Positions 1 through 64,000 of a stretch of 64,000 nucleotides of DNA are shown here, piece by piece. The translations under genes and the position numbers were made by a program. The DNA is from Chloroflexota bacterium (GTDB lineage: Bacteria > Chloroflexota > Dehalococcoidia > Bin125). The notes under the pieces were generated by a model, which was given only the letters and a program-made list of their open reading frames with translations, was not told the origin of the DNA and ran no database searches. The stretch is taken from positions 1 to 64,000 of the forward strand of contig JAPPJZ010000008.1 in NCBI GenBank assembly GCA_028874365.1, written 5' to 3'. How positions within the stretch are numbered: position 1 is the first letter of the stretch; each line of letters opens with the position of its first letter.

Positions 1-2686
1 TCGGTGGGAAGGCCTCGTCCTGGACGCGCTCGATCGCGTCGATGTCGAGCTTGCCCAGGTCGCGCTGCTCGTTGGGCAGCGTGTGCCGGGTCATCACCGC
101 GCGGGCACGGCGCTCTTCTAGCGGTGCATCGTCGAGGAAGCCGAAGGGGTTGATGTTGATGATGCTTTGCGCCATGCCCGACGGCGTCACTGTGTCGCGG
201 GCGTGGAGCCGAATCTCGCCGCGTTCGATCCGCTCCAGCACGCCGATCAGCGCGTCGGTATCCACAGCCTCGTGCAGGCAGTCGTCCATGGTCTGGGCGA
301 TCAGCGGGTGGTCGGGAACCTCGAGCGGTCCGGCCAGGTTCTCCTGGCAACCGACCTGGGCAGGGAAGACAGCCGCCAGCAGGTCGTCGGCGATCATCCG
401 CTGCAGGTAAGGCGGCACTTCCTTTGCCCCCCGGCGTCGGGGGACGGCCAGCGCCCGAGTCGCGGCCCAACGCCAGCGGGTGTTCCAGAATGGCGCATAG
501 AGCACGGCCTGGCGCAGCGACTGTTCCGCGTTGTCGGACTTGAGGTACTCGAACGCCTCCTCCAGCGGAAATGACTGAGTTGGACCCAGAGAGAGCAGGA
601 TGCCCTCCTCGTTGGCCGCGGCCTGCAGCTCAAAATCGAAGCGGACGCAGAATCGCTTGCGCAGCGCGAGTCCCCAGGCGCGGTTGACGCCCGATCCGAA
701 CGGCGCGTGCACGACCAGCTGCTGCCCGCCGGATTCGTCGAAGAAGCGCTCGAAGACGACGTCGGTGTCCGAGGGCATCACCTGCAGCGATTCCTGAGCC
801 TCGGCCAGGTACTCGACCATTTGCTCGGCTGCGATCGCTTGCATGTGGCACTCGCGTTGGAGGAAGCGTGATGCAGACTCTGGATCGTCGGCCATCGCGC
901 CGATCTCGCGCCTCAGCTCGCCCACGGCTGCGGAAAGCTCGATGCTGCGGCCCGGCGCTTCGCCCAGCCAGAAGGGGATCGTCGGCGGTGCGCCGTGCGC
1001 GTCCTCGACTCGGACGATGCCCTTGTTCTCGACCCGGCGAATCCTCCACGAGGTGCTGCCCAGCAGGAAGATGTCGCCGGCGGCCGTTTCGATCGCGAAG
1101 TCCTCGTTGACCGTGCCGATGAACGCGCCTTCGGGCTCCTTGATCACGCGGTAATCGCCGGTTTCGGGGATCGTGCCGCCGTTGAGGATCGCCGTCATCC
1201 GCGCCGCGCGGCGCGGCTTGACGACGCCGTTGATCCGGTCGCGATGCAGCAGCGGATTGGAGCGCCCGCCGCCCTCGCCGATGCCCGTGGCGAGCATCTC
1301 GACCGTCTCGTCAAAGGCGAAACGTTCAAGTTGGCCGTATGGCGCGGCACGGCGCATCATCGCGTAGAGCTCATCTTCCCGCCATTCCTCTTCCGACGCG
1401 GTCTCAGCGACGATCTGCTGCGCCAACACCTCGATGGGCGCCTTGGGCTGGCAAATGCGGTCGAGGTCACCGCGCTCGACCGCGCGCACCATCGCCGCGC
1501 ACTCGATCAGCTCGTCCAGCGCCGTCGGCAACAGCGCGCCATGTGGGATCAGCCCCAGCGCGTGACCCGAGCGTCCGACCCGTTGGAGGAACGTGGCAAT
1601 CCGCCGCGGCGAGCCGATCTGACAGACCAGATCGACCGAGCCGATGTCGATGCCCAGTTCCAGCGAGGCCGTCGCCACGACCGCCTTCAGGTCGCCCGAC
1701 TTGAGCCGCTGCTCCATCACATGGCGGCGCTCCTTGGAGAGCGAGCCGTGGTGTCCGGAGACGTGTTCCTTGCCCACGCGAATGCCCAGCTCGTGCGCCA
1801 CGCGTTCGGCCAGCGAGCGTCGGTTGACGAAGATCAAGGTCGTCCGATGCTGCAGGATCAGCTCGGCCAATCGGTCGTAGACCGCGCCCCAGTGTTCGTG
1901 CGTGGCCAGCGCCTGCAGCGGCGCGTCCGTGGTCTCAATCCAGAGCTTGAGTTCGCGCCGGTGGCCGAGATCGAGGATGCGGCAGGGCAATGGCTGCCCC
2001 GACTCGTCCAGACCGGTCAGAAAGGAGGCGATCTCGCTCATCGGTTTCTGCGTGGCCGAGAGGCCGATGCGGGTCGGGCGCTGCTCTGCGACATGGTCGA
2101 GCCGCGCCAGCGTCAGCGAGAGGTGCGAGCCGCGTTTGTCGCGCACGACGGCGTGAATTTCGTCAACGATCACCGTGCGAACCGTGCGCAGGATCTCCCG
2201 CGAACGCTTCGCCGTCAGCATCAGGTAGAGCGACTCCGGCGTCGTGATCAGGATCTGCGGCGGCCGCTTGACGATCGCCTGCCGTTCGGCCTGCGTCGTA
2301 TCGCCCGTGCGCAGTCCCATGCGAATCCGGGGCAACTCGACACCGCGCTCGTCGGCCAACTGCCGTATCTCGGTCAGCGGTTCCTCGAGGTTGCGGCGGA
2401 TGTCGTTGGAGAGCGCCTTGAGCGGCGAAATGTAGAGAATCCGTACCTCGTCGGGTAACTCGCCGCCCTCACCCTCCCTGATCAACTCATCGATCCCCGC
2501 CAGGAACGCAGTCAGCGTCTTGCCCGACCCCGTCGGAGCGGCGATCAGGCAGTCATCCCCCGTCCGGATCGCCGGCCAGCCGTCTTCCTGCGCAAACGTC
2601 GGTTCGCCAAAGCGATCGACGAACCAGTCCCGGACCATCGGGTGAAACGCGTCGAGGACAGAGGATGAAGTAGCGGTCTGGCTCAT
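1..2686 (-). CDS. lhr: Lhr-family DEAD/DEAH-box helicase, C-terminus outside the window
   Basis: Reading the minus strand from ATG at 2686 gives an open frame of about 895 codons that is still open at base 1. It begins MSQTATSSSVLDAFHP, typical of Lhr proteins. Visible motifs are Walker A APTGSGKT (residues ~50-57), DEIH box near residue 170, motif III SAT, and motif VI QRVGRSGH, followed by the winged-helix and beta-barrel part of the Lhr core. The family is an ATP-dependent 3'-5' DNA/RNA-DNA helicase implicated in DNA repair. Full Lhr is ~1,400-1,500 aa and Lhr-Core ~900, so how much is missing is unknown. A TACGAT -10-like box lies at 2696-2701, 9 nt before the ATG. Confidence 0.93.
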   Translation of the reverse strand, partial: MSQTATSSSVLDAFHPMVRDWFVDRFGEPTFAQEDGWPAIRTGDDCLIAAPTGSGKTLTAFLAGIDELIREGEGGELPDEVRILYISPLKALSNDIRRNLEEPLTEIRQLADERGVELPRIRMGLRTGDTTQAERQAIVKRPPQILITTPESLYLMLTAKRSREILRTVRTVIVDEIHAVVRDKRGSHLSLTLARLDHVAEQRPTRIGLSATQKPMSEIASFLTGLDESGQPLPCRILDLGHRRELKLWIETTDAPLQALATHEHWGAVYDRLAELILQHRTTLIFVNRRSLAERVAHELGIRVGKEHVSGHHGSLSKERRHVMEQRLKSGDLKAVVATASLELGIDIGSVDLVCQIGSPRRIATFLQRVGRSGHALGLIPHGALLPTALDELIECAAMVRAVERGDLDRICQPKAPIEVLAQQIVAETASEEEWREDELYAMMRRAAPYGQLERFAFDETVEMLATGIGEGGGRSNPLLHRDRINGVVKPRRAARMTAILNGGTIPETGDYRVIKEPEGAFIGTVNEDFAIETAAGDIFLLGSTSWRIRRVENKGIVRVEDAHGAPPTIPFWLGEAPGRSIELSAAVGELRREIGAMADDPESASRFLQRECHMQAIAAEQMVEYLAEAQESLQVMPSDTDVVFERFFDESGGQQLVVHAPFGSGVNRAWGLALRKRFCVRFDFELQAAANEEGILLSLGPTQSFPLEEAFEYLKSDNAEQSLRQAVLYAPFWNTRWRWAATRALAVPRRRGAKEVPPYLQRMIADDLLAAVFPAQVGCQENLAGPLEVPDHPLIAQTMDDCLHEAVDTDALIGVLERIERGEIRLHARDTVTPSGMAQSIININPFGFLDDAPLEERRARAVMTRHTLPNEQRDLGKLDIDAIERVQDEAFPP

Positions 2687-2785
2687 ATGTTCCGTATCGT
2701 AGCGGAGGCGTCCACCTTCCGGGGGCATTTGGATCGAGAGTTAACCTGAGTCACAGTACCGCTGAGAGTCGATGGAGACGTTCAG

Positions 2786-4102
2786 ATGACCACCAACGGC
2801 ACAATCAACTGGCAACCGATCTTCGACGAAGCCCTCGACTACTTCGTCAACTACCTCCAGATCGACACCACCAACCCGCCCGGCAACGAAAAGCCGGCGG
2901 CTCGTTGGATGGGCAAGATCCTGTCCGAGGCGGGGATGGAGGTCGAATACGTCGAGATTCAGCCCAACCGGGAAGCGATCTTTGCCTGGCTGCGCGGGGA
3001 CGGCTCCAAGCGGCCGATGATGCTCTGCAACCACCTGGATGTCGTCCCGGTCGAGGAGGAGTACTGGACCAAGCCGGCGTTTGAGGGCTACATCGAGGAC
3101 GGCAAGATCTACGGCCGCGGCACCGTCGACATGAAGGGCTGCGGGATCATGCATCTGATGACGATGCTGCTGCTCAAGCGCACCGACGCCCCCTTAACCC
3201 GCGACCTCGTCTTCTGCGGCGTCCCCGACGAAGAGGCCGGTTCGGTCTGGGGCATGGAGTGGCTCTGCAAGAACCGCCCAGACCTCGTCGATGTCGAGTT
3301 CGAGCTGTCCGAGGGCGGTTCCGGCTCGACTCAGTTGATGGGCGAGGAAGCCAACATCTTCTCGGTCGCAACCAATGAGAAGGACATCTGCTGGCTCAAG
3401 CTGACCTCGATAGGCACGCCCGGACACGGTTCGCGACCGCACTACGACAACTCGGCCGTGCACCTCGTCAACGCGCTGCACAAGCTGGCCGCTTGGGAGC
3501 GGCCCGTCACGATCACACCCTCGACCCAGGTCTGGCTCGACCGGCTGATCGAGGAGGGCCACATCCCGCCAATCAAGGACGCGGAGGAGTTGAGCGCGCA
3601 CGTCATCGATCACCCCGGCACGCACGCGATGTTCATCAACACGCTGAACGTGACGATGATCAACAGCGGGATCAAGGCCAACGTGATTCCGGCCAAGTCG
3701 GAAGCGACGATCGATTGCCGCCTGCTGCCCGGCCAGGATCGCGAGGACTGGCGCCAGCAGGTGATCGACGTAATCGACGACGATCGGATCGAGGTCGAGT
3801 TCTCAGGCTGGGACCAGGAGCAGCCGGTCGAGGTCGATTGGGACACCGAGCTCTATCGCACCATTGAGACGGTCGTCAACGATGCGGTCGAGGACGCCAC
3901 CGTCGTGCCATCGACCTGCGTCGGCGGCACCGACAACCGGTTCCTGCGCCAGCAGGGCATCCCCGCCTACGGCTTCATCCCTGTGCTGCTCAGTCCCGAG
4001 GAAGCCGCCGGCTTCCACGGCAACGACGAGCACATGACGCTCGAAAACTTCAACATGGGCGTCGAGCTGACCTACGAGATCGTGCGTCGGATGGTGACGT
4101 AG
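2786..4102 (+). CDS. M20-family metallopeptidase / deacylase
   Basis: 438 aa, the usual length for the ArgE/DapE/ACY1/CPG2 superfamily of zinc-dependent hydrolases that cleave amide bonds of N-acyl amino acids or small peptides. Metal and catalytic residues are visible: H83 and D85 in CNHLDVVP, D115 in GRGTVDMKG, the E149-E150 pair in DEEAG, and H411 in the C-terminal GFHGNDEH. The central stretch (about 190-300, including GTPGHGSRPH) is the dimerisation/lid domain. ATG 2786 has a GGAG at 2774-2777. No signal peptide is seen, so it is cytosolic. The exact substrate cannot be told. Its stop lies 8 bp from the end of the convergent NIPSNAP-like gene. Confidence 0.93.
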   Translation: MTTNGTINWQPIFDEALDYFVNYLQIDTTNPPGNEKPAARWMGKILSEAGMEVEYVEIQPNREAIFAWLRGDGSKRPMMLCNHLDVVPVEEEYWTKPAFEGYIEDGKIYGRGTVDMKGCGIMHLMTMLLLKRTDAPLTRDLVFCGVPDEEAGSVWGMEWLCKNRPDLVDVEFELSEGGSGSTQLMGEEANIFSVATNEKDICWLKLTSIGTPGHGSRPHYDNSAVHLVNALHKLAAWERPVTITPSTQVWLDRLIEEGHIPPIKDAEELSAHVIDHPGTHAMFINTLNVTMINSGIKANVIPAKSEATIDCRLLPGQDREDWRQQVIDVIDDDRIEVEFSGWDQEQPVEVDWDTELYRTIETVVNDAVEDATVVPSTCVGGTDNRFLRQQGIPAYGFIPVLLSPEEAAGFHGNDEHMTLENFNMGVELTYEIVRRMVT

Positions 4103-4110
4103 CCAGAGCG

Positions 4111-4782
4111 CTACTGCAGCTTGGAGTAGGGCAGCGGGTTGAGGAAGTACAGGTCTTCTTCGGGGGCGTGCTCTCGCAGCGGACCGATGATGTCCTTCAG
4201 CGGGTCTCCTGGCTGGTAGTCCATCATCACCCCCGGGCCCTGGGGCATAATCCAGAGGTCGGTCAGCTCCCCGGTTCGGCCAATGCGCGAGGCGTAGGCG
4301 GTCGCCAGCTGCAGGGCGCCGGTGCCGTCCATCGTGTCGACCAGGCCGCCGATCGTCTTGATCGCGGGCAGCAGTCCGCCGGTCGCCGTCTGCAGAACGG
4401 CGAGCATGTACTGGCGCGGCTGGTCCGGGTTGGCGTCGAGCGCGGCCTGCAACCGCTCCTCCGTGCCGTACGAGACCGTGTTGGCGAACTTCGTCACCTC
4501 CTCGATCTCAATCTCGCCGCGCAGTTTGTCGACCGCCGACCAGAGCGCTGTGTCCTGGCCCAATGAGTTGAGGCATTCCTCGGCGTGGGCCATGCTCTCG
4601 TATCGGTGGATCGACAGGTCCCAGCCCATCTCGCCGCCGGTCACCTTCCAGGCGCCGAACAGGTCGATGCCGTGGCGCTCCATGGCCGGCATAACGGTGT
4701 CGGCGTAGAAGTCGACGAACAGGTCGAAGGCGGTGTTGGTGATCGGCTTGATGCGGTGTCGAACTTCGAGAAAGACGGCCAT
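4111..4782 (-). CDS. NIPSNAP-like dimeric alpha/beta-barrel protein
   Basis: 223 aa without signal peptide or membrane segments. The N-terminal half (MAVFLEVRHRIKP to about residue 100) has the pattern of a NIPSNAP/ferredoxin-like dimeric barrel (FVDFYADTVMPAMERHGIDLFGAWKV), and the C-terminal half looks like a second, diverged copy of the same fold. Such proteins are small-molecule-binding or monooxygenase-like; no catalytic function is assigned. ATG 4782 follows AAGGAG. It lies 37 bp downstream of the luciferase-like oxidoreductase on the same strand, so the two are probably co-transcribed and may act on related substrates (inference). Confidence 0.75.
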   Translation of the reverse strand: MAVFLEVRHRIKPITNTAFDLFVDFYADTVMPAMERHGIDLFGAWKVTGGEMGWDLSIHRYESMAHAEECLNSLGQDTALWSAVDKLRGEIEIEEVTKFANTVSYGTEERLQAALDANPDQPRQYMLAVLQTATGGLLPAIKTIGGLVDTMDGTGALQLATAYASRIGRTGELTDLWIMPQGPGVMMDYQPGDPLKDIIGPLREHAPEEDLYFLNPLPYSKLQ

Positions 4783-4819
4783 GATCCACTCCTTGAATGT
4801 GAGTTGGGCTGGAGGCAGG

Positions 4820-5722
4820 CTAGAGGCTCGGCGCCAGCGCCGCGATGAACTCGCGGGTTCGCTGGCGCTCCTCGGCGTCGACCCCTTCGAATGCGGCGTA
4901 GAAGTCGGTCACGCCAATCTCCCGCCAGCGCAGGAGTTCGCGCTCAACCTCCTCCTCGCTGCCCACGATTGAGACGCCGGCCGGGTCGTCGGCGCCGGAC
5001 CCCTGGATCACGCGTTGGTAGGACGGCAGCGTGTTGTACATCGCGTATGCCTTCGAGATGCGCTCGCGAGTACCGTCGGGGTCGGCGGTCACCGATATCG
5101 GAACCCCGGCGATCACGCGCGGCTCGGGCTTGCCCGCTTCGCTGGCGGCGCCGCTCATTTCCGGGATGACGACCTCCTCAATCCACTTCGGGCCGGCCAG
5201 CCAGAGCGCGGTGCCATCGGCCAGACGTCCGGTCACGCGCAGCATCTGTGGTCCCAGCGCGGCGACGATCACGGGCGGCGGTTCACAGTCCGGAAGTTCG
5301 ACCTGCGAGTGCACCTCGAACGCTGCACCGGAGTGATGCACGACCTCGCCGCGCATCAGGGGGACGAGGATCTCCAGGTATTCACGCATGTGCCGCACGA
5401 CGCTGCTGAAGTCGAGTCCCCAGGAGTCCTTGATCACGACCTCGTGCGAGAGGCCCAGGCCGAGCGTGAAGCGGCCGCCGGCCGCGGCATTGACGGCCAG
5501 GGCCTGCTGCGCCATCGCGACCGGATGGCGCGTGTAGGTCGGGATCACGTAGGTGCCCAGTTCGATCTCGGAGGTTTCGCCCGCCGCCAGCGCCAGCACG
5601 GTCATCGCGTCGTGCGCCATCGACGGCAGGAACGCCCCCGCGAAGCCGTCCGCTTCCAGTTGTTTGACGGCGTCAATCTTGCCGGCGAGCGTGGTGGCGT
5701 TGGGCGGAGCGAGGATGCGCAT
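4820..5722 (-). CDS. LLM-class flavin-dependent (probably F420-type) oxidoreductase
   Basis: 300 aa, a single luciferase-like TIM barrel. Family features are the strand-1 MRILAPPNATTLAGKIDAV, strand-3/4 segment EIELGTYVIPTYTRHPVAMA, RFTLGLGLSHEVVI, and a C-terminal IVGSEEEVERELLRWREIGVTDF substrate-channel region. Length and pattern fit the F420-dependent branch of short LLM enzymes rather than two-component FMNH2 monooxygenases; the substrate is unknown. Start ATG 5722 gives a typical N-terminus. It heads a two-gene unit with the NIPSNAP-like gene and is divergent from the alpha/beta hydrolase cluster. Confidence 0.88.
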   Translation of the reverse strand: MRILAPPNATTLAGKIDAVKQLEADGFAGAFLPSMAHDAMTVLALAAGETSEIELGTYVIPTYTRHPVAMAQQALAVNAAAGGRFTLGLGLSHEVVIKDSWGLDFSSVVRHMREYLEILVPLMRGEVVHHSGAAFEVHSQVELPDCEPPPVIVAALGPQMLRVTGRLADGTALWLAGPKWIEEVVIPEMSGAASEAGKPEPRVIAGVPISVTADPDGTRERISKAYAMYNTLPSYQRVIQGSGADDPAGVSIVGSEEEVERELLRWREIGVTDFYAAFEGVDAEERQRTREFIAALAPSL

Positions 5723-5789
5723 CGTGGACTTCCCGGGAACTTGGACCGAACGAGATCGGAATGTTCGCAGTATCGCGCACGAATGTCGC

Positions 5790-5795
5790 TAGCCT
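5790..5795 (+). promoter_or_regulatory. -10-like box TAGCCT before the hydrolase cluster
   Basis: TAGCCT lies 42 nt upstream of ATG 5838. The same hexamer family (TAG[CG][CA]T) recurs upstream of many genes in this window. No convincing TTGACA-like -35 is present at 16-18 bp. Assigned from position and recurrence only. Confidence 0.4.
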
Positions 5796-5837
5796 GCGTT
5801 GCGACAGAATCCAGCAACACGGACAGGACTGATTCAG

Positions 5838-6737
5838 ATGGCATCCGAAGAACTGCAGAAGGTACTCGCACTGATGGCGGAGCGACCGCTCGGCGCCGGC
5901 AATCCCACGCTCGAAGAGATGCGTGCTGGCATGGAGGCGGGATCATTCCCGGCCACCGAGGCCGCGACCGTGACGCCGGTTGAAGCCAACGGCGTACCCG
6001 GCGAGTGGGTCACCGTCCCCGAGTCCGACCCGAATCGCCGACTCCTCTATGTCCACGGCGGCGGCTATGTAATCGGTTCCGCGGTCACCCACCGACGGCT
6101 GTGCGAGGACATCGCTCGCGCCGGCGGCTGCGCCGTGCTCAACCTCGACTACCGCCTCGCGCCAGAGCATCCCTTCCCCGCCGCGGTCGAGGATGCGATT
6201 GAAGGGCTCAAGTTCATCCAGTCGAACGGCCCGCACGGCGAGGGCGCGGCAGAATCGACCTTCGTCGCAGGCGACTCGGCCGGCGGCGGCCTCACCCTGG
6301 CCACCCTGCTCACGGCTCGTGAGCAGGGCGTCGATCAGCCCAACGCGGCGATCGGCATCTCGGCCTGGACGGATCTGGCAATCACCGGCGAGACGATCCA
6401 GACTCGAGCGGGCATCGACCCCTTGATCACCGACAACGCCATGGTCGAGGGCATGGCGGCGCAGTATCTCGGTGGTGCCGACGCCACGGACCCGCTCGCC
6501 TCGCCGCTCTACGCCGACTACGCCGGACTGCCGCCGCTGCTGCTGCAGGTCGGCGACGCGGAAGTGCTGCTCTCCGACACGACCCGGGTGACCGAGAAGG
6601 CCCGCGCGGCCGGGGTCGACGTGGTGGAGGAAGTCTGGGACGAGATGTTCCACGTCTGGCACCAGTTCGCGCCGATGCTGCCCGAGGGCCAGCAAGCGGT
6701 CAACCGAATCGGCGAGTTCATCAACCAGCACGCCTAG
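5838..6737 (+). CDS. alpha/beta hydrolase, HSL-type (tandem copy 1)
   Basis: 299 aa esterase/lipase of the hormone-sensitive-lipase family. Oxyanion motif HGGG is at residues 73-76, nucleophile elbow GDSAGG has S147, and the catalytic His is in the C-terminal FHVWHQ. The acid is probably in the conserved ExLLSD segment. ATG 5838 was chosen over an upstream in-frame codon at 5799 because the next two genes begin with the matching MASEELQKV / MPSEEYHQV. It is the first of three tandem paralogues separated by 39 and 37 bp, almost certainly one operon. Expected to hydrolyse short-chain or bulky esters in the cytosol; no signal peptide. Confidence 0.93.
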   Translation: MASEELQKVLALMAERPLGAGNPTLEEMRAGMEAGSFPATEAATVTPVEANGVPGEWVTVPESDPNRRLLYVHGGGYVIGSAVTHRRLCEDIARAGGCAVLNLDYRLAPEHPFPAAVEDAIEGLKFIQSNGPHGEGAAESTFVAGDSAGGGLTLATLLTAREQGVDQPNAAIGISAWTDLAITGETIQTRAGIDPLITDNAMVEGMAAQYLGGADATDPLASPLYADYAGLPPLLLQVGDAEVLLSDTTRVTEKARAAGVDVVEEVWDEMFHVWHQFAPMLPEGQQAVNRIGEFINQHA

Positions 6738-6776
6738 AGCACCACTTGGGCGTCACCGCGGGAACGGAGTCCGACG

Positions 6777-7676
6777 ATGGCGTCGGAAGAGCTCCAGAAG
6801 GTTCTGGAACTGATCGCGAGCCGGCCTGCGCTCGAGGGCACCCCAACCCTCGAGCAGATGCGCGCAAACATGGAGTCGCACGCCTTCCCGGCAACAGCGG
6901 CGGCGACCGTGACGCCCGTCAATGCCAACGGCGTCGCCGGCGAGTGGGTTGTGGTGGCCGAGTCGGACCCGAAGCGGCGGGTGCTCTACTTCCATGGCGG
7001 CGGGTACGTATTCGGCTCGCCACTGACGCATCGGCGCCTCTGTGAAGACATCGCTCGGGCCGGCCGCTGCGCGGTCCTCAACCTCGACTACCGCCTCGCA
7101 CCCGAGCATCCCTTCCCGGCCGCAGTCGACGACGCCATCGCGGGCCTCAAGTTCATTCGAGCGAATGGGCCCGACGACGTCGGTCAGCCCGAGTCAACGT
7201 TCGTCGCCGGAGACTCGGCCGGCGGCGGACTGACGCTCGCCACATTGTTGGCCGCTCGTGACCAGGCCATCGAACAGCCCAACGCGGCCGTCGCGATCTC
7301 CCCGTGGACGGATCTTGCGAACACCGGGGAGTCGGTCACCTCGCTCGCGGATGACGATCCGCAGAAGAGCAGCGTGCCGATGCTCGAGCATTTGGCCGCT
7401 CAATATCTGGGCGGCGCCGACGCCGAGAATCCGCTCGCCTCTCCGCTCTATGCCGACTACGCCGGGCTGCCCCCGCTACTGCTGCAGGTCGGCGGTCCCG
7501 AGATGCTCCTCTCGGACACGACGCGAGCCGCGGAACGCGCCCGCGCTGCCGGCGTCGAGGTTGTCGAGGAGGTGTGGGACGAGATGTTCCACGTCTGGCA
7601 CCTGTACGCGCCGATGCTGCCCGAGGGCCAGGAAGCGATCGAGCGGATCGGCGAGTTCATCAGGCAACACGCGTAG
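6777..7676 (+). CDS. alpha/beta hydrolase, HSL-type (tandem copy 2)
   Basis: 299 aa and strikingly similar to the preceding gene along its whole length (same MASEELQKVL start, NLDYRLAPEHPFPAAV, GDSAGGG and PLYADYAGLPPLLLQVG segments), so this is a recent tandem duplicate. HGGG, GDSAGG and the C-terminal FHVWH histidine are intact. Where copy 1 has VGDAEVL, copy 2 has VGGPEML, a change next to the presumed catalytic acid that may alter activity or specificity. ATG 6777 has GGAG at 6766-6769. Confidence 0.93.
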   Translation: MASEELQKVLELIASRPALEGTPTLEQMRANMESHAFPATAAATVTPVNANGVAGEWVVVAESDPKRRVLYFHGGGYVFGSPLTHRRLCEDIARAGRCAVLNLDYRLAPEHPFPAAVDDAIAGLKFIRANGPDDVGQPESTFVAGDSAGGGLTLATLLAARDQAIEQPNAAVAISPWTDLANTGESVTSLADDDPQKSSVPMLEHLAAQYLGGADAENPLASPLYADYAGLPPLLLQVGGPEMLLSDTTRAAERARAAGVEVVEEVWDEMFHVWHLYAPMLPEGQEAIERIGEFIRQHA

Positions 7677-7713
7677 CGTCGCCGCACGCGGCGGCCGGAA
7701 GCAGGAGAAGGCC

Positions 7714-8634
7714 ATGCCATCCGAGGAATACCACCAGGTCGTCGAAGCGATGAAGTCTCAGGCCGACAGCATGATCGGAACGGAACTGAGCATCGCGGAG
7801 CAGCGATCGGCGATGGAAGCGGGCTTCAGCTTCCCGCTGCAGGACGATATCTCGCTCACCGCGGTTGACGCCAACGGTGTGCTCGGCGAGTGGACCGTGT
7901 TGCCCGAGTCCGATCCCAATCGCCGCCTGCTCTACGTGCACGGCGGCGGCTACGTGCTCGGATCGATCGGGACGCACCGCAGACTGGTCGCCGACATCTG
8001 TCGGGCGGCGGGCTGCGTGGCGCTCAACCTGGACTATCGCCTGGCGCCGGAGCACGTCTTCCCGGCCGCCGTTGACGACGCAATCACCGGGCTCGAGTAC
8101 ATCTGGGCCAATGGACCAGTCGAGCCGGGCGAGGCGGAAGCGGTGTTTGTCGGCGGCGACTCGGCCGGCGGCGGCCTGATGCTGGCCACGCTGCTCGCCG
8201 CCCGCGAGCGCGGCGTGCGCATGCCCACCGGCGGCATCGGTCTCTCCCCCTGGGCCGACCTCGCCGCCGGACCCGAGGAGCTGTCCGCATTCGGACTCGA
8301 GGATCCGACGATCCCCGACAACACCACCGCCATCACGGCCTCTCAGGGCTGGGCCGCCATGTACGCCGGCGATGCCGACCGTAGCGACCCGTTGCTCTCC
8401 CCCGTCTTCGCCGACTACGACGGAATCTGTCCCCTGCTCCTGCAGGCCGGAGCCGTCGAGATGATCTGCAGGGACACGGAACGAGTCGCCGCCCGGGCGC
8501 GCGAGGCAGGCGTCGAAGTCGTCGAAGAAATCTGGGACGACATGTTCCACGTCTGGCAAGCGTTCGCCCCCATGCTCCCCGAAGGCCAGCAGGCAATCGA
8601 TCACATCGGCGAATGGATCCGCGACCGCTCCTAG
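7714..8634 (+). CDS. alpha/beta hydrolase, HSL-type (tandem copy 3)
   Basis: 306 aa, more diverged than copies 1 and 2 but collinear with them: HGGGYVLG, NLDYRLAPEH, GGDSAGGG and FHVWQ (here WQ instead of WH after the catalytic H). The loop before the C-terminal acid reads AGAVEMICRD. ATG 7714 was chosen by alignment to the paralogues and has AGGAG at 7703-7707; the frame is open much further upstream, but that part is a shadow of copy 2. Its stop TAG shares CTAG (8631-8634) with the convergent DUF488 gene. Confidence 0.9.
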   Translation: MPSEEYHQVVEAMKSQADSMIGTELSIAEQRSAMEAGFSFPLQDDISLTAVDANGVLGEWTVLPESDPNRRLLYVHGGGYVLGSIGTHRRLVADICRAAGCVALNLDYRLAPEHVFPAAVDDAITGLEYIWANGPVEPGEAEAVFVGGDSAGGGLMLATLLAARERGVRMPTGGIGLSPWADLAAGPEELSAFGLEDPTIPDNTTAITASQGWAAMYAGDADRSDPLLSPVFADYDGICPLLLQAGAVEMICRDTERVAARAREAGVEVVEEIWDDMFHVWQAFAPMLPEGQQAIDHIGEWIRDRS

Positions 8635-9080
8635 AGGTGGATGATCTCGACCTCACCCCAACGCCGCTGTAAGTACTCGGCCGCCAGCCGACGATGGCAT
8701 CGTTCCGGCGTGTCCTCACTGCAAAGCAGCACCCCGTCGTCGAACAGCGCTCGCTCCAGTTCGTGTTCAACCCGACGCTCCGCCAGCAGTCCGAGATAGC
8801 GCTCGGCGTACTCGTCCCACGTCATGTCGCCGGCCCGATAGCTCTTGAACAGCTCGTCCGACGGCGCTAGCTCGGAAACATGGACATAGTCCATGCCGCA
8901 CAGACGTTGGAGCAGGAACTGGAAGTCGCCGTCTGACTTCGAGACCTTGGCAAAGCCGGCCAACTGTGAAGACGGTCGCAATCGCACATCAATGACGCGC
9001 TTCGCGCCGCATGGTCCCAGCAGTTCCTCAAAGAACTCACGGGCCGACTTCCGGGTGAAGCCGATCGTGTAGAGCCTCAT
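8631..9080 (-). CDS. DUF488-family protein
   Basis: 149 aa. The start MRLYTIGFTRKSAREFFELL-like region, VIDVRLRPSSQLAGFAK and the C-terminal LLCSEDTPERCHRRLAAEYL (a Cys-containing CxE/HR motif) are hallmarks of DUF488, a small cytosolic family of unknown biochemical role. It lies 20 bp downstream of the CoA-transferase gene on the same strand and probably belongs to its transcript. Its stop overlaps the hydrolase stop by the four bases CTAG. Confidence 0.88.
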   Translation of the reverse strand: MRLYTIGFTRKSAREFFEELLGPCGAKRVIDVRLRPSSQLAGFAKVSKSDGDFQFLLQRLCGMDYVHVSELAPSDELFKSYRAGDMTWDEYAERYLGLLAERRVEHELERALFDDGVLLCSEDTPERCHRRLAAEYLQRRWGEVEIIHL

Positions 9081-9100
9081 CGCCCGACGGTCGCCCCCGA

Positions 9101-10477
9101 CTACGGATAGAACAGCTTCTGAGCCGCCTTGCGCAGCTCCGCGCGGAAGTCGGGATGCGCCACCGAGATCAATTCATCCGCCCGCTGACGCACTGTCTTG
9201 CCCAGTAGCCGCGCGATCCCGTACTCCGTCACGACGGTGTCCGCGATGTCTCGCGGCACCGTCACAATCTGGCCCGGGTCGAACTGCGCCATGATCGTCG
9301 AGATCGTCCCGTCGCGGCTGGTCGAGGGCAGCACAGTCACCGAGCGCCCCTTCGGCGCCAGATAGGCGCCCAACGCGAAGGCCAGGTGTCCCCCGACGCC
9401 GGCGTAGACACGGGGCCCGATCGTGTGTACGCCGAGTTGGCCACTGAGATCGGCGGTCAGCGCACCGTTGATCGCAACGATGTTCTCGTTGCGCGCAATC
9501 TGCCGAGGGTCGAGCAGATACTCGATCGAGTACGTCTCGAAGGCCGGGTTGCGGTGCACCGTGGCGATCTCATCGGGCGTGTTGCCGATCACGGTGGCGA
9601 CGAACTTGTCGGGATGCGTCTTCGAGTACTTGCCCGTGATGATCCCCCGCTCGACCAGCGGAACCAGGCCTTCGGTCGTCAGCTCGGCGAAGTAGGAGAG
9701 GTTCTCGCGCTCGTCGAACGCGCCCAAACGCGCCAGCGCGCCCGAGTGCGAGCCGACGCCGACCTGGATCGTGTCACCGTCCTGCACGAGCTGCGACACG
9801 TAGTGGGTCAGCCCCAGGTCGACCTGGTTGGGCTCCGGGAACTCAAGATTCACCATCACCGGTGTGTCCGCCGGAACGAAACAGTCGATCTCGGAGACGT
9901 GCAGCCAGGAGTCGCCGAACGTCTCGACCACGTTGTCGTTGACCTCGGCGATCACCGTCTTTGCTCGCTTGGCCGATGTCACGCCATCCCAGACCGAGCT
10001 GCCCAGCGAGACGAATCCGGCATCGTTGGGCGGCGTGCAGCGGATCTGCAGCACGTCGATCGGCCAGGCTTCGTCCTCGCGTCCGGCGTCCCAGGCCTTG
10101 TGGATCCCGACCAGCCAGTAGGGGTGATAGTCGGCGATGCCGGCGTTCACCGCGTCGCGATCGAACAGCGTGCCGAACTGCGGTGCGACACTGAACGCGC
10201 TCATCATCTCCTCGGTGAACCAGCCAGCGTCGGGCACGACGATGCCGCGCACTTCGATGCCCTCGAGCTCGTCGCTCCGAGCAACCAGCGCCTCCAGAAT
10301 CGGCAGCGATGCGTGTCCCGGCGGAATCCAGAGGTGGTCGCCCGAGTTGAACAGGGCCGCCGCCATCTCGGGAGTGGCCAGCCGCTCGGCGTATGTGTCT
10401 CGCCAGTTGATTGTCGGATCGAAGCGGCTCGTGCGCCGCTGAACATACGGAGACGTGGTCATCGTGCTGCCTGCCAC
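9101..10477 (-). CDS. acetyl-CoA hydrolase / 4-hydroxybutyrate-type CoA-transferase
   Basis: 458 aa protein of the acetyl-CoA hydrolase/transferase superfamily (Cat1/AbfT-like), which moves CoA between acetyl-CoA and a carboxylate. Recognisable parts are an N-terminal Rossmann-like half (DHLWIPPGHASLPILEALV) and the C-terminal signature VAINGALTADLSGQLGVHT followed by a GGHLAFALGAYLAPKG loop. Start is GTG 10477 or ATG 10462; the former has AGGA just upstream, the latter only a weak purine stretch. It is divergent from a luciferase-like gene and upstream of DUF488. The substrate acid cannot be read from sequence. Confidence 0.87.
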   Translation of the reverse strand: MAGSTMTTSPYVQRRTSRFDPTINWRDTYAERLATPEMAAALFNSGDHLWIPPGHASLPILEALVARSDELEGIEVRGIVVPDAGWFTEEMMSAFSVAPQFGTLFDRDAVNAGIADYHPYWLVGIHKAWDAGREDEAWPIDVLQIRCTPPNDAGFVSLGSSVWDGVTSAKRAKTVIAEVNDNVVETFGDSWLHVSEIDCFVPADTPVMVNLEFPEPNQVDLGLTHYVSQLVQDGDTIQVGVGSHSGALARLGAFDERENLSYFAELTTEGLVPLVERGIITGKYSKTHPDKFVATVIGNTPDEIATVHRNPAFETYSIEYLLDPRQIARNENIVAINGALTADLSGQLGVHTIGPRVYAGVGGHLAFALGAYLAPKGRSVTVLPSTSRDGTISTIMAQFDPGQIVTVPRDIADTVVTEYGIARLLGKTVRQRADELISVAHPDFRAELRKAAQKLFYP

Positions 10478-10551
10478 TCAATCCTGCCACCGGTAGTTAG
10501 ACTCGCGATCAAGGTAACGCCGACCAACCTGATGGCGAACTGGAGGACGAC

Positions 10552-11742
10552 ATGGCATCGGACGGACGAATGGACTTCGGCATCTTCATGGCGCCGTTTC
10601 ACCGCGTGGGCGAGAATCCCTCGCTGGCGATCCACCGCGACCTCGAGTTGGTCGAGTGGCTCGATCAGCTCGGCTACGACGAAGCCTGGATCGGCGAGCA
10701 TCACTCGGCCGGCTGGGAGCTGATCGCCTCGCCCGAGGTCTTCATCGCCGCCGCCGCCGAGCGCACGAGCAACATTCGCCTCGGCACGGGGGTCGTCTCA
10801 CTGCCCTATCACCATCCGCTGATGGTCGTCGACCGGATGATCCAGCTCGACCACATGACCCGCGGACGCGTGATGATGGGTGTCGGACCGGGCGCGCTGT
10901 CCTCGGACGCGGCGATGATGGGCATTGATCCGCTCTATCAGCGACAGCGCATGGACGAGTCGCTGCAAGCGATCCTCGCGCTGCTAAGGCAAGACGGACC
11001 GGTCAACATGAAGACCGACTGGTTCGAGCTCACCGACGCCCGCCTCCAGGTCTCGCCCTACACCAAGCCGCACTTTGAAATGGCGGTCGCCTCGACCGTC
11101 TCCCCGGCCGGTCGCCAGATGGCCGGCAAGTATGGCATGGGCATGCTCAGCATCGGCGTCTACCTGCCCGGCGGACGCTCCAACCTCGAGGGTCAGTGGA
11201 CCGAGGTCGAGGAGGTCGCCGAGCGCGAAGGTCAGACCGTCGACCGAAACAAGTGGCGGCTCGTGATCCCGATGTACATCGCCGAAACGCGCGAGCAGGC
11301 CTTCGACGAGTGCCGTGAAGGTTGGCGGGCCTGGCAGATCGACTACTTCCGCGACACCTTGCAGGCAGTGTTGCCCGGCACGGCGGAGACGCCGGAGGGC
11401 GCGGTCGAAACCGGCGGCGCGATCATCGGCAGTCCGGACGACGCGATCAAGGCGATTGAGACCCTGCAGGAGAACTCGGGCGGCTTCGGCGGACTGATGA
11501 TGCTGGCCCACGAGTGGGCCAACCGCGAAGGCATCCGCCGCTCGTTCGAACTGTTCGCCCGCTACGTCGCGCCCAGGTTCCAGGGCCAGCTCGCCTCGGT
11601 TGAGGGCACGCAGCAGTGGGTCGCCTCCGGCGGTGGCGCCGTCTCCTTCAGCCGCAACGACGTGCTGGCCAAAGCGTTCAAAGACGCCGGCCAGGACATC
11701 CCTGAGTTCCTTGAGGCTCCTGCCGAGGCCGCCTCGGACTAG
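10552..11742 (+). CDS. LLM-class flavin-dependent monooxygenase, limonene-monooxygenase-like
   Basis: 396 aa bacterial-luciferase-fold protein. MDFGIFMAPFHRVGENPSLAIHRDLELVEWLDQLGYDEAWIGEHHSAGWE and the long C-terminal extension resemble the alkane/limonene 1,2-monooxygenase-type branch, which uses reduced FMN from a partner reductase. No reductase is adjacent. SD GGAGG precedes ATG 10552; a TAGACT -10-like box is at 10498-10503. Its stop TAG forms CTAG (11739-11742) shared with the convergent aminotransferase. The oxidised substrate is unknown. Confidence 0.88.
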   Translation: MASDGRMDFGIFMAPFHRVGENPSLAIHRDLELVEWLDQLGYDEAWIGEHHSAGWELIASPEVFIAAAAERTSNIRLGTGVVSLPYHHPLMVVDRMIQLDHMTRGRVMMGVGPGALSSDAAMMGIDPLYQRQRMDESLQAILALLRQDGPVNMKTDWFELTDARLQVSPYTKPHFEMAVASTVSPAGRQMAGKYGMGMLSIGVYLPGGRSNLEGQWTEVEEVAEREGQTVDRNKWRLVIPMYIAETREQAFDECREGWRAWQIDYFRDTLQAVLPGTAETPEGAVETGGAIIGSPDDAIKAIETLQENSGGFGGLMMLAHEWANREGIRRSFELFARYVAPRFQGQLASVEGTQQWVASGGGAVSFSRNDVLAKAFKDAGQDIPEFLEAPAEAASD

Positions 11743-13034
11743 CCGCCGTTCGCGGCTCGGTGGAAGGCGCGTCCGAGCCGTTCGGCGGCCTCCTCCAGTG
11801 TTGTCGCCGGCGGCCAGGAGTACGCGAGCCGAATCGACTCGCCGTCGTCCCCGGGATCCGCGCCGGGATAGAAGCGCTTGCCCGATGGGAAGTTCAATCC
11901 ATCGACGCTGGCCGCGTCGCGGACACCGTCACCGGTCAGGCCGTTGCGCAGCTTGAGCCAGAGGAAGAACCCGCCCGAGGGCTCGATCAGGTCGAAGTAG
12001 GGCTCGCCGTACGGCTCGATCGCACCGGCCAGCGTCTTCGCCTTCAGGGCGTAGAGCTGACGCATCCGCTCGACGTGCTCGCGGAAGTCCCCGCGCACCA
12101 TGTACTCGTGCAGCATCCGGTGCAACAGCGGGCTGTTGCCCATGTCGAAGCGGGCCGGAACCATCGCCTGGATCCAGTCCGGCCGAGCCTGCACCCAGCC
12201 GACCCGCAATCCCGTGGCGATCACCTTGGAGAAGGTGCCAACCGTGAGCACGCCCCAGCCGTCGGTCAACTCCGAGAGGGTTGGCGGAGGCGGCTCGCCG
12301 AAGTACAGCTCCGAGTAGGCATGATCCTCCATCAGCAGGATCTGCCGACGCGCGGCCACCTCGATCAGATCGAGCCTGCGCTGCAGCGTCATCGTCAGCC
12401 CGGTCGGGTTGTGGAACGTCGGCTGCGTATAGATCAGCTTGATCTGTTCGCCGGCCGCCTCCAGCCGGTCGATCGTCGCCTCGAGCTCGTCCAACCGAAT
12501 GCCTTCGTCGTCCATGCCGACGCCGACCACACTTGCCTGTTTGCCGCGGATCGTGCGCAGCGATCCGGCGAAGGTCGGAATCTCAGTAATGACAACATCG
12601 CCCGGGTCGAGGAAGGAAGCGCAGATCGCTTCGATGGCGCCCGCGGCGCCGTTGGTCAGCAGGTACCAGTCGGCGTCAGGCTGACCGGGGTGGTTTCGGG
12701 CGAAGTACTGAGCCATCTCGTCCCGCAGCGGCTCGAAACCCTGGGCGCCGCCATAGACCAGCGCCGCGTCACCCGGCTGTTCCAGCACGCGCCCCATCGC
12801 CGCAAGCAGTTCCGCGCGCGGCTGTGTCTCGGCGTCGGGAATCCCGCCGCCGAGCGAGATCGGTGGCAGCGTGCTCTGAGGAACCGCGCCGCCCAGACCC
12901 CACTCGGTCGCGTTGCCCGCCGACATCCCCCGCGTTGCGATACTCGTGCCGAGCATCGAGGGGAACCGCTCCCACGCCTCGCGGGCCGCGGTTGCGGCCG
13001 TGCTGTCCAGCGGGACGTTCAACGGGTCGGGCAT
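11739..13034 (-). CDS. PLP-dependent fold-type I aminotransferase (MocR/LysN-like)
   Basis: 431 aa. A class I/II aminotransferase domain fills the protein: GAAGAIEAICASFLDPGD, YTQPTFHNPTG (the NPTG substrate/phosphate motif), and TFSKVIATGLRVGW holding the Schiff-base lysine. It lacks the N-terminal GntR HTH of MocR regulators, so it resembles stand-alone 2-aminoadipate/aromatic aminotransferases. ATG 13034 has GGAG 8-9 nt upstream, and TAAGCT at 13082-13087 is a plausible -10. Which amino acid it transaminates cannot be told. Confidence 0.9.
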   Translation of the reverse strand: MPDPLNVPLDSTAATAAREAWERFPSMLGTSIATRGMSAGNATEWGLGGAVPQSTLPPISLGGGIPDAETQPRAELLAAMGRVLEQPGDAALVYGGAQGFEPLRDEMAQYFARNHPGQPDADWYLLTNGAAGAIEAICASFLDPGDVVITEIPTFAGSLRTIRGKQASVVGVGMDDEGIRLDELEATIDRLEAAGEQIKLIYTQPTFHNPTGLTMTLQRRLDLIEVAARRQILLMEDHAYSELYFGEPPPPTLSELTDGWGVLTVGTFSKVIATGLRVGWVQARPDWIQAMVPARFDMGNSPLLHRMLHEYMVRGDFREHVERMRQLYALKAKTLAGAIEPYGEPYFDLIEPSGGFFLWLKLRNGLTGDGVRDAASVDGLNFPSGKRFYPGADPGDDGESIRLAYSWPPATTLEEAAERLGRAFHRAANGG

Positions 13035-13299
13035 GTCGATCTCCAGGACTGCGTCGTCGCAGCGTTCGGCGGCAAGTTCTCAGCTTAGACCCTGCCCATG
13101 AGTCTCGAACCGCGCCTCGCGAACGTGTCATCTGGGCAACTCCGACCCTCCGCCGACCCTCGACAGCCCCTGCGTGAACGGTGTACGTTTGTGCGACGTA
13201 TCGCCCCGACCGGGATGGTTCACATGTCCATCGCGCCCCGGCAACCTGGACACTCGCTCGTGCGAGGGTCTGCCGTTGCCTCGCTAATCCGCCCGCGAG
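13035..13299. other. gene-free stretch before repeat copy A
   Basis: This part of the 645-bp gap between the aminotransferase (minus) and the MsnO8-like gene (plus) contains the aminotransferase leader (TAAGCT box near 13082) and otherwise no feature I can name. Open frames across it (for example 13098-13526) have no recognisable protein pattern and run into the repeats, so they are not called. Confidence 0.5.
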
Positions 13300-13420
13300 A
13301 ATCGCCCAAAACCGACAAAACTCGTTCCGGATTGTCCATCTCTGTCCACCCCAACAACACGATCTCCAGCAATACATTGGACTTCGTCCCGATTTCCGCC
13401 GCAGAAGAGAAAACTCGCCG
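13300..13420 (-). repeat. dispersed intergenic element, copy A
   Basis: Read on the minus strand, this holds a T-rich GCGAGTTTTCTC block (13408-13419), a G-rich linker, the conserved core GAAGTCCAATGTATTGCTGG then AGATCGTG (about 13359-13386), then GGGGTGGACAG and T-rich segments spaced about 10 bp apart (TTTTGTCGG, TTTTGGGCG). The same order occurs in copy B (13479-13645) and copy C (25793-25945, plus strand). Boundaries are approximate. Confidence 0.7.
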
Positions 13421-13478
13421 CATGCCAGTCGGCTCCGACCATCGCCCGAACCAGGCGCACCAGGGCAGTACGACCACG

Positions 13479-13645
13479 AACAAAACCGAACAGAACCGAA
13501 CAGAATCGAACGCGTTCGGCCCGTGATCCCACTGAACAGGGCCGAAAGAACCTGAAAGAACCTGAAAGAACCTGAACGCCCTGAGCGCACGATCTCCCGT
13601 AAAACACTGGACTTCGTGCCCGCTGAACCCGCGAAAAAAAGTCGG
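13479..13645 (-). repeat. dispersed intergenic element, copy B, with 10-bp tandem repeats
   Basis: On the minus strand: T-tract CGACTTTTTTTCGCGG (near 13629-13644), core GAAGTCCAGTGTTTTACGGG then AGATCGTG (about 13589-13616), CTCAGGGCGTTCAG, then three to four copies of a 10-bp unit (plus strand CCTGAAAGAA, 13541-13580) and a second set (plus strand CAGAACCGAA and variants, 13481-13510). It ends about 35 bp from the downstream start codon at 13680. Not coding by any pattern I can see. Confidence 0.72.
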
Positions 13646-13667
13646 GCTGAAGACCTGAACGCCACTG

Positions 13668-13673
13668 TAGGAT
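13668..13673 (+). promoter_or_regulatory. -10 box TAGGAT, leaderless start of the MsnO8-like gene
   Basis: TAGGAT is followed by six nucleotides and then ATG 13680. There is no Shine-Dalgarno between them. The spacing would place transcription start at the start codon, as in leaderless mRNAs with a TANNNT -10. Confidence 0.55.
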
Positions 13674-13679
13674 CATCCC

Positions 13680-14723
13680 ATGCCTTCCGACATCAAGCTG
13701 GGCGTCCTCGATCAGATTCCGATCCGCGACGGCGGCACCGCAGCCACCGCGATTTCCGAGACGTTTGAGCTCGCGGAGGTATGCGACCGTCTCGGCTACT
13801 CCCGCTATTGGTTGGCCGAGCATCACAACGCCGGCTCGCTCGCCTGCGCCTCCCCCGAGGTCCTGATTCCCCAGGTCGCCTGGCGCACCTCACAGATTCG
13901 CGTCGGCTCGGGCGGGATCATGCTGCCCCACTACAGCTCGCTCAAGGTGGCCGAGAACTTCCGCACCATGACCACCCAGTTCCCCGGCCGAATCGACCTC
14001 GGCGTCGGCCGCGCCCCCGGTTCCGACGGTCGCACCGCACGCGCGCTCGTGCACGGCCCCGGCGCGCTGGGCATCGACCACTTCCCCGAGCAGTTGCTCG
14101 ACCTCTACGGCTGGCTGGCCGACGATCTGCCGCCCGATCATCAGTACCGCGAGGTTCGCGCCGCCCCGCCCGGCGCGCCGATGCCCGAGCTCTGGCTGCT
14201 CGGCTCGTCGCACTACGGCGGTCACGTCGCGGCTGAGCTGGGCTGGTCGCACTGTTTCGCCCACTTCATCTCGCCCGAGGGCGGCGAGCAGGTCGTCCGC
14301 AAGTACCGCGAGCGCTTCCAACCCTCACCGGTCAGTTCCGAGCCGCGCGCGTCGCTGGGCGTCTCCGTCACGGTGGCACCGACGGCCGAGGAAGCAGAGG
14401 AACTGTGCTGGAGCCGCTGGTGCTGGCGGATCAAGGGCAATCGCGGCGCTCGCGGAGGCATTCCCTCGGTCGAGGAGGCGCTCAACTTCCCCTATTCGCA
14501 GCCCGAGCTGGACTATCTCGCGTACATGCAGAACCGCAGCATCCACGGCTCGCCCGAGCAGGTCCGAGACAAGCTGGAGCAACTCGCGCGGACCTACGAC
14601 GTGGACGAGTTCATCGTGCTGACGATCACGTACGATTTCGCCGCCCGAGTGCGCTCATACGAACTGCTGGCCGACATCTTCGAGTTGGCCAGACCGGACC
14701 TCACTCAAGCGGCGGCTGGCTGA
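13680..14723 (+). CDS. LLM-class flavin-dependent oxidoreductase, MsnO8-type
   Basis: 347 aa. The opening MPSDIKLGVLDQIPIRDGG..AISETFELAEVCDRLGYSRYW with LAEHHN, RVGSGGIMLPHYSSLKVAENF and RIDLGVGRAPGSD are characteristic of the MsnO8 subgroup of luciferase-like monooxygenases, enzymes of mostly unknown substrate that use reduced flavin. The C-terminus HGSPEQVRDKLEQLARTYDVDEF is the usual LLM ending. Apparent leaderless start. It overlaps the convergent phosphohexomutase gene by 23 bp. Confidence 0.9.
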   Translation: MPSDIKLGVLDQIPIRDGGTAATAISETFELAEVCDRLGYSRYWLAEHHNAGSLACASPEVLIPQVAWRTSQIRVGSGGIMLPHYSSLKVAENFRTMTTQFPGRIDLGVGRAPGSDGRTARALVHGPGALGIDHFPEQLLDLYGWLADDLPPDHQYREVRAAPPGAPMPELWLLGSSHYGGHVAAELGWSHCFAHFISPEGGEQVVRKYRERFQPSPVSSEPRASLGVSVTVAPTAEEAEELCWSRWCWRIKGNRGARGGIPSVEEALNFPYSQPELDYLAYMQNRSIHGSPEQVRDKLEQLARTYDVDEFIVLTITYDFAARVRSYELLADIFELARPDLTQAAAG

Positions 14724-16128
14724 GTAGCGGCCCCGGATCGAGGCGCTGTTCAGCGAGGATCTCAGCGGTCAGTTGACGCGCCGATTCATACGCCTGATCG
14801 CTGCGCGCCTCGACGATCACCGTGAGGAACGGAGTCGTGTTTGAGGCGCGAATGACGCACCATGCGCCCGGCGCATGCTCTGACAGGTCGATGCGCGAGC
14901 CGTCCGTCAGGTCGACAGGCCAGCGGCGCTGGACAGCTCTGGCGATGTTCTCGCTGACGACCTGCTTGCGATCGTCGGCGCACTCGATCTTGACTTCCGG
15001 GGAGATCGGGTAGCGAGGAATGCCGTCCAGGATGGGCTCAAGCGGAGCGTCCGCTGCGAGCTGGGCAATGCGGCAGGCCGTGCGCACCGCGTCGTCGGTG
15101 ATGTGCGGGGGGTCGTCGACGCGGTAGTAGTAATGGGTGGACGCCTCGCCGCCGAAGTCAATACCGCGCTCCTGCATGGCGTACTTGCCGAGCGAGTGGC
15201 CGACCGGTCCCAGGACGGCCTGGCCGCCAAGTCGCTGGATGTGATCGGCCACGGCCTGTGATGTCTTGACATCGATGTGGATGTCAGCGCCCGGACGCTG
15301 GCTCAACCAGTTCTGCGCCAGCAGCGCCAGCACCTGGTCGGGCGCTGCGCGGCGACCGCGTGAGTCAACCAGTCCGAGCCGATCACCGTCGCCGTCGAAG
15401 GCGAAACCCAGATCGGCCTTCGAGTCGGCAACAAACTCGGCTAGCTGCGCGACGTTGGCCGCATGCTGCGGATCCGCAGGATGCGATGGCTCCGTCTCTT
15501 CCGGGTCATCGTTGATCGCGACCACGTCGCAGCCGATCGCCCGCAACGCTGCTCCAGCCGTCACTGCGGCGACGCCGTTGCCGGGATCAATCGCGACGCG
15601 CAGCGGACGTCGCAGCCGAAACGCCTCCGCCAGGCTGCGTACGTAGGAAGGTCTCGGGCTCCACAGGCTCCGGTCTCCCTGTCGTTCAGCCACCGACACG
15701 CCCGAGGCCACACGCTCGGCGACTGTCTGGATCTGTTGCGGCGAGAACGGCATCGCGTCGGCGTGGAGCAACTTGATCCCGTTGTCCTCGGCTGGATTGT
15801 GAGAAGCAGTGACGGCTATGCCGGCGGTGGGACGCTCCCGGGTGAGCAGCGCGATGGTCCAGTAGACCAGCGGCGATGGCGCTCGACCGATGTCCACAAC
15901 GTCCAGGCCGGCATCCAACAACCCCGCAATCGCGGCTTGTTGGAGCGCTGGTGTGGTCGGTCGGTTGTCGCCGCCGACCACGATCCGCTCCGCCGAATCG
16001 ACCTGCTCGGCATAGGCCATTGCGATTCGAAACGCCAGGTCAGGGGTCAGCAACGCGCCCTCGCCCAGCGCCCGCCCGCGGATGTCGTAGGCCCGGAAGA
16101 TCTCGCGCGGAATCGGCGGTGATGTCAT
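14701..16128 (-). CDS. phosphomannomutase/phosphoglucomutase (paralogue 1)
   Basis: 475 aa alpha-D-phosphohexomutase. Four domains are recognisable: catalytic phosphoserine S109 in VTASHNP, metal loop DGDGDR (D245, D247, D249), sugar-binding loop GGEASTHYYY (usual form GEMSGH, so here S-T-H) and phosphate-binding RASNTTPFLTV near the C-terminus. It interconverts hexose 6- and 1-phosphates for cell-surface sugar nucleotides. The N-terminus IFRAYDIRG supports ATG 16128. Only 19 bp separate its start from the divergent orphan gene at 16148. A second paralogue lies at 16821-18260. Confidence 0.93.
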   Translation of the reverse strand: MTSPPIPREIFRAYDIRGRALGEGALLTPDLAFRIAMAYAEQVDSAERIVVGGDNRPTTPALQQAAIAGLLDAGLDVVDIGRAPSPLVYWTIALLTRERPTAGIAVTASHNPAEDNGIKLLHADAMPFSPQQIQTVAERVASGVSVAERQGDRSLWSPRPSYVRSLAEAFRLRRPLRVAIDPGNGVAAVTAGAALRAIGCDVVAINDDPEETEPSHPADPQHAANVAQLAEFVADSKADLGFAFDGDGDRLGLVDSRGRRAAPDQVLALLAQNWLSQRPGADIHIDVKTSQAVADHIQRLGGQAVLGPVGHSLGKYAMQERGIDFGGEASTHYYYRVDDPPHITDDAVRTACRIAQLAADAPLEPILDGIPRYPISPEVKIECADDRKQVVSENIARAVQRRWPVDLTDGSRIDLSEHAPGAWCVIRASNTTPFLTVIVEARSDQAYESARQLTAEILAEQRLDPGPLLSQPPLE

Positions 16129-16135
16129 CGATCAG

Positions 16136-16142
16136 TACCCTA
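16136..16142. promoter_or_regulatory. face-to-face overlapping -10 boxes of two divergent genes
   Basis: The seven bases TACCCTA read TACCCT on the plus strand (16136-16141, six nt before ATG 16148) and TAGGGT on the minus strand (16137-16142, eight nt before ATG 16128). With only 19 bp between the two start codons, both transcripts would be leaderless and their polymerase sites mutually exclusive. Confidence 0.5.
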
Positions 16143-16147
16143 CGGCC

Positions 16148-16828
16148 ATGCCGCTCGAGATCTCCCAGATCGACCTCCAACGAACCCTGTTTCGCTTCCT
16201 GACCAAGTCCGCTCGTAAGGGCGAGCTGGCTGATCGCGATGCGGCCGCAAAGCGGTTCCCGGCCCAGGTCCGGCAAGTCGATCTTGACTCGATCGCCGAT
16301 GGGATGCAGCAGCGCCTGTCGGAGATGTACCCGGATGCGCCCGACCTGCGCGGGTTGCTCGGCGGAGCGACGGCGGGAGATCTGGCTGCGATTCAGGGGT
16401 TCGACTGGGTCGTGGTGGGCATCTACACGTTCGGTCTGCCCCCGACCAAGTCGCGTTCGGGCACACCGGAGAGTTCGGCTCATCGAACGCTCAAGGAGTG
16501 GGCCGCCTCGAACGGCGACGCGCTCAACGCCCCGTCCGACTCGGTCGGCGTCACCGAACGCTGGTTCCCGTCGGGCGATGAGTCGGACGCCGCCTTCATC
16601 GGCGAGTCGGAGACGCTGATCGTCGAGGTGCGCCCGGCCGGCGCGGAGGCGCATGAACTGCAACAAGCGCTGTTCACGCTGGTCAAGATGCGAGCGGTGC
16701 GGCAAGCGGAATTGTCCCTGGGCGGTCGTAACGACGAGGTTCGCGTGACATTGATCGTGGAGGAGCGACCCGGCTCCGCTACCCACGAGTTGGCGGAGTC
16801 GTTGGGAGTCGTCGTCTTCGTCAAGTGA
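16148..16828 (+). CDS. uncharacterised 226-aa protein, possible PD-(D/E)XK-like fold
   Basis: I do not recognise this family. It is soluble, without signal peptide. Residues ~1-100 are helical (RTLFRFLTKSARKGELADRD); the C-terminal part has the order SETLIVEVRP, a long helix ELQQALFTLVKMRAV, then strands VRVTLIVEERP and LGVVVFVK. That layout recalls the core of restriction-endonuclease-like proteins (strand with ExK, helix, strand), but the usual Lys is Arg here, so activity is doubtful. It sits between two phosphohexomutase genes in the opposite orientation and overlaps the second by 8 bp. Apparent leaderless start. Confidence 0.7.
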   Translation: MPLEISQIDLQRTLFRFLTKSARKGELADRDAAAKRFPAQVRQVDLDSIADGMQQRLSEMYPDAPDLRGLLGGATAGDLAAIQGFDWVVVGIYTFGLPPTKSRSGTPESSAHRTLKEWAASNGDALNAPSDSVGVTERWFPSGDESDAAFIGESETLIVEVRPAGAEAHELQQALFTLVKMRAVRQAELSLGGRNDEVRVTLIVEERPGSATHELAESLGVVVFVK

Positions 16829-18260
16829 GCGGCTGGGGACCGATCATCGGGGGTTCGTGCAGCTGCTCGATGTCCGACACGGCTGGGTGCTGCGACAGCG
16901 CCGAATGAAGTTGCTCGGCGATACGGCGATAGGCGGATTCGTCCACGGCCTCGAAACGCAGACTCAGCACGGGAGCGGTGTTGGACGCGCGAGCGTGAAG
17001 CCAGCCGTCGGCGAGCGTGACACGCGCTCCGTCGATGCGATCGATCAACGCATCGTGGTGCCGCTCGGCGAACCAGTCGCCGATCTGTCCGGCGACTGCG
17101 GCCTTCTGTCCATCGGGACAGGGCAAGCGTAGCTCTGGTGAGATAGGCCGGGGTTCGATCTCGGCCATCTCCTCGGCCAGTGTTCGCCCGCGCTCCGCGA
17201 GGTACGAGAGCAACGCGCAGGCGGCGTAGAGGCCGTCGTCGATCCACGGGGCGTGCTCGCCCGGCCGATATTCGGGCCCAAACATGATGTGGCCGCTGGT
17301 CTCGCCGCCGAATGCGAGTTGCTGCTCACGCATCATGCGGCGAAAGAACGAGTACCCGGTCCTCGCCGTGAGCGGTCGTCCGCCATGTCGGCGGATGTCG
17401 TCGATCGCGCTGCTGCTCGTCTTCAGGTCGAGCAGCACCTCCGTCCCCGGACAGCGGCCCAGCATCGGACGCGCCAGTAGCGCGGTCAGCCAATCCGCCT
17501 CATAGCGGCGTCCCCGATGGTCGACCACGCCGATCCGGTCGCCGTCGCCGTCCCAGCCGATGCCAAGATCGGCGCTGAGTGCTCGCACAACGCGAGCCAG
17601 CTCGCGCATCGTCTGCGGATTCTGCGGGTCGGCGGCGTCAGACTGTATCGGCCGTGCCGCAGTGCGGATCGCGTGGAGCTGCGCGCCGGTGTTGGTCAGA
17701 GCCACCGGAGCCGTGACCGCCGTCGCGCCATTGCCGCAATCGATCGCGACAGGAATGTCGGCGGCGCCTCTGAACCGCTCATTGAGCATGTCGAGGTATG
17801 GTCCGGCGGCGTCGATCTCGGTTCGCGATCCGGGCGCTACCGCAACCCGACGCGGATGACCGGCCACGTGTTGGATCTCCTCGGGCAGCAATGGCTGTGC
17901 TCCGTCGGCAAGCAGCTTGAAGCCGTTGAACTCAGGCGGATTGTGGCTGGCAGTGACTATCAGCCCGCCCCCGAGACAGTCGCGATCGACGGTCCAGCCG
18001 ATCACCGGCGTTGGGGCGAGTCCTGCGGCGCATGTATCAATCCCGGCAGCCAACGCGCCGGCGACCGCCGCTTCGTACAACTCGGAGGACGTGTTCCGCA
18101 TGTCGTGGCCGACGACCATCGAACCGGCGCCGCGATCGAGCAACCACTGTGCAAACGCGTTGCCGATGCGCTCGGCGACGACCGAATCGATCTGATCCGG
18201 CGTCGTCCCCCTGATGTCATAGGCGCGGACGATCTCCGGCGGGATCTCACCGGTTGGCAT
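16821..18260 (-). CDS. phosphomannomutase/phosphoglucomutase (paralogue 2)
   Basis: 479 aa phosphohexomutase with all expected motifs: VRAYDIRG start, catalytic S105 in IVTASHNP, WDGDGDRIGVVD metal loop, canonical sugar loop GETSGH, and RASNTAPVLSLRFEA phosphate loop. It keeps the standard GExSGH motif that paralogue 1 has altered, suggesting different sugar preference (inference). Its start has a TAGAGT -10 box six nt upstream with no Shine-Dalgarno. The 3' end overlaps the convergent orphan gene by 8 bp. Confidence 0.93.
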   Translation of the reverse strand: MPTGEIPPEIVRAYDIRGTTPDQIDSVVAERIGNAFAQWLLDRGAGSMVVGHDMRNTSSELYEAAVAGALAAGIDTCAAGLAPTPVIGWTVDRDCLGGGLIVTASHNPPEFNGFKLLADGAQPLLPEEIQHVAGHPRRVAVAPGSRTEIDAAGPYLDMLNERFRGAADIPVAIDCGNGATAVTAPVALTNTGAQLHAIRTAARPIQSDAADPQNPQTMRELARVVRALSADLGIGWDGDGDRIGVVDHRGRRYEADWLTALLARPMLGRCPGTEVLLDLKTSSSAIDDIRRHGGRPLTARTGYSFFRRMMREQQLAFGGETSGHIMFGPEYRPGEHAPWIDDGLYAACALLSYLAERGRTLAEEMAEIEPRPISPELRLPCPDGQKAAVAGQIGDWFAERHHDALIDRIDGARVTLADGWLHARASNTAPVLSLRFEAVDESAYRRIAEQLHSALSQHPAVSDIEQLHEPPMIGPQPLT

Positions 18261-18266
18261 GGCATC

Positions 18267-18276
18267 ACTCTAGGCT
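18267..18276. promoter_or_regulatory. overlapping divergent -10 boxes (TAGAGT minus / TAGGCT plus)
   Basis: ACTCTAGGCT contains TAGAGT on the minus strand (18267-18272), six nt before ATG 18260, and TAGGCT on the plus strand (18271-18276), upstream of ATG 18302 which has its own GGAGG. The two boxes share the central TA. Confidence 0.5.
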
Positions 18277-18301
18277 GAGTGCGCCTGGGAGGCGGAAGCG
18301 G

Positions 18302-19627
18302 ATGGCGTCTCGGTTCGGCCGCAACGACTGGGAATCGGTGCTGGGCCGTTGGGCGGACGCAGGACTGATTGACGAAGACACGGCCGACGCTATCCGTTCG
18401 TGGGAATCGGCGCAGGGGTCACGTTCGTCAGCGAGCCGCCTTGCCGATGCGGTCGCCTATCTCGGCGTGTCGGTTGTGCTGGTCGGCGCACTGATGTTGT
18501 CCGCGCTGACGTTCGATGACGGCGGAGCCTGGATAGAGCTGCCCTTCGCCATCGGAGTGGTCACGGCAACGCTGTCGTGGTGGTCGCACACACTTGACCT
18601 GCGGGCGCTAGCGGACGGGTTCGCCGGAGCGGCTGTGGTGCTGATCGCGGTTGGACTTGGATGGGCGCTCGATGAAGCCGGCGATGTCGGACAGGAATCC
18701 ATCGGCTGGCTGCTGATCGCCCTCAGTGTTCTGCTAACCGGAGGTCTGATGACGCGCCTGGTGCGCTCGCGGATTGCGGTCTCTCTGGCGGCCCTGGCGC
18801 TGAGCCTGATGCCGGTGGCGATTGCGGTGTCTGGTGATCTCTTCGACGCGGGCATGTTCGGCGATCCGCGCGCCCTGGATGCCTGGGCGCTGTGGGCCAC
18901 GTTTGCAACCGTGCTCGTCATAGGCGTTGGGGCTCTACTCCTGCTCGAACACTCGCAGCGTTGGCTCGGCGCCGATCTGGAGCCGTGGGGACGCTTCGGG
19001 GCTTCCCTCGGCCTGGGACTGGCGATTCTCCTCCTGGCCGGCGCATCGCCGGAGCCGTTGATTGATTGGTTGTCGGTGCTGGCCGGGTGGCTGATTACCG
19101 CCTGGGCGTTCCGCCGCAATCGGATCGAGTTGCTGCCCGCGTCCGGGTTGCTGCTCGTGGGAGCCCTGGCCGGTGGTCTTTCGGACCTCGGTGATGGATC
19201 GAGGATTGGCCTGACGCTCGTCGTGCTGTTTACCGCCCTGGAACTGACGGGGCTGGGGATGGCCGGGCCACGCTGGTTGGGTCAGCTCGCCGATCACTGG
19301 CTCACGCCTTTCTGGGAATCGGCACTGTTGGCGGGCGGTGTTGCTGCGGCGGCGGTGTTGGCCGCTGAGAGTGAAGAACTTGCGGCGATTGGCATCGTCT
19401 GGGCGCTGGTGCTGGTGGTTGCCGGTGTGCTGCGGCAGCGCCGACTGGAGCTCTTCTTCGGGGTTGTCGGCGTGTATGCGGCCGGCTTAACCCTCGTGCT
19501 CGGCCAGTTCGAGTCGAGTCTCGGCGCGATCATCGGGACATTGCTGTTTGGCTTGTTGCTCGTGGCCGGAGCGATGGTCTGGAGGCGGCGGACCCGTCGA
19601 TTGACACTGACTGAGGGAGACTCATAG
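18302..19627 (+). CDS. multi-pass membrane protein, DUF2157-like
   Basis: 441 aa. A soluble N-terminal ~55-residue segment (WESVLGRWADAGLIDEDTADAIRSWE) resembles the short helical domain of DUF2157 proteins and is followed by roughly 11-13 hydrophobic segments to the C-terminus (for example VAYLGVSVVLVGALMLSAL, WLLIALSVLLTGGLM). Function is unknown; no catalytic or transport motif is visible. ATG 18302 was chosen over an upstream in-frame codon because GGAGG lies just before it and the upstream codons overlap the divergent promoter. Confidence 0.75.
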   Translation: MASRFGRNDWESVLGRWADAGLIDEDTADAIRSWESAQGSRSSASRLADAVAYLGVSVVLVGALMLSALTFDDGGAWIELPFAIGVVTATLSWWSHTLDLRALADGFAGAAVVLIAVGLGWALDEAGDVGQESIGWLLIALSVLLTGGLMTRLVRSRIAVSLAALALSLMPVAIAVSGDLFDAGMFGDPRALDAWALWATFATVLVIGVGALLLLEHSQRWLGADLEPWGRFGASLGLGLAILLLAGASPEPLIDWLSVLAGWLITAWAFRRNRIELLPASGLLLVGALAGGLSDLGDGSRIGLTLVVLFTALELTGLGMAGPRWLGQLADHWLTPFWESALLAGGVAAAAVLAAESEELAAIGIVWALVLVVAGVLRQRRLELFFGVVGVYAAGLTLVLGQFESSLGAIIGTLLFGLLLVAGAMVWRRRTRRLTLTEGDS

Positions 19628-19630
19628 CCT
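19601..19630 (+). promoter_or_regulatory. promoter TTGACA-18-TAGCCT inside the preceding gene end
   Basis: A perfect TTGACA (19601-19606) is followed after 18 bp by TAGCCT (19625-19630). The -35 lies in the last codons of the membrane-protein gene, and the TAG of the -10 is that gene's stop codon. It would serve the hydrolase at 19694. Confidence 0.6.
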
Positions 19631-19693
19631 CTTCTGTTGTGCCCGTCTGTTGAGCGGGCTCTGCTCTGAGTGCGCTCTTCTGGAGGTATCCGG

Positions 19694-20479
19694 ATGGAAG
19701 ACAAGACTGTTTCGCTCGTCAATGGACGATTCAACGTCGGCTACATGGAGGCAGGCTCGGGTCCGGACCTGCTCTTCATCCACGGCGCCGGCGGACTGAT
19801 GTGGGACCCGTTCCTGGAACAACTCTCACAGCACTACCGGGTGCTGGCGCCGAAACTCCCCGGTACGGCCAACTCAACCGGCGTCGAGTGGCTGATGGAC
19901 CATCACGACGTCTTCTACTTCTACTGGGACTTCCTCGACGCGATGGGCGTGGACGATGTGATCGTGGTTGGCCACTCGATGGGCGGTTGGTTCGCGGCCG
20001 AAGTGGCGGCGATGCAACCCAATCGCGTGGCGAAGCTGGTCCTGATTGCGCCGGCCGGGCTCTGGAACGACGACTACCCGGTCGCGGACTTCTTCGCGAT
20101 GATGCCGAACGAGCTGGTGCCGGCCCTGTTCCACGACCAGGAGCATCCTGGCGCGAAGATGATGACCGCGCCGCCGCCCGAGGACCCGGACGAGCTGCGA
20201 ACGGTGACCGTTGAGCGGGCCAAGATGCTGCAAACCGCGGCGCGTTTCATGTGGCCAATTCCGGACAAGCGGTTGTCGGAGCGGATTCACCGGGTGACCT
20301 CGCCGACGTTGATCGTCTGGGGCGCGTCGGACGGCCTGATTCCGCCGCAGTACGCGGACGACTTCAACCGGGCGATTCCGAACTCCGAGGTGGCGATGTT
20401 CTCGGCCTCGGGCCACATGCCGCAGGTGGAGGAGCCGGAAGCGGTGCTGGCCAAACTCGGCGAGTTCCTGACTGCCTAG
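19694..20479 (+). CDS. alpha/beta hydrolase (lid-type, MhpC-like)
   Basis: 261 aa alpha/beta-hydrolase-fold protein unlike the HSL cluster. DLLFIHGAGGLMWDPF holds the oxyanion HG, nucleophile elbow is GHSMGGW, the acid lies in IVWGASDGLIPP and the histidine in SASGHMPQVEEPE. Such enzymes cleave C-C, ester or epoxide bonds; the substrate is unknown. ATG 19694 has TGGAGG at 19681-19686. The next gene begins 11 bp after its stop. Confidence 0.88.
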   Translation: MEDKTVSLVNGRFNVGYMEAGSGPDLLFIHGAGGLMWDPFLEQLSQHYRVLAPKLPGTANSTGVEWLMDHHDVFYFYWDFLDAMGVDDVIVVGHSMGGWFAAEVAAMQPNRVAKLVLIAPAGLWNDDYPVADFFAMMPNELVPALFHDQEHPGAKMMTAPPPEDPDELRTVTVERAKMLQTAARFMWPIPDKRLSERIHRVTSPTLIVWGASDGLIPPQYADDFNRAIPNSEVAMFSASGHMPQVEEPEAVLAKLGEFLTA

Positions 20480-20489
20480 CGCACGGATC

Positions 20490-21599
20490 ATGTCAACCCG
20501 GAGCGGTTTGGATGCGCCCTTCGACTCGGAGGGAGTGGCGCATTTTCGTGATGTGTTCCACCGCTTCGCGCGCGTCGAGTCGCCCGACCTTGCCTCGCCG
20601 ATGTACGCGGAACTCGCCTACGGCGTGTCGCTGGACCGCGAGTTGCTCGAGCTAGCCGCTCAGAAACGGCGGCGCCAGCCAGCACCCAACATGCTCTTCG
20701 CGGCGGTGCAATATCTGTTGCTCAGCGGCGGGGGATATGCGGACCATCCACTCGCCGCGCACTATCCGATCGTCTCCGGGCGCGAGCGTCCGATGCAGCC
20801 GGCATTTCCCGCGTTCAGAGACTTCTGTCTGACTTACCGAGACGAGATTCTGGAGCTGATACGCACACACCGGACGCAGACCAACGTCGTGCGTCGTTGC
20901 ACCTGCCTGCTGCCCGCATTCTCGATGGTCCAGCAGGAATCCGGGTTGCCGCTGGCACTGATTGACATCGGGGCGAGCGCTGGGCTGAATCTGAATGTCG
21001 ATCGCTATCGCTACCGCTATTTGCGCGGGGGTCGGGAAGAAGCGGCGTGGGGCCCACCAGAGGCTCGGGTCGCGCTGGAGGCGGAGTTGCGAGGCAGCGG
21101 GCCAATGCCGGAGCTGGCCGATCGTCTCCTGGTCTGGTTCCGAGGCGGGATCGACCTCAATCCGATCGACCTGCAGCGGGAAGAGGAGTTGCGCTGGTTG
21201 CGCGCCCTGATCTGGCCGGAACACGTGGAGCGTCATCAGCGACTGATCGACGGAGCCGCAGAGCTTGCTCGTTCGCCGATCGATCTGCGCGGCGGGGACG
21301 CGGCCGAACTGCTCCCGGCCATGATCGCCGACACCCCGGCCGACGCGGCGTTGACCGTGTACTCGACGGTGGCGCTCTATCAATTCCCCGCAGCCGGTCG
21401 AGAGCGGATCTATCAGACGCTCGCCGAGACGAGTCGTGAGCGCCCGGTCTGGCTGGTCACATTGGAACTGCGTCTCGAGGACATTGACGACACGCAGGAG
21501 CCGACGCTGGCGATCACTCGGTTCGTCAACGGAAAGCGAAGCCGCCAACTGCTGGCAAAGTCGTCACCCCATGGCTGGTGGATCGAATGGGCTGCCTGA
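20490..21599 (+). CDS. DUF2332-family protein
   Basis: 369 aa. HFRDVFHRFA, SPMYAELAYGVSLDRELLELA, YPIVSGRERP and IDIGASAGLNLNVDRY match the DUF2332 family, whose glycine-rich GASAGLNL resembles an S-adenosylmethionine- or nucleotide-binding loop, though no reaction is established. Soluble, no signal peptide. The Shine-Dalgarno is weak; it probably relies on coupling to the hydrolase 11 bp upstream. Its end is 3 bp from the convergent luciferase-like gene. Confidence 0.82.
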   Translation: MSTRSGLDAPFDSEGVAHFRDVFHRFARVESPDLASPMYAELAYGVSLDRELLELAAQKRRRQPAPNMLFAAVQYLLLSGGGYADHPLAAHYPIVSGRERPMQPAFPAFRDFCLTYRDEILELIRTHRTQTNVVRRCTCLLPAFSMVQQESGLPLALIDIGASAGLNLNVDRYRYRYLRGGREEAAWGPPEARVALEAELRGSGPMPELADRLLVWFRGGIDLNPIDLQREEELRWLRALIWPEHVERHQRLIDGAAELARSPIDLRGGDAAELLPAMIADTPADAALTVYSTVALYQFPAAGRERIYQTLAETSRERPVWLVTLELRLEDIDDTQEPTLAITRFVNGKRSRQLLAKSSPHGWWIEWAA

Positions 21600-21602
21600 G
21601 CG

Positions 21603-22610
21603 CTAGCCCTTGAGCGCTTCGAGGATTTTGGCGAACTCGTTGGGGTCGCTTTCCATCACGTTGACGGAATGGAGCTGGGCTCCAGCGGCCTGTTCCTGTT
21701 CGAGTCGCTCGACGCACTCCTCAGTCGTGCCGACGAAGCCGAACTGTTCGAGCATCTCGCCGGGGATGGATTGCGCGGCTGCACCACCCCCGCCCTCTTT
21801 CCAGGCGAGGCGAGCGGCGTTGGCTTCGTCCTCGTAGCCCTGGCGTGAGAGCTGGCGGTAATAGAACTCGCCCATGCGGGCGCAATAGAAGGCGAGCGTG
21901 CCGGCCTGGCCGGCGCGGGCGCGGGACTGCGCCTCGGGCGAATTGGCAACAGTGACCCCGCCGGGCGCACGGATCGTGAAGTCGGCGGGGCTCTTCCCGG
22001 CCTCACGGACCCAGTCATTGACCAGGTCGATCTCTTCCTTGAGCCGGTCCATCGGGATCATGATCGGCAGCCAGCCGTCGGAGATCTCGGCGGTCATCTT
22101 GACCGACTTGGGATTCAGGGTGGCCAGGTAGATCGGCAGTTGCTTGCGGTAGGTGTCGAAGCGAAGGGTGAAGCCGCGCTGGAGCTTGAAGATGTCGCCG
22201 TCATAGTTGAGGCGCTCGCCGGAGAAGAGGATCTTCATGATCTCGACGGTCTCACGCATGCGCTTGAAGGCGGGCTGGAAGGGGACGCCGTGGAAGTGTT
22301 CGATCACCTGCGGTCCGGAGTTGCCCAGGCCGACGATCACGCGGCCCTCGGAGAGCTCGTCGATTGTTGCGAAGTGCTGTGCCAGCGCGGCGGGTGTGCG
22401 CGAGTAGATGTTGACGATCCCGGTCGCGACCTGCACGTTGCTGGTCCGCTCGGCGAGCTGAACGAGCGTAGTGAATGCGTCCTGACCCCAGGCCTCGGCG
22501 ACCCAGAGCGAGTCGATCCCTACTTCGTCGGCGATCTGCGCTCGCTTGAGTGCAGTTTCGCGGTCCATCGATCCCTGCCAGTCGAATCCCATACCAATGC
22601 GTCGGGTCAT
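21603..22610 (-). CDS. LLM-class flavin-dependent oxidoreductase, F420-type
   Basis: 335 aa. MTRRIGMGFDWQGSMDRETALKRAQIADEVGIDSLWVAEAW, NVQVATGIVNIYSRTPAALAQHF and EGRVIVGLGNSGPQVIEHFHG are typical of F420-dependent luciferase-like enzymes (methylene-tetrahydromethanopterin-reductase-like). ATG 22610 with GAGGAG upstream is preferred to the in-frame start at 22652. TACGCT at 22655-22660 (minus) is a possible -10. Divergent from the beta-oxidation pair. Substrate unknown. Confidence 0.88.
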   Translation of the reverse strand: MTRRIGMGFDWQGSMDRETALKRAQIADEVGIDSLWVAEAWGQDAFTTLVQLAERTSNVQVATGIVNIYSRTPAALAQHFATIDELSEGRVIVGLGNSGPQVIEHFHGVPFQPAFKRMRETVEIMKILFSGERLNYDGDIFKLQRGFTLRFDTYRKQLPIYLATLNPKSVKMTAEISDGWLPIMIPMDRLKEEIDLVNDWVREAGKSPADFTIRAPGGVTVANSPEAQSRARAGQAGTLAFYCARMGEFYYRQLSRQGYEDEANAARLAWKEGGGGAAAQSIPGEMLEQFGFVGTTEECVERLEQEQAAGAQLHSVNVMESDPNEFAKILEALKG

Positions 22611-22706
22611 GCTGGGCTCCTCAGTGACGTAGTTGGGTTGCTGATATCCCAATCAGCGTAACGGCGCGCGTCGCAAGGCCCGAACCGATGTCTGCGCGGT
22701 GTCGGA

Positions 22707-22712
22707 TAGCCT
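22707..22712 (+). promoter_or_regulatory. -10-like box TAGCCT before the beta-oxidation pair
   Basis: TAGCCT lies 40 nt upstream of ATG 22753, followed by a strong AGGGGGG ribosome site (22741-22747). No clear -35. Confidence 0.4.
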
Positions 22713-22752
22713 GCATCGGGGCTGATGCGCAGGCCCGCAAAGGGGGGATGTG

Positions 22753-23622
22753 ATGTCTGATTCAACTTCCGACTTGAAGCGTTTGGGCGTGCTCGGCGGC
22801 GGCACGATGGGTTCGGGGATCGCGCAGACGGCGCTGTTGGCGGGGGTCGAGGTCACGCTGGTCGATGTCGATGACGGGCAGTTGGAACGCGCGCAAGGCG
22901 TGATCGAGGGCGGTGTTGAACGTCTGGTTTCGCGGGATCGGATCAGCGCCGAGCAGGGTTCGGCCGCGATCGCGGCACTGACCACGTCCAGCGACCTCGA
23001 ATCGCTGGCAGGTTCGGACGGGGTGATTGAGGCAGTCTCCGAGAACGTTGAGCTCAAGCGAGGCATCTTCGAGCGGCTCGAAACCGTCTGCGCCGAGGCG
23101 AAGTTCATCGCGTCCAACACGTCCTCCCTCTCGATCCAGGAGATCGCCGAGCGGATGCAGGATCCGTCTCGCGTGGTCGGACTGCATTACTTCAATCCGG
23201 CGCAGGTCTTGCCGCTGGTTGAGGTGGTGGTGCCGCTCACGGCGTCGGACGAGGCGGTTGATGCGGCCTGGGCATACGTCGAGGCGACGGGCAAGACACC
23301 GGTGCGGGTTAAGGACACGCCCGCGTTCATCGTCAACCGACTGCTGGTGCCGTTCTGCCTGGAGGCGCTGCGCATGTGGGAGTCCGGCGTGGCCACGGCC
23401 GAGGACATTGACCGCGCCTGCCAGCTTGGGCTTGGACACTCGATGGGTCCGCTGGCGACGGCCGACCTGGTCGGCCTGGACGTCCTGCTCGACGTGGCCG
23501 AGAGCATGCAGCGCGAGATTGGCGACCCGAACCTGACGCCGCCGACGATCCTCAGGAGGCTGGTCTCCGCCGGTCGGCTGGGCCGCAAGACTGGCCGCGG
23601 GATCTTTGAGCACGGTGGGTAA
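22753..23622 (+). CDS. 3-hydroxyacyl-CoA dehydrogenase (PaaH/Hbd-type)
   Basis: 289 aa. N-terminal Rossmann fold with LGVLGGGTMGSGIAQTALLAG (NAD-binding GxGxxG), catalytic His in VGLHYFNPAQVLPLVEVV, and a C-terminal 3HCDH dimerisation domain with VKDTPAFIVNRLLVPF. It oxidises 3-hydroxyacyl-CoA to 3-oxoacyl-CoA. The GTG at 22750 directly precedes ATG 22753; AGGGGGG fits the latter. It is followed after 11 bp by an enoyl-CoA hydratase, giving two consecutive beta-oxidation steps in one operon. Confidence 0.94.
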   Translation: MSDSTSDLKRLGVLGGGTMGSGIAQTALLAGVEVTLVDVDDGQLERAQGVIEGGVERLVSRDRISAEQGSAAIAALTTSSDLESLAGSDGVIEAVSENVELKRGIFERLETVCAEAKFIASNTSSLSIQEIAERMQDPSRVVGLHYFNPAQVLPLVEVVVPLTASDEAVDAAWAYVEATGKTPVRVKDTPAFIVNRLLVPFCLEALRMWESGVATAEDIDRACQLGLGHSMGPLATADLVGLDVLLDVAESMQREIGDPNLTPPTILRRLVSAGRLGRKTGRGIFEHGG

Positions 23623-23633
23623 GGAGCTCCACT

Positions 23634-24407
23634 ATGGCAGTGACGTATGAAGTCTCGGATCGGATCGCGACGATTGTTCTGGACCGACAGCAAGCGCTGA
23701 ACTCGTTTGATCGGGAGCAGTACGCGGCGTTCGCGGAAGCATGCTCGCGGTTCAAGGACGACGACGAGGCGTGGGTGGCGATCGTCACTGGTGCCGGCGA
23801 CCGGGCTTTCTCGGCCGGCGCCGACCTGCGCGACATGATTCCAGCACTGATGGACGAGCCGTCCAAGGAGCAGTTCGAGCTTGCGCCGTCGATTATGCGC
23901 GGGATGTACATCTCCAAGCCGCTGATCGCCGCGATCAATGGTTATGCCTTCGGCGGCGGACTCGAGGTGGCCTTGGCCTGCGACATCCGCATTGCGGCCG
24001 CCGGCGCGCAGATGGGGCAGCCCGAGGTCGGGCTGGGACTGTTGCCAGGATGGGGCGGTACGCAACGTTTACCGCGCCTGCTCGGGGAGAGCCGGGCGAT
24101 GGAGATCATCCTGACTGGCGACCCGCTGTCGGCGGAGCGGGCGCTCGAGATTGGATTGGTGCATCAGGTGGTTGAGGCCGACGAGCTAATGGACGCCGCG
24201 CGGGCGATGGCGGAGCGCATCAATCGGAGCGGGCCGCTCGCGGTGCGGGCGTGCAAGTCGGCGGCGGTGCGCGGGATGCAGACGTCGCTGGACGAGGGCC
24301 TGCGGATTGAACAGCTCTACTTCGAGCGTCTGGCGTACACCGACGACATGAAGGAAGGGGTGGCGGCGTTCACCGAGCGCCGTACGGCGGAGTTCCGCGG
24401 GACCTAG
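23634..24407 (+). CDS. enoyl-CoA hydratase/isomerase (crotonase family)
   Basis: 257 aa crotonase-fold protein. The oxyanion segments AFSAGADLRDM and NGYAFGGGLEVALACDIRIAA are intact, and the catalytic glutamates align with QPEVGLGLLPGWGGTQRLPRL. It adds water to trans-2-enoyl-CoA, supplying the substrate for the dehydrogenase just upstream. Strong AAGGAG before ATG 23634. Its stop TAG shares CTAG (24404-24407) with the convergent PPOX gene. Confidence 0.94.
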   Translation: MAVTYEVSDRIATIVLDRQQALNSFDREQYAAFAEACSRFKDDDEAWVAIVTGAGDRAFSAGADLRDMIPALMDEPSKEQFELAPSIMRGMYISKPLIAAINGYAFGGGLEVALACDIRIAAAGAQMGQPEVGLGLLPGWGGTQRLPRLLGESRAMEIILTGDPLSAERALEIGLVHQVVEADELMDAARAMAERINRSGPLAVRACKSAAVRGMQTSLDEGLRIEQLYFERLAYTDDMKEGVAAFTERRTAEFRGT

Positions 24408-24877
24408 AAGCGCCAGCGGGTGGCGCTGCTGGGGAAGTCGTGCTCGCGCCAGGCAATGGCCTTTGACAGGCGTAACCGGTAGGCGGTCTCGCTGCCGTCG
24501 CCGCTCATTCCATACTTGGCCTGATATGCGCTTGCCACGGTCTCCGGTGCGGTGACGGTCTCGAACTCGCCGAACAGCAAGACGACATCGTCGCCGCTCT
24601 CGAGATGCACCTCCGCTGTGCCGTTGCGCGCGAGATTGCTGCCGGTCAACGATTTGGGACCGGTGAAGAACCAGAACGTGTCGTTCACCCAGACGCCCCA
24701 GACGGGGACCGAGTGGGCGCGGCCCGAGGCTCTGGTCGTGGCGATCCAATAGTTGCGCGACTCAGTGAGCCGGCGCACCACATCGTCCCACTCGATGGGC
24801 GTGAACGGGTATTGCGGGTCGCCGATGCCGTAGCCGGCGTCAATGTCCGGACGCTCGGGTTGCGGCGCGAGGGACAC
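24404..24877 (-). CDS. pyridoxamine-5'-phosphate-oxidase-fold (PPOX) protein
   Basis: 157 aa split-barrel flavin-binding fold: NYWIATTRASGRAHSVPVWGVWVNDTFWFFTG is the standard PPOX core, followed by NGTAEVHLESGDDVVLLFGEFETV. Members bind FMN, F420 or haem and act as small reductases. With F420-type luciferase-like enzymes nearby, an F420-linked role is possible (inference). GTG start 24877 lies 5 bp after the stop of the preceding VOC gene, so it is the third gene of a 25698-to-24404 operon. Confidence 0.82.
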   Translation of the reverse strand: MSLAPQPERPDIDAGYGIGDPQYPFTPIEWDDVVRRLTESRNYWIATTRASGRAHSVPVWGVWVNDTFWFFTGPKSLTGSNLARNGTAEVHLESGDDVVLLFGEFETVTAPETVASAYQAKYGMSGDGSETAYRLRLSKAIAWREHDFPSSATRWRF

Positions 24878-24882
24878 GGGCC

Positions 24883-25287
24883 CTACTCCTCGGGAGCCAG
24901 CGGGTCGTATGTGCCGAAGTGCCAGAAGTTGCCCTCCGGGTCTTGAGTTGTGAAGGCGTGCGATCCGTAGTCGGTCTCTTCGAGCGGCGTGATGATCGGT
25001 GCGCCGGCGTCCTGCGCTCGCTGATAGAGATCGTCGACCTGCTCAGCGGACTCGGCGGTCAGGCTCAGCGACGCCCTGCCGACGGTCACGTCCATGAAGT
25101 CTGCGTGGCCGCGGACGGAGCCAAGCATGACCAGGCTGCCGCGCCATTCGAGCTGCGCGTGGGCGATGCCGCCCTCGCCGTCGGGGACGATCAGGTGCTC
25201 GGCGAAGCCGAACGTATCGCGGAGCCAGTCGATCAACGCCTGGGCGTCGTTGGCTCGGAATGCTGGAACGATGGTCTGGCGTGTCAT
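24883..25287 (-). CDS. VOC-superfamily (glyoxalase/PhnB-like) protein, copy 2
   Basis: 134 aa. Two beta-alpha-beta-beta-beta halves typical of vicinal-oxygen-chelate proteins: MTRQTIVPAFRANDAQALIDWLRDTFGF and a C-terminal YGSHAFTTQDPEGNFWHFGTYD. Closely similar to the next gene upstream (25300-25698), sharing TDYGSHAF and the HxGTYD end, so they are tandem duplicates. Function is unassigned; metal-dependent isomerase, dioxygenase or binding roles are possible. Confidence 0.85.
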   Translation of the reverse strand: MTRQTIVPAFRANDAQALIDWLRDTFGFAEHLIVPDGEGGIAHAQLEWRGSLVMLGSVRGHADFMDVTVGRASLSLTAESAEQVDDLYQRAQDAGAPIITPLEETDYGSHAFTTQDPEGNFWHFGTYDPLAPEE

Positions 25288-25299
25288 GAATTCCTGGTC

Positions 25300-25698
25300 C
25301 TATTGTTCCTGGGCCAGGGCGTCGTAGGTGCCGAGGTGCCAGTGGTTGCCTTCGTAGTCTTCAACGGTGAAGGCGTGGGAGCCGTAGTCGGTGTCGGTCA
25401 GCGGTTGGATGACCTTGACGCCGGCGGCGACTGCTTGGGCGTAGACCTGGTCGACCTGCTGGGCCGATTCGGCGGTCAGGCTGATTGAGCCGTGCCGGTG
25501 TGGGAGGTCGTGCAGGTCGCCCTGGACATCGCCGAGCATGACCAGTGAGCCGCGGAACGCCATCTGAGCGTGTTCGACCCGACCGTCCTCATTGCGGACG
25601 ACGAAGTGCTCGATGAACCCGAACGTGTCCTGCATCCACCTGATGGCGCGGTTGGAGTCTTCGTAGCGCAGTGACGGGATGATGGTCTGATGGGTCAT
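25300..25698 (-). CDS. VOC-superfamily (glyoxalase/PhnB-like) protein, copy 1
   Basis: 132 aa, paralogous to the gene 12 bp downstream: MTHQTIIPSLRYEDSNRAIRWMQDTFGFIEHF, AFRGSLVMLGDVQGD and TDYGSHAFTVEDYEGNHWHLGTYD. Strong AAGGAG before ATG 25698. First gene of a three-gene unit with copy 2 and the PPOX gene; its upstream region carries dispersed repeat copy C. Confidence 0.85.
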   Translation of the reverse strand: MTHQTIIPSLRYEDSNRAIRWMQDTFGFIEHFVVRNEDGRVEHAQMAFRGSLVMLGDVQGDLHDLPHRHGSISLTAESAQQVDQVYAQAVAAGVKVIQPLTDTDYGSHAFTVEDYEGNHWHLGTYDALAQEQ

Positions 25699-25792
25699 TG
25701 GTGGTCTCCTTGCTGCGTGCGTCGGGTGTGGGATCAGCGCTCGGGATAGCGGTGGGGTCGCGGACCGGAGGTCTGAGCGGACCGCATGTCCA

Positions 25793-25945
25793 CGAAATTT
25801 TCTCTGCAGGCGACTGTACCGAGGAAGTCCAGCGTATTGCTGAAGATCGTGAGATCAGGGTGGACAGTTTTGGTCAGTTTTGTGCGAATTCTGTTGGTCT
25901 GTGGTGCGTTCTGCGCGCAATATTGGTCAAAGTTGGATGCCCCGT
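25793..25945 (+). repeat. dispersed intergenic element, copy C
   Basis: Plus strand: CGAAATTTTCTCTGCAGGCG (25793-25812), then core GAAGTCCAGCGTATTGCTGA plus AGATCGTG (25824-25852), then ATCAGGGTGGACAG followed by about six degenerate 10-bp units rich in TTTTG/TTCTG (CAGTTTTGGT, CAGTTTTGTG, CGAATTCTGT, TGGTCTGTGG). Same order and orientation logic as copies A and B 12 kb away. It lies upstream of the VOC operon, pointing away from it. Confidence 0.7.
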
Positions 25946-26045
25946 GAGGGTGGAGTGATTCCGGTTGGAGGATGATCACGGACATGATGCGGTCTCTTGC
26001 TGGCAGCGCGACGTCGCACAACCGTACTATGTTGTGCCAAGGAGG
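25946..26045. other. gap with a small inverted repeat (26016-26037)
   Basis: Between repeat copy C and the 3' end of the YyaL-type gene there is no gene. GCACAAC (26016-26022) and GTTGTGC (26031-26037) form a perfect 7-bp inverted repeat around 8 bases. It is not followed by a T-run on either strand, so it looks more like a protein-binding site than an intrinsic terminator. Confidence 0.4.
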
Positions 26046-28124
<2,079 letters not shown>

Positions 28125-28130
28125 GGCTCA

Positions 28131-28136
28131 ACCTTA
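28131..28136 (-). promoter_or_regulatory. -10 box TAAGGT, leaderless start of the YyaL-type gene
   Basis: On the minus strand TAAGGT is followed by six nt and ATG 28124. Transcription would start at or next to the A of the start codon. Confidence 0.5.
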
Positions 28137-28139
28137 ACA

Positions 28140-28156
28140 GCGTGGATGATCCACGC
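28140..28156. promoter_or_regulatory. 17-bp palindromic operator candidate
   Basis: GCGTGGAT-G-ATCCACGC is a perfect 8-bp inverted repeat around one base, placed centrally between divergent genes. It lies just upstream of the minus -10 (28131-28136) and covers the -35 position of the plus -10-like box TAGCGT (28171-28176). That placement fits a dimeric repressor or activator controlling both genes. Confidence 0.5.
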
Positions 28157-28214
28157 CTGGCAAGGACTGTTAGCGTTTCGGTCGAATTCTCGATGCCATC
28201 CGGGAGGTCCGATC

Positions 28215-28982
28215 ATGAGTCCGATTGAACAGGCATTGGCTCCGGTCGGGCGCGTCGTCAATCCGCTTTTGGGCCAACTGAGCCTCGACCAGGCCAGCAA
28301 CCAGGCGACGGTACGCCAATTGATGGCTGAGGTGTTGGGAACCTTCGGCCTGGTGCTGTTTTGCGCCGGTTCGGCTCACGTGAACTGGTGGTCAGGTGGG
28401 CAGCTAGGTGCGCTGGGCGTGGGCCTGGTGAACGGATTCGGCGTCGCGGTGATGATCTTCGCCTTCTGGGGGATATCAGGCGCGCATCTCAATCCGGCGG
28501 TCTCGCTGGGGCTGTGGCTGACGGGGAAGCTGCCGGGCCGCAAGCTGGGGCCGTATGTCGGCGCCCAGTTGGTGGGCGCGCTGATCGCGTCGTCGGTGAT
28601 GCACGGGCTGTTTCGCAATCACACCGGCGAGGGCGAGTCGTGGCTGGGGGCGAACTTCAGCAGCGGTCCAGTGATCCAGGCATTCGGGACGGAGATCGTG
28701 ATCACGTTCTTCCTCGTTTACGCGATCCTGATGATGGCGGAGCGTGGTCGCTCTGCGACCGTCTTCGCGGTCGCGGTGGGTCTGTATGTGGCGGCGGCGG
28801 TGACGATGACTGGGAGTGTGTCGGGGGCGTCGATGAATCCGGCGCGCGCCTTTGGTCCGGCGGCGATCGCGTGGTTCTGGGACAACCACTGGGTGTACTG
28901 GGTCGCGCCGGGTCTGGGGGCGGTGTTCGCCTCGGTCTTCTATGCAGTGTTGCGGGATCGCAGCAGCACGGGCAGCGGCTAG
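28215..28982 (+). CDS. aquaporin / MIP-family channel
   Basis: 255 aa with six hydrophobic segments and both pore motifs: NPA in SGAHLNPAVSLG (residues 93-95) and NPAR in SGASMNPARAFGP. This is a water or small-neutral-solute channel of the inner membrane; whether AqpZ- or GlpF-like cannot be settled by eye. The ~30-residue N-terminal extension before the first membrane helix is longer than in AqpZ. ATG 28215 has GGGAGG at 28202-28207. Its stop shares CTAG (28979-28982) with the convergent HAD gene. Confidence 0.92.
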   Translation: MSPIEQALAPVGRVVNPLLGQLSLDQASNQATVRQLMAEVLGTFGLVLFCAGSAHVNWWSGGQLGALGVGLVNGFGVAVMIFAFWGISGAHLNPAVSLGLWLTGKLPGRKLGPYVGAQLVGALIASSVMHGLFRNHTGEGESWLGANFSSGPVIQAFGTEIVITFFLVYAILMMAERGRSATVFAVAVGLYVAAAVTMTGSVSGASMNPARAFGPAAIAWFWDNHWVYWVAPGLGAVFASVFYAVLRDRSSTGSG

Positions 28983-29611
28983 CTCTGGATGCCGGCGGCG
29001 CGCAGGGCGATTCGCAGCGCCCGGTAGTTATTGCGGGTGAAGTGGTAGCCGCTCATCCCGATCTTCTGGGCGCCGAGCACGTTTTCTTCGAGGTCGTCGA
29101 TGAAGAAGCAGTGCTCGGGGGAGACGCCGATCTCCTCGGCAGCGTGATGGAAGATGCCGGGATCGGGCTTGCGCATGCCGATCTCGCCAGAGACGATGAT
29201 CGCGTCCCAGTCGACCTCGACGGGTAGGTTGCTGAGGAACCGGTCGCGTAGATCGTCGGGCGCGTTGGAGAGCACGCCGATCCTGTGTCCGGCGGCCTGG
29301 AGATCGTGGGCGAGCTCGAAGTTGGGGTGGTGATACTGCCAGGGCTGGGCGTACCAGGCGTCCAACAGGTCCTGGACCTCGGCGGCCACATCGCCCTGGA
29401 GGTATGGGGTTAGGCTCTGCTCGACACCGCGCTGCCAGGTCTCCCAGTTCCCGCGTCCGGTTTCGATCGCGTGCCATTCGGGCGTGCGGTAGAAGGCGTC
29501 GATCAGCGTGCCGTTGGGCAGATTCCAGCGCTTGCCGAACTCGTCGTAACCGTCCCAATCCATGCGGATCAAGACACCACCGAAATCAAACAGGACCGCC
29601 CGCTGGGTCAT
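28979..29611 (-). CDS. HAD-superfamily hydrolase (subfamily IA)
   Basis: 210 aa. Motif I is AVLFDFGGVLIRMDW (nucleophile Asp, second Asp replaced by Gly-Gly as in some HAD-IA proteins), motif II VLSNAPDD, motif III Lys in RKPDPGIFHHAAEEIG and motif IV FIDDLEENV. A small-molecule phosphatase or dehalogenase-like enzyme. ATG 29611 is preferred over an in-frame TTG at 29617 that overlaps the stop of the upstream glycosyltransferase; the pair is translationally adjacent. Confidence 0.88.
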   Translation of the reverse strand: MTQRAVLFDFGGVLIRMDWDGYDEFGKRWNLPNGTLIDAFYRTPEWHAIETGRGNWETWQRGVEQSLTPYLQGDVAAEVQDLLDAWYAQPWQYHHPNFELAHDLQAAGHRIGVLSNAPDDLRDRFLSNLPVEVDWDAIIVSGEIGMRKPDPGIFHHAAEEIGVSPEHCFFIDDLEENVLGAQKIGMSGYHFTRNNYRALRIALRAAGIQS

Positions 29612-29613
29612 CT

Positions 29614-30945
29614 TCAAGCCTCCTCGGAACCTTCGCCAACGGCGAGTCTACGGGCGATCCGGATCAGGCGCTCGGCGGCCACGGAGAACGGTCGCTCGTG
29701 GCCCCAGCGGGCGGCGTTCTCGCGGAGGCGCGTGATCTCGCGCGTCTCGTCGGCATGCAGGGCGCGTCGGATGGCGGCGGCGAAGCTGTTTGGCGTCGGA
29801 TCGGCGATCCAGCCGTGGCGCTCGTCGACCGTGACGCGTGCGCCGGCGTGCGGCGCGGCGATGACGGGCACGCCGCTGGCGAGCGCCTGCGCGATGGTGA
29901 GACCGTAGGCCTCGTAGTAGCTGGGCGAGAGGAAGGCATCAGCGGCGGCGAAGAGGCGCCACTTGTCGTCGCCGGCAACGTAGCCAGCGAAATGGACTTC
30001 AGCCCGCTTGAGTTGGCGGGAGTCTCGACGAAGCCTGAGGTCATAGGACCGGCCGCCCATGTACGCCGGCGCTCCGGCGATGACGAGTTGGATTCTCTCG
30101 GCGGTGGTCGGCGATTGGGCTTCGATCAGCTTGAGCGCGTCAATGGCGAGATGAATTCGCTTCTCCGGTGAGATTCGGCTCAGTGTGAGCAGCGTGAAAC
30201 GATTGGGGTCGGCGCCGATCCGGCGAAGTGTCTCGCGTCGATGCTCGCGAAGCGTCGGTTCGGCGTCTCCGATCACCCCCCATGGCACGATCTGCGTTCG
30301 AGCGGCGACGCCGGTGCCCGGGTAGCAGTCGGCCAGTGAGCGGGCCACCGGCGCGGACGGTGCAATCGGCGCGTCGACGCATCGAGCCAGGTCGCCCTCT
30401 TTGGGCCAGATCAGACGGGCGATGTTCGGCGCGTAGCGGGTGAGTCCTCGCGGCTCGGCGAATCGCCAGAGGGCGGAGAGATGCTGGCCGCTGATCGGTA
30501 TGCCCGTGGGCTGGGAGATGTAGCGGCGGTTGAAAAACTCGCTGACGATCACGTGGAGCAGCGCCATCTGTCGGAAGCCATTCGCGTGCAACGCGGCGAA
30601 CGGTGGACCCTCGGAGGTGTCGTTGGCGACGACGACCGCATCGCGTGGGTCGATGTCGGAGAAGTATCGCTCGAGCGCCGATTCCCACTCCAGGGCGAAC
30701 CTCGCGTAGGCTCGCGCGTTGAGCTTGAGAATGCGATCCGGTTCGGCATCGGACAGCGTGGGGACGCGGAGCGACTGGCGGTCGGCGGTCAGTTTGTCGT
30801 CACGCTCCGGAGTGAGGATGGTCAGATCGAAGTCGACGGTGTCCAGGTGCGGGATCAGCGCCTCGAGGACTGCGACGCCGCCGCCGACGGGTGCGGCGTC
30901 GGTCGTCAGTGCGCCGGTCGCGCTGCAGAGGAAGATGCGAGGCAT
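29614..30945 (-). CDS. GT4-family glycosyltransferase
   Basis: 443 aa GT-B-fold glycosyltransferase. The C-terminal nucleotide-sugar domain shows LTLSRISPEKRIHLAIDALKLI and the retaining-enzyme signature SYYEAYGLTIAQALASGVPVIA (E-x7-E region). The N-terminal GGGVAVLEALIPHLDTVDFD is the acceptor half. It probably builds a cell-surface glycan or glycolipid; donor and acceptor are unknown. TAGCCT on the minus strand six nt before ATG 30945 suggests a leaderless transcript that includes the HAD gene. Confidence 0.88.
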   Translation of the reverse strand: MPRIFLCSATGALTTDAAPVGGGVAVLEALIPHLDTVDFDLTILTPERDDKLTADRQSLRVPTLSDAEPDRILKLNARAYARFALEWESALERYFSDIDPRDAVVVANDTSEGPPFAALHANGFRQMALLHVIVSEFFNRRYISQPTGIPISGQHLSALWRFAEPRGLTRYAPNIARLIWPKEGDLARCVDAPIAPSAPVARSLADCYPGTGVAARTQIVPWGVIGDAEPTLREHRRETLRRIGADPNRFTLLTLSRISPEKRIHLAIDALKLIEAQSPTTAERIQLVIAGAPAYMGGRSYDLRLRRDSRQLKRAEVHFAGYVAGDDKWRLFAAADAFLSPSYYEAYGLTIAQALASGVPVIAAPHAGARVTVDERHGWIADPTPNSFAAAIRRALHADETREITRLRENAARWGHERPFSVAAERLIRIARRLAVGEGSEEA

Positions 30946-30951
30946 GGATTG

Positions 30952-30957
30952 AGGCTA
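30952..30957 (-). promoter_or_regulatory. -10 box TAGCCT, leaderless start of the glycosyltransferase
   Basis: TAGCCT, six nt, then ATG 30945; no Shine-Dalgarno. A separate plus-strand box TAGGCT at 30986-30991 serves the divergent aldolase gene. Confidence 0.5.
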
Positions 30958-30985
30958 TTGGCAGATTCGCGTCGCAGTGCAGGGC

Positions 30986-30991
30986 TAGGCT
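30986..30991 (+). promoter_or_regulatory. -10-like box TAGGCT before the DHDPS-family gene
   Basis: Lies 30 nt before ATG 31022, which has its own GGAGG. Assigned by recurrence of the hexamer. Confidence 0.4.
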
Positions 30992-31021
30992 GCCCGCAGA
31001 GACACGAGCGGAGGCGGGATC

Positions 31022-31963
31022 ATGGCGTTGGCGTATGAGCGGCTCGATGGACTGATGACCGCGCAGGTGACGCCGTTCACCGAGGGCGGGCGCGATGTGG
31101 ATGTGGACTGGATCGGCGCGCACATCGACTGGATGCGGACGATGGGGATCACGGGGATCCTGACTCTGGGCACGAACGGCGAAGGCCCCTCGGTGGGGAT
31201 GGACGAGCGCAAGCGGGTTGTCGAGGCGGTGAAGCAGGCGTCGCGGGGGATCGGCGGCGGATTAGTCGTGGTTGCCGGCGCGACCTGTCCGTCGCTGCCG
31301 GACACGATTCGGGCGGCCAACGACGCGCTCGACGCCGGCGCGGACGCAGTGGCGTTGCTGCCTCCGTTCTTCTTCAAGAACGTGGACTCGTGGGGGATGA
31401 TCCAGTGGTTCAGCGCGGTGATCGAGTCGTTGCCGTCGGAGGGCCGGGCGCTGCTGTACAACATGCCGGCGCAGGCAGGGATCGATATCCCCGACGACGT
31501 GCTCGCGGGCGTACTGAAGCGGCATCCGGATCGGCTCATGGGGATCAAGGATTCGGGCGGTGACGCGCAACGGACGACGCGCTACATGGCGCAGGTTCCG
31601 AGTGAGGGTCCCGGTTCGGAGTTTCGGGTGATGGCCGGCTCCGACGCGGCGCACGCACAGCTATATCGGGCAGGTTGCGTCGGCGGCGTGTCGGGGATGG
31701 CGAATGCGGTGCCGGCGCTGGTCAAGACGATCCAGTTTGCCCATCGGGAGGGCGGCGAGCCACAGCGGCCGCAGGACCAGCTCAACGAGCTGCACGACAT
31801 CCTCAATCAATTCCCGCGCGTGGGGGCGCTCAAACAGCTGGTTCACATCACCAGCGGCCTGCCGCTGACGTACACGCGTCCGCCGTATCGCGACCTCGAT
31901 CCTCGCGAAGTCACTGCGCTGGAGGAGGCGATGGGCCGCTACCTGCTCGGCGAGGCTGTGTGA
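31022..31963 (+). CDS. dihydrodipicolinate-synthase-family aldolase/lyase
   Basis: 313 aa (beta/alpha)8 class I aldolase. The Schiff-base lysine is K176 in LMGIKDSGGD, the general acid Y146 in YNMPAQAG, and the GTNGEGPS loop binds the keto-acid carboxylate. The family includes DapA, N-acetylneuraminate lyase and several sugar-acid aldolases. The GTNGE form (DapA has GTTGE) and the absence of lysine-pathway neighbours argue against calling it DapA. ATG 31022 with GGAGG. Convergent with the Eis-like gene, 14 bp apart. Confidence 0.88.
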   Translation: MALAYERLDGLMTAQVTPFTEGGRDVDVDWIGAHIDWMRTMGITGILTLGTNGEGPSVGMDERKRVVEAVKQASRGIGGGLVVVAGATCPSLPDTIRAANDALDAGADAVALLPPFFFKNVDSWGMIQWFSAVIESLPSEGRALLYNMPAQAGIDIPDDVLAGVLKRHPDRLMGIKDSGGDAQRTTRYMAQVPSEGPGSEFRVMAGSDAAHAQLYRAGCVGGVSGMANAVPALVKTIQFAHREGGEPQRPQDQLNELHDILNQFPRVGALKQLVHITSGLPLTYTRPPYRDLDPREVTALEEAMGRYLLGEAV

Positions 31964-31977
31964 GGCATGCCAGGACC

Positions 31978-33234
31978 CTAGAAGTGGTTCATGCAGTGCA
32001 TGGCGTACTCGGTGGCGAAGAGGTGATCGGCGCGGGTCAGGGCTGCCTGGTCGGGCGCTTCAATCCTGCCCAGCCGGTGGCAGTAGGTGGCTGACAGGGC
32101 GCCTGTGGCGAGGTGCGCCATCGTGAAGACATCCATGGTCAGCTCGGGCGATTCATCCACTTGGCGGATGTCGGCGCCCTCCGGTCCAACGGACAGTTTC
32201 CACGTGCCCTGGTTCCATTCGCAGAGATCGTCGAGCACGCGGAACGTGAGGTCCGATTCGACCGGGTACTTGCGCGTCATCAAGGCACGCGGCAGGTCGA
32301 CGATGCGCACCAGAATGCCGTCGAGGACGCGGACGCGCAGGGTGCGCGGGTCGCGGGCGAAGTGCTGGATGGGGTCGTCGGAGGGCGCGTCGTTGAGGAT
32401 GATGCGCCACGAGAGATCCTGACTGGCGGCAAACTGCCACATGGCGACGTAGGCCGCGGGCGTCAGCCAGCCGTATTCGCGAATGGTCATGCGGTGGTCG
32501 CGCTGAAAGGCGCTGAACTGGTTCAAGGCCTGGTCTTCGCGGCTGGTGTAGACCATGTAGCCCAGCGCCTCGCCATCCTCTTCGTAGAGCAGCACGCGCA
32601 GCGGGCCCTCCTCGATGTCACCCGGTTCGTCCAGAACCTCGGCATTCCAGAGGTTGAGGCCGCGGTGCAACAGCCCGTTTCGCGGCTGCATGTACTGGCG
32701 ATAGAGGTCGCGGATGACGACGGCGTTGTCGGGCAGATCGCTGGCGTTCGAGACGCTGAGCGTGCCGGTAGGCGTGGGCGCCTGGATGAAGTTCAGATCG
32801 TACGGGTCGATCTCGTACCGCAGGCGGCGGGAACAGACGGCGTAGCCAAAGCGCTGGTAGATGCCGGCCTGTGATGCGTAGAGCGCGGCCAGCGACTGAC
32901 CGCGCTCGTACTGCTCGTCCAGCGAATGCTCCATCGCCAGCCGCAAGTAGCCTCGGCGACGCTTGGTCGGGTCGGTGCCGACAGCAGTCACACCGGCGAC
33001 GTGGGCACGCTCTCCGTTGAAGCGCATTGAGAAGGGCCAGGCACCGAAGGTGGCCGCCATTGCGCCGTGCTCAAAGATGCAGGTTGACCACTCCGGCTGG
33101 AGGAAGGTGACCGGGTCGCGCTTCGGATTGCCGTGTTCGCCCAGCGCGAGGTTGGCGACGAAGCGGAAGTCCTCCATCTCCTCGGCGTTAGCGGCGCGAA
33201 CCTCGACTCCTGCGGGCACATCTCGTCTCGGCAT
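31978..33234 (-). CDS. Eis-like GNAT N-acetyltransferase
   Basis: 418 aa with the three-part Eis layout: N-terminal GNAT domain (VAGVTAVGTDPTKRRRGYLRLAMEHSL, acetyl-CoA loop RRRGY), central second GNAT-like domain (VLLYEEDGEALGYMVYTS) and C-terminal SCP2-like domain (LRVRVLDGILVRIVDLPRAL). Members acetylate amino groups of aminoglycosides, lysines or polyamines. ATG 33234 follows AAGGAG and fits the family start; an in-frame codon at 33327 is rejected. TAGCCT at 33276-33281 (minus) is a possible -10. Confidence 0.88.
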   Translation of the reverse strand: MPRRDVPAGVEVRAANAEEMEDFRFVANLALGEHGNPKRDPVTFLQPEWSTCIFEHGAMAATFGAWPFSMRFNGERAHVAGVTAVGTDPTKRRRGYLRLAMEHSLDEQYERGQSLAALYASQAGIYQRFGYAVCSRRLRYEIDPYDLNFIQAPTPTGTLSVSNASDLPDNAVVIRDLYRQYMQPRNGLLHRGLNLWNAEVLDEPGDIEEGPLRVLLYEEDGEALGYMVYTSREDQALNQFSAFQRDHRMTIREYGWLTPAAYVAMWQFAASQDLSWRIILNDAPSDDPIQHFARDPRTLRVRVLDGILVRIVDLPRALMTRKYPVESDLTFRVLDDLCEWNQGTWKLSVGPEGADIRQVDESPELTMDVFTMAHLATGALSATYCHRLGRIEAPDQAALTRADHLFATEYAMHCMNHF

Positions 33235-33350
33235 GTTCCGCTCCTTGGCTTCTTCACCATCGATGGTCAACGGTGAGGCTATCAACGACCGTTCCGCATA
33301 CCCACCGGCGGTATCGATGCGGGGCATCCAACGTTCGTCGGTTTACGTTC

Positions 33351-33356
33351 TATAGT
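33351..33356 (+). promoter_or_regulatory. -10 box TATAGT of the two-component operon
   Basis: TATAGT lies 31 nt before ATG 33388, the best -10 match in this gap. No clear -35. Confidence 0.4.
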
Positions 33357-33387
33357 GGATTTTGGTTGGTTGGCAGGCTGCACGACC

Positions 33388-34101
33388 ATGAAAATCCTCA
33401 TTGCCGACGATGAGCCCCACATCCGTGAGTTGGTCCGCCTGTATCTCTCGCGAGAGGGGTATGAGTTGGAGTTCGCCTCGGATGGGCAGGAGGCGCTCGA
33501 GAAGGCGGTCATGTTGCGCCCGGACCTGGTGGTGCTCGACCTGATGATGCCGAAGCTGGATGGCTTCGAGGTAACCAAGGGCATCCGCCAGGATTCAGAC
33601 GTACCGATTCTGATGCTGACCGTACGTCGCGAAGATGCGGTCAAGGTGGCCGGGTTCGAGCTGGGGGCGGACGACTACCTGACCAAACCGTTCAATCCCA
33701 AGGAACTGGTGGCGCGGGTCAAGGCGATCCTGCGCCGGGCCGACGGTATCGCGCGCTCGGGTGTCGAGGTCTCGGTCGGCAGCCTGATCCTGAACCGGCA
33801 GACGCGTGAGGCCTCACTGGCCGGGAAATCGCTCAAGTTGCGGACGAAGGAGTTCGATCTGCTGTTCGCGTTGGCGCAGAATCTGCAGACGGTGATGTCG
33901 CGAGAACAGCTGTTGTCGTTGGTCTGGGGTTATACGTTCAGCGGCGAGACGCGAACGGTGGACGTACACATCAACCACCTGCGTCAGCACCTGCGGGAGA
34001 GCGATCTGCAGATTGAGACGCTACGCGGGGTCGGCTACAAGATGACATTGCGCGACAACCCGTCGGGTCTGGCGCTCTCGCCAAATGGCGGGGCGGACTA
34101 G
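33388..34101 (+). CDS. OmpR/PhoB-family response regulator
   Basis: 237 aa. Receiver domain (1-~118) with acidic pocket D7-D8, phospho-acceptor D51 in LVVLDLMMP, the switch Thr in LMLTVR and Lys in DDYLTKPF; C-terminal winged helix (LRTKEFDLLFALAQN, VDVHINHLRQHL, IETLRGVGYKM). It regulates transcription on phosphorylation by the kinase encoded 36 bp downstream. ATG 33388 (MKILIADDEP) is the family start; the frame extends 33 bases upstream across the -10 region. Confidence 0.95.
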   Translation: MKILIADDEPHIRELVRLYLSREGYELEFASDGQEALEKAVMLRPDLVVLDLMMPKLDGFEVTKGIRQDSDVPILMLTVRREDAVKVAGFELGADDYLTKPFNPKELVARVKAILRRADGIARSGVEVSVGSLILNRQTREASLAGKSLKLRTKEFDLLFALAQNLQTVMSREQLLSLVWGYTFSGETRTVDVHINHLRQHLRESDLQIETLRGVGYKMTLRDNPSGLALSPNGGAD

Positions 34102-34137
34102 AGCTCGCCGTCGATCGCTGGCAACGGCGCGGTTCGC

Positions 34138-35670
34138 ATGGGACTCCCGAACCGGCGGTCGCTATCCATTCCCGGACCGCATTGGCCGCTGTTTCAGTTC
34201 GGCACGATCCGGTCTCGAATCTACATCACGCTGGTGGTGATCGTTGTCCTGACGCTGCTGGTTGTTGGCCTGATTTTCTTCCTGCTGCTCGGTGGCTATC
34301 AGGACCGGGTCGATCAGTCTCGATTGCGTGAACTCGCGAACGCGTGGAGCCCTGAGCTGTTCTCCGACGAGAGCGAACTCGTTACGCCCGACAACCTGTT
34401 GCGAAGTTTCGAGACGGTTCCGCAGCTCTCGGGGTCGATCGCCGACGAACTGGATGTACCCGTGTTGGGCATCGACTCAGCGGGTGAGGTGGTTCGCGTG
34501 CTCGAGTCGGGCGACCGCTTTCACGGCGAGACACTCGGCTTCGATCTGGCCGGACTGAACACGACGCGGGTTGTGCAGGGACAGATCACGACGGAGGACG
34601 GGGAACGGCTGACCTACGTCATGACCAGCCTGCCGCCGGCCGAACAGCAGCGTCAGGGATACTGCTGTCTCGCCGTCGCTCTGGTGGGAGAGTCGCGCCG
34701 GGCGGTGTTGGGCGACCTTGCGCCGAGGCTGCTGATCGCGGGGGCGGTGGCGCTCGTGGTGGCGACGCTGGTCGGCTTCCTAGTCTCGCGCTCGATCTAT
34801 CGACCGATTCAGCGCGTAGCAGCGGCGTCGCGCAGCGTGGCGCGGGGCCAGCTGCAACAGCGGGTGGACGTTGGTGGGTCGCAGGAGGCGCAGGAACTGG
34901 CAAGTTCCTTCAACCAGATGACCGAGGAGGTCGAGCGTCAGCAGACAGCATTGCGCGACTTCCTGGCCAACGTGTCGCATGATCTGCAGACCCCGTTGAC
35001 TTCGATCAACGGATTTTCTCAGGCACTGATGGATGACGTGGTCAGGGGCGACGAGCAACGCAACGCGTATCGGATCATTGAAGACGAGTCGCGACGCCTG
35101 CTGCGGCTGGTTGAGGGGTTGCTCGACCTGTCTCGGATTGAGTCGGGACAGGTACAGGTTGAGTCCAACCCGGTTGACGTGGAAGCGCTGCTGGAACACG
35201 TCGGCGAGCTCTTCGCACTGAGAGCGCAGGAGCTTGACGTCAACCTATCGGTCGCGGCGTCGGACGTGGGCAACGTGATGGGTGATTGGGATCGCCTGGA
35301 CCAGGTACTCGGCAACCTGTTGGACAACGCGTTGCGCCACACTCCGCCTGGGGGAGACGTACAGTTGAGCGCAGGCAGAGCGAGCCGAAGCAGCGTGTCG
35401 ATCGCGGTCGCCGATACGGGCGTCGGCATACCCGAGGAAGCGATTCCCAACCTGTTCGACCGTTACTTCAAATCCGACCGACCCGGGGCACAGGGTGGCA
35501 CGGGTCTGGGACTGGCGATCGCTCGCGAACTGGTGCGGGCGCAGGGAGGCGAGATTCGGGTGTCGAGCGAGCAGGGGGTCGGGACAACGTTCCACATCGT
35601 GCTGCTGGCTGCTGCGGACCACGATCATGTCGCCGAAACAGAGGATCCGACCAGCTCGGGGCGCCGCTGA
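34138..35670 (+). CDS. sensor histidine kinase (HAMP-HisKA-HATPase)
   Basis: 510 aa. TM1 about 30-55, an extracytoplasmic sensor of about 140 residues, TM2 about 198-220 (LLIAGAVALVVATLVGFLV), HAMP, HisKA with phospho-His H281 in NVSHDLQTPLTS, and HATPase with N box DNALRHTPPGG, G1 VADTGVGIPEE and G2 GTGLGLAI. It pairs with the response regulator upstream. The lipoprotein gene downstream begins 1 bp after its stop, so all three form one operon; the signal is unknown. Confidence 0.95.
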   Translation: MGLPNRRSLSIPGPHWPLFQFGTIRSRIYITLVVIVVLTLLVVGLIFFLLLGGYQDRVDQSRLRELANAWSPELFSDESELVTPDNLLRSFETVPQLSGSIADELDVPVLGIDSAGEVVRVLESGDRFHGETLGFDLAGLNTTRVVQGQITTEDGERLTYVMTSLPPAEQQRQGYCCLAVALVGESRRAVLGDLAPRLLIAGAVALVVATLVGFLVSRSIYRPIQRVAAASRSVARGQLQQRVDVGGSQEAQELASSFNQMTEEVERQQTALRDFLANVSHDLQTPLTSINGFSQALMDDVVRGDEQRNAYRIIEDESRRLLRLVEGLLDLSRIESGQVQVESNPVDVEALLEHVGELFALRAQELDVNLSVAASDVGNVMGDWDRLDQVLGNLLDNALRHTPPGGDVQLSAGRASRSSVSIAVADTGVGIPEEAIPNLFDRYFKSDRPGAQGGTGLGLAIARELVRAQGGEIRVSSEQGVGTTFHIVLLAAADHDHVAETEDPTSSGRR

Positions 35671-35671
35671 C

Positions 35672-36454
35672 GTGTTTCGACGCACCATTGGTCCGGGGTT
35701 GCTATGGGTGTGTGCGATCGCGGCGGCGCTGACCCTGGCCTGCGGCGATTCCGAGCCGCTTCCCGCGCCGACCGAGAACGGTGGAACTGAGCCACCCCCG
35801 CCGGTGGAGGCGGAGGATCCGCCGCCGGACGAGGAGCCCGATCCAGGCGGCGCCTACACACTAGAGGTACCGGTGGAAGATGTCGGCGAGCACCTGGAGG
35901 CGACCGAGTTCTGGGCGCCGGTACCGTCATGGCTCGAGGCTTCAGCGGACCCGGTCGTCGCGTCGTTGCCGGCTCGGGCTCGGGCGTCCACGGGGAAACT
36001 GTTCCAGCCCAGCGACGATAGTCCAACGAAGGAGGTCTTCTGGCTGCATGTGATCTCCGACAGAACCAGGCAGGACGCGATCGACTGGGTGAAGCACCTG
36101 GCGTCACAGGATCCTAGCCTGGCTCGTATTCTCACGCCGCGAAACCACGACGTATTCGGTGCGGCCTTTCGTCCGGCGCCGGTGGTGGGTGATGTGTCGG
36201 TGTGGATCGAGCTATTGCACGGACACGACAACGGATGCTGGCGCTCGGACCTGCTGGTGTTCGCACAGGATGGCCTCGTGATCCTGCTGGCGAACGGGAT
36301 TGAGATTACGCGCGAGATTGACAGTGCGGCTCAACAAGCTGCCCGCGGAGCAGCCTTATGCAGCGAACCGGAAGCGGTGGCTCCTCTGACCGACCTGAAC
36401 TCGATAGCGCGTGTCATCTCGGATCGTCTGTACTCGTTGTACTCGGACGACTAA
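35672..36454 (+). CDS. putative lipoprotein of the two-component operon
   Basis: 260 aa from GTG 35672. N-terminus FRRTIGPGLLWVCAIAAAL ends in a lipobox (LTLAC, Cys about 25), followed by a Pro/Glu-rich linker (PPPVEAEDPPPDEEPDPG) and an uncharacterised domain. The start was chosen because it follows the kinase stop and gives the lipobox; the frame is open upstream inside the kinase gene. Operon position suggests it may be the ligand-binding or inhibitory partner of the kinase's outer domain (inference). Confidence 0.8.
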   Translation: MFRRTIGPGLLWVCAIAAALTLACGDSEPLPAPTENGGTEPPPPVEAEDPPPDEEPDPGGAYTLEVPVEDVGEHLEATEFWAPVPSWLEASADPVVASLPARARASTGKLFQPSDDSPTKEVFWLHVISDRTRQDAIDWVKHLASQDPSLARILTPRNHDVFGAAFRPAPVVGDVSVWIELLHGHDNGCWRSDLLVFAQDGLVILLANGIEITREIDSAAQQAARGAALCSEPEAVAPLTDLNSIARVISDRLYSLYSDD

Positions 36455-36474
36455 GACGACCGGTGTACAGATCG

Positions 36475-36503
36475 TTAACCTGTAATGCCAGATTCGGTAG
36501 GCT
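36475..36503 (+). promoter_or_regulatory. promoter TTAACC-17-TAGGCT
   Basis: TTAACC (36475-36480), 17-bp spacer, TAGGCT (36498-36503), ending 15 nt before ATG 36519. One of the few boxes in this window with a plausible -35 at correct spacing. Confidence 0.55.
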
Positions 36504-36518
36504 GGCGCCTAGCAGCAG

Positions 36519-37556
36519 ATGTCAGCAGAGCAGGGACATGTTGTGGAGGTGAGCGGGGGCGTGCGTCGCGTCAAGAGCATTGAACGACGGGAAGCGATAC
36601 GTGCCGTGTGCTGGGCGGCCCTTGCCGTGGGTGTGGTCGCGATCATTCTGCGGCAGACCTTCGCGCTCGACCCGATCGTCTTCGCGCCGGTCAGTGGCGT
36701 CGCGGTGGTGGCTGCGTTTGTCCTGGCGCGCGGCTGGCGCGACTGGGGGATCCTGGTTGCGTACGTCGTGGCGATGGGATTCTTCATTCAGTTGCGCGAC
36801 GCGGCGGACGAGACCGGGCTGCGTACGTTGACTGACTACGTGCTTGACTGGGAACTGTGGATGTTCGCGGGGATTACGCCGTCGGCCTGGCTGCAGTCTC
36901 GGATCGGTGGAGCGGAGTCCGCCCCCGGATTGGCCGCGTACTTTTCGGCAATCGTGCACTGGACCTGGTTCGTGTTCCCGCATGCGGCCGTGATCGGTGC
37001 GTGGCTGTTCGTGCGACGCTTCGCCTGGCGTGTGACGATCATCGTTGCGTTGACCTTCTACCTCGGCCTGGTGCTGTACTTCACGGTTCCCACGGCTCCG
37101 CCGTGGATGGCGGCGCAGCAAGGGCTGCTGGAGGGCGTTGCACGCGGCATGAACAGCGTCGGGCCGGCGCTGCTGGGGGCCGACTTCTACGCCTGGGCCT
37201 TCGAGGCGATGGCGGAGCCGAACCCCACCGCAGCGATGCCTTCGCTGCACTTCGCCGCTTCGTTTGTCGTAGTCGGAGTCGGGATTGTGCTGCGCTCGCG
37301 AATGGTGATCGGCGCGGCGATCGCATACTCGATGGCGCTGACCTTCGCGCTCGTCTACCTCGGGGAGCACTACATCGCGGACATCCTGGCCGGGGGCGCT
37401 GTCGCGCTGATCGCGTTCGGTGCGGTCGAGGGCGGCCGAATCGCGCGGCTGCAACTTCAACTCCGGCAAGCGCAGCTGGACGCTCGACGCCAACGGGTCG
37501 CCAACTGGCTGCGCGAGGCGCTGCGATTGCCGCCGACCCGAATGCCAGCCCGCTAG
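36519..37556 (+). CDS. PAP2-superfamily membrane phosphatase / inositolphosphotransferase-like
   Basis: 345 aa with about six membrane segments. The C-terminal half carries PAP2 motifs: AMPSLHFAASFVVVG (motif 2, SxH) and YLGEHYIADILAG (motif 3). The N-terminal pattern resembles the inositol phosphorylceramide-synthase/PAP2-like branch, where the reaction is phospho-head-group transfer or lipid phosphate hydrolysis at the outer face. A later start (GTG about 36549 with GGAGG) is possible. The next gene is another lipid-associated membrane protein 30 bp downstream. Confidence 0.85.
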   Translation: MSAEQGHVVEVSGGVRRVKSIERREAIRAVCWAALAVGVVAIILRQTFALDPIVFAPVSGVAVVAAFVLARGWRDWGILVAYVVAMGFFIQLRDAADETGLRTLTDYVLDWELWMFAGITPSAWLQSRIGGAESAPGLAAYFSAIVHWTWFVFPHAAVIGAWLFVRRFAWRVTIIVALTFYLGLVLYFTVPTAPPWMAAQQGLLEGVARGMNSVGPALLGADFYAWAFEAMAEPNPTAAMPSLHFAASFVVVGVGIVLRSRMVIGAAIAYSMALTFALVYLGEHYIADILAGGAVALIAFGAVEGGRIARLQLQLRQAQLDARRQRVANWLREALRLPPTRMPAR

Positions 37557-37586
37557 CCTCCGCTCAAGTTCTGGCGGAGACGGGGG

Positions 37587-38642
37587 ATGTCGGTACGGAT
37601 TCCGAGCTGGGCAACAGGTTCGGCCGCGCGTTTGGCGCTGGGTCTGGGCGGCAGTTCCGCGTTTCTGTTGTTGTTTCTGCGCAACGCCGACTTTCATCAG
37701 GTCGGTCGCGCCTTTACCGAGGTTTCGGCCTGGTGGATAGGCCCTGCGCTGGTGGTCTACTTCGCGGGCATCGCGGCGCGCGCGTGGCGTTGGCACTGGC
37801 TGTTGCTGCACATCCAGAGCATCCCCTGGTGGCGGTTGTTCCCGATTGTGGCGATCGGGTTCGGTGTCAACAACGTGCTCCCGCTGCGAGCCGGTGAACT
37901 GGTCCGCGCGCACGTGCTCTACCAGCGCCACGACATCTCGCGGCTGTCGGGCCTGTCCAGCATCTTCATGACCCGCGTGTACGACGGCCTGATGCTGACC
38001 TTCTTCCTCGTGATCGGCGTGATTGCCAGCCTGGTCGGCTTCGGAGGCATGAATGACGCCGGCGATGAGCTGACGGCGGCGATGGCGTTCCTGGTGTTCG
38101 GGATCACGGGAGCGTTCCTGGTGTTCGGCTGGATTGCGCGTCGGCCGGTCGATGCCGAGCGGATTGTTGGTCGGATGCTCAGTCGTCTGCCCGGACAGTC
38201 CGACCGGGAGTGGACCTGGCTACCGCCGCTGATCACCGGGATGTCGGCGCAGGCCAATCGGCGGCAGGTGATCGGCGCGCTGATCGCCAGCCTGATCGCC
38301 TGGGCGCTTGAGGCGCTGATGTACTGGATGGTCGGTCAGGCGTTCAATCTTGGCCTGCCGTTTCCTGTCTATCTGCTGGTCGCGGCGGCCGCGAACCTGT
38401 TGATCACTGCTCCCTCTACTGCCGGAGGGGTCGGGCCGTTCGAGTGGGCGACCAAGGCGACGCTCCTGATCTGGTTGCCGACGCTGGGCATGTTGGGCGC
38501 GCAGGACGCGGAGTCGACCGCCGTGGCGTTCGCGGCAGTTCTGCACGGGCTGGTGATCATCCCGATTTCGCTGGTTGGCCTGATCTTCCTGTGGATCTTC
38601 CAGGTCGCTCCGCAGCGCCGACTGTTGCGAGCCGGGTCCTAG
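37587..38642 (+). CDS. UPF0104 / LPG-synthase-TM-type integral membrane protein
   Basis: 351 aa with about eight membrane helices. FGVNNVLPLRAGELVRAHVLYQRHDIS followed by FMTRVYDGLMLTFFL and TAPSTAGGVGPFEWATKATLL match the lysylphosphatidylglycerol-synthase transmembrane/AglD-like family, thought to be lipid flippase-like proteins. No soluble aminoacyltransferase domain is attached. ATG 37587 follows GGGGGA. Forms a probable unit with the PAP2 gene, both plausibly in lipid or glycolipid handling. TAGCCT overlapping the previous stop (37554-37559) could be its own -10. Confidence 0.85.
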   Translation: MSVRIPSWATGSAARLALGLGGSSAFLLLFLRNADFHQVGRAFTEVSAWWIGPALVVYFAGIAARAWRWHWLLLHIQSIPWWRLFPIVAIGFGVNNVLPLRAGELVRAHVLYQRHDISRLSGLSSIFMTRVYDGLMLTFFLVIGVIASLVGFGGMNDAGDELTAAMAFLVFGITGAFLVFGWIARRPVDAERIVGRMLSRLPGQSDREWTWLPPLITGMSAQANRRQVIGALIASLIAWALEALMYWMVGQAFNLGLPFPVYLLVAAAANLLITAPSTAGGVGPFEWATKATLLIWLPTLGMLGAQDAESTAVAFAAVLHGLVIIPISLVGLIFLWIFQVAPQRRLLRAGS

Positions 38643-38681
38643 CCTGACGGTGTTGCCGTTTGCGAGTGAAGGGACGTCGCG

Positions 38682-39887
38682 ATGACGACGCTTGATGGTC
38701 CGCTGGACGGAATTCGGGTGGTCGATCTGTCTGCGCTGGCGCCGGGTCCGTACTGCTCGATGTTGCTGGCCGACATGGGCGCCGAGGTGATCCTGGTCGA
38801 GCAGGCCGGACGGCCGCGCGGCCGCCGAGATGTCGCGCGCGATCCGAACGAGGAACGGCGGCGCTACTCGTCCTACGCGCTGGGACGGGGCAAGCGATCG
38901 ATCGGTCTCAACTTGAAGAGCGACGAGGCTCGGGAAATCTTCTACCGGTTGTCGGACAACGCAGACGTGGTCCTGGAGGGCTTCCGACCGGGTGTCGTCA
39001 AGCGGCTGGGGGTTGATTGGGAGACGCTGTCGGCCCGCAATCCGGGGCTGGTCTACTGCTCGCTGTCTGGTTTTGGGCAGACCGGTCCATATGCGGCCCA
39101 CGTGGGACACGACATCAACTACATCGCGACGGCCGGCGCGCTGGGCATGATTGGCGACTACGCGACGGGCGGTCGACCGGCGATTCCGGTCAATATCATT
39201 GCCGACTTCGCCGGCGGCGGGCTGATGGCTGCGTTCGCGATCGTCTGCGCGCTGCAGGCCCGCGAGCGCAGCGGCGAGGGACAGTACATCGACCTCGGCA
39301 TGTCGGACGGCGCGATGTCGCTGATCACGTCGGCGTTGGCCGGCTATGAAGGCGCAGGCGCCGACATGCGACCGGCGCAGCATGTGCTCAACGGGGGTGA
39401 ACCGCATTACCAGGTCTACGAGACGTCGGACGGGCGCTGGTTCTCGGTTGGTTCGATGGAGCCGTACTTCTACGCGAATCTCTGCCGGGCGTTGGAGTTG
39501 GAGCAGTACATCGATGACCAGGGCACATCGGACGCACAACGACGGGAGGAGATTCGGACCGCGTTTGCAAGCGCCTTCAAGACCCGCTCGGCTGAAGAGT
39601 GGCACCAGGTGCTGAATGACGTGGACGTGTGCGCCAAGCCGGTATTGACCCTTGAGGAAGCCCTGCAGGACGAGCACAACGTCGCCCGGGGGATGGTCGT
39701 CGATGTGCCGACGCCGGACGGTGGCACGATGCGACAGGCGGGTGTCGCGCCGAAGCTGTCGGCGACGCCCGGTCGCGTGCGAGCCGGGGCGCCTTCGCGG
39801 GGTCAGGACACCGAGGAGCTGTTGTCGGCGATGGGGTTCGATGCGGATGGGGTGGCCGCGTTGCGTGAGCGTGAAATCGTCGCCTGA
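38682..39887 (+). CDS. CaiB/BaiF-family protein, alpha-methylacyl-CoA-racemase-like
   Basis: 401 aa class III CoA-transferase fold. The two residues that serve as acid/base in alpha-methylacyl-CoA racemase are present in matching contexts: H143 in VGHDINYIA and D175 in NIIADFAGGG. I therefore favour a 2-methylacyl-CoA racemase/epimerase over a formyl-CoA-type transferase, though family members are often misassigned. Racemisation would let branched acyl-CoAs enter beta-oxidation. ATG 38682; TAGCCT 38640-38645, overlapping the previous stop, may be its -10. Confidence 0.85.
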   Translation: MTTLDGPLDGIRVVDLSALAPGPYCSMLLADMGAEVILVEQAGRPRGRRDVARDPNEERRRYSSYALGRGKRSIGLNLKSDEAREIFYRLSDNADVVLEGFRPGVVKRLGVDWETLSARNPGLVYCSLSGFGQTGPYAAHVGHDINYIATAGALGMIGDYATGGRPAIPVNIIADFAGGGLMAAFAIVCALQARERSGEGQYIDLGMSDGAMSLITSALAGYEGAGADMRPAQHVLNGGEPHYQVYETSDGRWFSVGSMEPYFYANLCRALELEQYIDDQGTSDAQRREEIRTAFASAFKTRSAEEWHQVLNDVDVCAKPVLTLEEALQDEHNVARGMVVDVPTPDGGTMRQAGVAPKLSATPGRVRAGAPSRGQDTEELLSAMGFDADGVAALREREIVA

Positions 39888-39899
39888 ATGATCGGGAGG

Positions 39900-41177
39900 C
39901 TAGGACAGCGCCACGTCCTCGTGGTTGCGGCGCCAGCCGATCCAGGAGAAGCCGCCTGCGACGACGAGCAGCCCGAAGGCGAATCCAAAGCCGGCGCGGA
40001 ACTCGAAGGCGTCCACCAATACCGACGAGGCGCCGAGCACGATGATGAACATCAATGCGGTGCAGACCGAAAGGATGGAGAGCACCGTCGCGCGCTGATC
40101 TGAGGGGATGCGCCGGTTGATGTAGCCACCGACCAGCGGTTCGGCAGCGGCCATGGCGGCGGCGAGTAGGGCGAGCGACGCGACCAGGGCCAGGTGATCG
40201 GCCGCGAGCAGGGGGATGAAGACGAGGATTCCGATGACCATCACAGTAGGGAGCGCTCGGCGCTCACCGAGGCGTACGGCTATCGGCGAGGCGATCAGCG
40301 CGCCGAGCATGAGACCGAGGAACGACGGCAAAATGAGCGCAGAATAGGCCAGGCCATCGGCGAGGGTTTGGGCAGGATCCACGCCGTGCGAGCGAATGAA
40401 TGGCTGGATGAAGAAGTCGGGCAGCTCCAGCGTGGCGAGCAATACGCCTCCGAAGAGGATGGCCCAGATCACGGGGCGCGTTCCGAGGGCAATCCGCACC
40501 CCTTGCCGAATCTCGCTGAACACAGCGGTCCCCGAGTGTGCGGACGCCGACTGGTCGCCGGCATGGTCGATGTCTGATTCGCGGCGAGGCGGTTCGCGCA
40601 GCGCGAGGACGATCAGGCCGGCGAGCCCCATGCCGGCGGCGCTGATGACCATGACCGTGCGAAAGTCCAGGACCGAGACCAGTGGCCCGGCGAAGATTGT
40701 GGCTGCGAGAAGCGATGCTGTGGCGACAGCGCTGGCGCGGCCTGCGTGGTGCTCGTAGTCGTCGGTGCGCCTGAGTTGTCGGAGAGTGTCGAAGAGCATT
40801 GCTTGATCGGAGCCGGACATGAGCGTGCGCGTGATGGCCATGGACATGTGACCGATGATCAGGGCGGGGAAGTTGAGCGTGGCGAAGAGCACGGTCGCGC
40901 CGGCGAATCCGAGCGCGCCAAGGGCCAGGGAGATTCGTCGCCCGAAGCGATCGGCGATCGCCCCCGTCGGTATCTCGGCGAGAATGGTGGCGATGCCGAA
41001 GAGTACCTCCATCAGTCCGATCTGAACGTATGAGAGGCCGTGCTGGGACTGCAGGAAGATGAACCAGATCGGCAACCAGAAGTGGAAGCCGCGGACGAAC
41101 TGGAAGAGGTAGTAGAGCGGGATGTTGCGGGTGTAGCCGCCAGCGGACGCCGAGTCGGACGGCGTCGTTCCGCTCAT
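39900..41177 (-). CDS. MFS transporter (tandem copy 3)
   Basis: 425 aa, twelve predicted membrane segments. RNIPLYYLFQFVRGFHFWLPIWFIFLQ start, the MFS motif A-like GAIADRFGRRISLALG between TM2 and TM3, and an R-rich central loop (REPPRRESD). Similar along its length to the two genes upstream; shorter C-terminal tail. It overlaps the preceding gene by ATGA (41174-41177), indicating translational coupling. Direction and substrate of transport are unknown. Confidence 0.9.
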   Translation of the reverse strand: MSGTTPSDSASAGGYTRNIPLYYLFQFVRGFHFWLPIWFIFLQSQHGLSYVQIGLMEVLFGIATILAEIPTGAIADRFGRRISLALGALGFAGATVLFATLNFPALIIGHMSMAITRTLMSGSDQAMLFDTLRQLRRTDDYEHHAGRASAVATASLLAATIFAGPLVSVLDFRTVMVISAAGMGLAGLIVLALREPPRRESDIDHAGDQSASAHSGTAVFSEIRQGVRIALGTRPVIWAILFGGVLLATLELPDFFIQPFIRSHGVDPAQTLADGLAYSALILPSFLGLMLGALIASPIAVRLGERRALPTVMVIGILVFIPLLAADHLALVASLALLAAAMAAAEPLVGGYINRRIPSDQRATVLSILSVCTALMFIIVLGASSVLVDAFEFRAGFGFAFGLLVVAGGFSWIGWRRNHEDVALS

Positions 41178-42610
41178 GAGCGATCTTGCTGCGTGAGCAC
41201 TGGTTCGGGCGCTGGCGTGCCGGAGTCGCCGTTGGCGTAGACGCCGTTGGTGTGCACGCCGATCGTCGTTCCGTCGGGGGTGAGTGCGATCGCCTGCGGC
41301 GCGTGTCGCAGACTGATGCGACGCAGGGCATCGGTCTGCTCACGACGATGCGATCGGCGCCAGAATATGAGGAAGACGACGCCGAGCGAGAGCACGACGG
41401 CGATCGAGAGGGCGTAAGCGAAGCGGAAGTCGATGACATCGGCCGATGCCGAGATCAGCGGCACGATAACCGCCATCTGCGCGGCCATCATCAACTCCAA
41501 GATGGAGAGCACGGTGGCGCGCTGATCGGAGCGAATGCGGCGGTTGATGTACCCAGTCGCGATGGGTCGAATGGCGGCGTGAATGCCGCCGAGGATCGCG
41601 ATCGGCGCGATGATGCTGATGTGATCGAAAATCAACAACGGGACGAACAGGAACGCCCCACCGAACATGAGCAGGGGGATCGCCCGACGTTCGCCGACGC
41701 GGGCTACGAAGGGCGCTGCGAGCAGCGAACCGACCGACATGGCGGCGAAGCCCGGCACGATCAGCGCGCTCCAGGTGGCGCCGTCGAGCAGGCTGCCGGA
41801 CGGGCTCAGTCCGTGGCTGCGGAGAAACGGCTGGACAAAGAAGTTGGGCATCTCGTAGGCAACGGTGACGATGCCTGCCAGCAGGATGATCCAGAGGATC
41901 GGCCGCTGGCGCATGACGATGCGGAAGCCCTCGAAGACGTTGCTGATCACTCCCTGCGGCGATCGATCGTCGGCAGCGGCATCGGCGGCGGAGATCGGCG
42001 CGGCGTGCAGGCCGTCCGCGCCAAACTCGGCTTCCGAGCGCGGGGGCTCGCGCAACAACAGCGCAACGAAACCTGCGGCCGCCATCGTGCCGGCGCCGAT
42101 GAGGAAGACGATCTCGAGGCCCCAGAGTCCCGCCATCGGTCCGCCGAACAGCGCCGCGCCGAGCAGCGCGCCGGTCATCAATGCCTCGGAGCGTCCCATG
42201 TGCTTCTCGTACTCGCGCGTGCGACCGAGGACGCGCAGGCTGTCGAACAAGAGGGCGTGCCCGGAGCCCGAGTAGAGCGTCATCGAGATCGCCATGATCA
42301 CGTAGCTGATCGCGAGTCCGACGAAGCCGTCGGCGAGCACGAAGAAGATCGTCCCGCCGGTAAAGAGGAATCCACCTAGTGCAAGCGAGGTGCGCCGCCC
42401 CCAACGGTCGGCGACCGCTCCGGTTGGCACCTCGAAGAGCATCATGCAGACCCAGAAGACGGCTTCCATCAGCCCAACCTGGGTGAGTGACAGACCCCGC
42501 TCGTCCTGGAGGAAGATGATCCAGATGGGCACCCAGATCAGGAATCCAGTGGCGAACTGGAACAGGTAGTAGATCGGGATGTTGCGCGCGTAGCGTTCAG
42601 GTCGGTGCAT
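41174..42610 (-). CDS. MFS transporter (tandem copy 2)
   Basis: 478 aa, twelve membrane segments, same signature as its neighbours: RNIPIYYLFQFATGFLIWVPIW, GAVADRWGRRTSLALGG, REPPRSEAEF central loop, GYINRRIRSDQRATVLSI in the second half. A ~50-residue hydrophilic C-terminal tail is not present in copy 3. ATG 42610; TAGGAT on the minus strand at 42665-42670 is a possible -10. The conserved GYINRRI(R/P/S)SDQRATVLSI stretch is shared by all three copies. Confidence 0.9.
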   Translation of the reverse strand: MHRPERYARNIPIYYLFQFATGFLIWVPIWIIFLQDERGLSLTQVGLMEAVFWVCMMLFEVPTGAVADRWGRRTSLALGGFLFTGGTIFFVLADGFVGLAISYVIMAISMTLYSGSGHALLFDSLRVLGRTREYEKHMGRSEALMTGALLGAALFGGPMAGLWGLEIVFLIGAGTMAAAGFVALLLREPPRSEAEFGADGLHAAPISAADAAADDRSPQGVISNVFEGFRIVMRQRPILWIILLAGIVTVAYEMPNFFVQPFLRSHGLSPSGSLLDGATWSALIVPGFAAMSVGSLLAAPFVARVGERRAIPLLMFGGAFLFVPLLIFDHISIIAPIAILGGIHAAIRPIATGYINRRIRSDQRATVLSILELMMAAQMAVIVPLISASADVIDFRFAYALSIAVVLSLGVVFLIFWRRSHRREQTDALRRISLRHAPQAIALTPDGTTIGVHTNGVYANGDSGTPAPEPVLTQQDRS

Positions 42611-42699
42611 GAAACCTGGCGTCGGACGAAGGTCGGGTAGGCGGCGAGACCGACAACGCAGTCAATCCTACGAAACCACGGTGAAGGACGGTTCGCCGA

Positions 42700-44145
42700 T
42701 TAATCGAGGTTCTGCACATTGGGGTACAGAGGCGAGCTCTCGCCAGTGCGCCCGTTGGGACTTGCCTGGGGAGGCCGCTGCGGCGCTTGCGGTTTGGCCA
42801 CGGAGATCGACCAGCGGCGAATGCGCTCGGTCTGGTCGCGCCGATGGGCGAGATGCCAGAGCAGCCAGAGGCCAGTGCCCAGGATCACCGCCGCCAGTAA
42901 GCAAATGCCGAATGCGACCGGGAACGAGATGAGATCGGCGGCCGGCAAGATGACCACGACGGCGACACTCATGGCAATGCCGTGGGCCAGCGAGAAGATG
43001 GAGAGCACGGTGGCGCGCTGGTCGGAGCTGATCCTTCGGTTGATGTACCCGTTGGTGATCGGCCTGATCGCGGCCTGGGCGATGCTGACCATGAAGATTG
43101 CGCCCAGGAGTCCGAGGTGATTCCAGATCGCGAGGGGGATCAGGAAGACCGCGCCGTAGACGAGGATGGCCGGGAACGAGCGGCGCTCGCCGAGTCGGCC
43201 GATCAGTCGGGCGGCGATGAGCATGCCCAGCACCGTTCCGATCTGTCCGGGAATCAGCAGGGCGGACCAGACAAATCCGTCGACAGCGCCAGCCAACGGG
43301 TTGAGGCCGTGCTGAGCGACGTAGGGCTGGGCCATGAAGTGCGGCAGACCGAACAGGGTCATGGTGATTGCGGCAAACGGGATCAGGTAGCGAATGGGGC
43401 GATTGCGCCAGACGATTCCGAAGCCCTTGGTCATTTCCTGGAAAATCGGCACGCCGCTGGCCTCATGCTGGGCGATGTCGGAGGCGGTATGGCGGACACT
43501 GGCCGGCGCGGCGTTCAGGGGATCGACGGGGAAGTCGGACTCGCGGCGGGGCGGCTCGCGCAGGAGCATGGCGGCAACAGCGGATCCGAGGAAGACGGCG
43601 GACGAGATCAGGATCGTCGCGGTGTAGCCCAGGAGGTAGGCCGCCGGTCCGCCGACGGCGGTGGCGAGCACCATGGCGGCGAAGAACAGGCCGTGCGATC
43701 GGCCGGCGTGATGCTCGTATTCGCGCGTCCGACCGAGGACACGGAGGGTGTCGAAGAGCAACGCGTCGCCGGCGCCCGAGTAGAGCGTCATGCCGATGCC
43801 CATGACCAGGTAGGAGCCGAGCAAGAGGGGGAATCCGTCGGCGATGGCGAAGATTACCGTGGAGAGGGCAAACATGATCGCGCCGAGCGCGAGCGAGATT
43901 CGGCGTCCGAAGCGATCGGCGATCGCGCCGGTCGGCACTTCGGCGATGATCACGGTGAGCCAGAAGAATGACTCGATCACGCCGACCTCGGTCAGCGAGA
44001 GTCCGCGCCCGTCGATGAGGTAGATGATCCAGACCGGCAGGAAGATCATGAAGCCGGTCGAGGCCATGAACAGGTAGTAGACCCGGATGTTGCGGCGGTA
44101 CGGGTGCGGGTCGAGCGCGGTCGCCGTGCGGAGAAGTTCGGACAT
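42700..44145 (-). CDS. MFS transporter (tandem copy 1)
   Basis: 481 aa from ATG 44145 (an in-frame TTG at 44154 sits on the promoter). Twelve membrane segments; RNIRVYYLFMASTGFMIFLPVWIIYL, GAIADRFGRRISLALGA, REPPRRESDF and GYINRRISSDQRATVLSI as in the other two. First of the three tandem paralogues. TACCTT on the minus strand (44154-44159) ends eight nt before the ATG, and no Shine-Dalgarno is present, so it may be leaderless. Likely drug, sugar or small-metabolite export/import; not resolvable. Confidence 0.9.
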   Translation of the reverse strand: MSELLRTATALDPHPYRRNIRVYYLFMASTGFMIFLPVWIIYLIDGRGLSLTEVGVIESFFWLTVIIAEVPTGAIADRFGRRISLALGAIMFALSTVIFAIADGFPLLLGSYLVMGIGMTLYSGAGDALLFDTLRVLGRTREYEHHAGRSHGLFFAAMVLATAVGGPAAYLLGYTATILISSAVFLGSAVAAMLLREPPRRESDFPVDPLNAAPASVRHTASDIAQHEASGVPIFQEMTKGFGIVWRNRPIRYLIPFAAITMTLFGLPHFMAQPYVAQHGLNPLAGAVDGFVWSALLIPGQIGTVLGMLIAARLIGRLGERRSFPAILVYGAVFLIPLAIWNHLGLLGAIFMVSIAQAAIRPITNGYINRRISSDQRATVLSIFSLAHGIAMSVAVVVILPAADLISFPVAFGICLLAAVILGTGLWLLWHLAHRRDQTERIRRWSISVAKPQAPQRPPQASPNGRTGESSPLYPNVQNLD

Positions 44146-44153
44146 GCGAAGCA

Positions 44154-44159
44154 AAGGTA
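44154..44159 (-). promoter_or_regulatory. -10 box TACCTT of the MFS cluster
   Basis: Minus-strand TACCTT followed by eight nt and ATG 44145, same arrangement as other leaderless candidates here. Confidence 0.4.
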
Positions 44160-44195
44160 GGGTTGATGACCCCCGTTGTCAGCGTCCTGGGTGAC

Positions 44196-44915
44196 TCAGC
44201 CCAGTGGTCTGCGTCGAATCTGGTTCCAGGAACGGGGAAAGCGATCGTCGGTGGCACGGAGCTTGGTCGCGACGACGAGATCGTGGGGCGGATCGAGCAT
44301 CGTGAGAGCGGCGCCAAGCTCTGTCGCAGCGGTACTGAGTTCTTCGAGCGCTGGCTCACCGATCTCACCGGTCCACAGCACGGCGATTCCACCGATATGC
44401 AGGAATGGAATCAGCAGCTCCATCGCGATCGGCGGCGCCGCCGTCGCCCGCGTAACGGCCAGCGCGAAGTGGTCTCGCAGTTCAGTGCGCGCCGCCTGCT
44501 CGGCCCGCTGCCTGAGGACCTCGATATGGACATCCTCCAGGCGAGCAACCGTCGACGCGAGGAATGCCGCTGCGCCTGAACGTGAGTCGAGCAACGTGGC
44601 CGGGCGTTGCGGCTCGCAAAGAGCAAACGGCAGGCCCGGGGCTCCGTTGCCGCTGCCGACATCGATCATCGGGCCGTGAGGTACGGGAAGGTCGGCGTGG
44701 ATCAATCGGTGACGACCCACTAACGGTTCGATTATGTGCTTGGCGATAGCGGCCTGTGGAGTGCGAACGGATGTCAGGTTGCGGGGCTGGTCGAGCAGCG
44801 CATCGAGCCAGAGGGCGAGTGGTCGGGCGATCGACGGGTTGAGATTCGCTACATAACCCAGCCCGGCCTGCTCCAGCTCGCGGGCAATTCGTTCGGGGTC
44901 TATCAGGTCTGACAT
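44196..44915 (-). CDS. rsmG: 16S rRNA (guanine-N7) methyltransferase RsmG
   Basis: 239 aa. SAM-binding loop MIDVGSGNGAPGLPFAL, the N-terminal NLTSVRTPQAAIAKHIIEPL and the basic C-terminus FPRSWNQIRRRPLG are RsmG hallmarks; it methylates N7 of G527 (E. coli numbering) in 16S rRNA. ATG 44915 (MSDLIDPERI) is preferred over the in-frame codon at 44966. TATCCT on the minus strand about 13 nt upstream is a likely -10. No gidA/parAB neighbours are present, unlike many genomes where rsmG lies in the replication-origin cluster. Confidence 0.9.
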   Translation of the reverse strand: MSDLIDPERIARELEQAGLGYVANLNPSIARPLALWLDALLDQPRNLTSVRTPQAAIAKHIIEPLVGRHRLIHADLPVPHGPMIDVGSGNGAPGLPFALCEPQRPATLLDSRSGAAAFLASTVARLEDVHIEVLRQRAEQAARTELRDHFALAVTRATAAPPIAMELLIPFLHIGGIAVLWTGEIGEPALEELSTAATELGAALTMLDPPHDLVVATKLRATDDRFPRSWNQIRRRPLG

Positions 44916-45032
44916 CAGCAGGAGGGTTAGGATAGGGGTGTTGGAGCTGAGCGACGCTCTGCTCATCCCGCGTGTCAGGCGTGGGAGGCAACTGGCACGA
45001 CTCGATCGCCGTTCGAGTGTTGGAGATGACGC

Positions 45033-46064
45033 ATGACCTTCTTTGACGACGATCAGACAGCGGAGGCGCTGGAGGGAGCACTCGACGACGTGGTGGAGGG
45101 CGAGGCCGAGGTCTTTGATGAGCCGGTGGGCACCGCTGTCGCGACCGCCCCCGAGCGGCCTGCCGCCGCAATCACGCTTGATGCGGCGGTCATGGAGTAC
45201 TTCGCGTGGGAGGAAGAGCGGGAGGCCAAGCGCTCGCGGCGCAAAGGCTCCAACGCATCAAGCGCCAAGCGGGGCGCGTTCGTGCTCGACGAGCCTGCGC
45301 GCGAGGCAGTGACCCGGTTCCTCTGGCACTTCGGCCCGAGCACGCCGATATCGGATCTCTCGCCCAAGACGATGGAGGGATTCCAGGAGACGATCGGCAC
45401 CAACACCATGGATCTCGCAGCGCGGCTGCAGCCGGTCAAGGAGTTTCTGCGCTATTGCTGGAAGCAGGGTTACACGGTCACGGTCGACACCAGCGGTCAG
45501 ACGACGACCCAGAACCTGGGTAACTTCCTGCGAATCAAGCGGGCGACCAACGTGGTCCGGGACACATCGCGGTTCCAGCACGAGCAGGCGCAGACGTTCG
45601 AGATGACTGCCGATGGCCTCCAGTTGCTCCACGATGAGTTGGGTCAGCTTGTCGCGGAAATGCCCGAAGCGGTGCAGGCCGTCGCAGCGGCACGGGAGGA
45701 CAAGGACATTCGCGAGAATGCCCCGCTCGAAGCGGCTCGCGAGCACCAGGAGCGCCTCAAGTCTCGCATCGACGAGCTTGAGTACCAGATAGCGCATGCG
45801 GTCGTCAGGGAAGAGCGAGCGACGGGACGAGCGAAGCTCGGTAGCCGAGTGTCGGTTGTCGAGGTCGACGATACGGGGAACATCCTCGGCGACGCCAAAG
45901 AGTACACTCTCGTGGGAACCACGGAAGCGAATGCGGCGGCACGGCGAATCTCGGTCGAGAGTCCGCTGGGTCGCGGATTGCTCGATCAGCCTGCCGACCG
46001 GCAGATTGAGATCCAGGCGCCCAGCGGTCGCAAACGGTTCCGCCTGCTCGCTGTCTTGGGCTAG
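45033..46064 (+). CDS. Gre-factor with N-terminal recombinase core-binding-like domain
   Basis: 343 aa, about twice the length of GreA (~158). Residues ~47-148 (ITLDAAVMEYFAWEEE, then FLWHFGPSTPISDLSPKTM and LQPVKEFLRYCWKQGY) match the helical core-binding (SAM-like) domain of tyrosine recombinases. Residues ~189-343 form a Gre coiled coil and FKBP-like domain (KLGSRVSVVEVD, EYTLVGTTEAN, SPLGRGLL). The tip acids needed for RNA cleavage by RNA polymerase are kept as D225 and E228 in DKDIRENAP. No recombinase catalytic domain is present. GGAG precedes ATG 45033; an inverted repeat ACTCGA/TCGAGT (45000-45018) lies in the leader. Confidence 0.85.
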   Translation: MTFFDDDQTAEALEGALDDVVEGEAEVFDEPVGTAVATAPERPAAAITLDAAVMEYFAWEEEREAKRSRRKGSNASSAKRGAFVLDEPAREAVTRFLWHFGPSTPISDLSPKTMEGFQETIGTNTMDLAARLQPVKEFLRYCWKQGYTVTVDTSGQTTTQNLGNFLRIKRATNVVRDTSRFQHEQAQTFEMTADGLQLLHDELGQLVAEMPEAVQAVAAAREDKDIRENAPLEAAREHQERLKSRIDELEYQIAHAVVREERATGRAKLGSRVSVVEVDDTGNILGDAKEYTLVGTTEANAAARRISVESPLGRGLLDQPADRQIEIQAPSGRKRFRLLAVLG

Positions 46065-46181
46065 CCGTTCGCGGCCGGTGGACAGTCAGAGCGAGACAAC
46101 ACACGAGCGAGATGCAGCGCGACCTGCGCGCACCGGGTTGTGCCGATTATCGATGTCTTGAGCGTGCGCTCTGGGAAAGTG

Positions 46182-47357
46182 ATGCCGATGTCAGACATCC
46201 CGAACATTGAGTTCACGATCACCAACGCCAACCTCGACACCGGCTTACGGGGCTATCCGGTCGGTACGTGTGAGACGAGTTACGTAGATCCACAGGAGGG
46301 CGTTTCCTACGTCGGCTACCCGATCGCCGAGCTGGCCTTTCTGCCGGCCGAGGACATCATCCATCTGCTGTTCAACAAATCGCTGCCGACCGACGCCGAG
46401 CGCCAGGCGGTCCACGAGGACATCGCCGAACGCTCGGAGGTATCGGAGGAGGCGCTCGGCGCGATATCGGCGATGCCGATGTCGGGTCACCCGATGGACC
46501 TGTTCTGCGCCGCGATCCAGATTCTGGGCATGACCGGCAAGACGGACGACTACTACGAAGACGCTCTCAACCTGGTGGCTCGGATCCCGACCGCGCTGGC
46601 GGCCATCTTCCGCCTGCGCGAAGGGTGGGGCGACCCGATTCCATCGGAGCCGGCGCGCGGATATGTCAACAACTTCGTGCACATGCTGGGCATGCCCGGC
46701 GGTGACGAGGAAGCGCTGACGCGTCTGTTGTCGGTCTACTACAACCTTCACGCCGACCACGGCGGAGGCAACCTCTCGACGTTCACGGGTCGCGCCGTCG
46801 CTTCCGGTCTGGCAGACATGTACCGCTCGATGGCGTCGGGCATGAACGCGCTCGCCGGGCCGCGACACGGCATGGCCAACCAGGACGCGTTCAAGATGGT
46901 GCACGAGGTCAACACGACGGACACCGCAGAAGCGACCGAGATCCTGCGCAAGCGTCTGGCCGACGGTGGCCTGATCTTCGGATTCGGTCACGCCGTCCTG
47001 CGCGAGGAGGATCCACGGGCGAAGGTGCAGCTGCGCGTCGGCGAGGAGCTCTGCCCGGATGATCACTGGTTCAACGTGGTCAAGGCCGTGCGCGAGGCCG
47101 GCATCACGGTGCTGAAGGAGAATCCCAAGGTCTCTAATCCGTACCCAAACGTCGACCTGATCTCCGGCAGCCTCGTCAATGCGCTCGGTTTCACCGATCC
47201 CGACTACTACACGACGCTGTTCGGCTGGTCGCGAATTGCCGGTATCGGCGCTCAGATTGTCGACGAGCGGCTCCGGGCCCGAGGAGGCCGCGGGGTGGCC
47301 ATCTATCGCCCTCGTTACATCCCGGTCAACCAGCCGGCGCGTTCAGTCTCGGGCTAG
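46182..47357 (+). CDS. citrate synthase
   Basis: 391 aa type II citrate synthase. Catalytic triad in context: His in LAGPRHGMANQDAF, His in FGFGHAVLREEDPRA (usual form GFGHRVY) and Asp in YPNVDLISGSLV. It condenses oxaloacetate and acetyl-CoA in the TCA cycle; a 2-methylcitrate role cannot be excluded. ATG 46182 is preferred because GGGAAAG precedes it; ATG 46188 is also possible. It lies 128 bp upstream of the oxidase locus, consistent with coordinated respiratory metabolism. Confidence 0.93.
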   Translation: MPMSDIPNIEFTITNANLDTGLRGYPVGTCETSYVDPQEGVSYVGYPIAELAFLPAEDIIHLLFNKSLPTDAERQAVHEDIAERSEVSEEALGAISAMPMSGHPMDLFCAAIQILGMTGKTDDYYEDALNLVARIPTALAAIFRLREGWGDPIPSEPARGYVNNFVHMLGMPGGDEEALTRLLSVYYNLHADHGGGNLSTFTGRAVASGLADMYRSMASGMNALAGPRHGMANQDAFKMVHEVNTTDTAEATEILRKRLADGGLIFGFGHAVLREEDPRAKVQLRVGEELCPDDHWFNVVKAVREAGITVLKENPKVSNPYPNVDLISGSLVNALGFTDPDYYTTLFGWSRIAGIGAQIVDERLRARGGRGVAIYRPRYIPVNQPARSVSG

Positions 47358-47422
47358 CAGCCTCGAGGCGAGTGCTGTGGACTCTACCGAGTCGGGGGAT
47401 AGCCACTGTCGCAGGGCTGGGT

Positions 47423-47428
47423 TAGGAT
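47423..47428 (+). promoter_or_regulatory. -10-like box TAGGAT before the oxidase locus
   Basis: TAGGAT lies 57 nt upstream of ATG 47486. The leader between them holds a palindrome CTCCCT-C-AGGGAG (47445-47457) and a 12-bp perfect palindrome CATAGGCCTATG (47477-47488) that includes the start codon. Either could bind a regulator or affect initiation. Confidence 0.4.
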
Positions 47429-47485
47429 CGGAGATCGACCGCAACTCCCTCAGGGAGCGGCTGAGCGAGAGGCGAACATAGGCCT

Positions 47486-48628
47486 ATGCCCACGCTGGAA
47501 TCGGCGAGGCAGAAGCGCGGGAGCGTCCTTCAGCAGATCGCTGAAGCGTCGTACGGCTATCCGAACGACGAGTTCCCCGATCGCGAAGCCACGACGAATT
47601 TCCCGCAGGAGCAGATGGGCGTACGGGTCAGGTCGGGCGGCTGGCTGTATCCGGACATCATGGTTACCGACGAACCTGGCCACTTCATTGCCATTGCCGC
47701 CGACCTCGCCCTGACGCACGAGGTCAACAACGACACCGCCCTCGAGCGTTGGAAGCCCTTGGCCCAGGCGGCGCCGCTGATTCTCTACGTCCCGATGGGA
47801 CAGAGCGGTCGTGCTATTCGGCTGTGCCGGATGAACGGGATCAACCTGCACAAGCTAGTTGCCTACAGGCAGCGGCCGGCCGGTTTCGGCATCGACCTGC
47901 AAGAGGCCTACAGCGGGCCCGATTTGTTCAAACCGATCGCTTCACTGCTACCTCCGGCGCTGCGGCCGATGGCCTATCGCAATGAGCGCAAAGTGGTGGC
48001 GGACTCCTATCTGAACCCGTTCCCGGCATCGCGTAGCGGCGATGTGCCGGCCATCGCGGCCCCGGCTGAGCAACCGGCGGCGACGCTGGCGCTGGCGTCG
48101 GGCCTCGAAGACGAGCACGGACACGGAGAGCATGACGCTCCCGAAACGCACCTGCCACCGCCCAGCCTGGCGCCGATCCTGTTTGCGCTGGGGCTGATTG
48201 TGATGGCGGCCGGCGCGATTTTCGTGGGGGAGGTGATGAGCGTCGGCATTACGCTCGTCGTGCTTGGCGCCGTTCGCTGGTTCCTGGAGGATATGGGCTA
48301 TTTCGAGGCCGGTGGGCCGGCGGAGTTCCGTCAGCATCCCCTGCAGGTCATGCCGGAATCGTCGCCGCCTCCCGGCGTCCACATGCCCCCGCCGAGCGTA
48401 TCTCCGCTGATCTTCGCTGCGGGGCTAATCATCACGGCGGCCGGCGCGGTATTCGTCGATCAGGTGTTGGGAGCCGGGATCACGCTGATCGTATTCGGCG
48501 GCGTTGGTTGGTTCCTTGAGGACATCAAGGATTTCGAAGCGCCCGCCCATGATGAGCATCACGACGAACATGCCTCCGATGCGCCGCTGATGCACGGCGC
48601 GGACGGCTCCGAACAAGGCGCCGGCTAG
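47486..48628 (+). CDS. nuclease-fold-like domain fused to two CoxIV-like membrane modules
   Basis: 380 aa, not a family I can name. Residues ~1-150 are soluble and resemble a restriction-endonuclease-like fold (WLYPDIMVTDEPGHFIAIAADLALTHEV, RWKPLAQAAPLILYVPMG), but the ExK catalytic pair is not clearly present. After a low-complexity linker come two near-repeats of about 55 residues, each two membrane helices: PPPSLAPILFALGLIVMAAG...WFLEDMGYFEA and PPPSVSPLIFAAGLIITAAG...WFLEDIKDFEA. The repeats resemble small subunit-IV-type proteins of caa3 oxidases. Both linker and tail are His-rich. It precedes coxB by 56 bp. Confidence 0.75.
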   Translation: MPTLESARQKRGSVLQQIAEASYGYPNDEFPDREATTNFPQEQMGVRVRSGGWLYPDIMVTDEPGHFIAIAADLALTHEVNNDTALERWKPLAQAAPLILYVPMGQSGRAIRLCRMNGINLHKLVAYRQRPAGFGIDLQEAYSGPDLFKPIASLLPPALRPMAYRNERKVVADSYLNPFPASRSGDVPAIAAPAEQPAATLALASGLEDEHGHGEHDAPETHLPPPSLAPILFALGLIVMAAGAIFVGEVMSVGITLVVLGAVRWFLEDMGYFEAGGPAEFRQHPLQVMPESSPPPGVHMPPPSVSPLIFAAGLIITAAGAVFVDQVLGAGITLIVFGGVGWFLEDIKDFEAPAHDEHHDEHASDAPLMHGADGSEQGAG

Positions 48629-48684
48629 GGGTATTGAACAGTCATGAACAGCGGGTTGAGCACTGGGAGCGAAGGGAGCGTGGC

Positions 48685-50037
48685 GTGAGCGCGTACCGAC
48701 GGTTGTGGCGAACTCGGATCGGGCGGCTCACGCTGGTCATTGGCGCCGTAGCGCTGGCGCTGTTCGCCCTTACCGGATTGGTCAGCGCCCAGGTCGCGCT
48801 TCCCGAGGCGGTCACCGAGCAAGGCGATTCGATTCGCACGCTGTTCTTCGTCGTCCTCGCCATCGGCGTCATCGTGTTCGTCATTGTCGAGGCGATGATC
48901 CTCTGGGTCGTCTTCCGCTACAAGCGGCAGTCCGATGACGAGTTGCCAACTCAGGTTGCGCACAACACCACGGCCGAGATCCTCTGGACCGGTATTCCGC
49001 TGGTCATTGTGGTTGTGCTGTTCTTCGTCTCGCTCTTTGTTCTGCAGGACATCCAGGCGGCAGCTGATGAGGACGAAGAGTTCACGATTGTCGACGTACA
49101 GGGGCGGCAATGGGCCTGGGCATTCAACTATGGCGTGCCGCTAGGCACCGAGTTGGCCGAGAGCATCTCCAACAGCCCCCACGACACGGAGATCCATCTT
49201 GAGGATCCGTCGCTGGTTGTGCCGTTCATGACGATCAAACTCGGCATTGAGCACATGCGCGTGGTGGCTCGCACAGGCGACGTGGTGACGGTCGACCGTG
49301 CCGTCAACGGCACCGTGCCCATCCGCCACGCGGCCGGGTCCGCGGTCATGCGCGTGTTCAACGGTACGGACACTGTGGCCGAAGGCCGACTCCAGGCGGC
49401 CGACAACACACCGATTGTGACGGTGCCGACCGGTCAGATGATTCGCTTCAACATCGCGTCGGCCGACGTGCTGCACGCGTTCTACACCCCACAGTTCCTG
49501 ACGAAGCTGGACGCCGTGCCCGGGCGCGTGCAGACGCTCTGGGTGCGGATCACCGACGCCGGTGACTTCATCAGCCAGTGCGCGGAGTTCTGTGGCCGCG
49601 ATCACGCTCGCATGATCTACACGGTCCGCGCCCTGCCGCAGGACGAATATGATGCCTGGTTCGAAGAGAAAGCCGGCAGCGCCCCTGAGCCGGTCGAGGG
49701 CGACTTCGGCGGCGAGGAAGAGGTTGAGCAGGAAGAGGGGGCCATCGGCAATCCGGCCAATGGTCAGAACCTGTTCTTCTCGCTGGGTTGCAACGTCTGT
49801 CATGGCGACCAGGGCGAGGGTCTGGTCGGCCCGACAATCGCGATGACCATCGTTCCGCTTGATCGTGTGATCGAGCAGTACCGCGAGCCGCTTGAGGCGA
49901 TGACCGAGTTCCCGCCCGACCAGGTCTCGGACGAGGAGATTGCCGACATCTACGCCTGGCTGCAGTCGGTCCCACGGCCGCCCGAGGCTGACATCATTCC
50001 AAGCAAACTGGCTGAACTGGTAGAGGCCGGCGGCTAG
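48685..50037 (+). CDS. coxB: cytochrome c oxidase subunit II fused to cytochrome c (caa3 type)
   Basis: 450 aa from GTG 48685, chosen for AGGGAG at 48673-48678. Signal/TM1 about 10-34, TM2 about 50-72, then the CuA cupredoxin domain with H264 (DVLHAFY), C299, C303, H307 and M310 (CAEFCGRDHARM). The C-terminal class I cytochrome c has CNVCH (C369, C372, H373). Between GRQWAWAFNYG and TVPTGQMIRF there are about 90 residues where about 20 are usual, containing GDVVTVDRAVNGTVPIRHAAG. It accepts electrons and passes them via CuA to subunit I. Confidence 0.93.
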   Translation: MSAYRRLWRTRIGRLTLVIGAVALALFALTGLVSAQVALPEAVTEQGDSIRTLFFVVLAIGVIVFVIVEAMILWVVFRYKRQSDDELPTQVAHNTTAEILWTGIPLVIVVVLFFVSLFVLQDIQAAADEDEEFTIVDVQGRQWAWAFNYGVPLGTELAESISNSPHDTEIHLEDPSLVVPFMTIKLGIEHMRVVARTGDVVTVDRAVNGTVPIRHAAGSAVMRVFNGTDTVAEGRLQAADNTPIVTVPTGQMIRFNIASADVLHAFYTPQFLTKLDAVPGRVQTLWVRITDAGDFISQCAEFCGRDHARMIYTVRALPQDEYDAWFEEKAGSAPEPVEGDFGGEEEVEQEEGAIGNPANGQNLFFSLGCNVCHGDQGEGLVGPTIAMTIVPLDRVIEQYREPLEAMTEFPPDQVSDEEIADIYAWLQSVPRPPEADIIPSKLAELVEAGG

Positions 50038-50076
50038 CCCCGCCCACGGCGCGACTACGCAGAGGGAGGCGACAAG

Positions 50077-51816
50077 ATGGCGACACTGGCGGGGGCACAA
50101 ACCAGCACATATGCCGGGGCGACGGTCTGGCGCGTGATCCTCGAGTGGTTGACGACGGTCGACCACAAGAAGATCGGCATCATGTACCTCTGGACGGCCG
50201 GGGCGTTCGGCCTCGTGGGCATGGCCTTCTCCCTCGTCATGCGCACCGAGCTCGCCGAAACCGGCACCATTATCTCCGCGGAGACCTACAACTCGATCTT
50301 CACGATGCACGGCAGCGTGATGATCTTCCTCTTCCTGCTGCCGATCGGCGCGGCGTTCATGAACTACTCGATGCCGCTGCAAATCGGCGCGCTCGACATG
50401 GCATTCCCGCGGATCAACGCGCTCTCATTCTGGATTTTCCTCTTCGGCGGCGTTCTGCTGACGCTGAGTTTCGCGGCGGAGGGCGGCACCGCGTCGGCCG
50501 GCTGGACCGCCTACCCGCCGGTCACGCTTGACACCGGCAACAATGCCGAACCACCGGGCGCCGGGATGGACATGTGGTTGGTTGGTGTCATCCTGTTGGG
50601 CCAGGCGTCGATCTTCGGCTCGGTCAATTTCTTGGTCACAATCTTCAAGATGCGTGCGCCCGGCATGACGATGTGGCGTCTGCCGTTGTTCACCTGGACG
50701 ACCCTCGTCACCGGTCTGCTGATCCTGCTCTCGACCCCAGTCCTGGCTGCCGCGCTGGTGCTCGGCTTCATCGACCGCAACGGCGCTGGAGGCGCGTTTT
50801 TCGACCCGGCCGCGGGCGGTCAGCCGCTGCTCTGGCAGAATCTGTTCTGGTTCTATTCGCATCCCGCCGTGTACATCATGATCTTGCCCGCGATGGGTAT
50901 CGTCTCCGATGTGTTCGGCGTATTCACTCGACGCCCGGTGTTCGGCTATCGCTCGATGGTCTTGGCGCTGATTGCAATCGGTCTGCTGGGCTTCATCGTG
51001 TGGGCGCATCACATGTTCACGACCGGCGGGGTCTTCCTGCCGTTCTTCATGGGCGCAACGTTCCTGATCGCGGTGCCAACCGGGGTCAAGATGTTCAACT
51101 GGATCACGACGATGTGGCGCGGCTCGAACATCTTCCCGACGGCGATGCTGTTCAGCGTGGGCTTCCTGATGCTTTTCCTGATCGGCGGGATCACCGGCGT
51201 GTTCCACGCCGCCGTGCCGGTTGACTTCGCCCTGCATGACACCTATTTCGTGGTCGGGCATTTCCACTACACGATGTCGATCGCGGCGACCTTCGGGTTC
51301 CTGGCCGGTTGCTACTACTGGTTCCCGAAGATGTTCGGCAAGTTCATGAACGAGGGCCTGGGCAAGCTGCATTTCTGGCTGGTCTTCATCGGCGTGAACC
51401 TGATCTTCTTCACTCAGTTGCTGCTCGGCCTCGACGGTATGCCTCGCCGGATCAATGACTATGTCGACAACCCCGGTTGGGAACTGATGAACATGCTGAC
51501 GACGATCGGTGCGTTTGTCTCGGCCGCAGGCATGATGGTTTTCCTCTACAACGTCTTCTACTCGCTCAAGTGGGGCGAGCGGGCCGGGTCCGACCCTTGG
51601 GAAGGCACGACGCTCGAGTGGGCAACGACCTCACCGCCGCCGGCGCACAACTTCGACTCGTTGCCGGAGATTCGTTCCGAGCGTCCGCTGTTTGACCTGC
51701 GCTTCGGTGAGCGTCTGCAGGACGACCCGCACTACCACGTCAACAACGGCCACAACGGAAACGGCAGTGGGAGCGGCGCCAAGGCGCCCACAGCGTCTGC
51801 GCGGGAGGAGGGCTAG
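50077..51816 (+). CDS. ctaD: cytochrome c oxidase subunit I, A2 (caa3) type
   Basis: 579 aa, twelve membrane helices. Haem a ligands H78 (TMHGSVM) and H397, haem a3 ligand H395 (GHFHYTMS), CuB ligands H262, H311 and H312 (HHMFTTGG), with cross-linked Y266. The segment is YSHPAVY (260-266): the Glu of HPEVY in A1 oxidases is absent and Tyr-Ser precede the His, the mark of A2-type proton-pumping oxidases such as Rhodothermus caa3. K-channel Thr/Lys lie in GATFLIAVPTGVKMF. Strong GAGGGAGG before ATG 50077. Confidence 0.97.
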   Translation: MATLAGAQTSTYAGATVWRVILEWLTTVDHKKIGIMYLWTAGAFGLVGMAFSLVMRTELAETGTIISAETYNSIFTMHGSVMIFLFLLPIGAAFMNYSMPLQIGALDMAFPRINALSFWIFLFGGVLLTLSFAAEGGTASAGWTAYPPVTLDTGNNAEPPGAGMDMWLVGVILLGQASIFGSVNFLVTIFKMRAPGMTMWRLPLFTWTTLVTGLLILLSTPVLAAALVLGFIDRNGAGGAFFDPAAGGQPLLWQNLFWFYSHPAVYIMILPAMGIVSDVFGVFTRRPVFGYRSMVLALIAIGLLGFIVWAHHMFTTGGVFLPFFMGATFLIAVPTGVKMFNWITTMWRGSNIFPTAMLFSVGFLMLFLIGGITGVFHAAVPVDFALHDTYFVVGHFHYTMSIAATFGFLAGCYYWFPKMFGKFMNEGLGKLHFWLVFIGVNLIFFTQLLLGLDGMPRRINDYVDNPGWELMNMLTTIGAFVSAAGMMVFLYNVFYSLKWGERAGSDPWEGTTLEWATTSPPPAHNFDSLPEIRSERPLFDLRFGERLQDDPHYHVNNGHNGNGSGSGAKAPTASAREEG

Positions 51817-51818
51817 CC

Positions 51819-52439
51819 ATGGCAGCCGGAGCCATCCCGCACAAGCGCGTTCACCCGGTCCGGAGCTTCCTTGTCGGCGACGAGCCGATGACGACCGGCC
51901 TGTGGGGCATCATCTTCTTCATCTTCTCGGAGATCATGTTCTTTGCCGGACTGATCGCGGCGATGCTCGCGCTGCACAGCGACACGCTCCTCTGGGAGCC
52001 GACCAACGGCGCTCACCGCGTTCACGGCGATCATCTGCGACCCATCCTGTTCACCGTGCTGCTGGTCAGCACTTCGATTCCGATGCAGTTCGCCGCCTTC
52101 TCGATTCGTAAGGGCAATCGCAAGGCGATGCTGATCAACATGGGAATCGTCCTGGTGATCGGGACGGCGTTCATCATCAACCAGTATTTCGAGTGGGAAG
52201 AGGCCGGCTTCGGCATCTCGGACGGGCCGTACGCGGCAACGTTCTACACGCTGACCGGCTTCCACGGCGCTCACGTGATCGGCGGGCTGGTCTTCATTTT
52301 CGCCCAGTGGTTGCGCGGGCTGCTTGGACACTTCGATGCCAAACGCAACACAGCGATTGAGGCGGCGACGCTCTATTGGCACTTCGTGGGATTCGTGTGG
52401 TTGCTGGTGATTTTCCCGCTCGTCTTCTTCCTCAGCTGA
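51819..52439 (+). CDS. coxC: cytochrome c oxidase subunit III
   Basis: 206 aa, about five membrane helices: FFIFSEIMFFAGLIAAMLAL carries the family Glu, TGFHGAHVIGGLVFIFAQWLRG and ATLYWHFVGFVWLLVIFPLVFFL end the protein. It lacks the first two helices of seven-helix subunit III, as is common in caa3/bo3 types. ATG 51819 lies 2 bp after the ctaD stop, so translation is probably coupled. Confidence 0.94.
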   Translation: MAAGAIPHKRVHPVRSFLVGDEPMTTGLWGIIFFIFSEIMFFAGLIAAMLALHSDTLLWEPTNGAHRVHGDHLRPILFTVLLVSTSIPMQFAAFSIRKGNRKAMLINMGIVLVIGTAFIINQYFEWEEAGFGISDGPYAATFYTLTGFHGAHVIGGLVFIFAQWLRGLLGHFDAKRNTAIEAATLYWHFVGFVWLLVIFPLVFFLS

Positions 52440-52452
52440 CGCGGTCCAGCCC

Positions 52453-53463
52453 GTGACCGGGAGACCGCGAGCGCTGACAGCGCTGGTCGCGGCAATCGGC
52501 GCGGTCGCCGCTGCGCTTCTGCCGACACTGTCATCGGCCCACGACGGTCGTTACGCCGAGTCGGGTGAGCTACTCAACGCGCTGCAGGTCTGGAGCGTCG
52601 ACGCGCCGGGTCTGGCGATCGTGATTGTCGTCGGGGGCCTGTACGCGTGGGGGTACTACCGCCTGCGGCGCGATTCGCCCAACTTCCACTTTCCGCGCTG
52701 GCACGCCTGGTGCTTCTGGACCGGTTGGCTGGTCATGCTGCTCGGTCTGATGTCGCCAGTCGATACGTATTCCGACGACCTGTTCTGGATGCACATGATC
52801 CAGCACGTGATGATCACAATGATCGTCGCGCCGCTGATGCTACTCGGGGCTCCGGCGACGCTGGCGTTGCGTGCCGCGTCACCACGCGTCCGGACGACCT
52901 ATCTGATTCCGTTTCTCAACTCCCGGCTCGTGCGCGCGCTGACGTGGCCGCCTTCGGCAATCATCATTTACATCGCGAGCGTCTGGAGCTGGCATTGGCC
53001 GGACGCGTACGACGCCGCGATCGCATCCGAAGCGGTTCACTTCGTCGAGCATGGGGTGTTCTTGCTCGGCGCGGTGTTGCTCTGGTGGCTGGTGATCGGC
53101 GTCGACGCGACGCGGCTGCGGCCGCATCACGTCTGGCGCTGCGCGCTGCTTGGAGTCGCGATCCTGCAGAACATCGCGCTCGGCCTGATCCTGATCAACG
53201 TCGGTGAGCCGGTCTACGAAACCTATGCGACCGCCGCGGCGGTGAGAGAGTGGGGCCCTGACGCGCTGCTTGATCAGCGAATCGGCGCGGGGATCATGTG
53301 GGTGCCGGGATCGATGATGTTCGCGCTCGCGATCATCGTCACGGTCTACTACTGGGCCGAGCGTGAGGGGTTCAAGGACCGTCGCAACGACGTGGTGCGC
53401 GACATGCAGATTCGTGTCCACGGGGACATCCCGACGCTCGGCCCGCGCCCGGGAGAACAGTAA
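52453..53463 (+). CDS. ctaG: CtaG-type cytochrome c oxidase assembly protein (caa3)
   Basis: 336 aa from GTG 52453. N-terminal signal (ALTALVAAIGAVAAALLPTLSSAHDG), then about seven membrane helices with the family histidines WMHMIQHVMITMIVAPLMLLG, WSWHWPDAYDAA and HFVEHGVFLLGAVLLWW. This is the caa3-CtaG (DUF1404-like) membrane family, required for oxidase maturation, probably copper delivery; it is not homologous to Cox11. Starts 13 bp after coxC in the operon. Confidence 0.9.
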   Translation: MTGRPRALTALVAAIGAVAAALLPTLSSAHDGRYAESGELLNALQVWSVDAPGLAIVIVVGGLYAWGYYRLRRDSPNFHFPRWHAWCFWTGWLVMLLGLMSPVDTYSDDLFWMHMIQHVMITMIVAPLMLLGAPATLALRAASPRVRTTYLIPFLNSRLVRALTWPPSAIIIYIASVWSWHWPDAYDAAIASEAVHFVEHGVFLLGAVLLWWLVIGVDATRLRPHHVWRCALLGVAILQNIALGLILINVGEPVYETYATAAAVREWGPDALLDQRIGAGIMWVPGSMMFALAIIVTVYYWAEREGFKDRRNDVVRDMQIRVHGDIPTLGPRPGEQ

Positions 53464-53581
53464 GCGAGCATTCAGGTATCACGCATGGCCACGCCGGTCG
53501 AGCTTCGCCGATGTGGCAAGAAGTGAGACACTAGGCGGTGCAGCGCCGACTCGCGCCGGTCGGCAACCAGAGCGGGTTCAG

Positions 53582-54640
53582 ATGGCATCGATGACCAGAT
53601 TTCAGCGTGTCGGCCTCGGGCTGGTGATCGGCCTGCTCGTGCTGACGGCGCTGGGCGGAATTGTTCGCGTGACCGGCTCTGGCCTCGCCTGTCCCGACTG
53701 GCCCGGCTGCTACGGCGCCGTGATCCCGACGGGCGACTTCGGCGAATTCGCAGCGCACCAGGTGTGGCTGGAGTGGACCCACCGGCTGGTCGCGGCGATC
53801 CTGGGATTGATCATCCTTGGCTACGCCGTCGTGGCGTGGCGCCGGTATCGGGATCGCGCTCGGGTCTGGCTGCCCGCCGCTCTGACGATTCCGTTTCTCG
53901 CGCTCCAGGTCGTGCTCGGCGGACTGACCGTGACGGAACGGCTCGAGGAGTTGATCGTCACCCTGCACCTGGCCACGGCGATGCTGATCCTGATGTTGGC
54001 TGGCTTCTCGTGGCTTGGGACGTTCGACTGGCGGGTGGTGACGAAGTTGGATGAATCGCCGCTGGGCTCGGATTCCCCGGGGCAAGCCCGCAACTACGCG
54101 CGCATGGCGTTGATCACCGCGATTCTCGTTTACGCGGTGGTCGTCGTTGGCTCGTACGTGACCCACGTCGGCGCGGGACCGGATGCGGGCGCGCACGTCG
54201 GTCCAGGCGGCGCGGCTTGCGGCAACAACTGGCCGCTCTGTTACGGCGGACTGTTTCCCGACGGCGAGTACGCTCAATGGAACATGGGACATCGATTCCT
54301 GGTTCTGTTCGGCGCGATCGCATTGTTCGCGGCGTCGATAGGTGTGGTGATGCTCAGACCTCGCGCTCGCAGCCTGACCTTCATGGTCCACGGCGCGGCG
54401 ACGTTGTACGTCGCACAGATATTCATTGGAGCAGCGATGATCTGGATCAACTTCGACGCCTGGGCGCGAGCGCTGCACCTGTCGATGGGTTCGATCACGT
54501 GGCTGCTGGTTTCCGGAGCAGCGTTGGTGGCGATCTATCGCGCCGGAGGCCTGCGTGCCGGTGGCCAACGCAGCTCTGATCTTGCTGCGGTGGGCGTCGC
54601 TGGCGCCGGCGCCTCGGTGGAGAGCGAGGGCAACGGGTGA
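53582..54640 (+). CDS. ctaA: haem A synthase (CtaA/COX15)
   Basis: 352 aa, eight membrane helices in two similar halves. Haem ligands: VWLEWTHRLVAAI (ExxxH) and TLHLATAML in the first half, MGHRFLVLFG and ALHLSMGSITW in the second. Each half carries an extracytoplasmic Cys pair (GSGLACPDWPGCYG and AACGNNWPLCYG). It oxidises the methyl of haem O to a formyl, giving haem A. ATG 53582 (or 53591) is preferred over far-upstream in-frame codons within ctaG. Confidence 0.93.
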   Translation: MASMTRFQRVGLGLVIGLLVLTALGGIVRVTGSGLACPDWPGCYGAVIPTGDFGEFAAHQVWLEWTHRLVAAILGLIILGYAVVAWRRYRDRARVWLPAALTIPFLALQVVLGGLTVTERLEELIVTLHLATAMLILMLAGFSWLGTFDWRVVTKLDESPLGSDSPGQARNYARMALITAILVYAVVVVGSYVTHVGAGPDAGAHVGPGGAACGNNWPLCYGGLFPDGEYAQWNMGHRFLVLFGAIALFAASIGVVMLRPRARSLTFMVHGAATLYVAQIFIGAAMIWINFDAWARALHLSMGSITWLLVSGAALVAIYRAGGLRAGGQRSSDLAAVGVAGAGASVESEGNG

Positions 54641-55566
54641 CCGAACGTCCGCTCACGCTTGAGCGTCCCGCCGCACTGCCGAGTTCGCGTCGCGCGTTCG
54701 ACTTCGCGCGTGGCCTCTGGGAGCTGACTAAGCCGGGCATCATCGGCCTCCTGCTGGTTACGACCGTGCCGACGATGATCGTCGCGGCCGACGGTTGGCC
54801 GAGAGGCGACTTCGGCGAGGGGCTGGCGCTGATCGTGCTGACGCTTCTGGGTGGGATTCTGACCGCCGGGGGCGCAAACACGTTCAACCAGTGGTTCGAC
54901 CGTGACATCGACGCGATCATGGAGCGCACCGCCAATCGGCCGCTGCCGGCCGGCGTGATCCAGCCCTGGCAGGCGCTGCTCTGGGGCTTCTTGCTCGCGA
55001 CGCTGGGCGGGATTCAGCTCGCGCTCACGGTCAATCTGTTGGCCGCGCTGCTGGCTGAGGCTGCGGTCCTGTTCTACGTGTTCGTCTACACGACCTGGCT
55101 CAAGCGCTCGACGACCCAGAACATCGTGATCGGCGGAGCCGCGGGCTCGATTCCGCCGCTGGTCGGCTGGGCTGCGGTAACGGGCGAGGTCACCTGGACG
55201 CCGTTCATCCTCTTCCTCGTGATCTTCATGTGGACGCCGCCGCATTTCTGGGCGCTGGCGTTGAAGTACCGCGACGACTACGCCAGGGCCAACGTGCCCA
55301 TGCTGCCGGTCGTGTCGGGCGAGCGGGAGACGCGCAAGCAGCTCCTGATCTACTCGGTGGGGCTGGTCGCGGTGAGCCTGCTCGGTCCGCTCGGCGGGCA
55401 TCTCAGTTGGTGCTACGAAACAACCTGCGCCATATCCGGCGCCGTATTCCTGTGGATTGCCTGGCAGGTCTGGCGCGAACAGGCACCGCCGATGCGGCTG
55501 TTCTTCGCCTCGATCGCGTATCTCTTCATCGTCTTCGCGGCGGTCGGGCTGGACGTGCTGGTCTAG
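54637..55566 (+). CDS. ctaB: protohaem IX farnesyltransferase (CtaB/COX10)
   Basis: 309 aa UbiA-family prenyltransferase, about nine membrane helices. NTFNQWFDRDIDAIMERTANRPLPAG is the first Asp-rich motif and YRDDYARANVPMLP the second. It makes haem O from haem B and farnesyl diphosphate, the substrate for the adjacent CtaA. GTG 54637 overlaps the ctaA stop (GTGA). Its stop shares CTAG (55563-55566) with the convergent lipoprotein. Confidence 0.95.
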   Translation: MTERPLTLERPAALPSSRRAFDFARGLWELTKPGIIGLLLVTTVPTMIVAADGWPRGDFGEGLALIVLTLLGGILTAGGANTFNQWFDRDIDAIMERTANRPLPAGVIQPWQALLWGFLLATLGGIQLALTVNLLAALLAEAAVLFYVFVYTTWLKRSTTQNIVIGGAAGSIPPLVGWAAVTGEVTWTPFILFLVIFMWTPPHFWALALKYRDDYARANVPMLPVVSGERETRKQLLIYSVGLVAVSLLGPLGGHLSWCYETTCAISGAVFLWIAWQVWREQAPPMRLFFASIAYLFIVFAAVGLDVLV

Positions 55567-56447
55567 CGGAGTACCGCTTCGATCGCGGCCTCAAGTTCCG
55601 AAGTCTTGACCACAATCTCGAATCGCGCGGCGACCCGGCCGTCGGCGTCGACTACGTAAAACTGCGGCTCAGCCTCGATCGACCATGCCTCGTTGGCAGC
55701 GTCAATCAATGCCTGAAGTTCGTTCTGTCTCGGGCGACCGAACGGTTCCACATGCAGCACGGTGATATTGCCGCGATTGTGGATCTGTTCGGCCTGTTCG
55801 AGCGCGCGGGCGCAGGCGCGCCTGCCGGCGCAGCGTTCGGCGGAGGCCCAGACAATCAGGAACGGATCACCAGCGGCGATCAGAGCCGAGGCCGAACGCT
55901 CGTACATGCCGCGTGCTGATTCGGCAGGTTGCAGCATCCGTTCGAGGACGCCGTCGGAGGCGGTCGGCGTGCGCCGGGTGGGCGCGGCATCGCCGGGTTG
56001 CGGGCCGCGAGCATGGTCGTCGACGAGAAAGGCAAGACGTGGCGTGCTCTCCGCTCGACCGTCAGCCAGTTCGACGGTCACAGCGATGGCCCACGTACCG
56101 GTCGAGTCGAAGGGAACTTCCGTTGCGACCAGATACTGAAATCCCTCAACGTCGGCAATCTGCAGTTGGCCTTCCGAATGGAACTTGACTCCGCCCTCGG
56201 TCGGTTCGAAGTAACGGATCCGGAATCGGGCACCGTCTTCAAACTCGGGTTGACGATCCTGCTCGAGCAGTGTCAACACCAGTCGCGAGACGCCGACGTA
56301 TACGTCGGAGGACTCGACTACGGGCACGAAGGCCGCCTCGGAGGCTGTGACGACGACGCGGTCCTCGGCGTTCCCGCACGCGGCGATCGCCAGCGCCACG
56401 CTGATCAGACCGACGAGGAGCCACGTGAGCCTGAAGCGAGTCGCCAT
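55563..56447 (-). CDS. lipoprotein with C-terminal thioredoxin-like domain
   Basis: 294 aa. Signal peptide ends in lipobox AIAAC (C24). Residues ~28-145 are a beta-rich domain; residues ~165-294 have thioredoxin-like order: FLIVWASAERC...C, NITVLHVEPFG, WSIEAEPQFYVVDADGRVAARFE (the E-P before QFYVVD stands where the cis-Pro should be). The cysteines are C206 and C212, spaced C-x5-C rather than CxxC, so classical redox activity is uncertain. It converges on ctaB and heads toward an ABC exporter on its own strand; a maturation role for the oxidase is possible. Confidence 0.75.
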   Translation of the reverse strand: MATRFRLTWLLVGLISVALAIAACGNAEDRVVVTASEAAFVPVVESSDVYVGVSRLVLTLLEQDRQPEFEDGARFRIRYFEPTEGGVKFHSEGQLQIADVEGFQYLVATEVPFDSTGTWAIAVTVELADGRAESTPRLAFLVDDHARGPQPGDAAPTRRTPTASDGVLERMLQPAESARGMYERSASALIAAGDPFLIVWASAERCAGRRACARALEQAEQIHNRGNITVLHVEPFGRPRQNELQALIDAANEAWSIEAEPQFYVVDADGRVAARFEIVVKTSELEAAIEAVLR

Positions 56448-56451
56448 TGGT

Positions 56452-57243
56452 TCAGACCGCTCGTGGCGCGCGGCGCAGACCGATGACGAACAGGAACGCG
56501 GCCAGGAGACCGAGCACCAACCCGTCGATGAGCGGTCCGATTAGTCCGTCCGGGGAGTCGGCGTACGAGGCGTAGTGGAGCAAATCGACCGCGTAGGTGA
56601 GGGGGTTGGCGTAACCGATCGCTTCCAACCAGGTCGGCACCTCGTCGAGCGGGAAGAACGCGCCGGAGAGGAAGAACAGCGGGAACAGGACGAGATTCAT
56701 GATCAGATGGAATCCCTGCATCGTCTTGATCTTCAAGGCCAGCAGTAGTGACAGCCCGGAGAGCATGAGGTTCAGCGCCAGGACCGTGACGACCACCGTT
56801 GCCACGCCTCCGAGCCAGCCGTACTGCCAAGACAGATCGATGCCAGGAATGATCACCGCCAACACCAACACAGCGAGGGCCTGGATCGTGCCGATGAGAA
56901 TGGCGCCGAGCGACTTGCCGAACAGGATGGTCTGTGGACTGTGTGGTGAGGCGAGCATGGCGCGAAGGAGTCCGCTCTCGCGATCGCGATAGAAGCCCGC
57001 GCTGGAAAACGTGGAAGAGAACAGGGCGGTCATTGCAATCATGCCCGGTGCGAGAAACGACGTGTAGTCGCCGTCGAGGATTCGGGGTGATGTTGGAGAG
57101 AGGCCGCTTGAGACGCCGGTCCCGAGAAGCGCGAGCAACATAAGCGGGAACAGCAGCGACGAGTAGAGTTGCGACCTGGACCGAGCGACGGCGCGAAGGT
57201 CTCTGGTCAGGAGCGCCAGCGAGGCGTGGGCGAACTCGATCAT
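56452..57243 (-). CDS. ABC-2-type transporter permease
   Basis: 263 aa, six membrane helices, with the ABC-2 pattern FLAPGMIAMTALFSSTFSSAGFYRDRESGLLRAMLASPHSPQTILFGKSL and LSGAFFPLDEVPTWLEAIGYANPLTYAVDLL. It forms an exporter with the ATPase encoded just upstream, overlapping it by ATGA (57240-57243). The substrate is unknown: drug, lipid and haem/Cu-related exporters all use this fold. Confidence 0.9.
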   Translation of the reverse strand: MIEFAHASLALLTRDLRAVARSRSQLYSSLLFPLMLLALLGTGVSSGLSPTSPRILDGDYTSFLAPGMIAMTALFSSTFSSAGFYRDRESGLLRAMLASPHSPQTILFGKSLGAILIGTIQALAVLVLAVIIPGIDLSWQYGWLGGVATVVVTVLALNLMLSGLSLLLALKIKTMQGFHLIMNLVLFPLFFLSGAFFPLDEVPTWLEAIGYANPLTYAVDLLHYASYADSPDGLIGPLIDGLVLGLLAAFLFVIGLRRAPRAV

Positions 57244-58205
57244 GCCTTGCGCCCTAGGCCGTTCTCAATCGGGCGACCGACGATCTTGAACCACGCGTCA
57301 CGCAGGCTCGACTCGCGGATGCGGATGCCCGTGACCTGCGACCCGTAGGTCTGGAACAGGCGCGGTACGATTTCCGCCGAGTTGTCGACTGTGAGATGCA
57401 ACCCTTGGTCCGTCCGGATCGTGTCTCCTACCCCGTCCCATCGCTTCAGTTCATCGAGGTCGACATCTTGCAGCGCAGGCCAGTCGAGTTCCAGGGCGTC
57501 GCTCTTCAAACCGGACGTCAGGCTCGACGGTGTGTCCTCGGCGAGCACGCGTCCCTCATCGACGAACACCACCCGGTCGGCGTGGTGCTCCGCCTCGACG
57601 GTGTCGTTGGAGCAGACGACGATGGCGGTGCCGTGGGCGGCGCGGTTGTGCAGCGTCTGCCAGATGGCCTGGCTCGAGTCCGGGTCGAGTGCGAGCGTCG
57701 GTTCGTCGAGCAGGAGCAGGTCAGGATCGTGGAGCAGCGCGCGGGCGATGTCGACACGACGGCGAAGGCCGCCCGACAGGGTCTCACAGCGGTCGTCTGC
57801 CCGGTCGCCGATGTCCAGGGACTCGAGCAGCTCTCGGCAGCGCCGGTCGAGTTCATGTCCGCGCAGCCCGAAGAGGCGGCCGTGCAGTTGCAGTGTTTCC
57901 TGCAGCGTCATCAAGTCGTCGGTGCTGGGCTCCTGCAGCACCAGACCGATCCGGCGCCGCACATTCGGACCGTGCTGCTCGCCGAAGATTGACACGTGTC
58001 CTCGCTGCGGCGCGATCTCGCCGCTGAGCATCTTGAGGACGGTTGACTTGCCGGCGCCGTTCGGCCCGAGCAGGGTCACGATCTCGCCGCGCCGGATGGA
58101 CAGATCGATGTCGGAGACGCCGCGCCCACCGGGCCAGACAAAGGATGCCCCGCTCAGCAGGGCGTGAAGCTGGGGATTTGCTATGTCGGCCTCGGCGGTT
58201 GCCAC
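57240..58205 (-). CDS. ABC transporter ATP-binding protein
   Basis: 321 aa from GTG 58205. Walker A LLGPNGAGKST, Q-loop LVLQEPST, signature LSGGLRRRVDIARAL, Walker B LLLLDEPTLALD and a H-loop replaced by CSNDTVEAEH (His of the switch is not where expected). The C-terminal ~100 residues are the DrrA/CcmA-type extension. The frame is open upstream to 58358, but that overlaps the divergent nadE. TACACT seven nt before the GTG suggests a leaderless start. Confidence 0.9.
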   Translation of the reverse strand: MATAEADIANPQLHALLSGASFVWPGGRGVSDIDLSIRRGEIVTLLGPNGAGKSTVLKMLSGEIAPQRGHVSIFGEQHGPNVRRRIGLVLQEPSTDDLMTLQETLQLHGRLFGLRGHELDRRCRELLESLDIGDRADDRCETLSGGLRRRVDIARALLHDPDLLLLDEPTLALDPDSSQAIWQTLHNRAAHGTAIVVCSNDTVEAEHHADRVVFVDEGRVLAEDTPSSLTSGLKSDALELDWPALQDVDLDELKRWDGVGDTIRTDQGLHLTVDNSAEIVPRLFQTYGSQVTGIRIRESSLRDAWFKIVGRPIENGLGRKA

Positions 58206-58212
58206 GAGCTTG

Positions 58213-58218
58213 AGTGTA
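58213..58218 (-). promoter_or_regulatory. -10 box TACACT of the ABC exporter/lipoprotein unit
   Basis: Minus-strand TACACT, seven nt, GTG 58205, no Shine-Dalgarno. A plus-strand box TACGCT (58231-58236) for nadE lies 13 bp away, so the divergent promoters are close but not overlapping. Confidence 0.45.
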
Positions 58219-58272
58219 TCTGTGGTGCGATACGCTGCGATTCGTCGGCATATGCACCACTGAGGAGTCCCC

Positions 58273-59997
58273 GTGCGACGCCTGCGCGTCTCGTTGGCAC
58301 AGATCAATTCGACCGTCGGCGACCTCGAAGGCAACGCCACGAAGATCATCGAGCGCATCCGCGAGGCTGAGTCGCTGGGGTCCGATCTGGTGGCGTTTCC
58401 GGAACTGGCGCTGACCGGTTACCCGCCTGAGGATCTGGTCCTGCGCCGCGGATTCGTCGAGTCGAACCTCGAGACGCTTGATCGCGTCTGCGAGTCGACG
58501 CGCGGGCTGCATGTGACGCCGATCGTCGGCTTTGTCGATTATGCGCATGACATCTTCAACTCAGCCGCGGTGATCCACGACGGAACACTCGCCGGGGCCT
58601 ACCACAAGCAGTACCTGCCGAACTACGGCGTCTTCGACGAGGCCCGCTATTTCCGGCCCGGCGAGGGCGTGCAACTCTTCGATATCGCCGGTGCTCGCGT
58701 TGGCGTAACGATCTGCGAGGACATCTGGTATTCATCCGGTCCGATGCAGGATCAGTGTCTGGCCGGAGCCGAGGTGGTGGTCAACATCAACGGTTCGCCC
58801 TTCCATGCCGGCAAGTCGCTGCAGCGCGAACAGATGTTGGCCACTCGCGCCGCCGACAACGCGGTGCTCACTCTGTACTGCAATCTCGTCGGCGGACAGG
58901 ATCACCTGATCTTCGATGGCGGCTCGACGGTCTACGGACCAGGTGGTGATCTAATCGCACGCGCGCCGCTGTTCCGCGAGCACCTGTTGACCGTCGACCT
59001 CGACGTCGAAGAGGTCCGTCAGACCCGGCTGCACGATCCGAGGCTGCGTCGATTGCCGCAAACGGAGGCAGACCTCGAAGCGGTGTCGAGCGAGGTGGCG
59101 ATCAATCGCGGACCTCTGATTGAACCAGAACTCTCGGAGATGCTGCCAAATGATGAGCAGGTTTACGAGGCTCTGGTGCTCGGCACTCGGGACTACGTCC
59201 ACAAGACCGGGTTTAGTGATGTGGTGATTGCGCTATCGGGTGGAATCGACTCGACTCTGACCGCCGTCGTCGCGGTCGATGCGCTCGGCGCTGAGCACGT
59301 GCGCGGCGTCTCGATGCCGTCGCGCTACTCCTCCGAGGGCAGCGTCGCCGATGCGCGGGCGCTGGCGGACAATCTCGGCGTCGCAATGGATGTTTTGCCG
59401 ATCGAAGAGCCGTACCAGTCCTACCTCGACACGCTGGCTCCGCTATTCGAGGGTCTGCCGCAGGATGTAACCGAGGAGAATCTGCAGGCGCGGATCCGCG
59501 GCGTGCTGATGATGGCGATATCGAACAAGACCGGCGCGTTGGTGCTGACGACGTCGAATAAGAGCGAGTCAGCGACCGGTTATACGACGCTGTATGGCGA
59601 CATGACCGGCGGGCTGGCTGTGATCCAGGATGTGCCCAAGCTGTTGGTGTACCGACTCTCCGAGCTGGTGAATGAGCGCGCGGGCCGCGAGGTCATTCCC
59701 GTCTCGGTTTTGACCAAGCCGCCCAGCGCCGAACTGCGGCCGGACCAGTTCGACGAGCAGTCGCTGATGCCATATGAACGGCTCGATCCGATCCTTGAGG
59801 CGTTCGTTGAAGAGGACCGTTCGCTGGACGAGATCGTCGCCGCAGGATTCGAGGAGTCCGACGTCAAGCGCGTGATGTCGCTGGTGACTGGGGCCGAGTA
59901 CAAGCGGCGACAGGCAGCGCCTGGTCTGAAGATCACGCCGCGCGCCTTTGGCCGCGACCGTCGATTCCCGATTGCCAACCGTTACCGCGGCTTCTGA
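58273..59997 (+). CDS. nadE: glutamine-dependent NAD+ synthetase
   Basis: 574 aa two-domain enzyme. N-terminal nitrilase-like glutaminase has E44 (FPELALTGYPPEDL), K112 (YHKQYLPNYGVFDE) and C148 (GVTICEDIW). C-terminal synthetase domain has the ATP-pyrophosphatase loop SGGIDST (322-328) and VLTTSNKSESATGYTTLYGD. It amidates nicotinic-acid adenine dinucleotide to NAD+ using glutamine. GTG 58273 with GGAG at 58263-58266. The next gene begins 7 bp after its stop. Confidence 0.96.
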   Translation: MRRLRVSLAQINSTVGDLEGNATKIIERIREAESLGSDLVAFPELALTGYPPEDLVLRRGFVESNLETLDRVCESTRGLHVTPIVGFVDYAHDIFNSAAVIHDGTLAGAYHKQYLPNYGVFDEARYFRPGEGVQLFDIAGARVGVTICEDIWYSSGPMQDQCLAGAEVVVNINGSPFHAGKSLQREQMLATRAADNAVLTLYCNLVGGQDHLIFDGGSTVYGPGGDLIARAPLFREHLLTVDLDVEEVRQTRLHDPRLRRLPQTEADLEAVSSEVAINRGPLIEPELSEMLPNDEQVYEALVLGTRDYVHKTGFSDVVIALSGGIDSTLTAVVAVDALGAEHVRGVSMPSRYSSEGSVADARALADNLGVAMDVLPIEEPYQSYLDTLAPLFEGLPQDVTEENLQARIRGVLMMAISNKTGALVLTTSNKSESATGYTTLYGDMTGGLAVIQDVPKLLVYRLSELVNERAGREVIPVSVLTKPPSAELRPDQFDEQSLMPYERLDPILEAFVEEDRSLDEIVAAGFEESDVKRVMSLVTGAEYKRRQAAPGLKITPRAFGRDRRFPIANRYRGF

Positions 59998-60004
59998 ACC
60001 GCTC

Positions 60005-60979
60005 ATGCCGAGCGCAGACAGCGCCGACTGGGAACTGTTGGCCGAGCGGATCAGCGCCCGATATCGCGGCCGCGATTCGCTGATTCGCGGCGTCGGCGTG
60101 GTTGGCGACTACGCCAGAAATCAGGTCTGGGACGCCTCACTGCTTCAGATCATGTTGTTCCGCCACCGCGATGAGGCCTTGTTCGATGACGGCCCGATCA
60201 TCGAGGAGAACGGCTTCTCAGTCGCGGTTGACTCAATCACCTCCGGCTACCTCGTCGAGCTGGAGGAACTCTTGCACGAGGAGCCGCTGGCCGGCCAACT
60301 GGCGGACATGAGAACGCTGCGCATGGCAGATCCGACGCTACGTCAGGTACTGGCGAGCTTCCGCGACCGGTACTACTCGGCCGAGGGGCGTCAATCGCGG
60401 GCGAGCCACGCGCTGCAGCGTGCCCGAGTGTCGCTGGACGATTGTGAGGCCTCGGGCCGCGCATTTCACGGCGTCGATGCCGTGTGCCGCGGGATCCTCC
60501 CGGCGGCAAGCGCCATGGTCGGCGAACCGGTCGACGCGCTGCGCATGCCGAGGCGGTTGCGAGCAGCCGGCCGTCTGTTGAAGCTGACCGACCTCTGGCC
60601 GCGAATCTCCGACGCACTGCGCCTGACGGCGATGGACGCGGCGAGCAGTTGGTCGGCTGTGGACTCGCTCTACGCGCTCTGCCGGTCGCACCTGGACGCT
60701 CGGATGCCGGAGGTCGGCGCAGCCCTCGTGCCAAGACTCGAGCGAGCCCTGGCTCCGGCGAGGATCGCGAGCGATTCATTGATCGAGGTGGAGGACGCTG
60801 CGGACGCAACCTGGAACTCGATCGCCGCCGCATCCGAGATTGACGCGATCATCGAGTCAGTCTCGCCAGGCTGGAGAGAGCGGGACGACTACGCGCAGCG
60901 GGCCGCCGCCGTGTACGGAGAGCCGAATGTCAGGGAGCTCCGTCTGCTCGGTACCGAGTTGCAGCGCAAGGTTGGCTAG
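60005..60979 (+). CDS. degenerate nucleotidyltransferase-like protein
   Basis: 324 aa, uncharacterised. RDSLIRGVGVVGDYARNQVWDASLLQIMLFRHRD has the shape of the Pol-beta-type nucleotidyltransferase strand-turn (GSxARGxxxxxSDxDLxV), but the GS is GD and the metal-binding DxD reads D-A-S, so catalysis is unlikely. The remaining ~250 residues are helical, without membrane segments. ATG 60005 is chosen because the in-frame upstream codon overlaps nadE. Co-transcription with nadE is likely; a nucleotide-sensing or structural role is speculation. Confidence 0.7.
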   Translation: MPSADSADWELLAERISARYRGRDSLIRGVGVVGDYARNQVWDASLLQIMLFRHRDEALFDDGPIIEENGFSVAVDSITSGYLVELEELLHEEPLAGQLADMRTLRMADPTLRQVLASFRDRYYSAEGRQSRASHALQRARVSLDDCEASGRAFHGVDAVCRGILPAASAMVGEPVDALRMPRRLRAAGRLLKLTDLWPRISDALRLTAMDAASSWSAVDSLYALCRSHLDARMPEVGAALVPRLERALAPARIASDSLIEVEDAADATWNSIAAASEIDAIIESVSPGWRERDDYAQRAAAVYGEPNVRELRLLGTELQRKVG

Positions 60980-60990
60980 CTGCGTTTCGG

Positions 60991-62817
60991 CTAGGGCAAG
61001 ACCACCAGTGGATCCACGTACCAGTCGTTGTGTTGCACCTCCAGATGCAGGTGCGGACCGGTGCTGTGTCCGGTGTTCCCGTTGTAACCGATCACCTCGC
61101 CCTGGCTGACGGTCTCCCCTTGCCAAACGGCGAATTCGATCAAGTGTCCGTAAACGGTGAGCCAGCCGTTGCCGTGGTCAATCTCCACGTACAAGCCAAG
61201 TCCGAACCATTGGTCACCGCCAACGAATGTCACGACACCGTCGGCCGCCGCCGTGATCGGTTCGTAAGTGTCGAGCGCGATGTCCAGACCCTTGTGGCGG
61301 TAGGAGCAATCCCAGCTGCGGCAGAGACCGAAGGGGTCTGTCAACTCGCCATGTGCCGGCCATGCGAAGTCGGGAACCGCCAGCGGGACGATGATTTCCT
61401 GGCCAATCACAATCGCGTTCGGATCGTCGACGCCGTTGGCCGGATCGGCCAGGATGTCCTCGATGTCTACGCCGTAGCGGCTGGCGATGGCTCGCAGGGT
61501 GTCGCCCCGCTGCACGGTGACCAGCAGCCCCTCGCGCAGCGGGAGTCTCCAGGAGGTACCGGAATCGAGCCACTGGCCGGGCTCGACCCAGCCGTAATTT
61601 GCGAGCAGGGTGTGCGGCGTTACGCCCAGCGTGGCAGCCGCGTACTGGACCAGGTCGCCGTCCCACAGCATGCGTTCCTCAGCCACAGTAGGCGGCTCGA
61701 TCGCGCCGGGCAGGAACAGGATTTCGCCGACGACCAACAGGTCGTTCGCCTTGAGTGGGTTGACGGCGCGTAGCTCTTCCAGGGAGAGACCGTGCCGGTC
61801 GGCGATGCTGGTGAAGTTATCTCCGGTTTCGACCACGTACGTGCGTCGCCGGACCTCGACGGCCGGCACGGTTCCCGGCGGTGCGATGATCGCGGCACCG
61901 GTCCAGGGAACGGTGAGCCGCTGCCCTTCGTAGATCATCGAGAGGTTGATGCCGCCGTTGAGTTGGCTGAGTTCGTTGAGCGTCATCCCGAAGCTCGCTG
62001 CGATTGTGCTGGCGTTGTCACCAAGTCGAACGATGTATACATCGGTCAGCCCACCGGCAGCCTCGGACGGGTCCAGCGCCGGCGCTCGATAGTCCGGGAC
62101 GGGGACGTACACAACCTGCCCGGGATGGAGTACATCGGAGACGAGTTGCGGATTGTGGGCCCTCAACGTCTCGAGCGAGATGCCGGCGCTGTCGGCGATG
62201 TTCCACAATCCGTCGCCAGCCTGCACCACGTACTCGATCGTCTGCGTAGATTCGGGGCGCGACTCGGGACTGCTGATCCCCGCGTTGAGGGTCGGTTGGG
62301 ACTGTCCCGACCTCAAACTTGTGCGCGGTGCAGAACCGCTGGGGACGACTAGCTCGTCGCCGATCCAGAGCAGGTTCGGATTCAGGCCCGGATTCAACGA
62401 GATGATCGTCGCTGTGTCGGTGTCGTGAGCCTCAGCGATCTCGCCGAGCGTGTCACCGGCCTGAATCACATAAGCGATCGTCAGCCCGACTCCGCTGATG
62501 CTCGATCCGGACTTCGATCCTACCGCTGTCGGCTTGGTCGACGCTGTGCTCGGTTGTTGAACCGCGACGTTATCCGGCACCTGGATGTGCTGGCCTACAT
62601 AGATGCTGTTTGGGGAAGTGATTTCCTCGTTGAGCGCGAGGAGGACCGACATGCCGATCTGCAGTCGGTTGGCGATGTCCCACAGGGTGTCGCCCTGCTG
62701 AATGGTGTACGTGTCGGCGCTGGCCCGTTGCCACGGTGTGGAGTCGCTCCAGAGCCCGACCACGCCGACGACCACCGCCATCGTGAGGATCGCCAGGAGG
62801 CCCGCTATTCGGCGCAT
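60991..62817 (-). CDS. LysM-repeat M23 peptidase (murein hydrolase)
   Basis: 608 aa. N-terminal signal anchor (ILTMAVVVGVVGLW), then seven LysM-like repeats of ~45 residues (YTIQQGDTLWDIA, AYVIQAGDTLGEIA, EYVVQAGDGLWNIA, VYIVRLGDNASTIA, TYVVETGDNFTSIA, a weak MLWDGDLVQYAAATLG, LVTVQRGDTLRAIA) and a C-terminal M23 domain with RHKGLDIALD, VYGHL and HSTGPHLHLE zinc/catalytic residues. It binds peptidoglycan through LysM and cleaves peptide cross-bridges or activates amidases. TAGAGT five nt before ATG 62817 suggests a leaderless start. Confidence 0.95.
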   Translation of the reverse strand: MRRIAGLLAILTMAVVVGVVGLWSDSTPWQRASADTYTIQQGDTLWDIANRLQIGMSVLLALNEEITSPNSIYVGQHIQVPDNVAVQQPSTASTKPTAVGSKSGSSISGVGLTIAYVIQAGDTLGEIAEAHDTDTATIISLNPGLNPNLLWIGDELVVPSGSAPRTSLRSGQSQPTLNAGISSPESRPESTQTIEYVVQAGDGLWNIADSAGISLETLRAHNPQLVSDVLHPGQVVYVPVPDYRAPALDPSEAAGGLTDVYIVRLGDNASTIAASFGMTLNELSQLNGGINLSMIYEGQRLTVPWTGAAIIAPPGTVPAVEVRRRTYVVETGDNFTSIADRHGLSLEELRAVNPLKANDLLVVGEILFLPGAIEPPTVAEERMLWDGDLVQYAAATLGVTPHTLLANYGWVEPGQWLDSGTSWRLPLREGLLVTVQRGDTLRAIASRYGVDIEDILADPANGVDDPNAIVIGQEIIVPLAVPDFAWPAHGELTDPFGLCRSWDCSYRHKGLDIALDTYEPITAAADGVVTFVGGDQWFGLGLYVEIDHGNGWLTVYGHLIEFAVWQGETVSQGEVIGYNGNTGHSTGPHLHLEVQHNDWYVDPLVVLP

Positions 62818-62822
62818 ATGTC

Positions 62823-62828
62823 ACTCTA
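62823..62828 (-). promoter_or_regulatory. -10 box TAGAGT of the LysM/M23 gene
   Basis: Minus-strand TAGAGT, five nt, ATG 62817; no Shine-Dalgarno. The 152-bp gap to the divergent hydratase also contains CGTAA/TTACG arms around 9 bases (62892-62914 region), a weak operator candidate. Confidence 0.4.
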
Positions 62829-62969
62829 TGCACCAGAGAACGGTTGCCAGAGCGAGGCAACATCAATGGAGTGATAACTTCCTCTCGGGTGACGTAAACG
62901 ACGACGTTACGACAACTGGCGTGACCCGCAACAAGGCCCGGCGCGTGGAACTCTGGAACGGATTGTCCA

Positions 62970-63758
62970 ATGACCTACGAGTTGATCGAAGTCGAACAGC
63001 GCGGAGCGGTGGGCATCATTCGCAAGAATCGGCCCGAGAAGCTCAATGCCTGGAGCCAGGCGATGGCCGCTGAGGAACGCGACGCGGTCGTCAGTTTCAA
63101 CAACAATCCTGAAGTCGCCGCGATTGTCTTCGTCGGCAACGGCCGAGCCTATTGTGCGGGTCTCGACCTGCAACAGCAGCAGCAGGATGTGAGGACCGGA
63201 GATGCGTCACGTCGGGCCGGACAGGCCGACGAGCACGACGAAACCTGGACCGGGTTTTGCACCGAGAGCAAGCCGATTATCGCCGCCGTCCATGGCTACG
63301 CCGTCGGCGTCGGCGTGACAACCATTCTGCCGTTCGATTTTCGGATCGCCGGCGAAAGCGCTCAGTTCGGGTTCCGCTTCGTGAAGATGGGTCTGCTTCC
63401 GGAAGCGGCGTCGACGACGCTGTTGCCGCGACTCGTCGGCGTGGGCCGAGCGCTCGACTGGTGCCTGACCGGCCGATTCGTCGGCGCCCAGGAGGCGCTC
63501 GACGCGGGCCTCGTTCGCGATGTCGCTCCAGACGACGAACTGATCGACCGCGCCGTCGCACTTGGGGAAGAGCTGGCAGAGAATCCTGACTCCATCATGC
63601 GCCGCGTAAAATCGCTGTTTTCGCAAAATCAACTGGAGAGCAATATCGGATTGGTGCAACAGCGCGAGGGCGAGGCGCTAGAGTGGGCGATGCAGACACC
63701 GGAGCATGCGGAAGCGATCGCCGCCTTCCTTGAGAAGCGCCCGGCGAAGTTCCGCTAA
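62970..63758 (+). CDS. enoyl-CoA hydratase/isomerase-family protein
   Basis: 262 aa crotonase fold. IRKNRPEKLNAWSQAM, the oxyanion segment GRAYCAGLDLQQQQQD and AVHGYAVGVGVTTILPFDFRIAG are present; MGLLPEAASTTLLPRLVG occupies the position of the second catalytic Glu. Less canonical than the hydratase at 23634. Substrate unknown. No clear Shine-Dalgarno before ATG 62970. Confidence 0.88.
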   Translation: MTYELIEVEQRGAVGIIRKNRPEKLNAWSQAMAAEERDAVVSFNNNPEVAAIVFVGNGRAYCAGLDLQQQQQDVRTGDASRRAGQADEHDETWTGFCTESKPIIAAVHGYAVGVGVTTILPFDFRIAGESAQFGFRFVKMGLLPEAASTTLLPRLVGVGRALDWCLTGRFVGAQEALDAGLVRDVAPDDELIDRAVALGEELAENPDSIMRRVKSLFSQNQLESNIGLVQQREGEALEWAMQTPEHAEAIAAFLEKRPAKFR

Positions 63759-63812
63759 GCGACGCGCCTTCGGGCAACCTCAGCGGCGGGGCGACTCGGT
63801 TGGGAGACCGGG

Positions 63813-64000
63813 ATGTCCCTGCAGGAAGCCGCCTCGTCGGGTTCGTTCAATCCGCACGTGGCGAAGCCATCGGACGCGCAGCGAACTGACACGCCGTACG
63901 ATCCGCCGATCGCGGATGGCGACGTTGACCGCGTGTCCACCGATCCAGCCTCGCCGTTTGCCAATCCCTACGACTACACCGTCAGCGACGACGATGTCAT
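63813..64000 (+). CDS. start of an unidentified gene, cut by the window end
   Basis: ATG 63813 is preceded by GGGAG (63801-63805) and opens a frame of 62 codons still open at base 64000. The protein begins MSLQEAASSGSFNPHVAKP and stays hydrophilic with many Asp/Pro residues (ending SPFANPYDYTVSDDDV). No domain is recognisable in what is visible. Called on frame, ribosome site and lack of competing genes. Confidence 0.5.
   Translation, partial: MSLQEAASSGSFNPHVAKPSDAQRTDTPYDPPIADGDVDRVSTDPASPFANPYDYTVSDDDV

Follow-up and report, generated by a model that had tools for sequence, protein, structure and literature searches.

In most bacteria, RNA polymerases that have stalled are rescued by Gre factors, which are viewed as compact proteins of two domains. 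Their C-terminal domain binds RNA polymerase, and their coiled coil enters the secondary channel, where the tip helps to place the second metal ion and the water that cleave backtracked RNA (PMC4598747). The Gre fold is shared by inhibitory proteins, namely Gfh1, the anti-cleavage Gre paralogue of Thermus and Deinococcus (2eul, 3aoh), which carries no added domain, and Rv3788, the inhibition by which needs acidic residues of the tip (PMC4598747). Gre sequences also form the C-terminal portion of longer proteins, such as NF004969 (PRK06330, a cleavage factor with an unknown domain, 718 positions) and NF011309 (PRK14720, 906 positions), and the C-terminal domains of GreA/B have been found in predicted conflict systems (PMC8195603). 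In plants, the ALOG regulators set a precedent: they have put a core-binding domain of the XerC/D type to use in regulating transcription, with no recombinase catalysis, and the integrase N-terminal domain 3nrw is among their best matches (PMC3537659); these are eukaryotic proteins with a zinc ribbon insert and no fused polymerase-binding factor.

The window analysed here, the whole stretch of 64,000 nucleotides, comprises positions 1-64,000 of contig JAPPJZ010000008.1 (assembly GCA_028874365.1) from a Chloroflexota bacterium of the class Dehalococcoidia (Bin125). It contains a gene with an ATG start that encodes 343 amino acids plus a stop (ORF 45033..46064), in which a core-binding-like domain is joined to the N-terminus of a Gre factor. 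We refer to this protein as a core-binding-domain Gre factor (CB-Gre). The N-terminal parts of NF004969 and NF011309, several hundred residues long, are not matched by the window protein. No description of a core-binding-domain Gre factor was found in the open-access literature searched, in line with the original prediction, which did not know the architecture as a described system; the pairing is conserved in many Chloroflexota and has apparently not been reported. The features of the locus are as follows.

44196..44966, minus strand: rsmG (GidB, 16S rRNA methyltransferase), the divergent neighbour (Pfam GidB, E 3.8e-23)
45033..46064, plus strand: the CB-Gre gene (ORF list; orthologues in the genus, class and phylum)
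45033..45173, plus strand: acidic N-terminal tail, residues 1-47, predicted to be disordered (pLDDT, alignment, charge, dN/dS)
45174..45557, plus strand: core-binding-like (SAM-like) domain, residues 48-175 (AlphaFold2, Foldseek, VIA-align, match to a Xer profile)
45591..45806, plus strand: Gre coiled coil with its starting strand, residues 187-258 (Pfam GreA_GreB_N; predicted helices)
45699..45719, plus strand: catalytic tip DKDIREN, residues 223-229 (alignment)
45822..46055, plus strand: Gre C-terminal FKBP-like domain, RNA-polymerase-binding (Pfam GreA_GreB)

The Gre part shares with GreA/GreB (PF03449 plus PF01272; E. coli GreA, 1grj) the coiled coil, the FKBP-like domain and both tip acids, and CB-Gre differs from them in its extra N-terminal core-binding domain. 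Pfam matches to GreA_GreB_N (residues 191-258, E 4.4e-17) and GreA_GreB (residues 264-341, E 7.7e-14) were both above the gathering score. By sequence, the closest solved relative was E. coli GreA (1grj, E 1.8e-17) and the next was Gfh1; a Foldseek search returned 9a7t_B, 1grj and others, with 32% identity to E. coli GreA. AlphaFold2 predicted a strand at 189-191 and helices at 193-222 and 230-254. Residues D225 and E228 take the places of E. coli GreA D41 and E44 in the alignment, which bears out the assignment of a Gre factor with these acids to residues ~189-343, the Gre part running from 187 to 343. In a 57-row alignment D223, D225, E228 and N229 were invariant, and when 204 Gre proteins were aligned with E. 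coli GreA, both tip acids were present in all 105 fused proteins. The tip reads DKDxRENAPL in CB-Gre, compared with GDLKENAEY in GreA, whereas the Gfh1 tip was aligned as SSDDYDDSGLEAAK and has no equivalent of E44; CB-Gre, which keeps the GreA-type D and E, is therefore not of the Gfh1 type. With GreA-type domains and tip acids, CB-Gre is predicted from its sequence to stimulate cleavage. The window protein scored 107 bits against the NCBIfam greA model (TIGR01462), below the cut-off of 139.

The first 47 residues of CB-Gre carry a net charge of -12, with disorder predicted for residues 1-43 and an AlphaFold2 pLDDT of about 30. The motif DDVVEGE in this tail is conserved in the window's genus, and the tail dN/dS is mostly 0.2-0.5. 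The acidic tail is a genus-level feature that is absent from the short, class-typical CB-Gre of ~265-275 amino acids, which consists of a ~105-residue domain and Gre; the genus has the tail and two insertions beyond this plan.

The core-binding-like domain runs from residue 48 to about 170/175. Its AlphaFold2 model, built on the genus alignment, has four helices (49-71, 87-100, 111-121 and 128-144), a beta-hairpin (149-159), a short helix (162-165) and a low-confidence insertion (73-84), with a mean pLDDT of 79 and a pTM of 0.75 over residues 46-178. A Pfam search with the window's N-terminal 186 residues as a single sequence gave no match, and the N-domains of 61 relatives matched Phage_int_SAM_4 (11 matches), Phage_int_SAM_1 (9) and Phage_int_SAM_5 (2), the best with E = 5.7e-4. 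A profile of these 61 domains matched the integrase N-domain 3nrw (E 5e-4) and, more weakly, the integrase-like domain 2kd1 (E 0.083). Aligned by hhalign with the core-binding domains of the class's own Xer proteins, it scored 56.6 (E 2e-10), compared with a maximum of 16.4 for 40 column-shuffled control profiles. In a VIA-align comparison of the 46-178 model, the first 20 rows were all integrases (Z 11.7 to 6.5), among them 3nrw (Z 11.7), the lambda Int core-binding domain 2oxo (Z 9.8; 2.2 A over 87 residues) and XerA (Z 7.9), and the first unrelated row followed at Z 2.9. The top Foldseek rows were mostly integrase domains, with weak E-values. A Phage_integrase search of CB-Gre for the recombinase catalytic domain (PF00589, R-H-R-Y), with E up to 10, found none.

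Judged from these profiles and models, the predicted tyrosine-recombinase core-binding (SAM-like) fold is the right assignment for the N-domain. CB-Gre thus shares the four-helix fold and profile similarity of the tyrosine recombinases (Phage_int_SAM_1/_4/_5; lambda Int, XerC/D; 3nrw, 2oxo), but is joined to Gre and lacks their catalytic domain and several basic positions of Xer. The original prediction had placed a core-binding pattern at residues ~47-148; the fold was borne out, and the end of the domain was moved to about 170-175. It had also proposed structure prediction of residues 1-190 as a check; a disordered or unrelated N-terminal region, the outcome that counted against it, was absent, and the integrase core-binding fold was predicted at 46-178. 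Over residues 48-175 the dN/dS is about 0.04-0.16, indicating purifying selection, and the identity of N-domains to that of the window is mostly only 17-35% across the class.

Relatives were gathered from the genus, the class and the phylum, with searches centred in Chloroflexota. A Gre match was obtained in 279 of the 294 genomes of the class sample, and among the class matches listed (~150 genomes) nearly all the best ones extend into the N-domain. A phylum-wide profile search gave full-length matches in nearly all sampled class genomes and in several further families, and other Chloroflexota families matched the CB-Gre profile over the Gre part only. The same fusion, which related genomes had been expected to carry, is therefore present across the class and in several other Chloroflexota families. 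No virus-borne copies of CB-Gre were confirmed among viral contigs. In three class drafts that are 90-95% complete (G053, G071 and G115), a Gre factor of any kind was not found, which could reflect contigs missing from the assemblies or a true loss.

In a maximum-likelihood tree of the Gre domain (quick method, 101 rows), 40 fused rows fell into one group (SH-aLRT 94), joined by a single row without the N-domain, that of genome G081, and 57 other stand-alone rows formed a second group (support 86); two divergent stand-alone rows lay outside both. The grouping of the fused rows suggests that the domain was fused once, long ago, to one of two Gre paralogues. The G081 protein (L277, G081:C2:183000-191000) is a fused-clade Gre with an intact tip, KDVRENAPLEA. 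The N-domain was not found within 4 kb upstream of its gene, which, together with its membership of the fused clade, makes a secondary loss of the domain probable; the protein is a useful natural truncation.

The fused protein was the only Gre found in four single-contig genomes (G013, G049, G098 and G068). Each of these has 19-26 reductive-dehalogenase matches, from which we infer that they are organohalide-respiring Dehalococcoides- or Dehalogenimonas-like organisms.

Many other genomes carry both forms. The original prediction had suggested looking for the absence of a separate, stand-alone GreA. The window's genome does have a stand-alone paralogue (G000:C80:84601-85056; L002:1501-1956), and this copy has the tip region RDEGEGSETKNEQ, in which both catalytic acids are missing. 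Both acids were present in one of 74 stand-alone rows of the class, namely the fused-clade protein of G081, and, with fusion carriage per genome read partly from frame lengths and N-domain coverage, an acid-intact stand-alone copy occurred in none of the 61 class genomes that have both Gre forms. Such a copy was present in 9 of the 12 genomes without the fusion that were sampled in the phylum, and in one of eight fusion-bearing phylum genomes from outside the class, where the copy is very divergent. The division is imperfect: this set also includes eight class genomes that showed no fusion and likewise have no acid-intact stand-alone copy, their tips often being D/D or G/E. The acid-poor stand-alone Gre, likely labelled GreA, is the rule in the class. 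No fusion was found in family f7, one genome of which (G006) has stand-alone Gre genes in tandem, both tip positions being D (L125, G006:C8:6798-8325), and a third copy with the tip G/E (L126).

Because both acids are present in all fused proteins examined and no acid-intact stand-alone partner was seen in the class, CB-Gre is, from these sequence comparisons, very probably the working cleavage factor of the lineage. By analogy, the acid-less paralogue is a candidate Gfh1-like modulator. The tips of Gfh1 and Rv3788 are still acidic, unlike that of the acid-less paralogue, which need not act like Rv3788, given that inhibition by Rv3788 depends on its acidic tip.

The CB-Gre gene is separated by 66 bases from the divergent upstream rsmG, an arrangement that suggests that it has its own promoter. 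A citrate synthase gene follows it; two MFS transporter genes lie beyond rsmG, and cytochrome oxidase genes lie downstream of CB-Gre. No class-wide conserved gene partner was found, in a neighbour clustering partly confounded by antisense ORFs. An explanation based on an operon or partner was dropped, as only rsmG and the citrate synthase gene recur near the fusion, within the genus and family.

The two folds, the intact acids of every fused member, the single-clade ancestry and the degenerate stand-alone tips were established by computation. The best explanation of the locus, to which we give about an even chance, is that CB-Gre is a cleavage-competent Gre factor, the product of an old fusion, whose added basic domain grips nucleic acid at the polymerase. 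A core-binding domain free of the recombinase catalytic domain would have been joined to the N-terminus of Gre in that fusion. From known Gre biology, the secondary channel of RNA polymerase would receive the coiled coil, with the C-terminal domain docked at the channel rim, and D225 and E228 would help to retain the second magnesium ion, by which backtracked RNA is hydrolysed. The coiled coil has the Gre N-terminus at its base, which should place the added domain on the polymerase surface, beyond the mouth of the channel. There it may grip nucleic acid with little preference for sequence, the likeliest target being the downstream duplex close by, and so may raise the occupancy of CB-Gre on stalled complexes; the placement, the gripping and the gain in occupancy are the least certain steps. 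The acid-less stand-alone paralogue would probably be a Gfh1-like modulator, competing with CB-Gre for that channel.

The charge of the added domain bears on how it would act. The mean net charge is +4.7 for the N-domains and -3.8 for the Gre parts of the fused proteins, and per 100 residues the N-domains and the Xer core-binding domains carry similar charges (+4.4 and +4.5). In the window protein the N-domain is only mildly basic (+3) and is preceded by the -12 tail. The position of K136 is K or R in 100% of members and that of R167 in 98%. Equivalents of R131, K136 and R170 are basic in both the CB-Gre and the Xer core-binding profiles, whereas the positions aligned to 111, 115, 124, 125 and 130 are mainly basic in Xer only and are not kept in CB-Gre, which has conserved basic residues elsewhere, at positions aligned to 95, 98, 104, 143, 144, 167 and 169. 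A recombinase-type DNA interface is thus not simply preserved. Because the domain is basic and the Xer-type basic positions are only partly kept, general gripping of nucleic acid near the polymerase, with the downstream duplex first, is favoured on sequence grounds over sequence-specific targeting.

The main rival is protein docking alone, in which the core-binding fold would have been repurposed to dock on RNA polymerase, for instance on a lineage-specific surface of beta/beta', or on another factor, and would bind no nucleic acid. This is a real but clearly less probable reading. Partial loss of the Xer basic pattern and the appearance of the other basic positions agree with it, as does the clade-wide presence of the domain without conserved gene partners, which is expected if only the polymerase is needed; the mean positive charge and the retained equivalents of R131, K136 and R170, however, fit nucleic acid equally well.

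Nucleic-acid gripping could also take another form, in which the added domain binds not downstream DNA but the 3′ end of the RNA as it is pushed out through the secondary channel, and itself senses backtracking. By the known fold, the Gre N-terminus lies at the channel mouth, where backtracked RNA emerges, and the N-domain is basic. Core-binding domains are, however, known as binders of double-stranded DNA, and a precedent for RNA binding by them was not found, so this variant appears unlikely.

Core-binding domains of Xer and phage integrases participate in site recognition, and the original prediction allowed that the added domain might tether the factor to specific sites. Recognition of a specific DNA site, targeting CB-Gre to loci such as dif-like or regulatory sites, is improbable: a large clade conserves the gene as part of its core, and in some genomes it encodes the sole Gre, as would suit a factor with a general role in elongation. 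The basic positions of Xer at 111, 115, 124, 125 and 130 are not kept, and the low identity of N-domains across the class also argues against it.

Least credible of all is a gene-model artefact, in which translation would begin internally, close to the Gre part, and the upstream portion of the long frame would not be co-translated. The N-domain does evolve faster than the Gre part, and the acetyl-lysine K17 of cbdbA743 in Dehalococcoides-like genomes agrees with a count that starts at an internal Met rather than at the upstream ATG. Against this, the frame is open, under purifying selection over residues 48-175 and conserved from residue 1 across 11 genus members, which supports the start codon; throughout the phylum the folded domain is found again in this frame; and the internal Met is not conserved, many members having Leu-Thr there. 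A chance ORF or frame artefact was ruled out by the orthologues, the dN/dS and the phylum-wide recurrence.

The acetylated K17 was reported for GreA cbdbA743 in a study of a Dehalococcoides proteome (PMC7918482). Three Dehalococcoides-like fused proteins (L154, L274 and L275, from G013, G049 and G098) have no K17 when numbered from the upstream ATG, and have a lysine at 17 when numbered from the Met at the start of Gre. Since K17 fits the internal-Met numbering only, the comparison suggests that the published gene model of cbdbA743 omits the N-domain, an omission that may be the reason the fusion went unnoticed.

A whole class and several other families of the phylum thus carry the acid-intact Gre with a third domain, of a DNA-binding type and related to recombinases, whereas the conventional stand-alone copy has lost its acids. 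Names such as ‘GreA’ may mark the inactive stand-alone paralogue in these genomes, and many fused proteins, the window's included, score under the curated GreA cut-off. If the arm holds CB-Gre on the template or on extruded RNA, the lineage would provide a natural way to ask whether rescue of stalled polymerase is limited by Gre occupancy. More tentatively, a large clade, including organohalide-respiring genomes with the fused protein as their sole Gre, may run transcript cleavage through a Gre factor whose recombinase-type arm grips nucleic acid, with the acid-less paralogue as antagonist, which would be a new, two-part control of backtracking.
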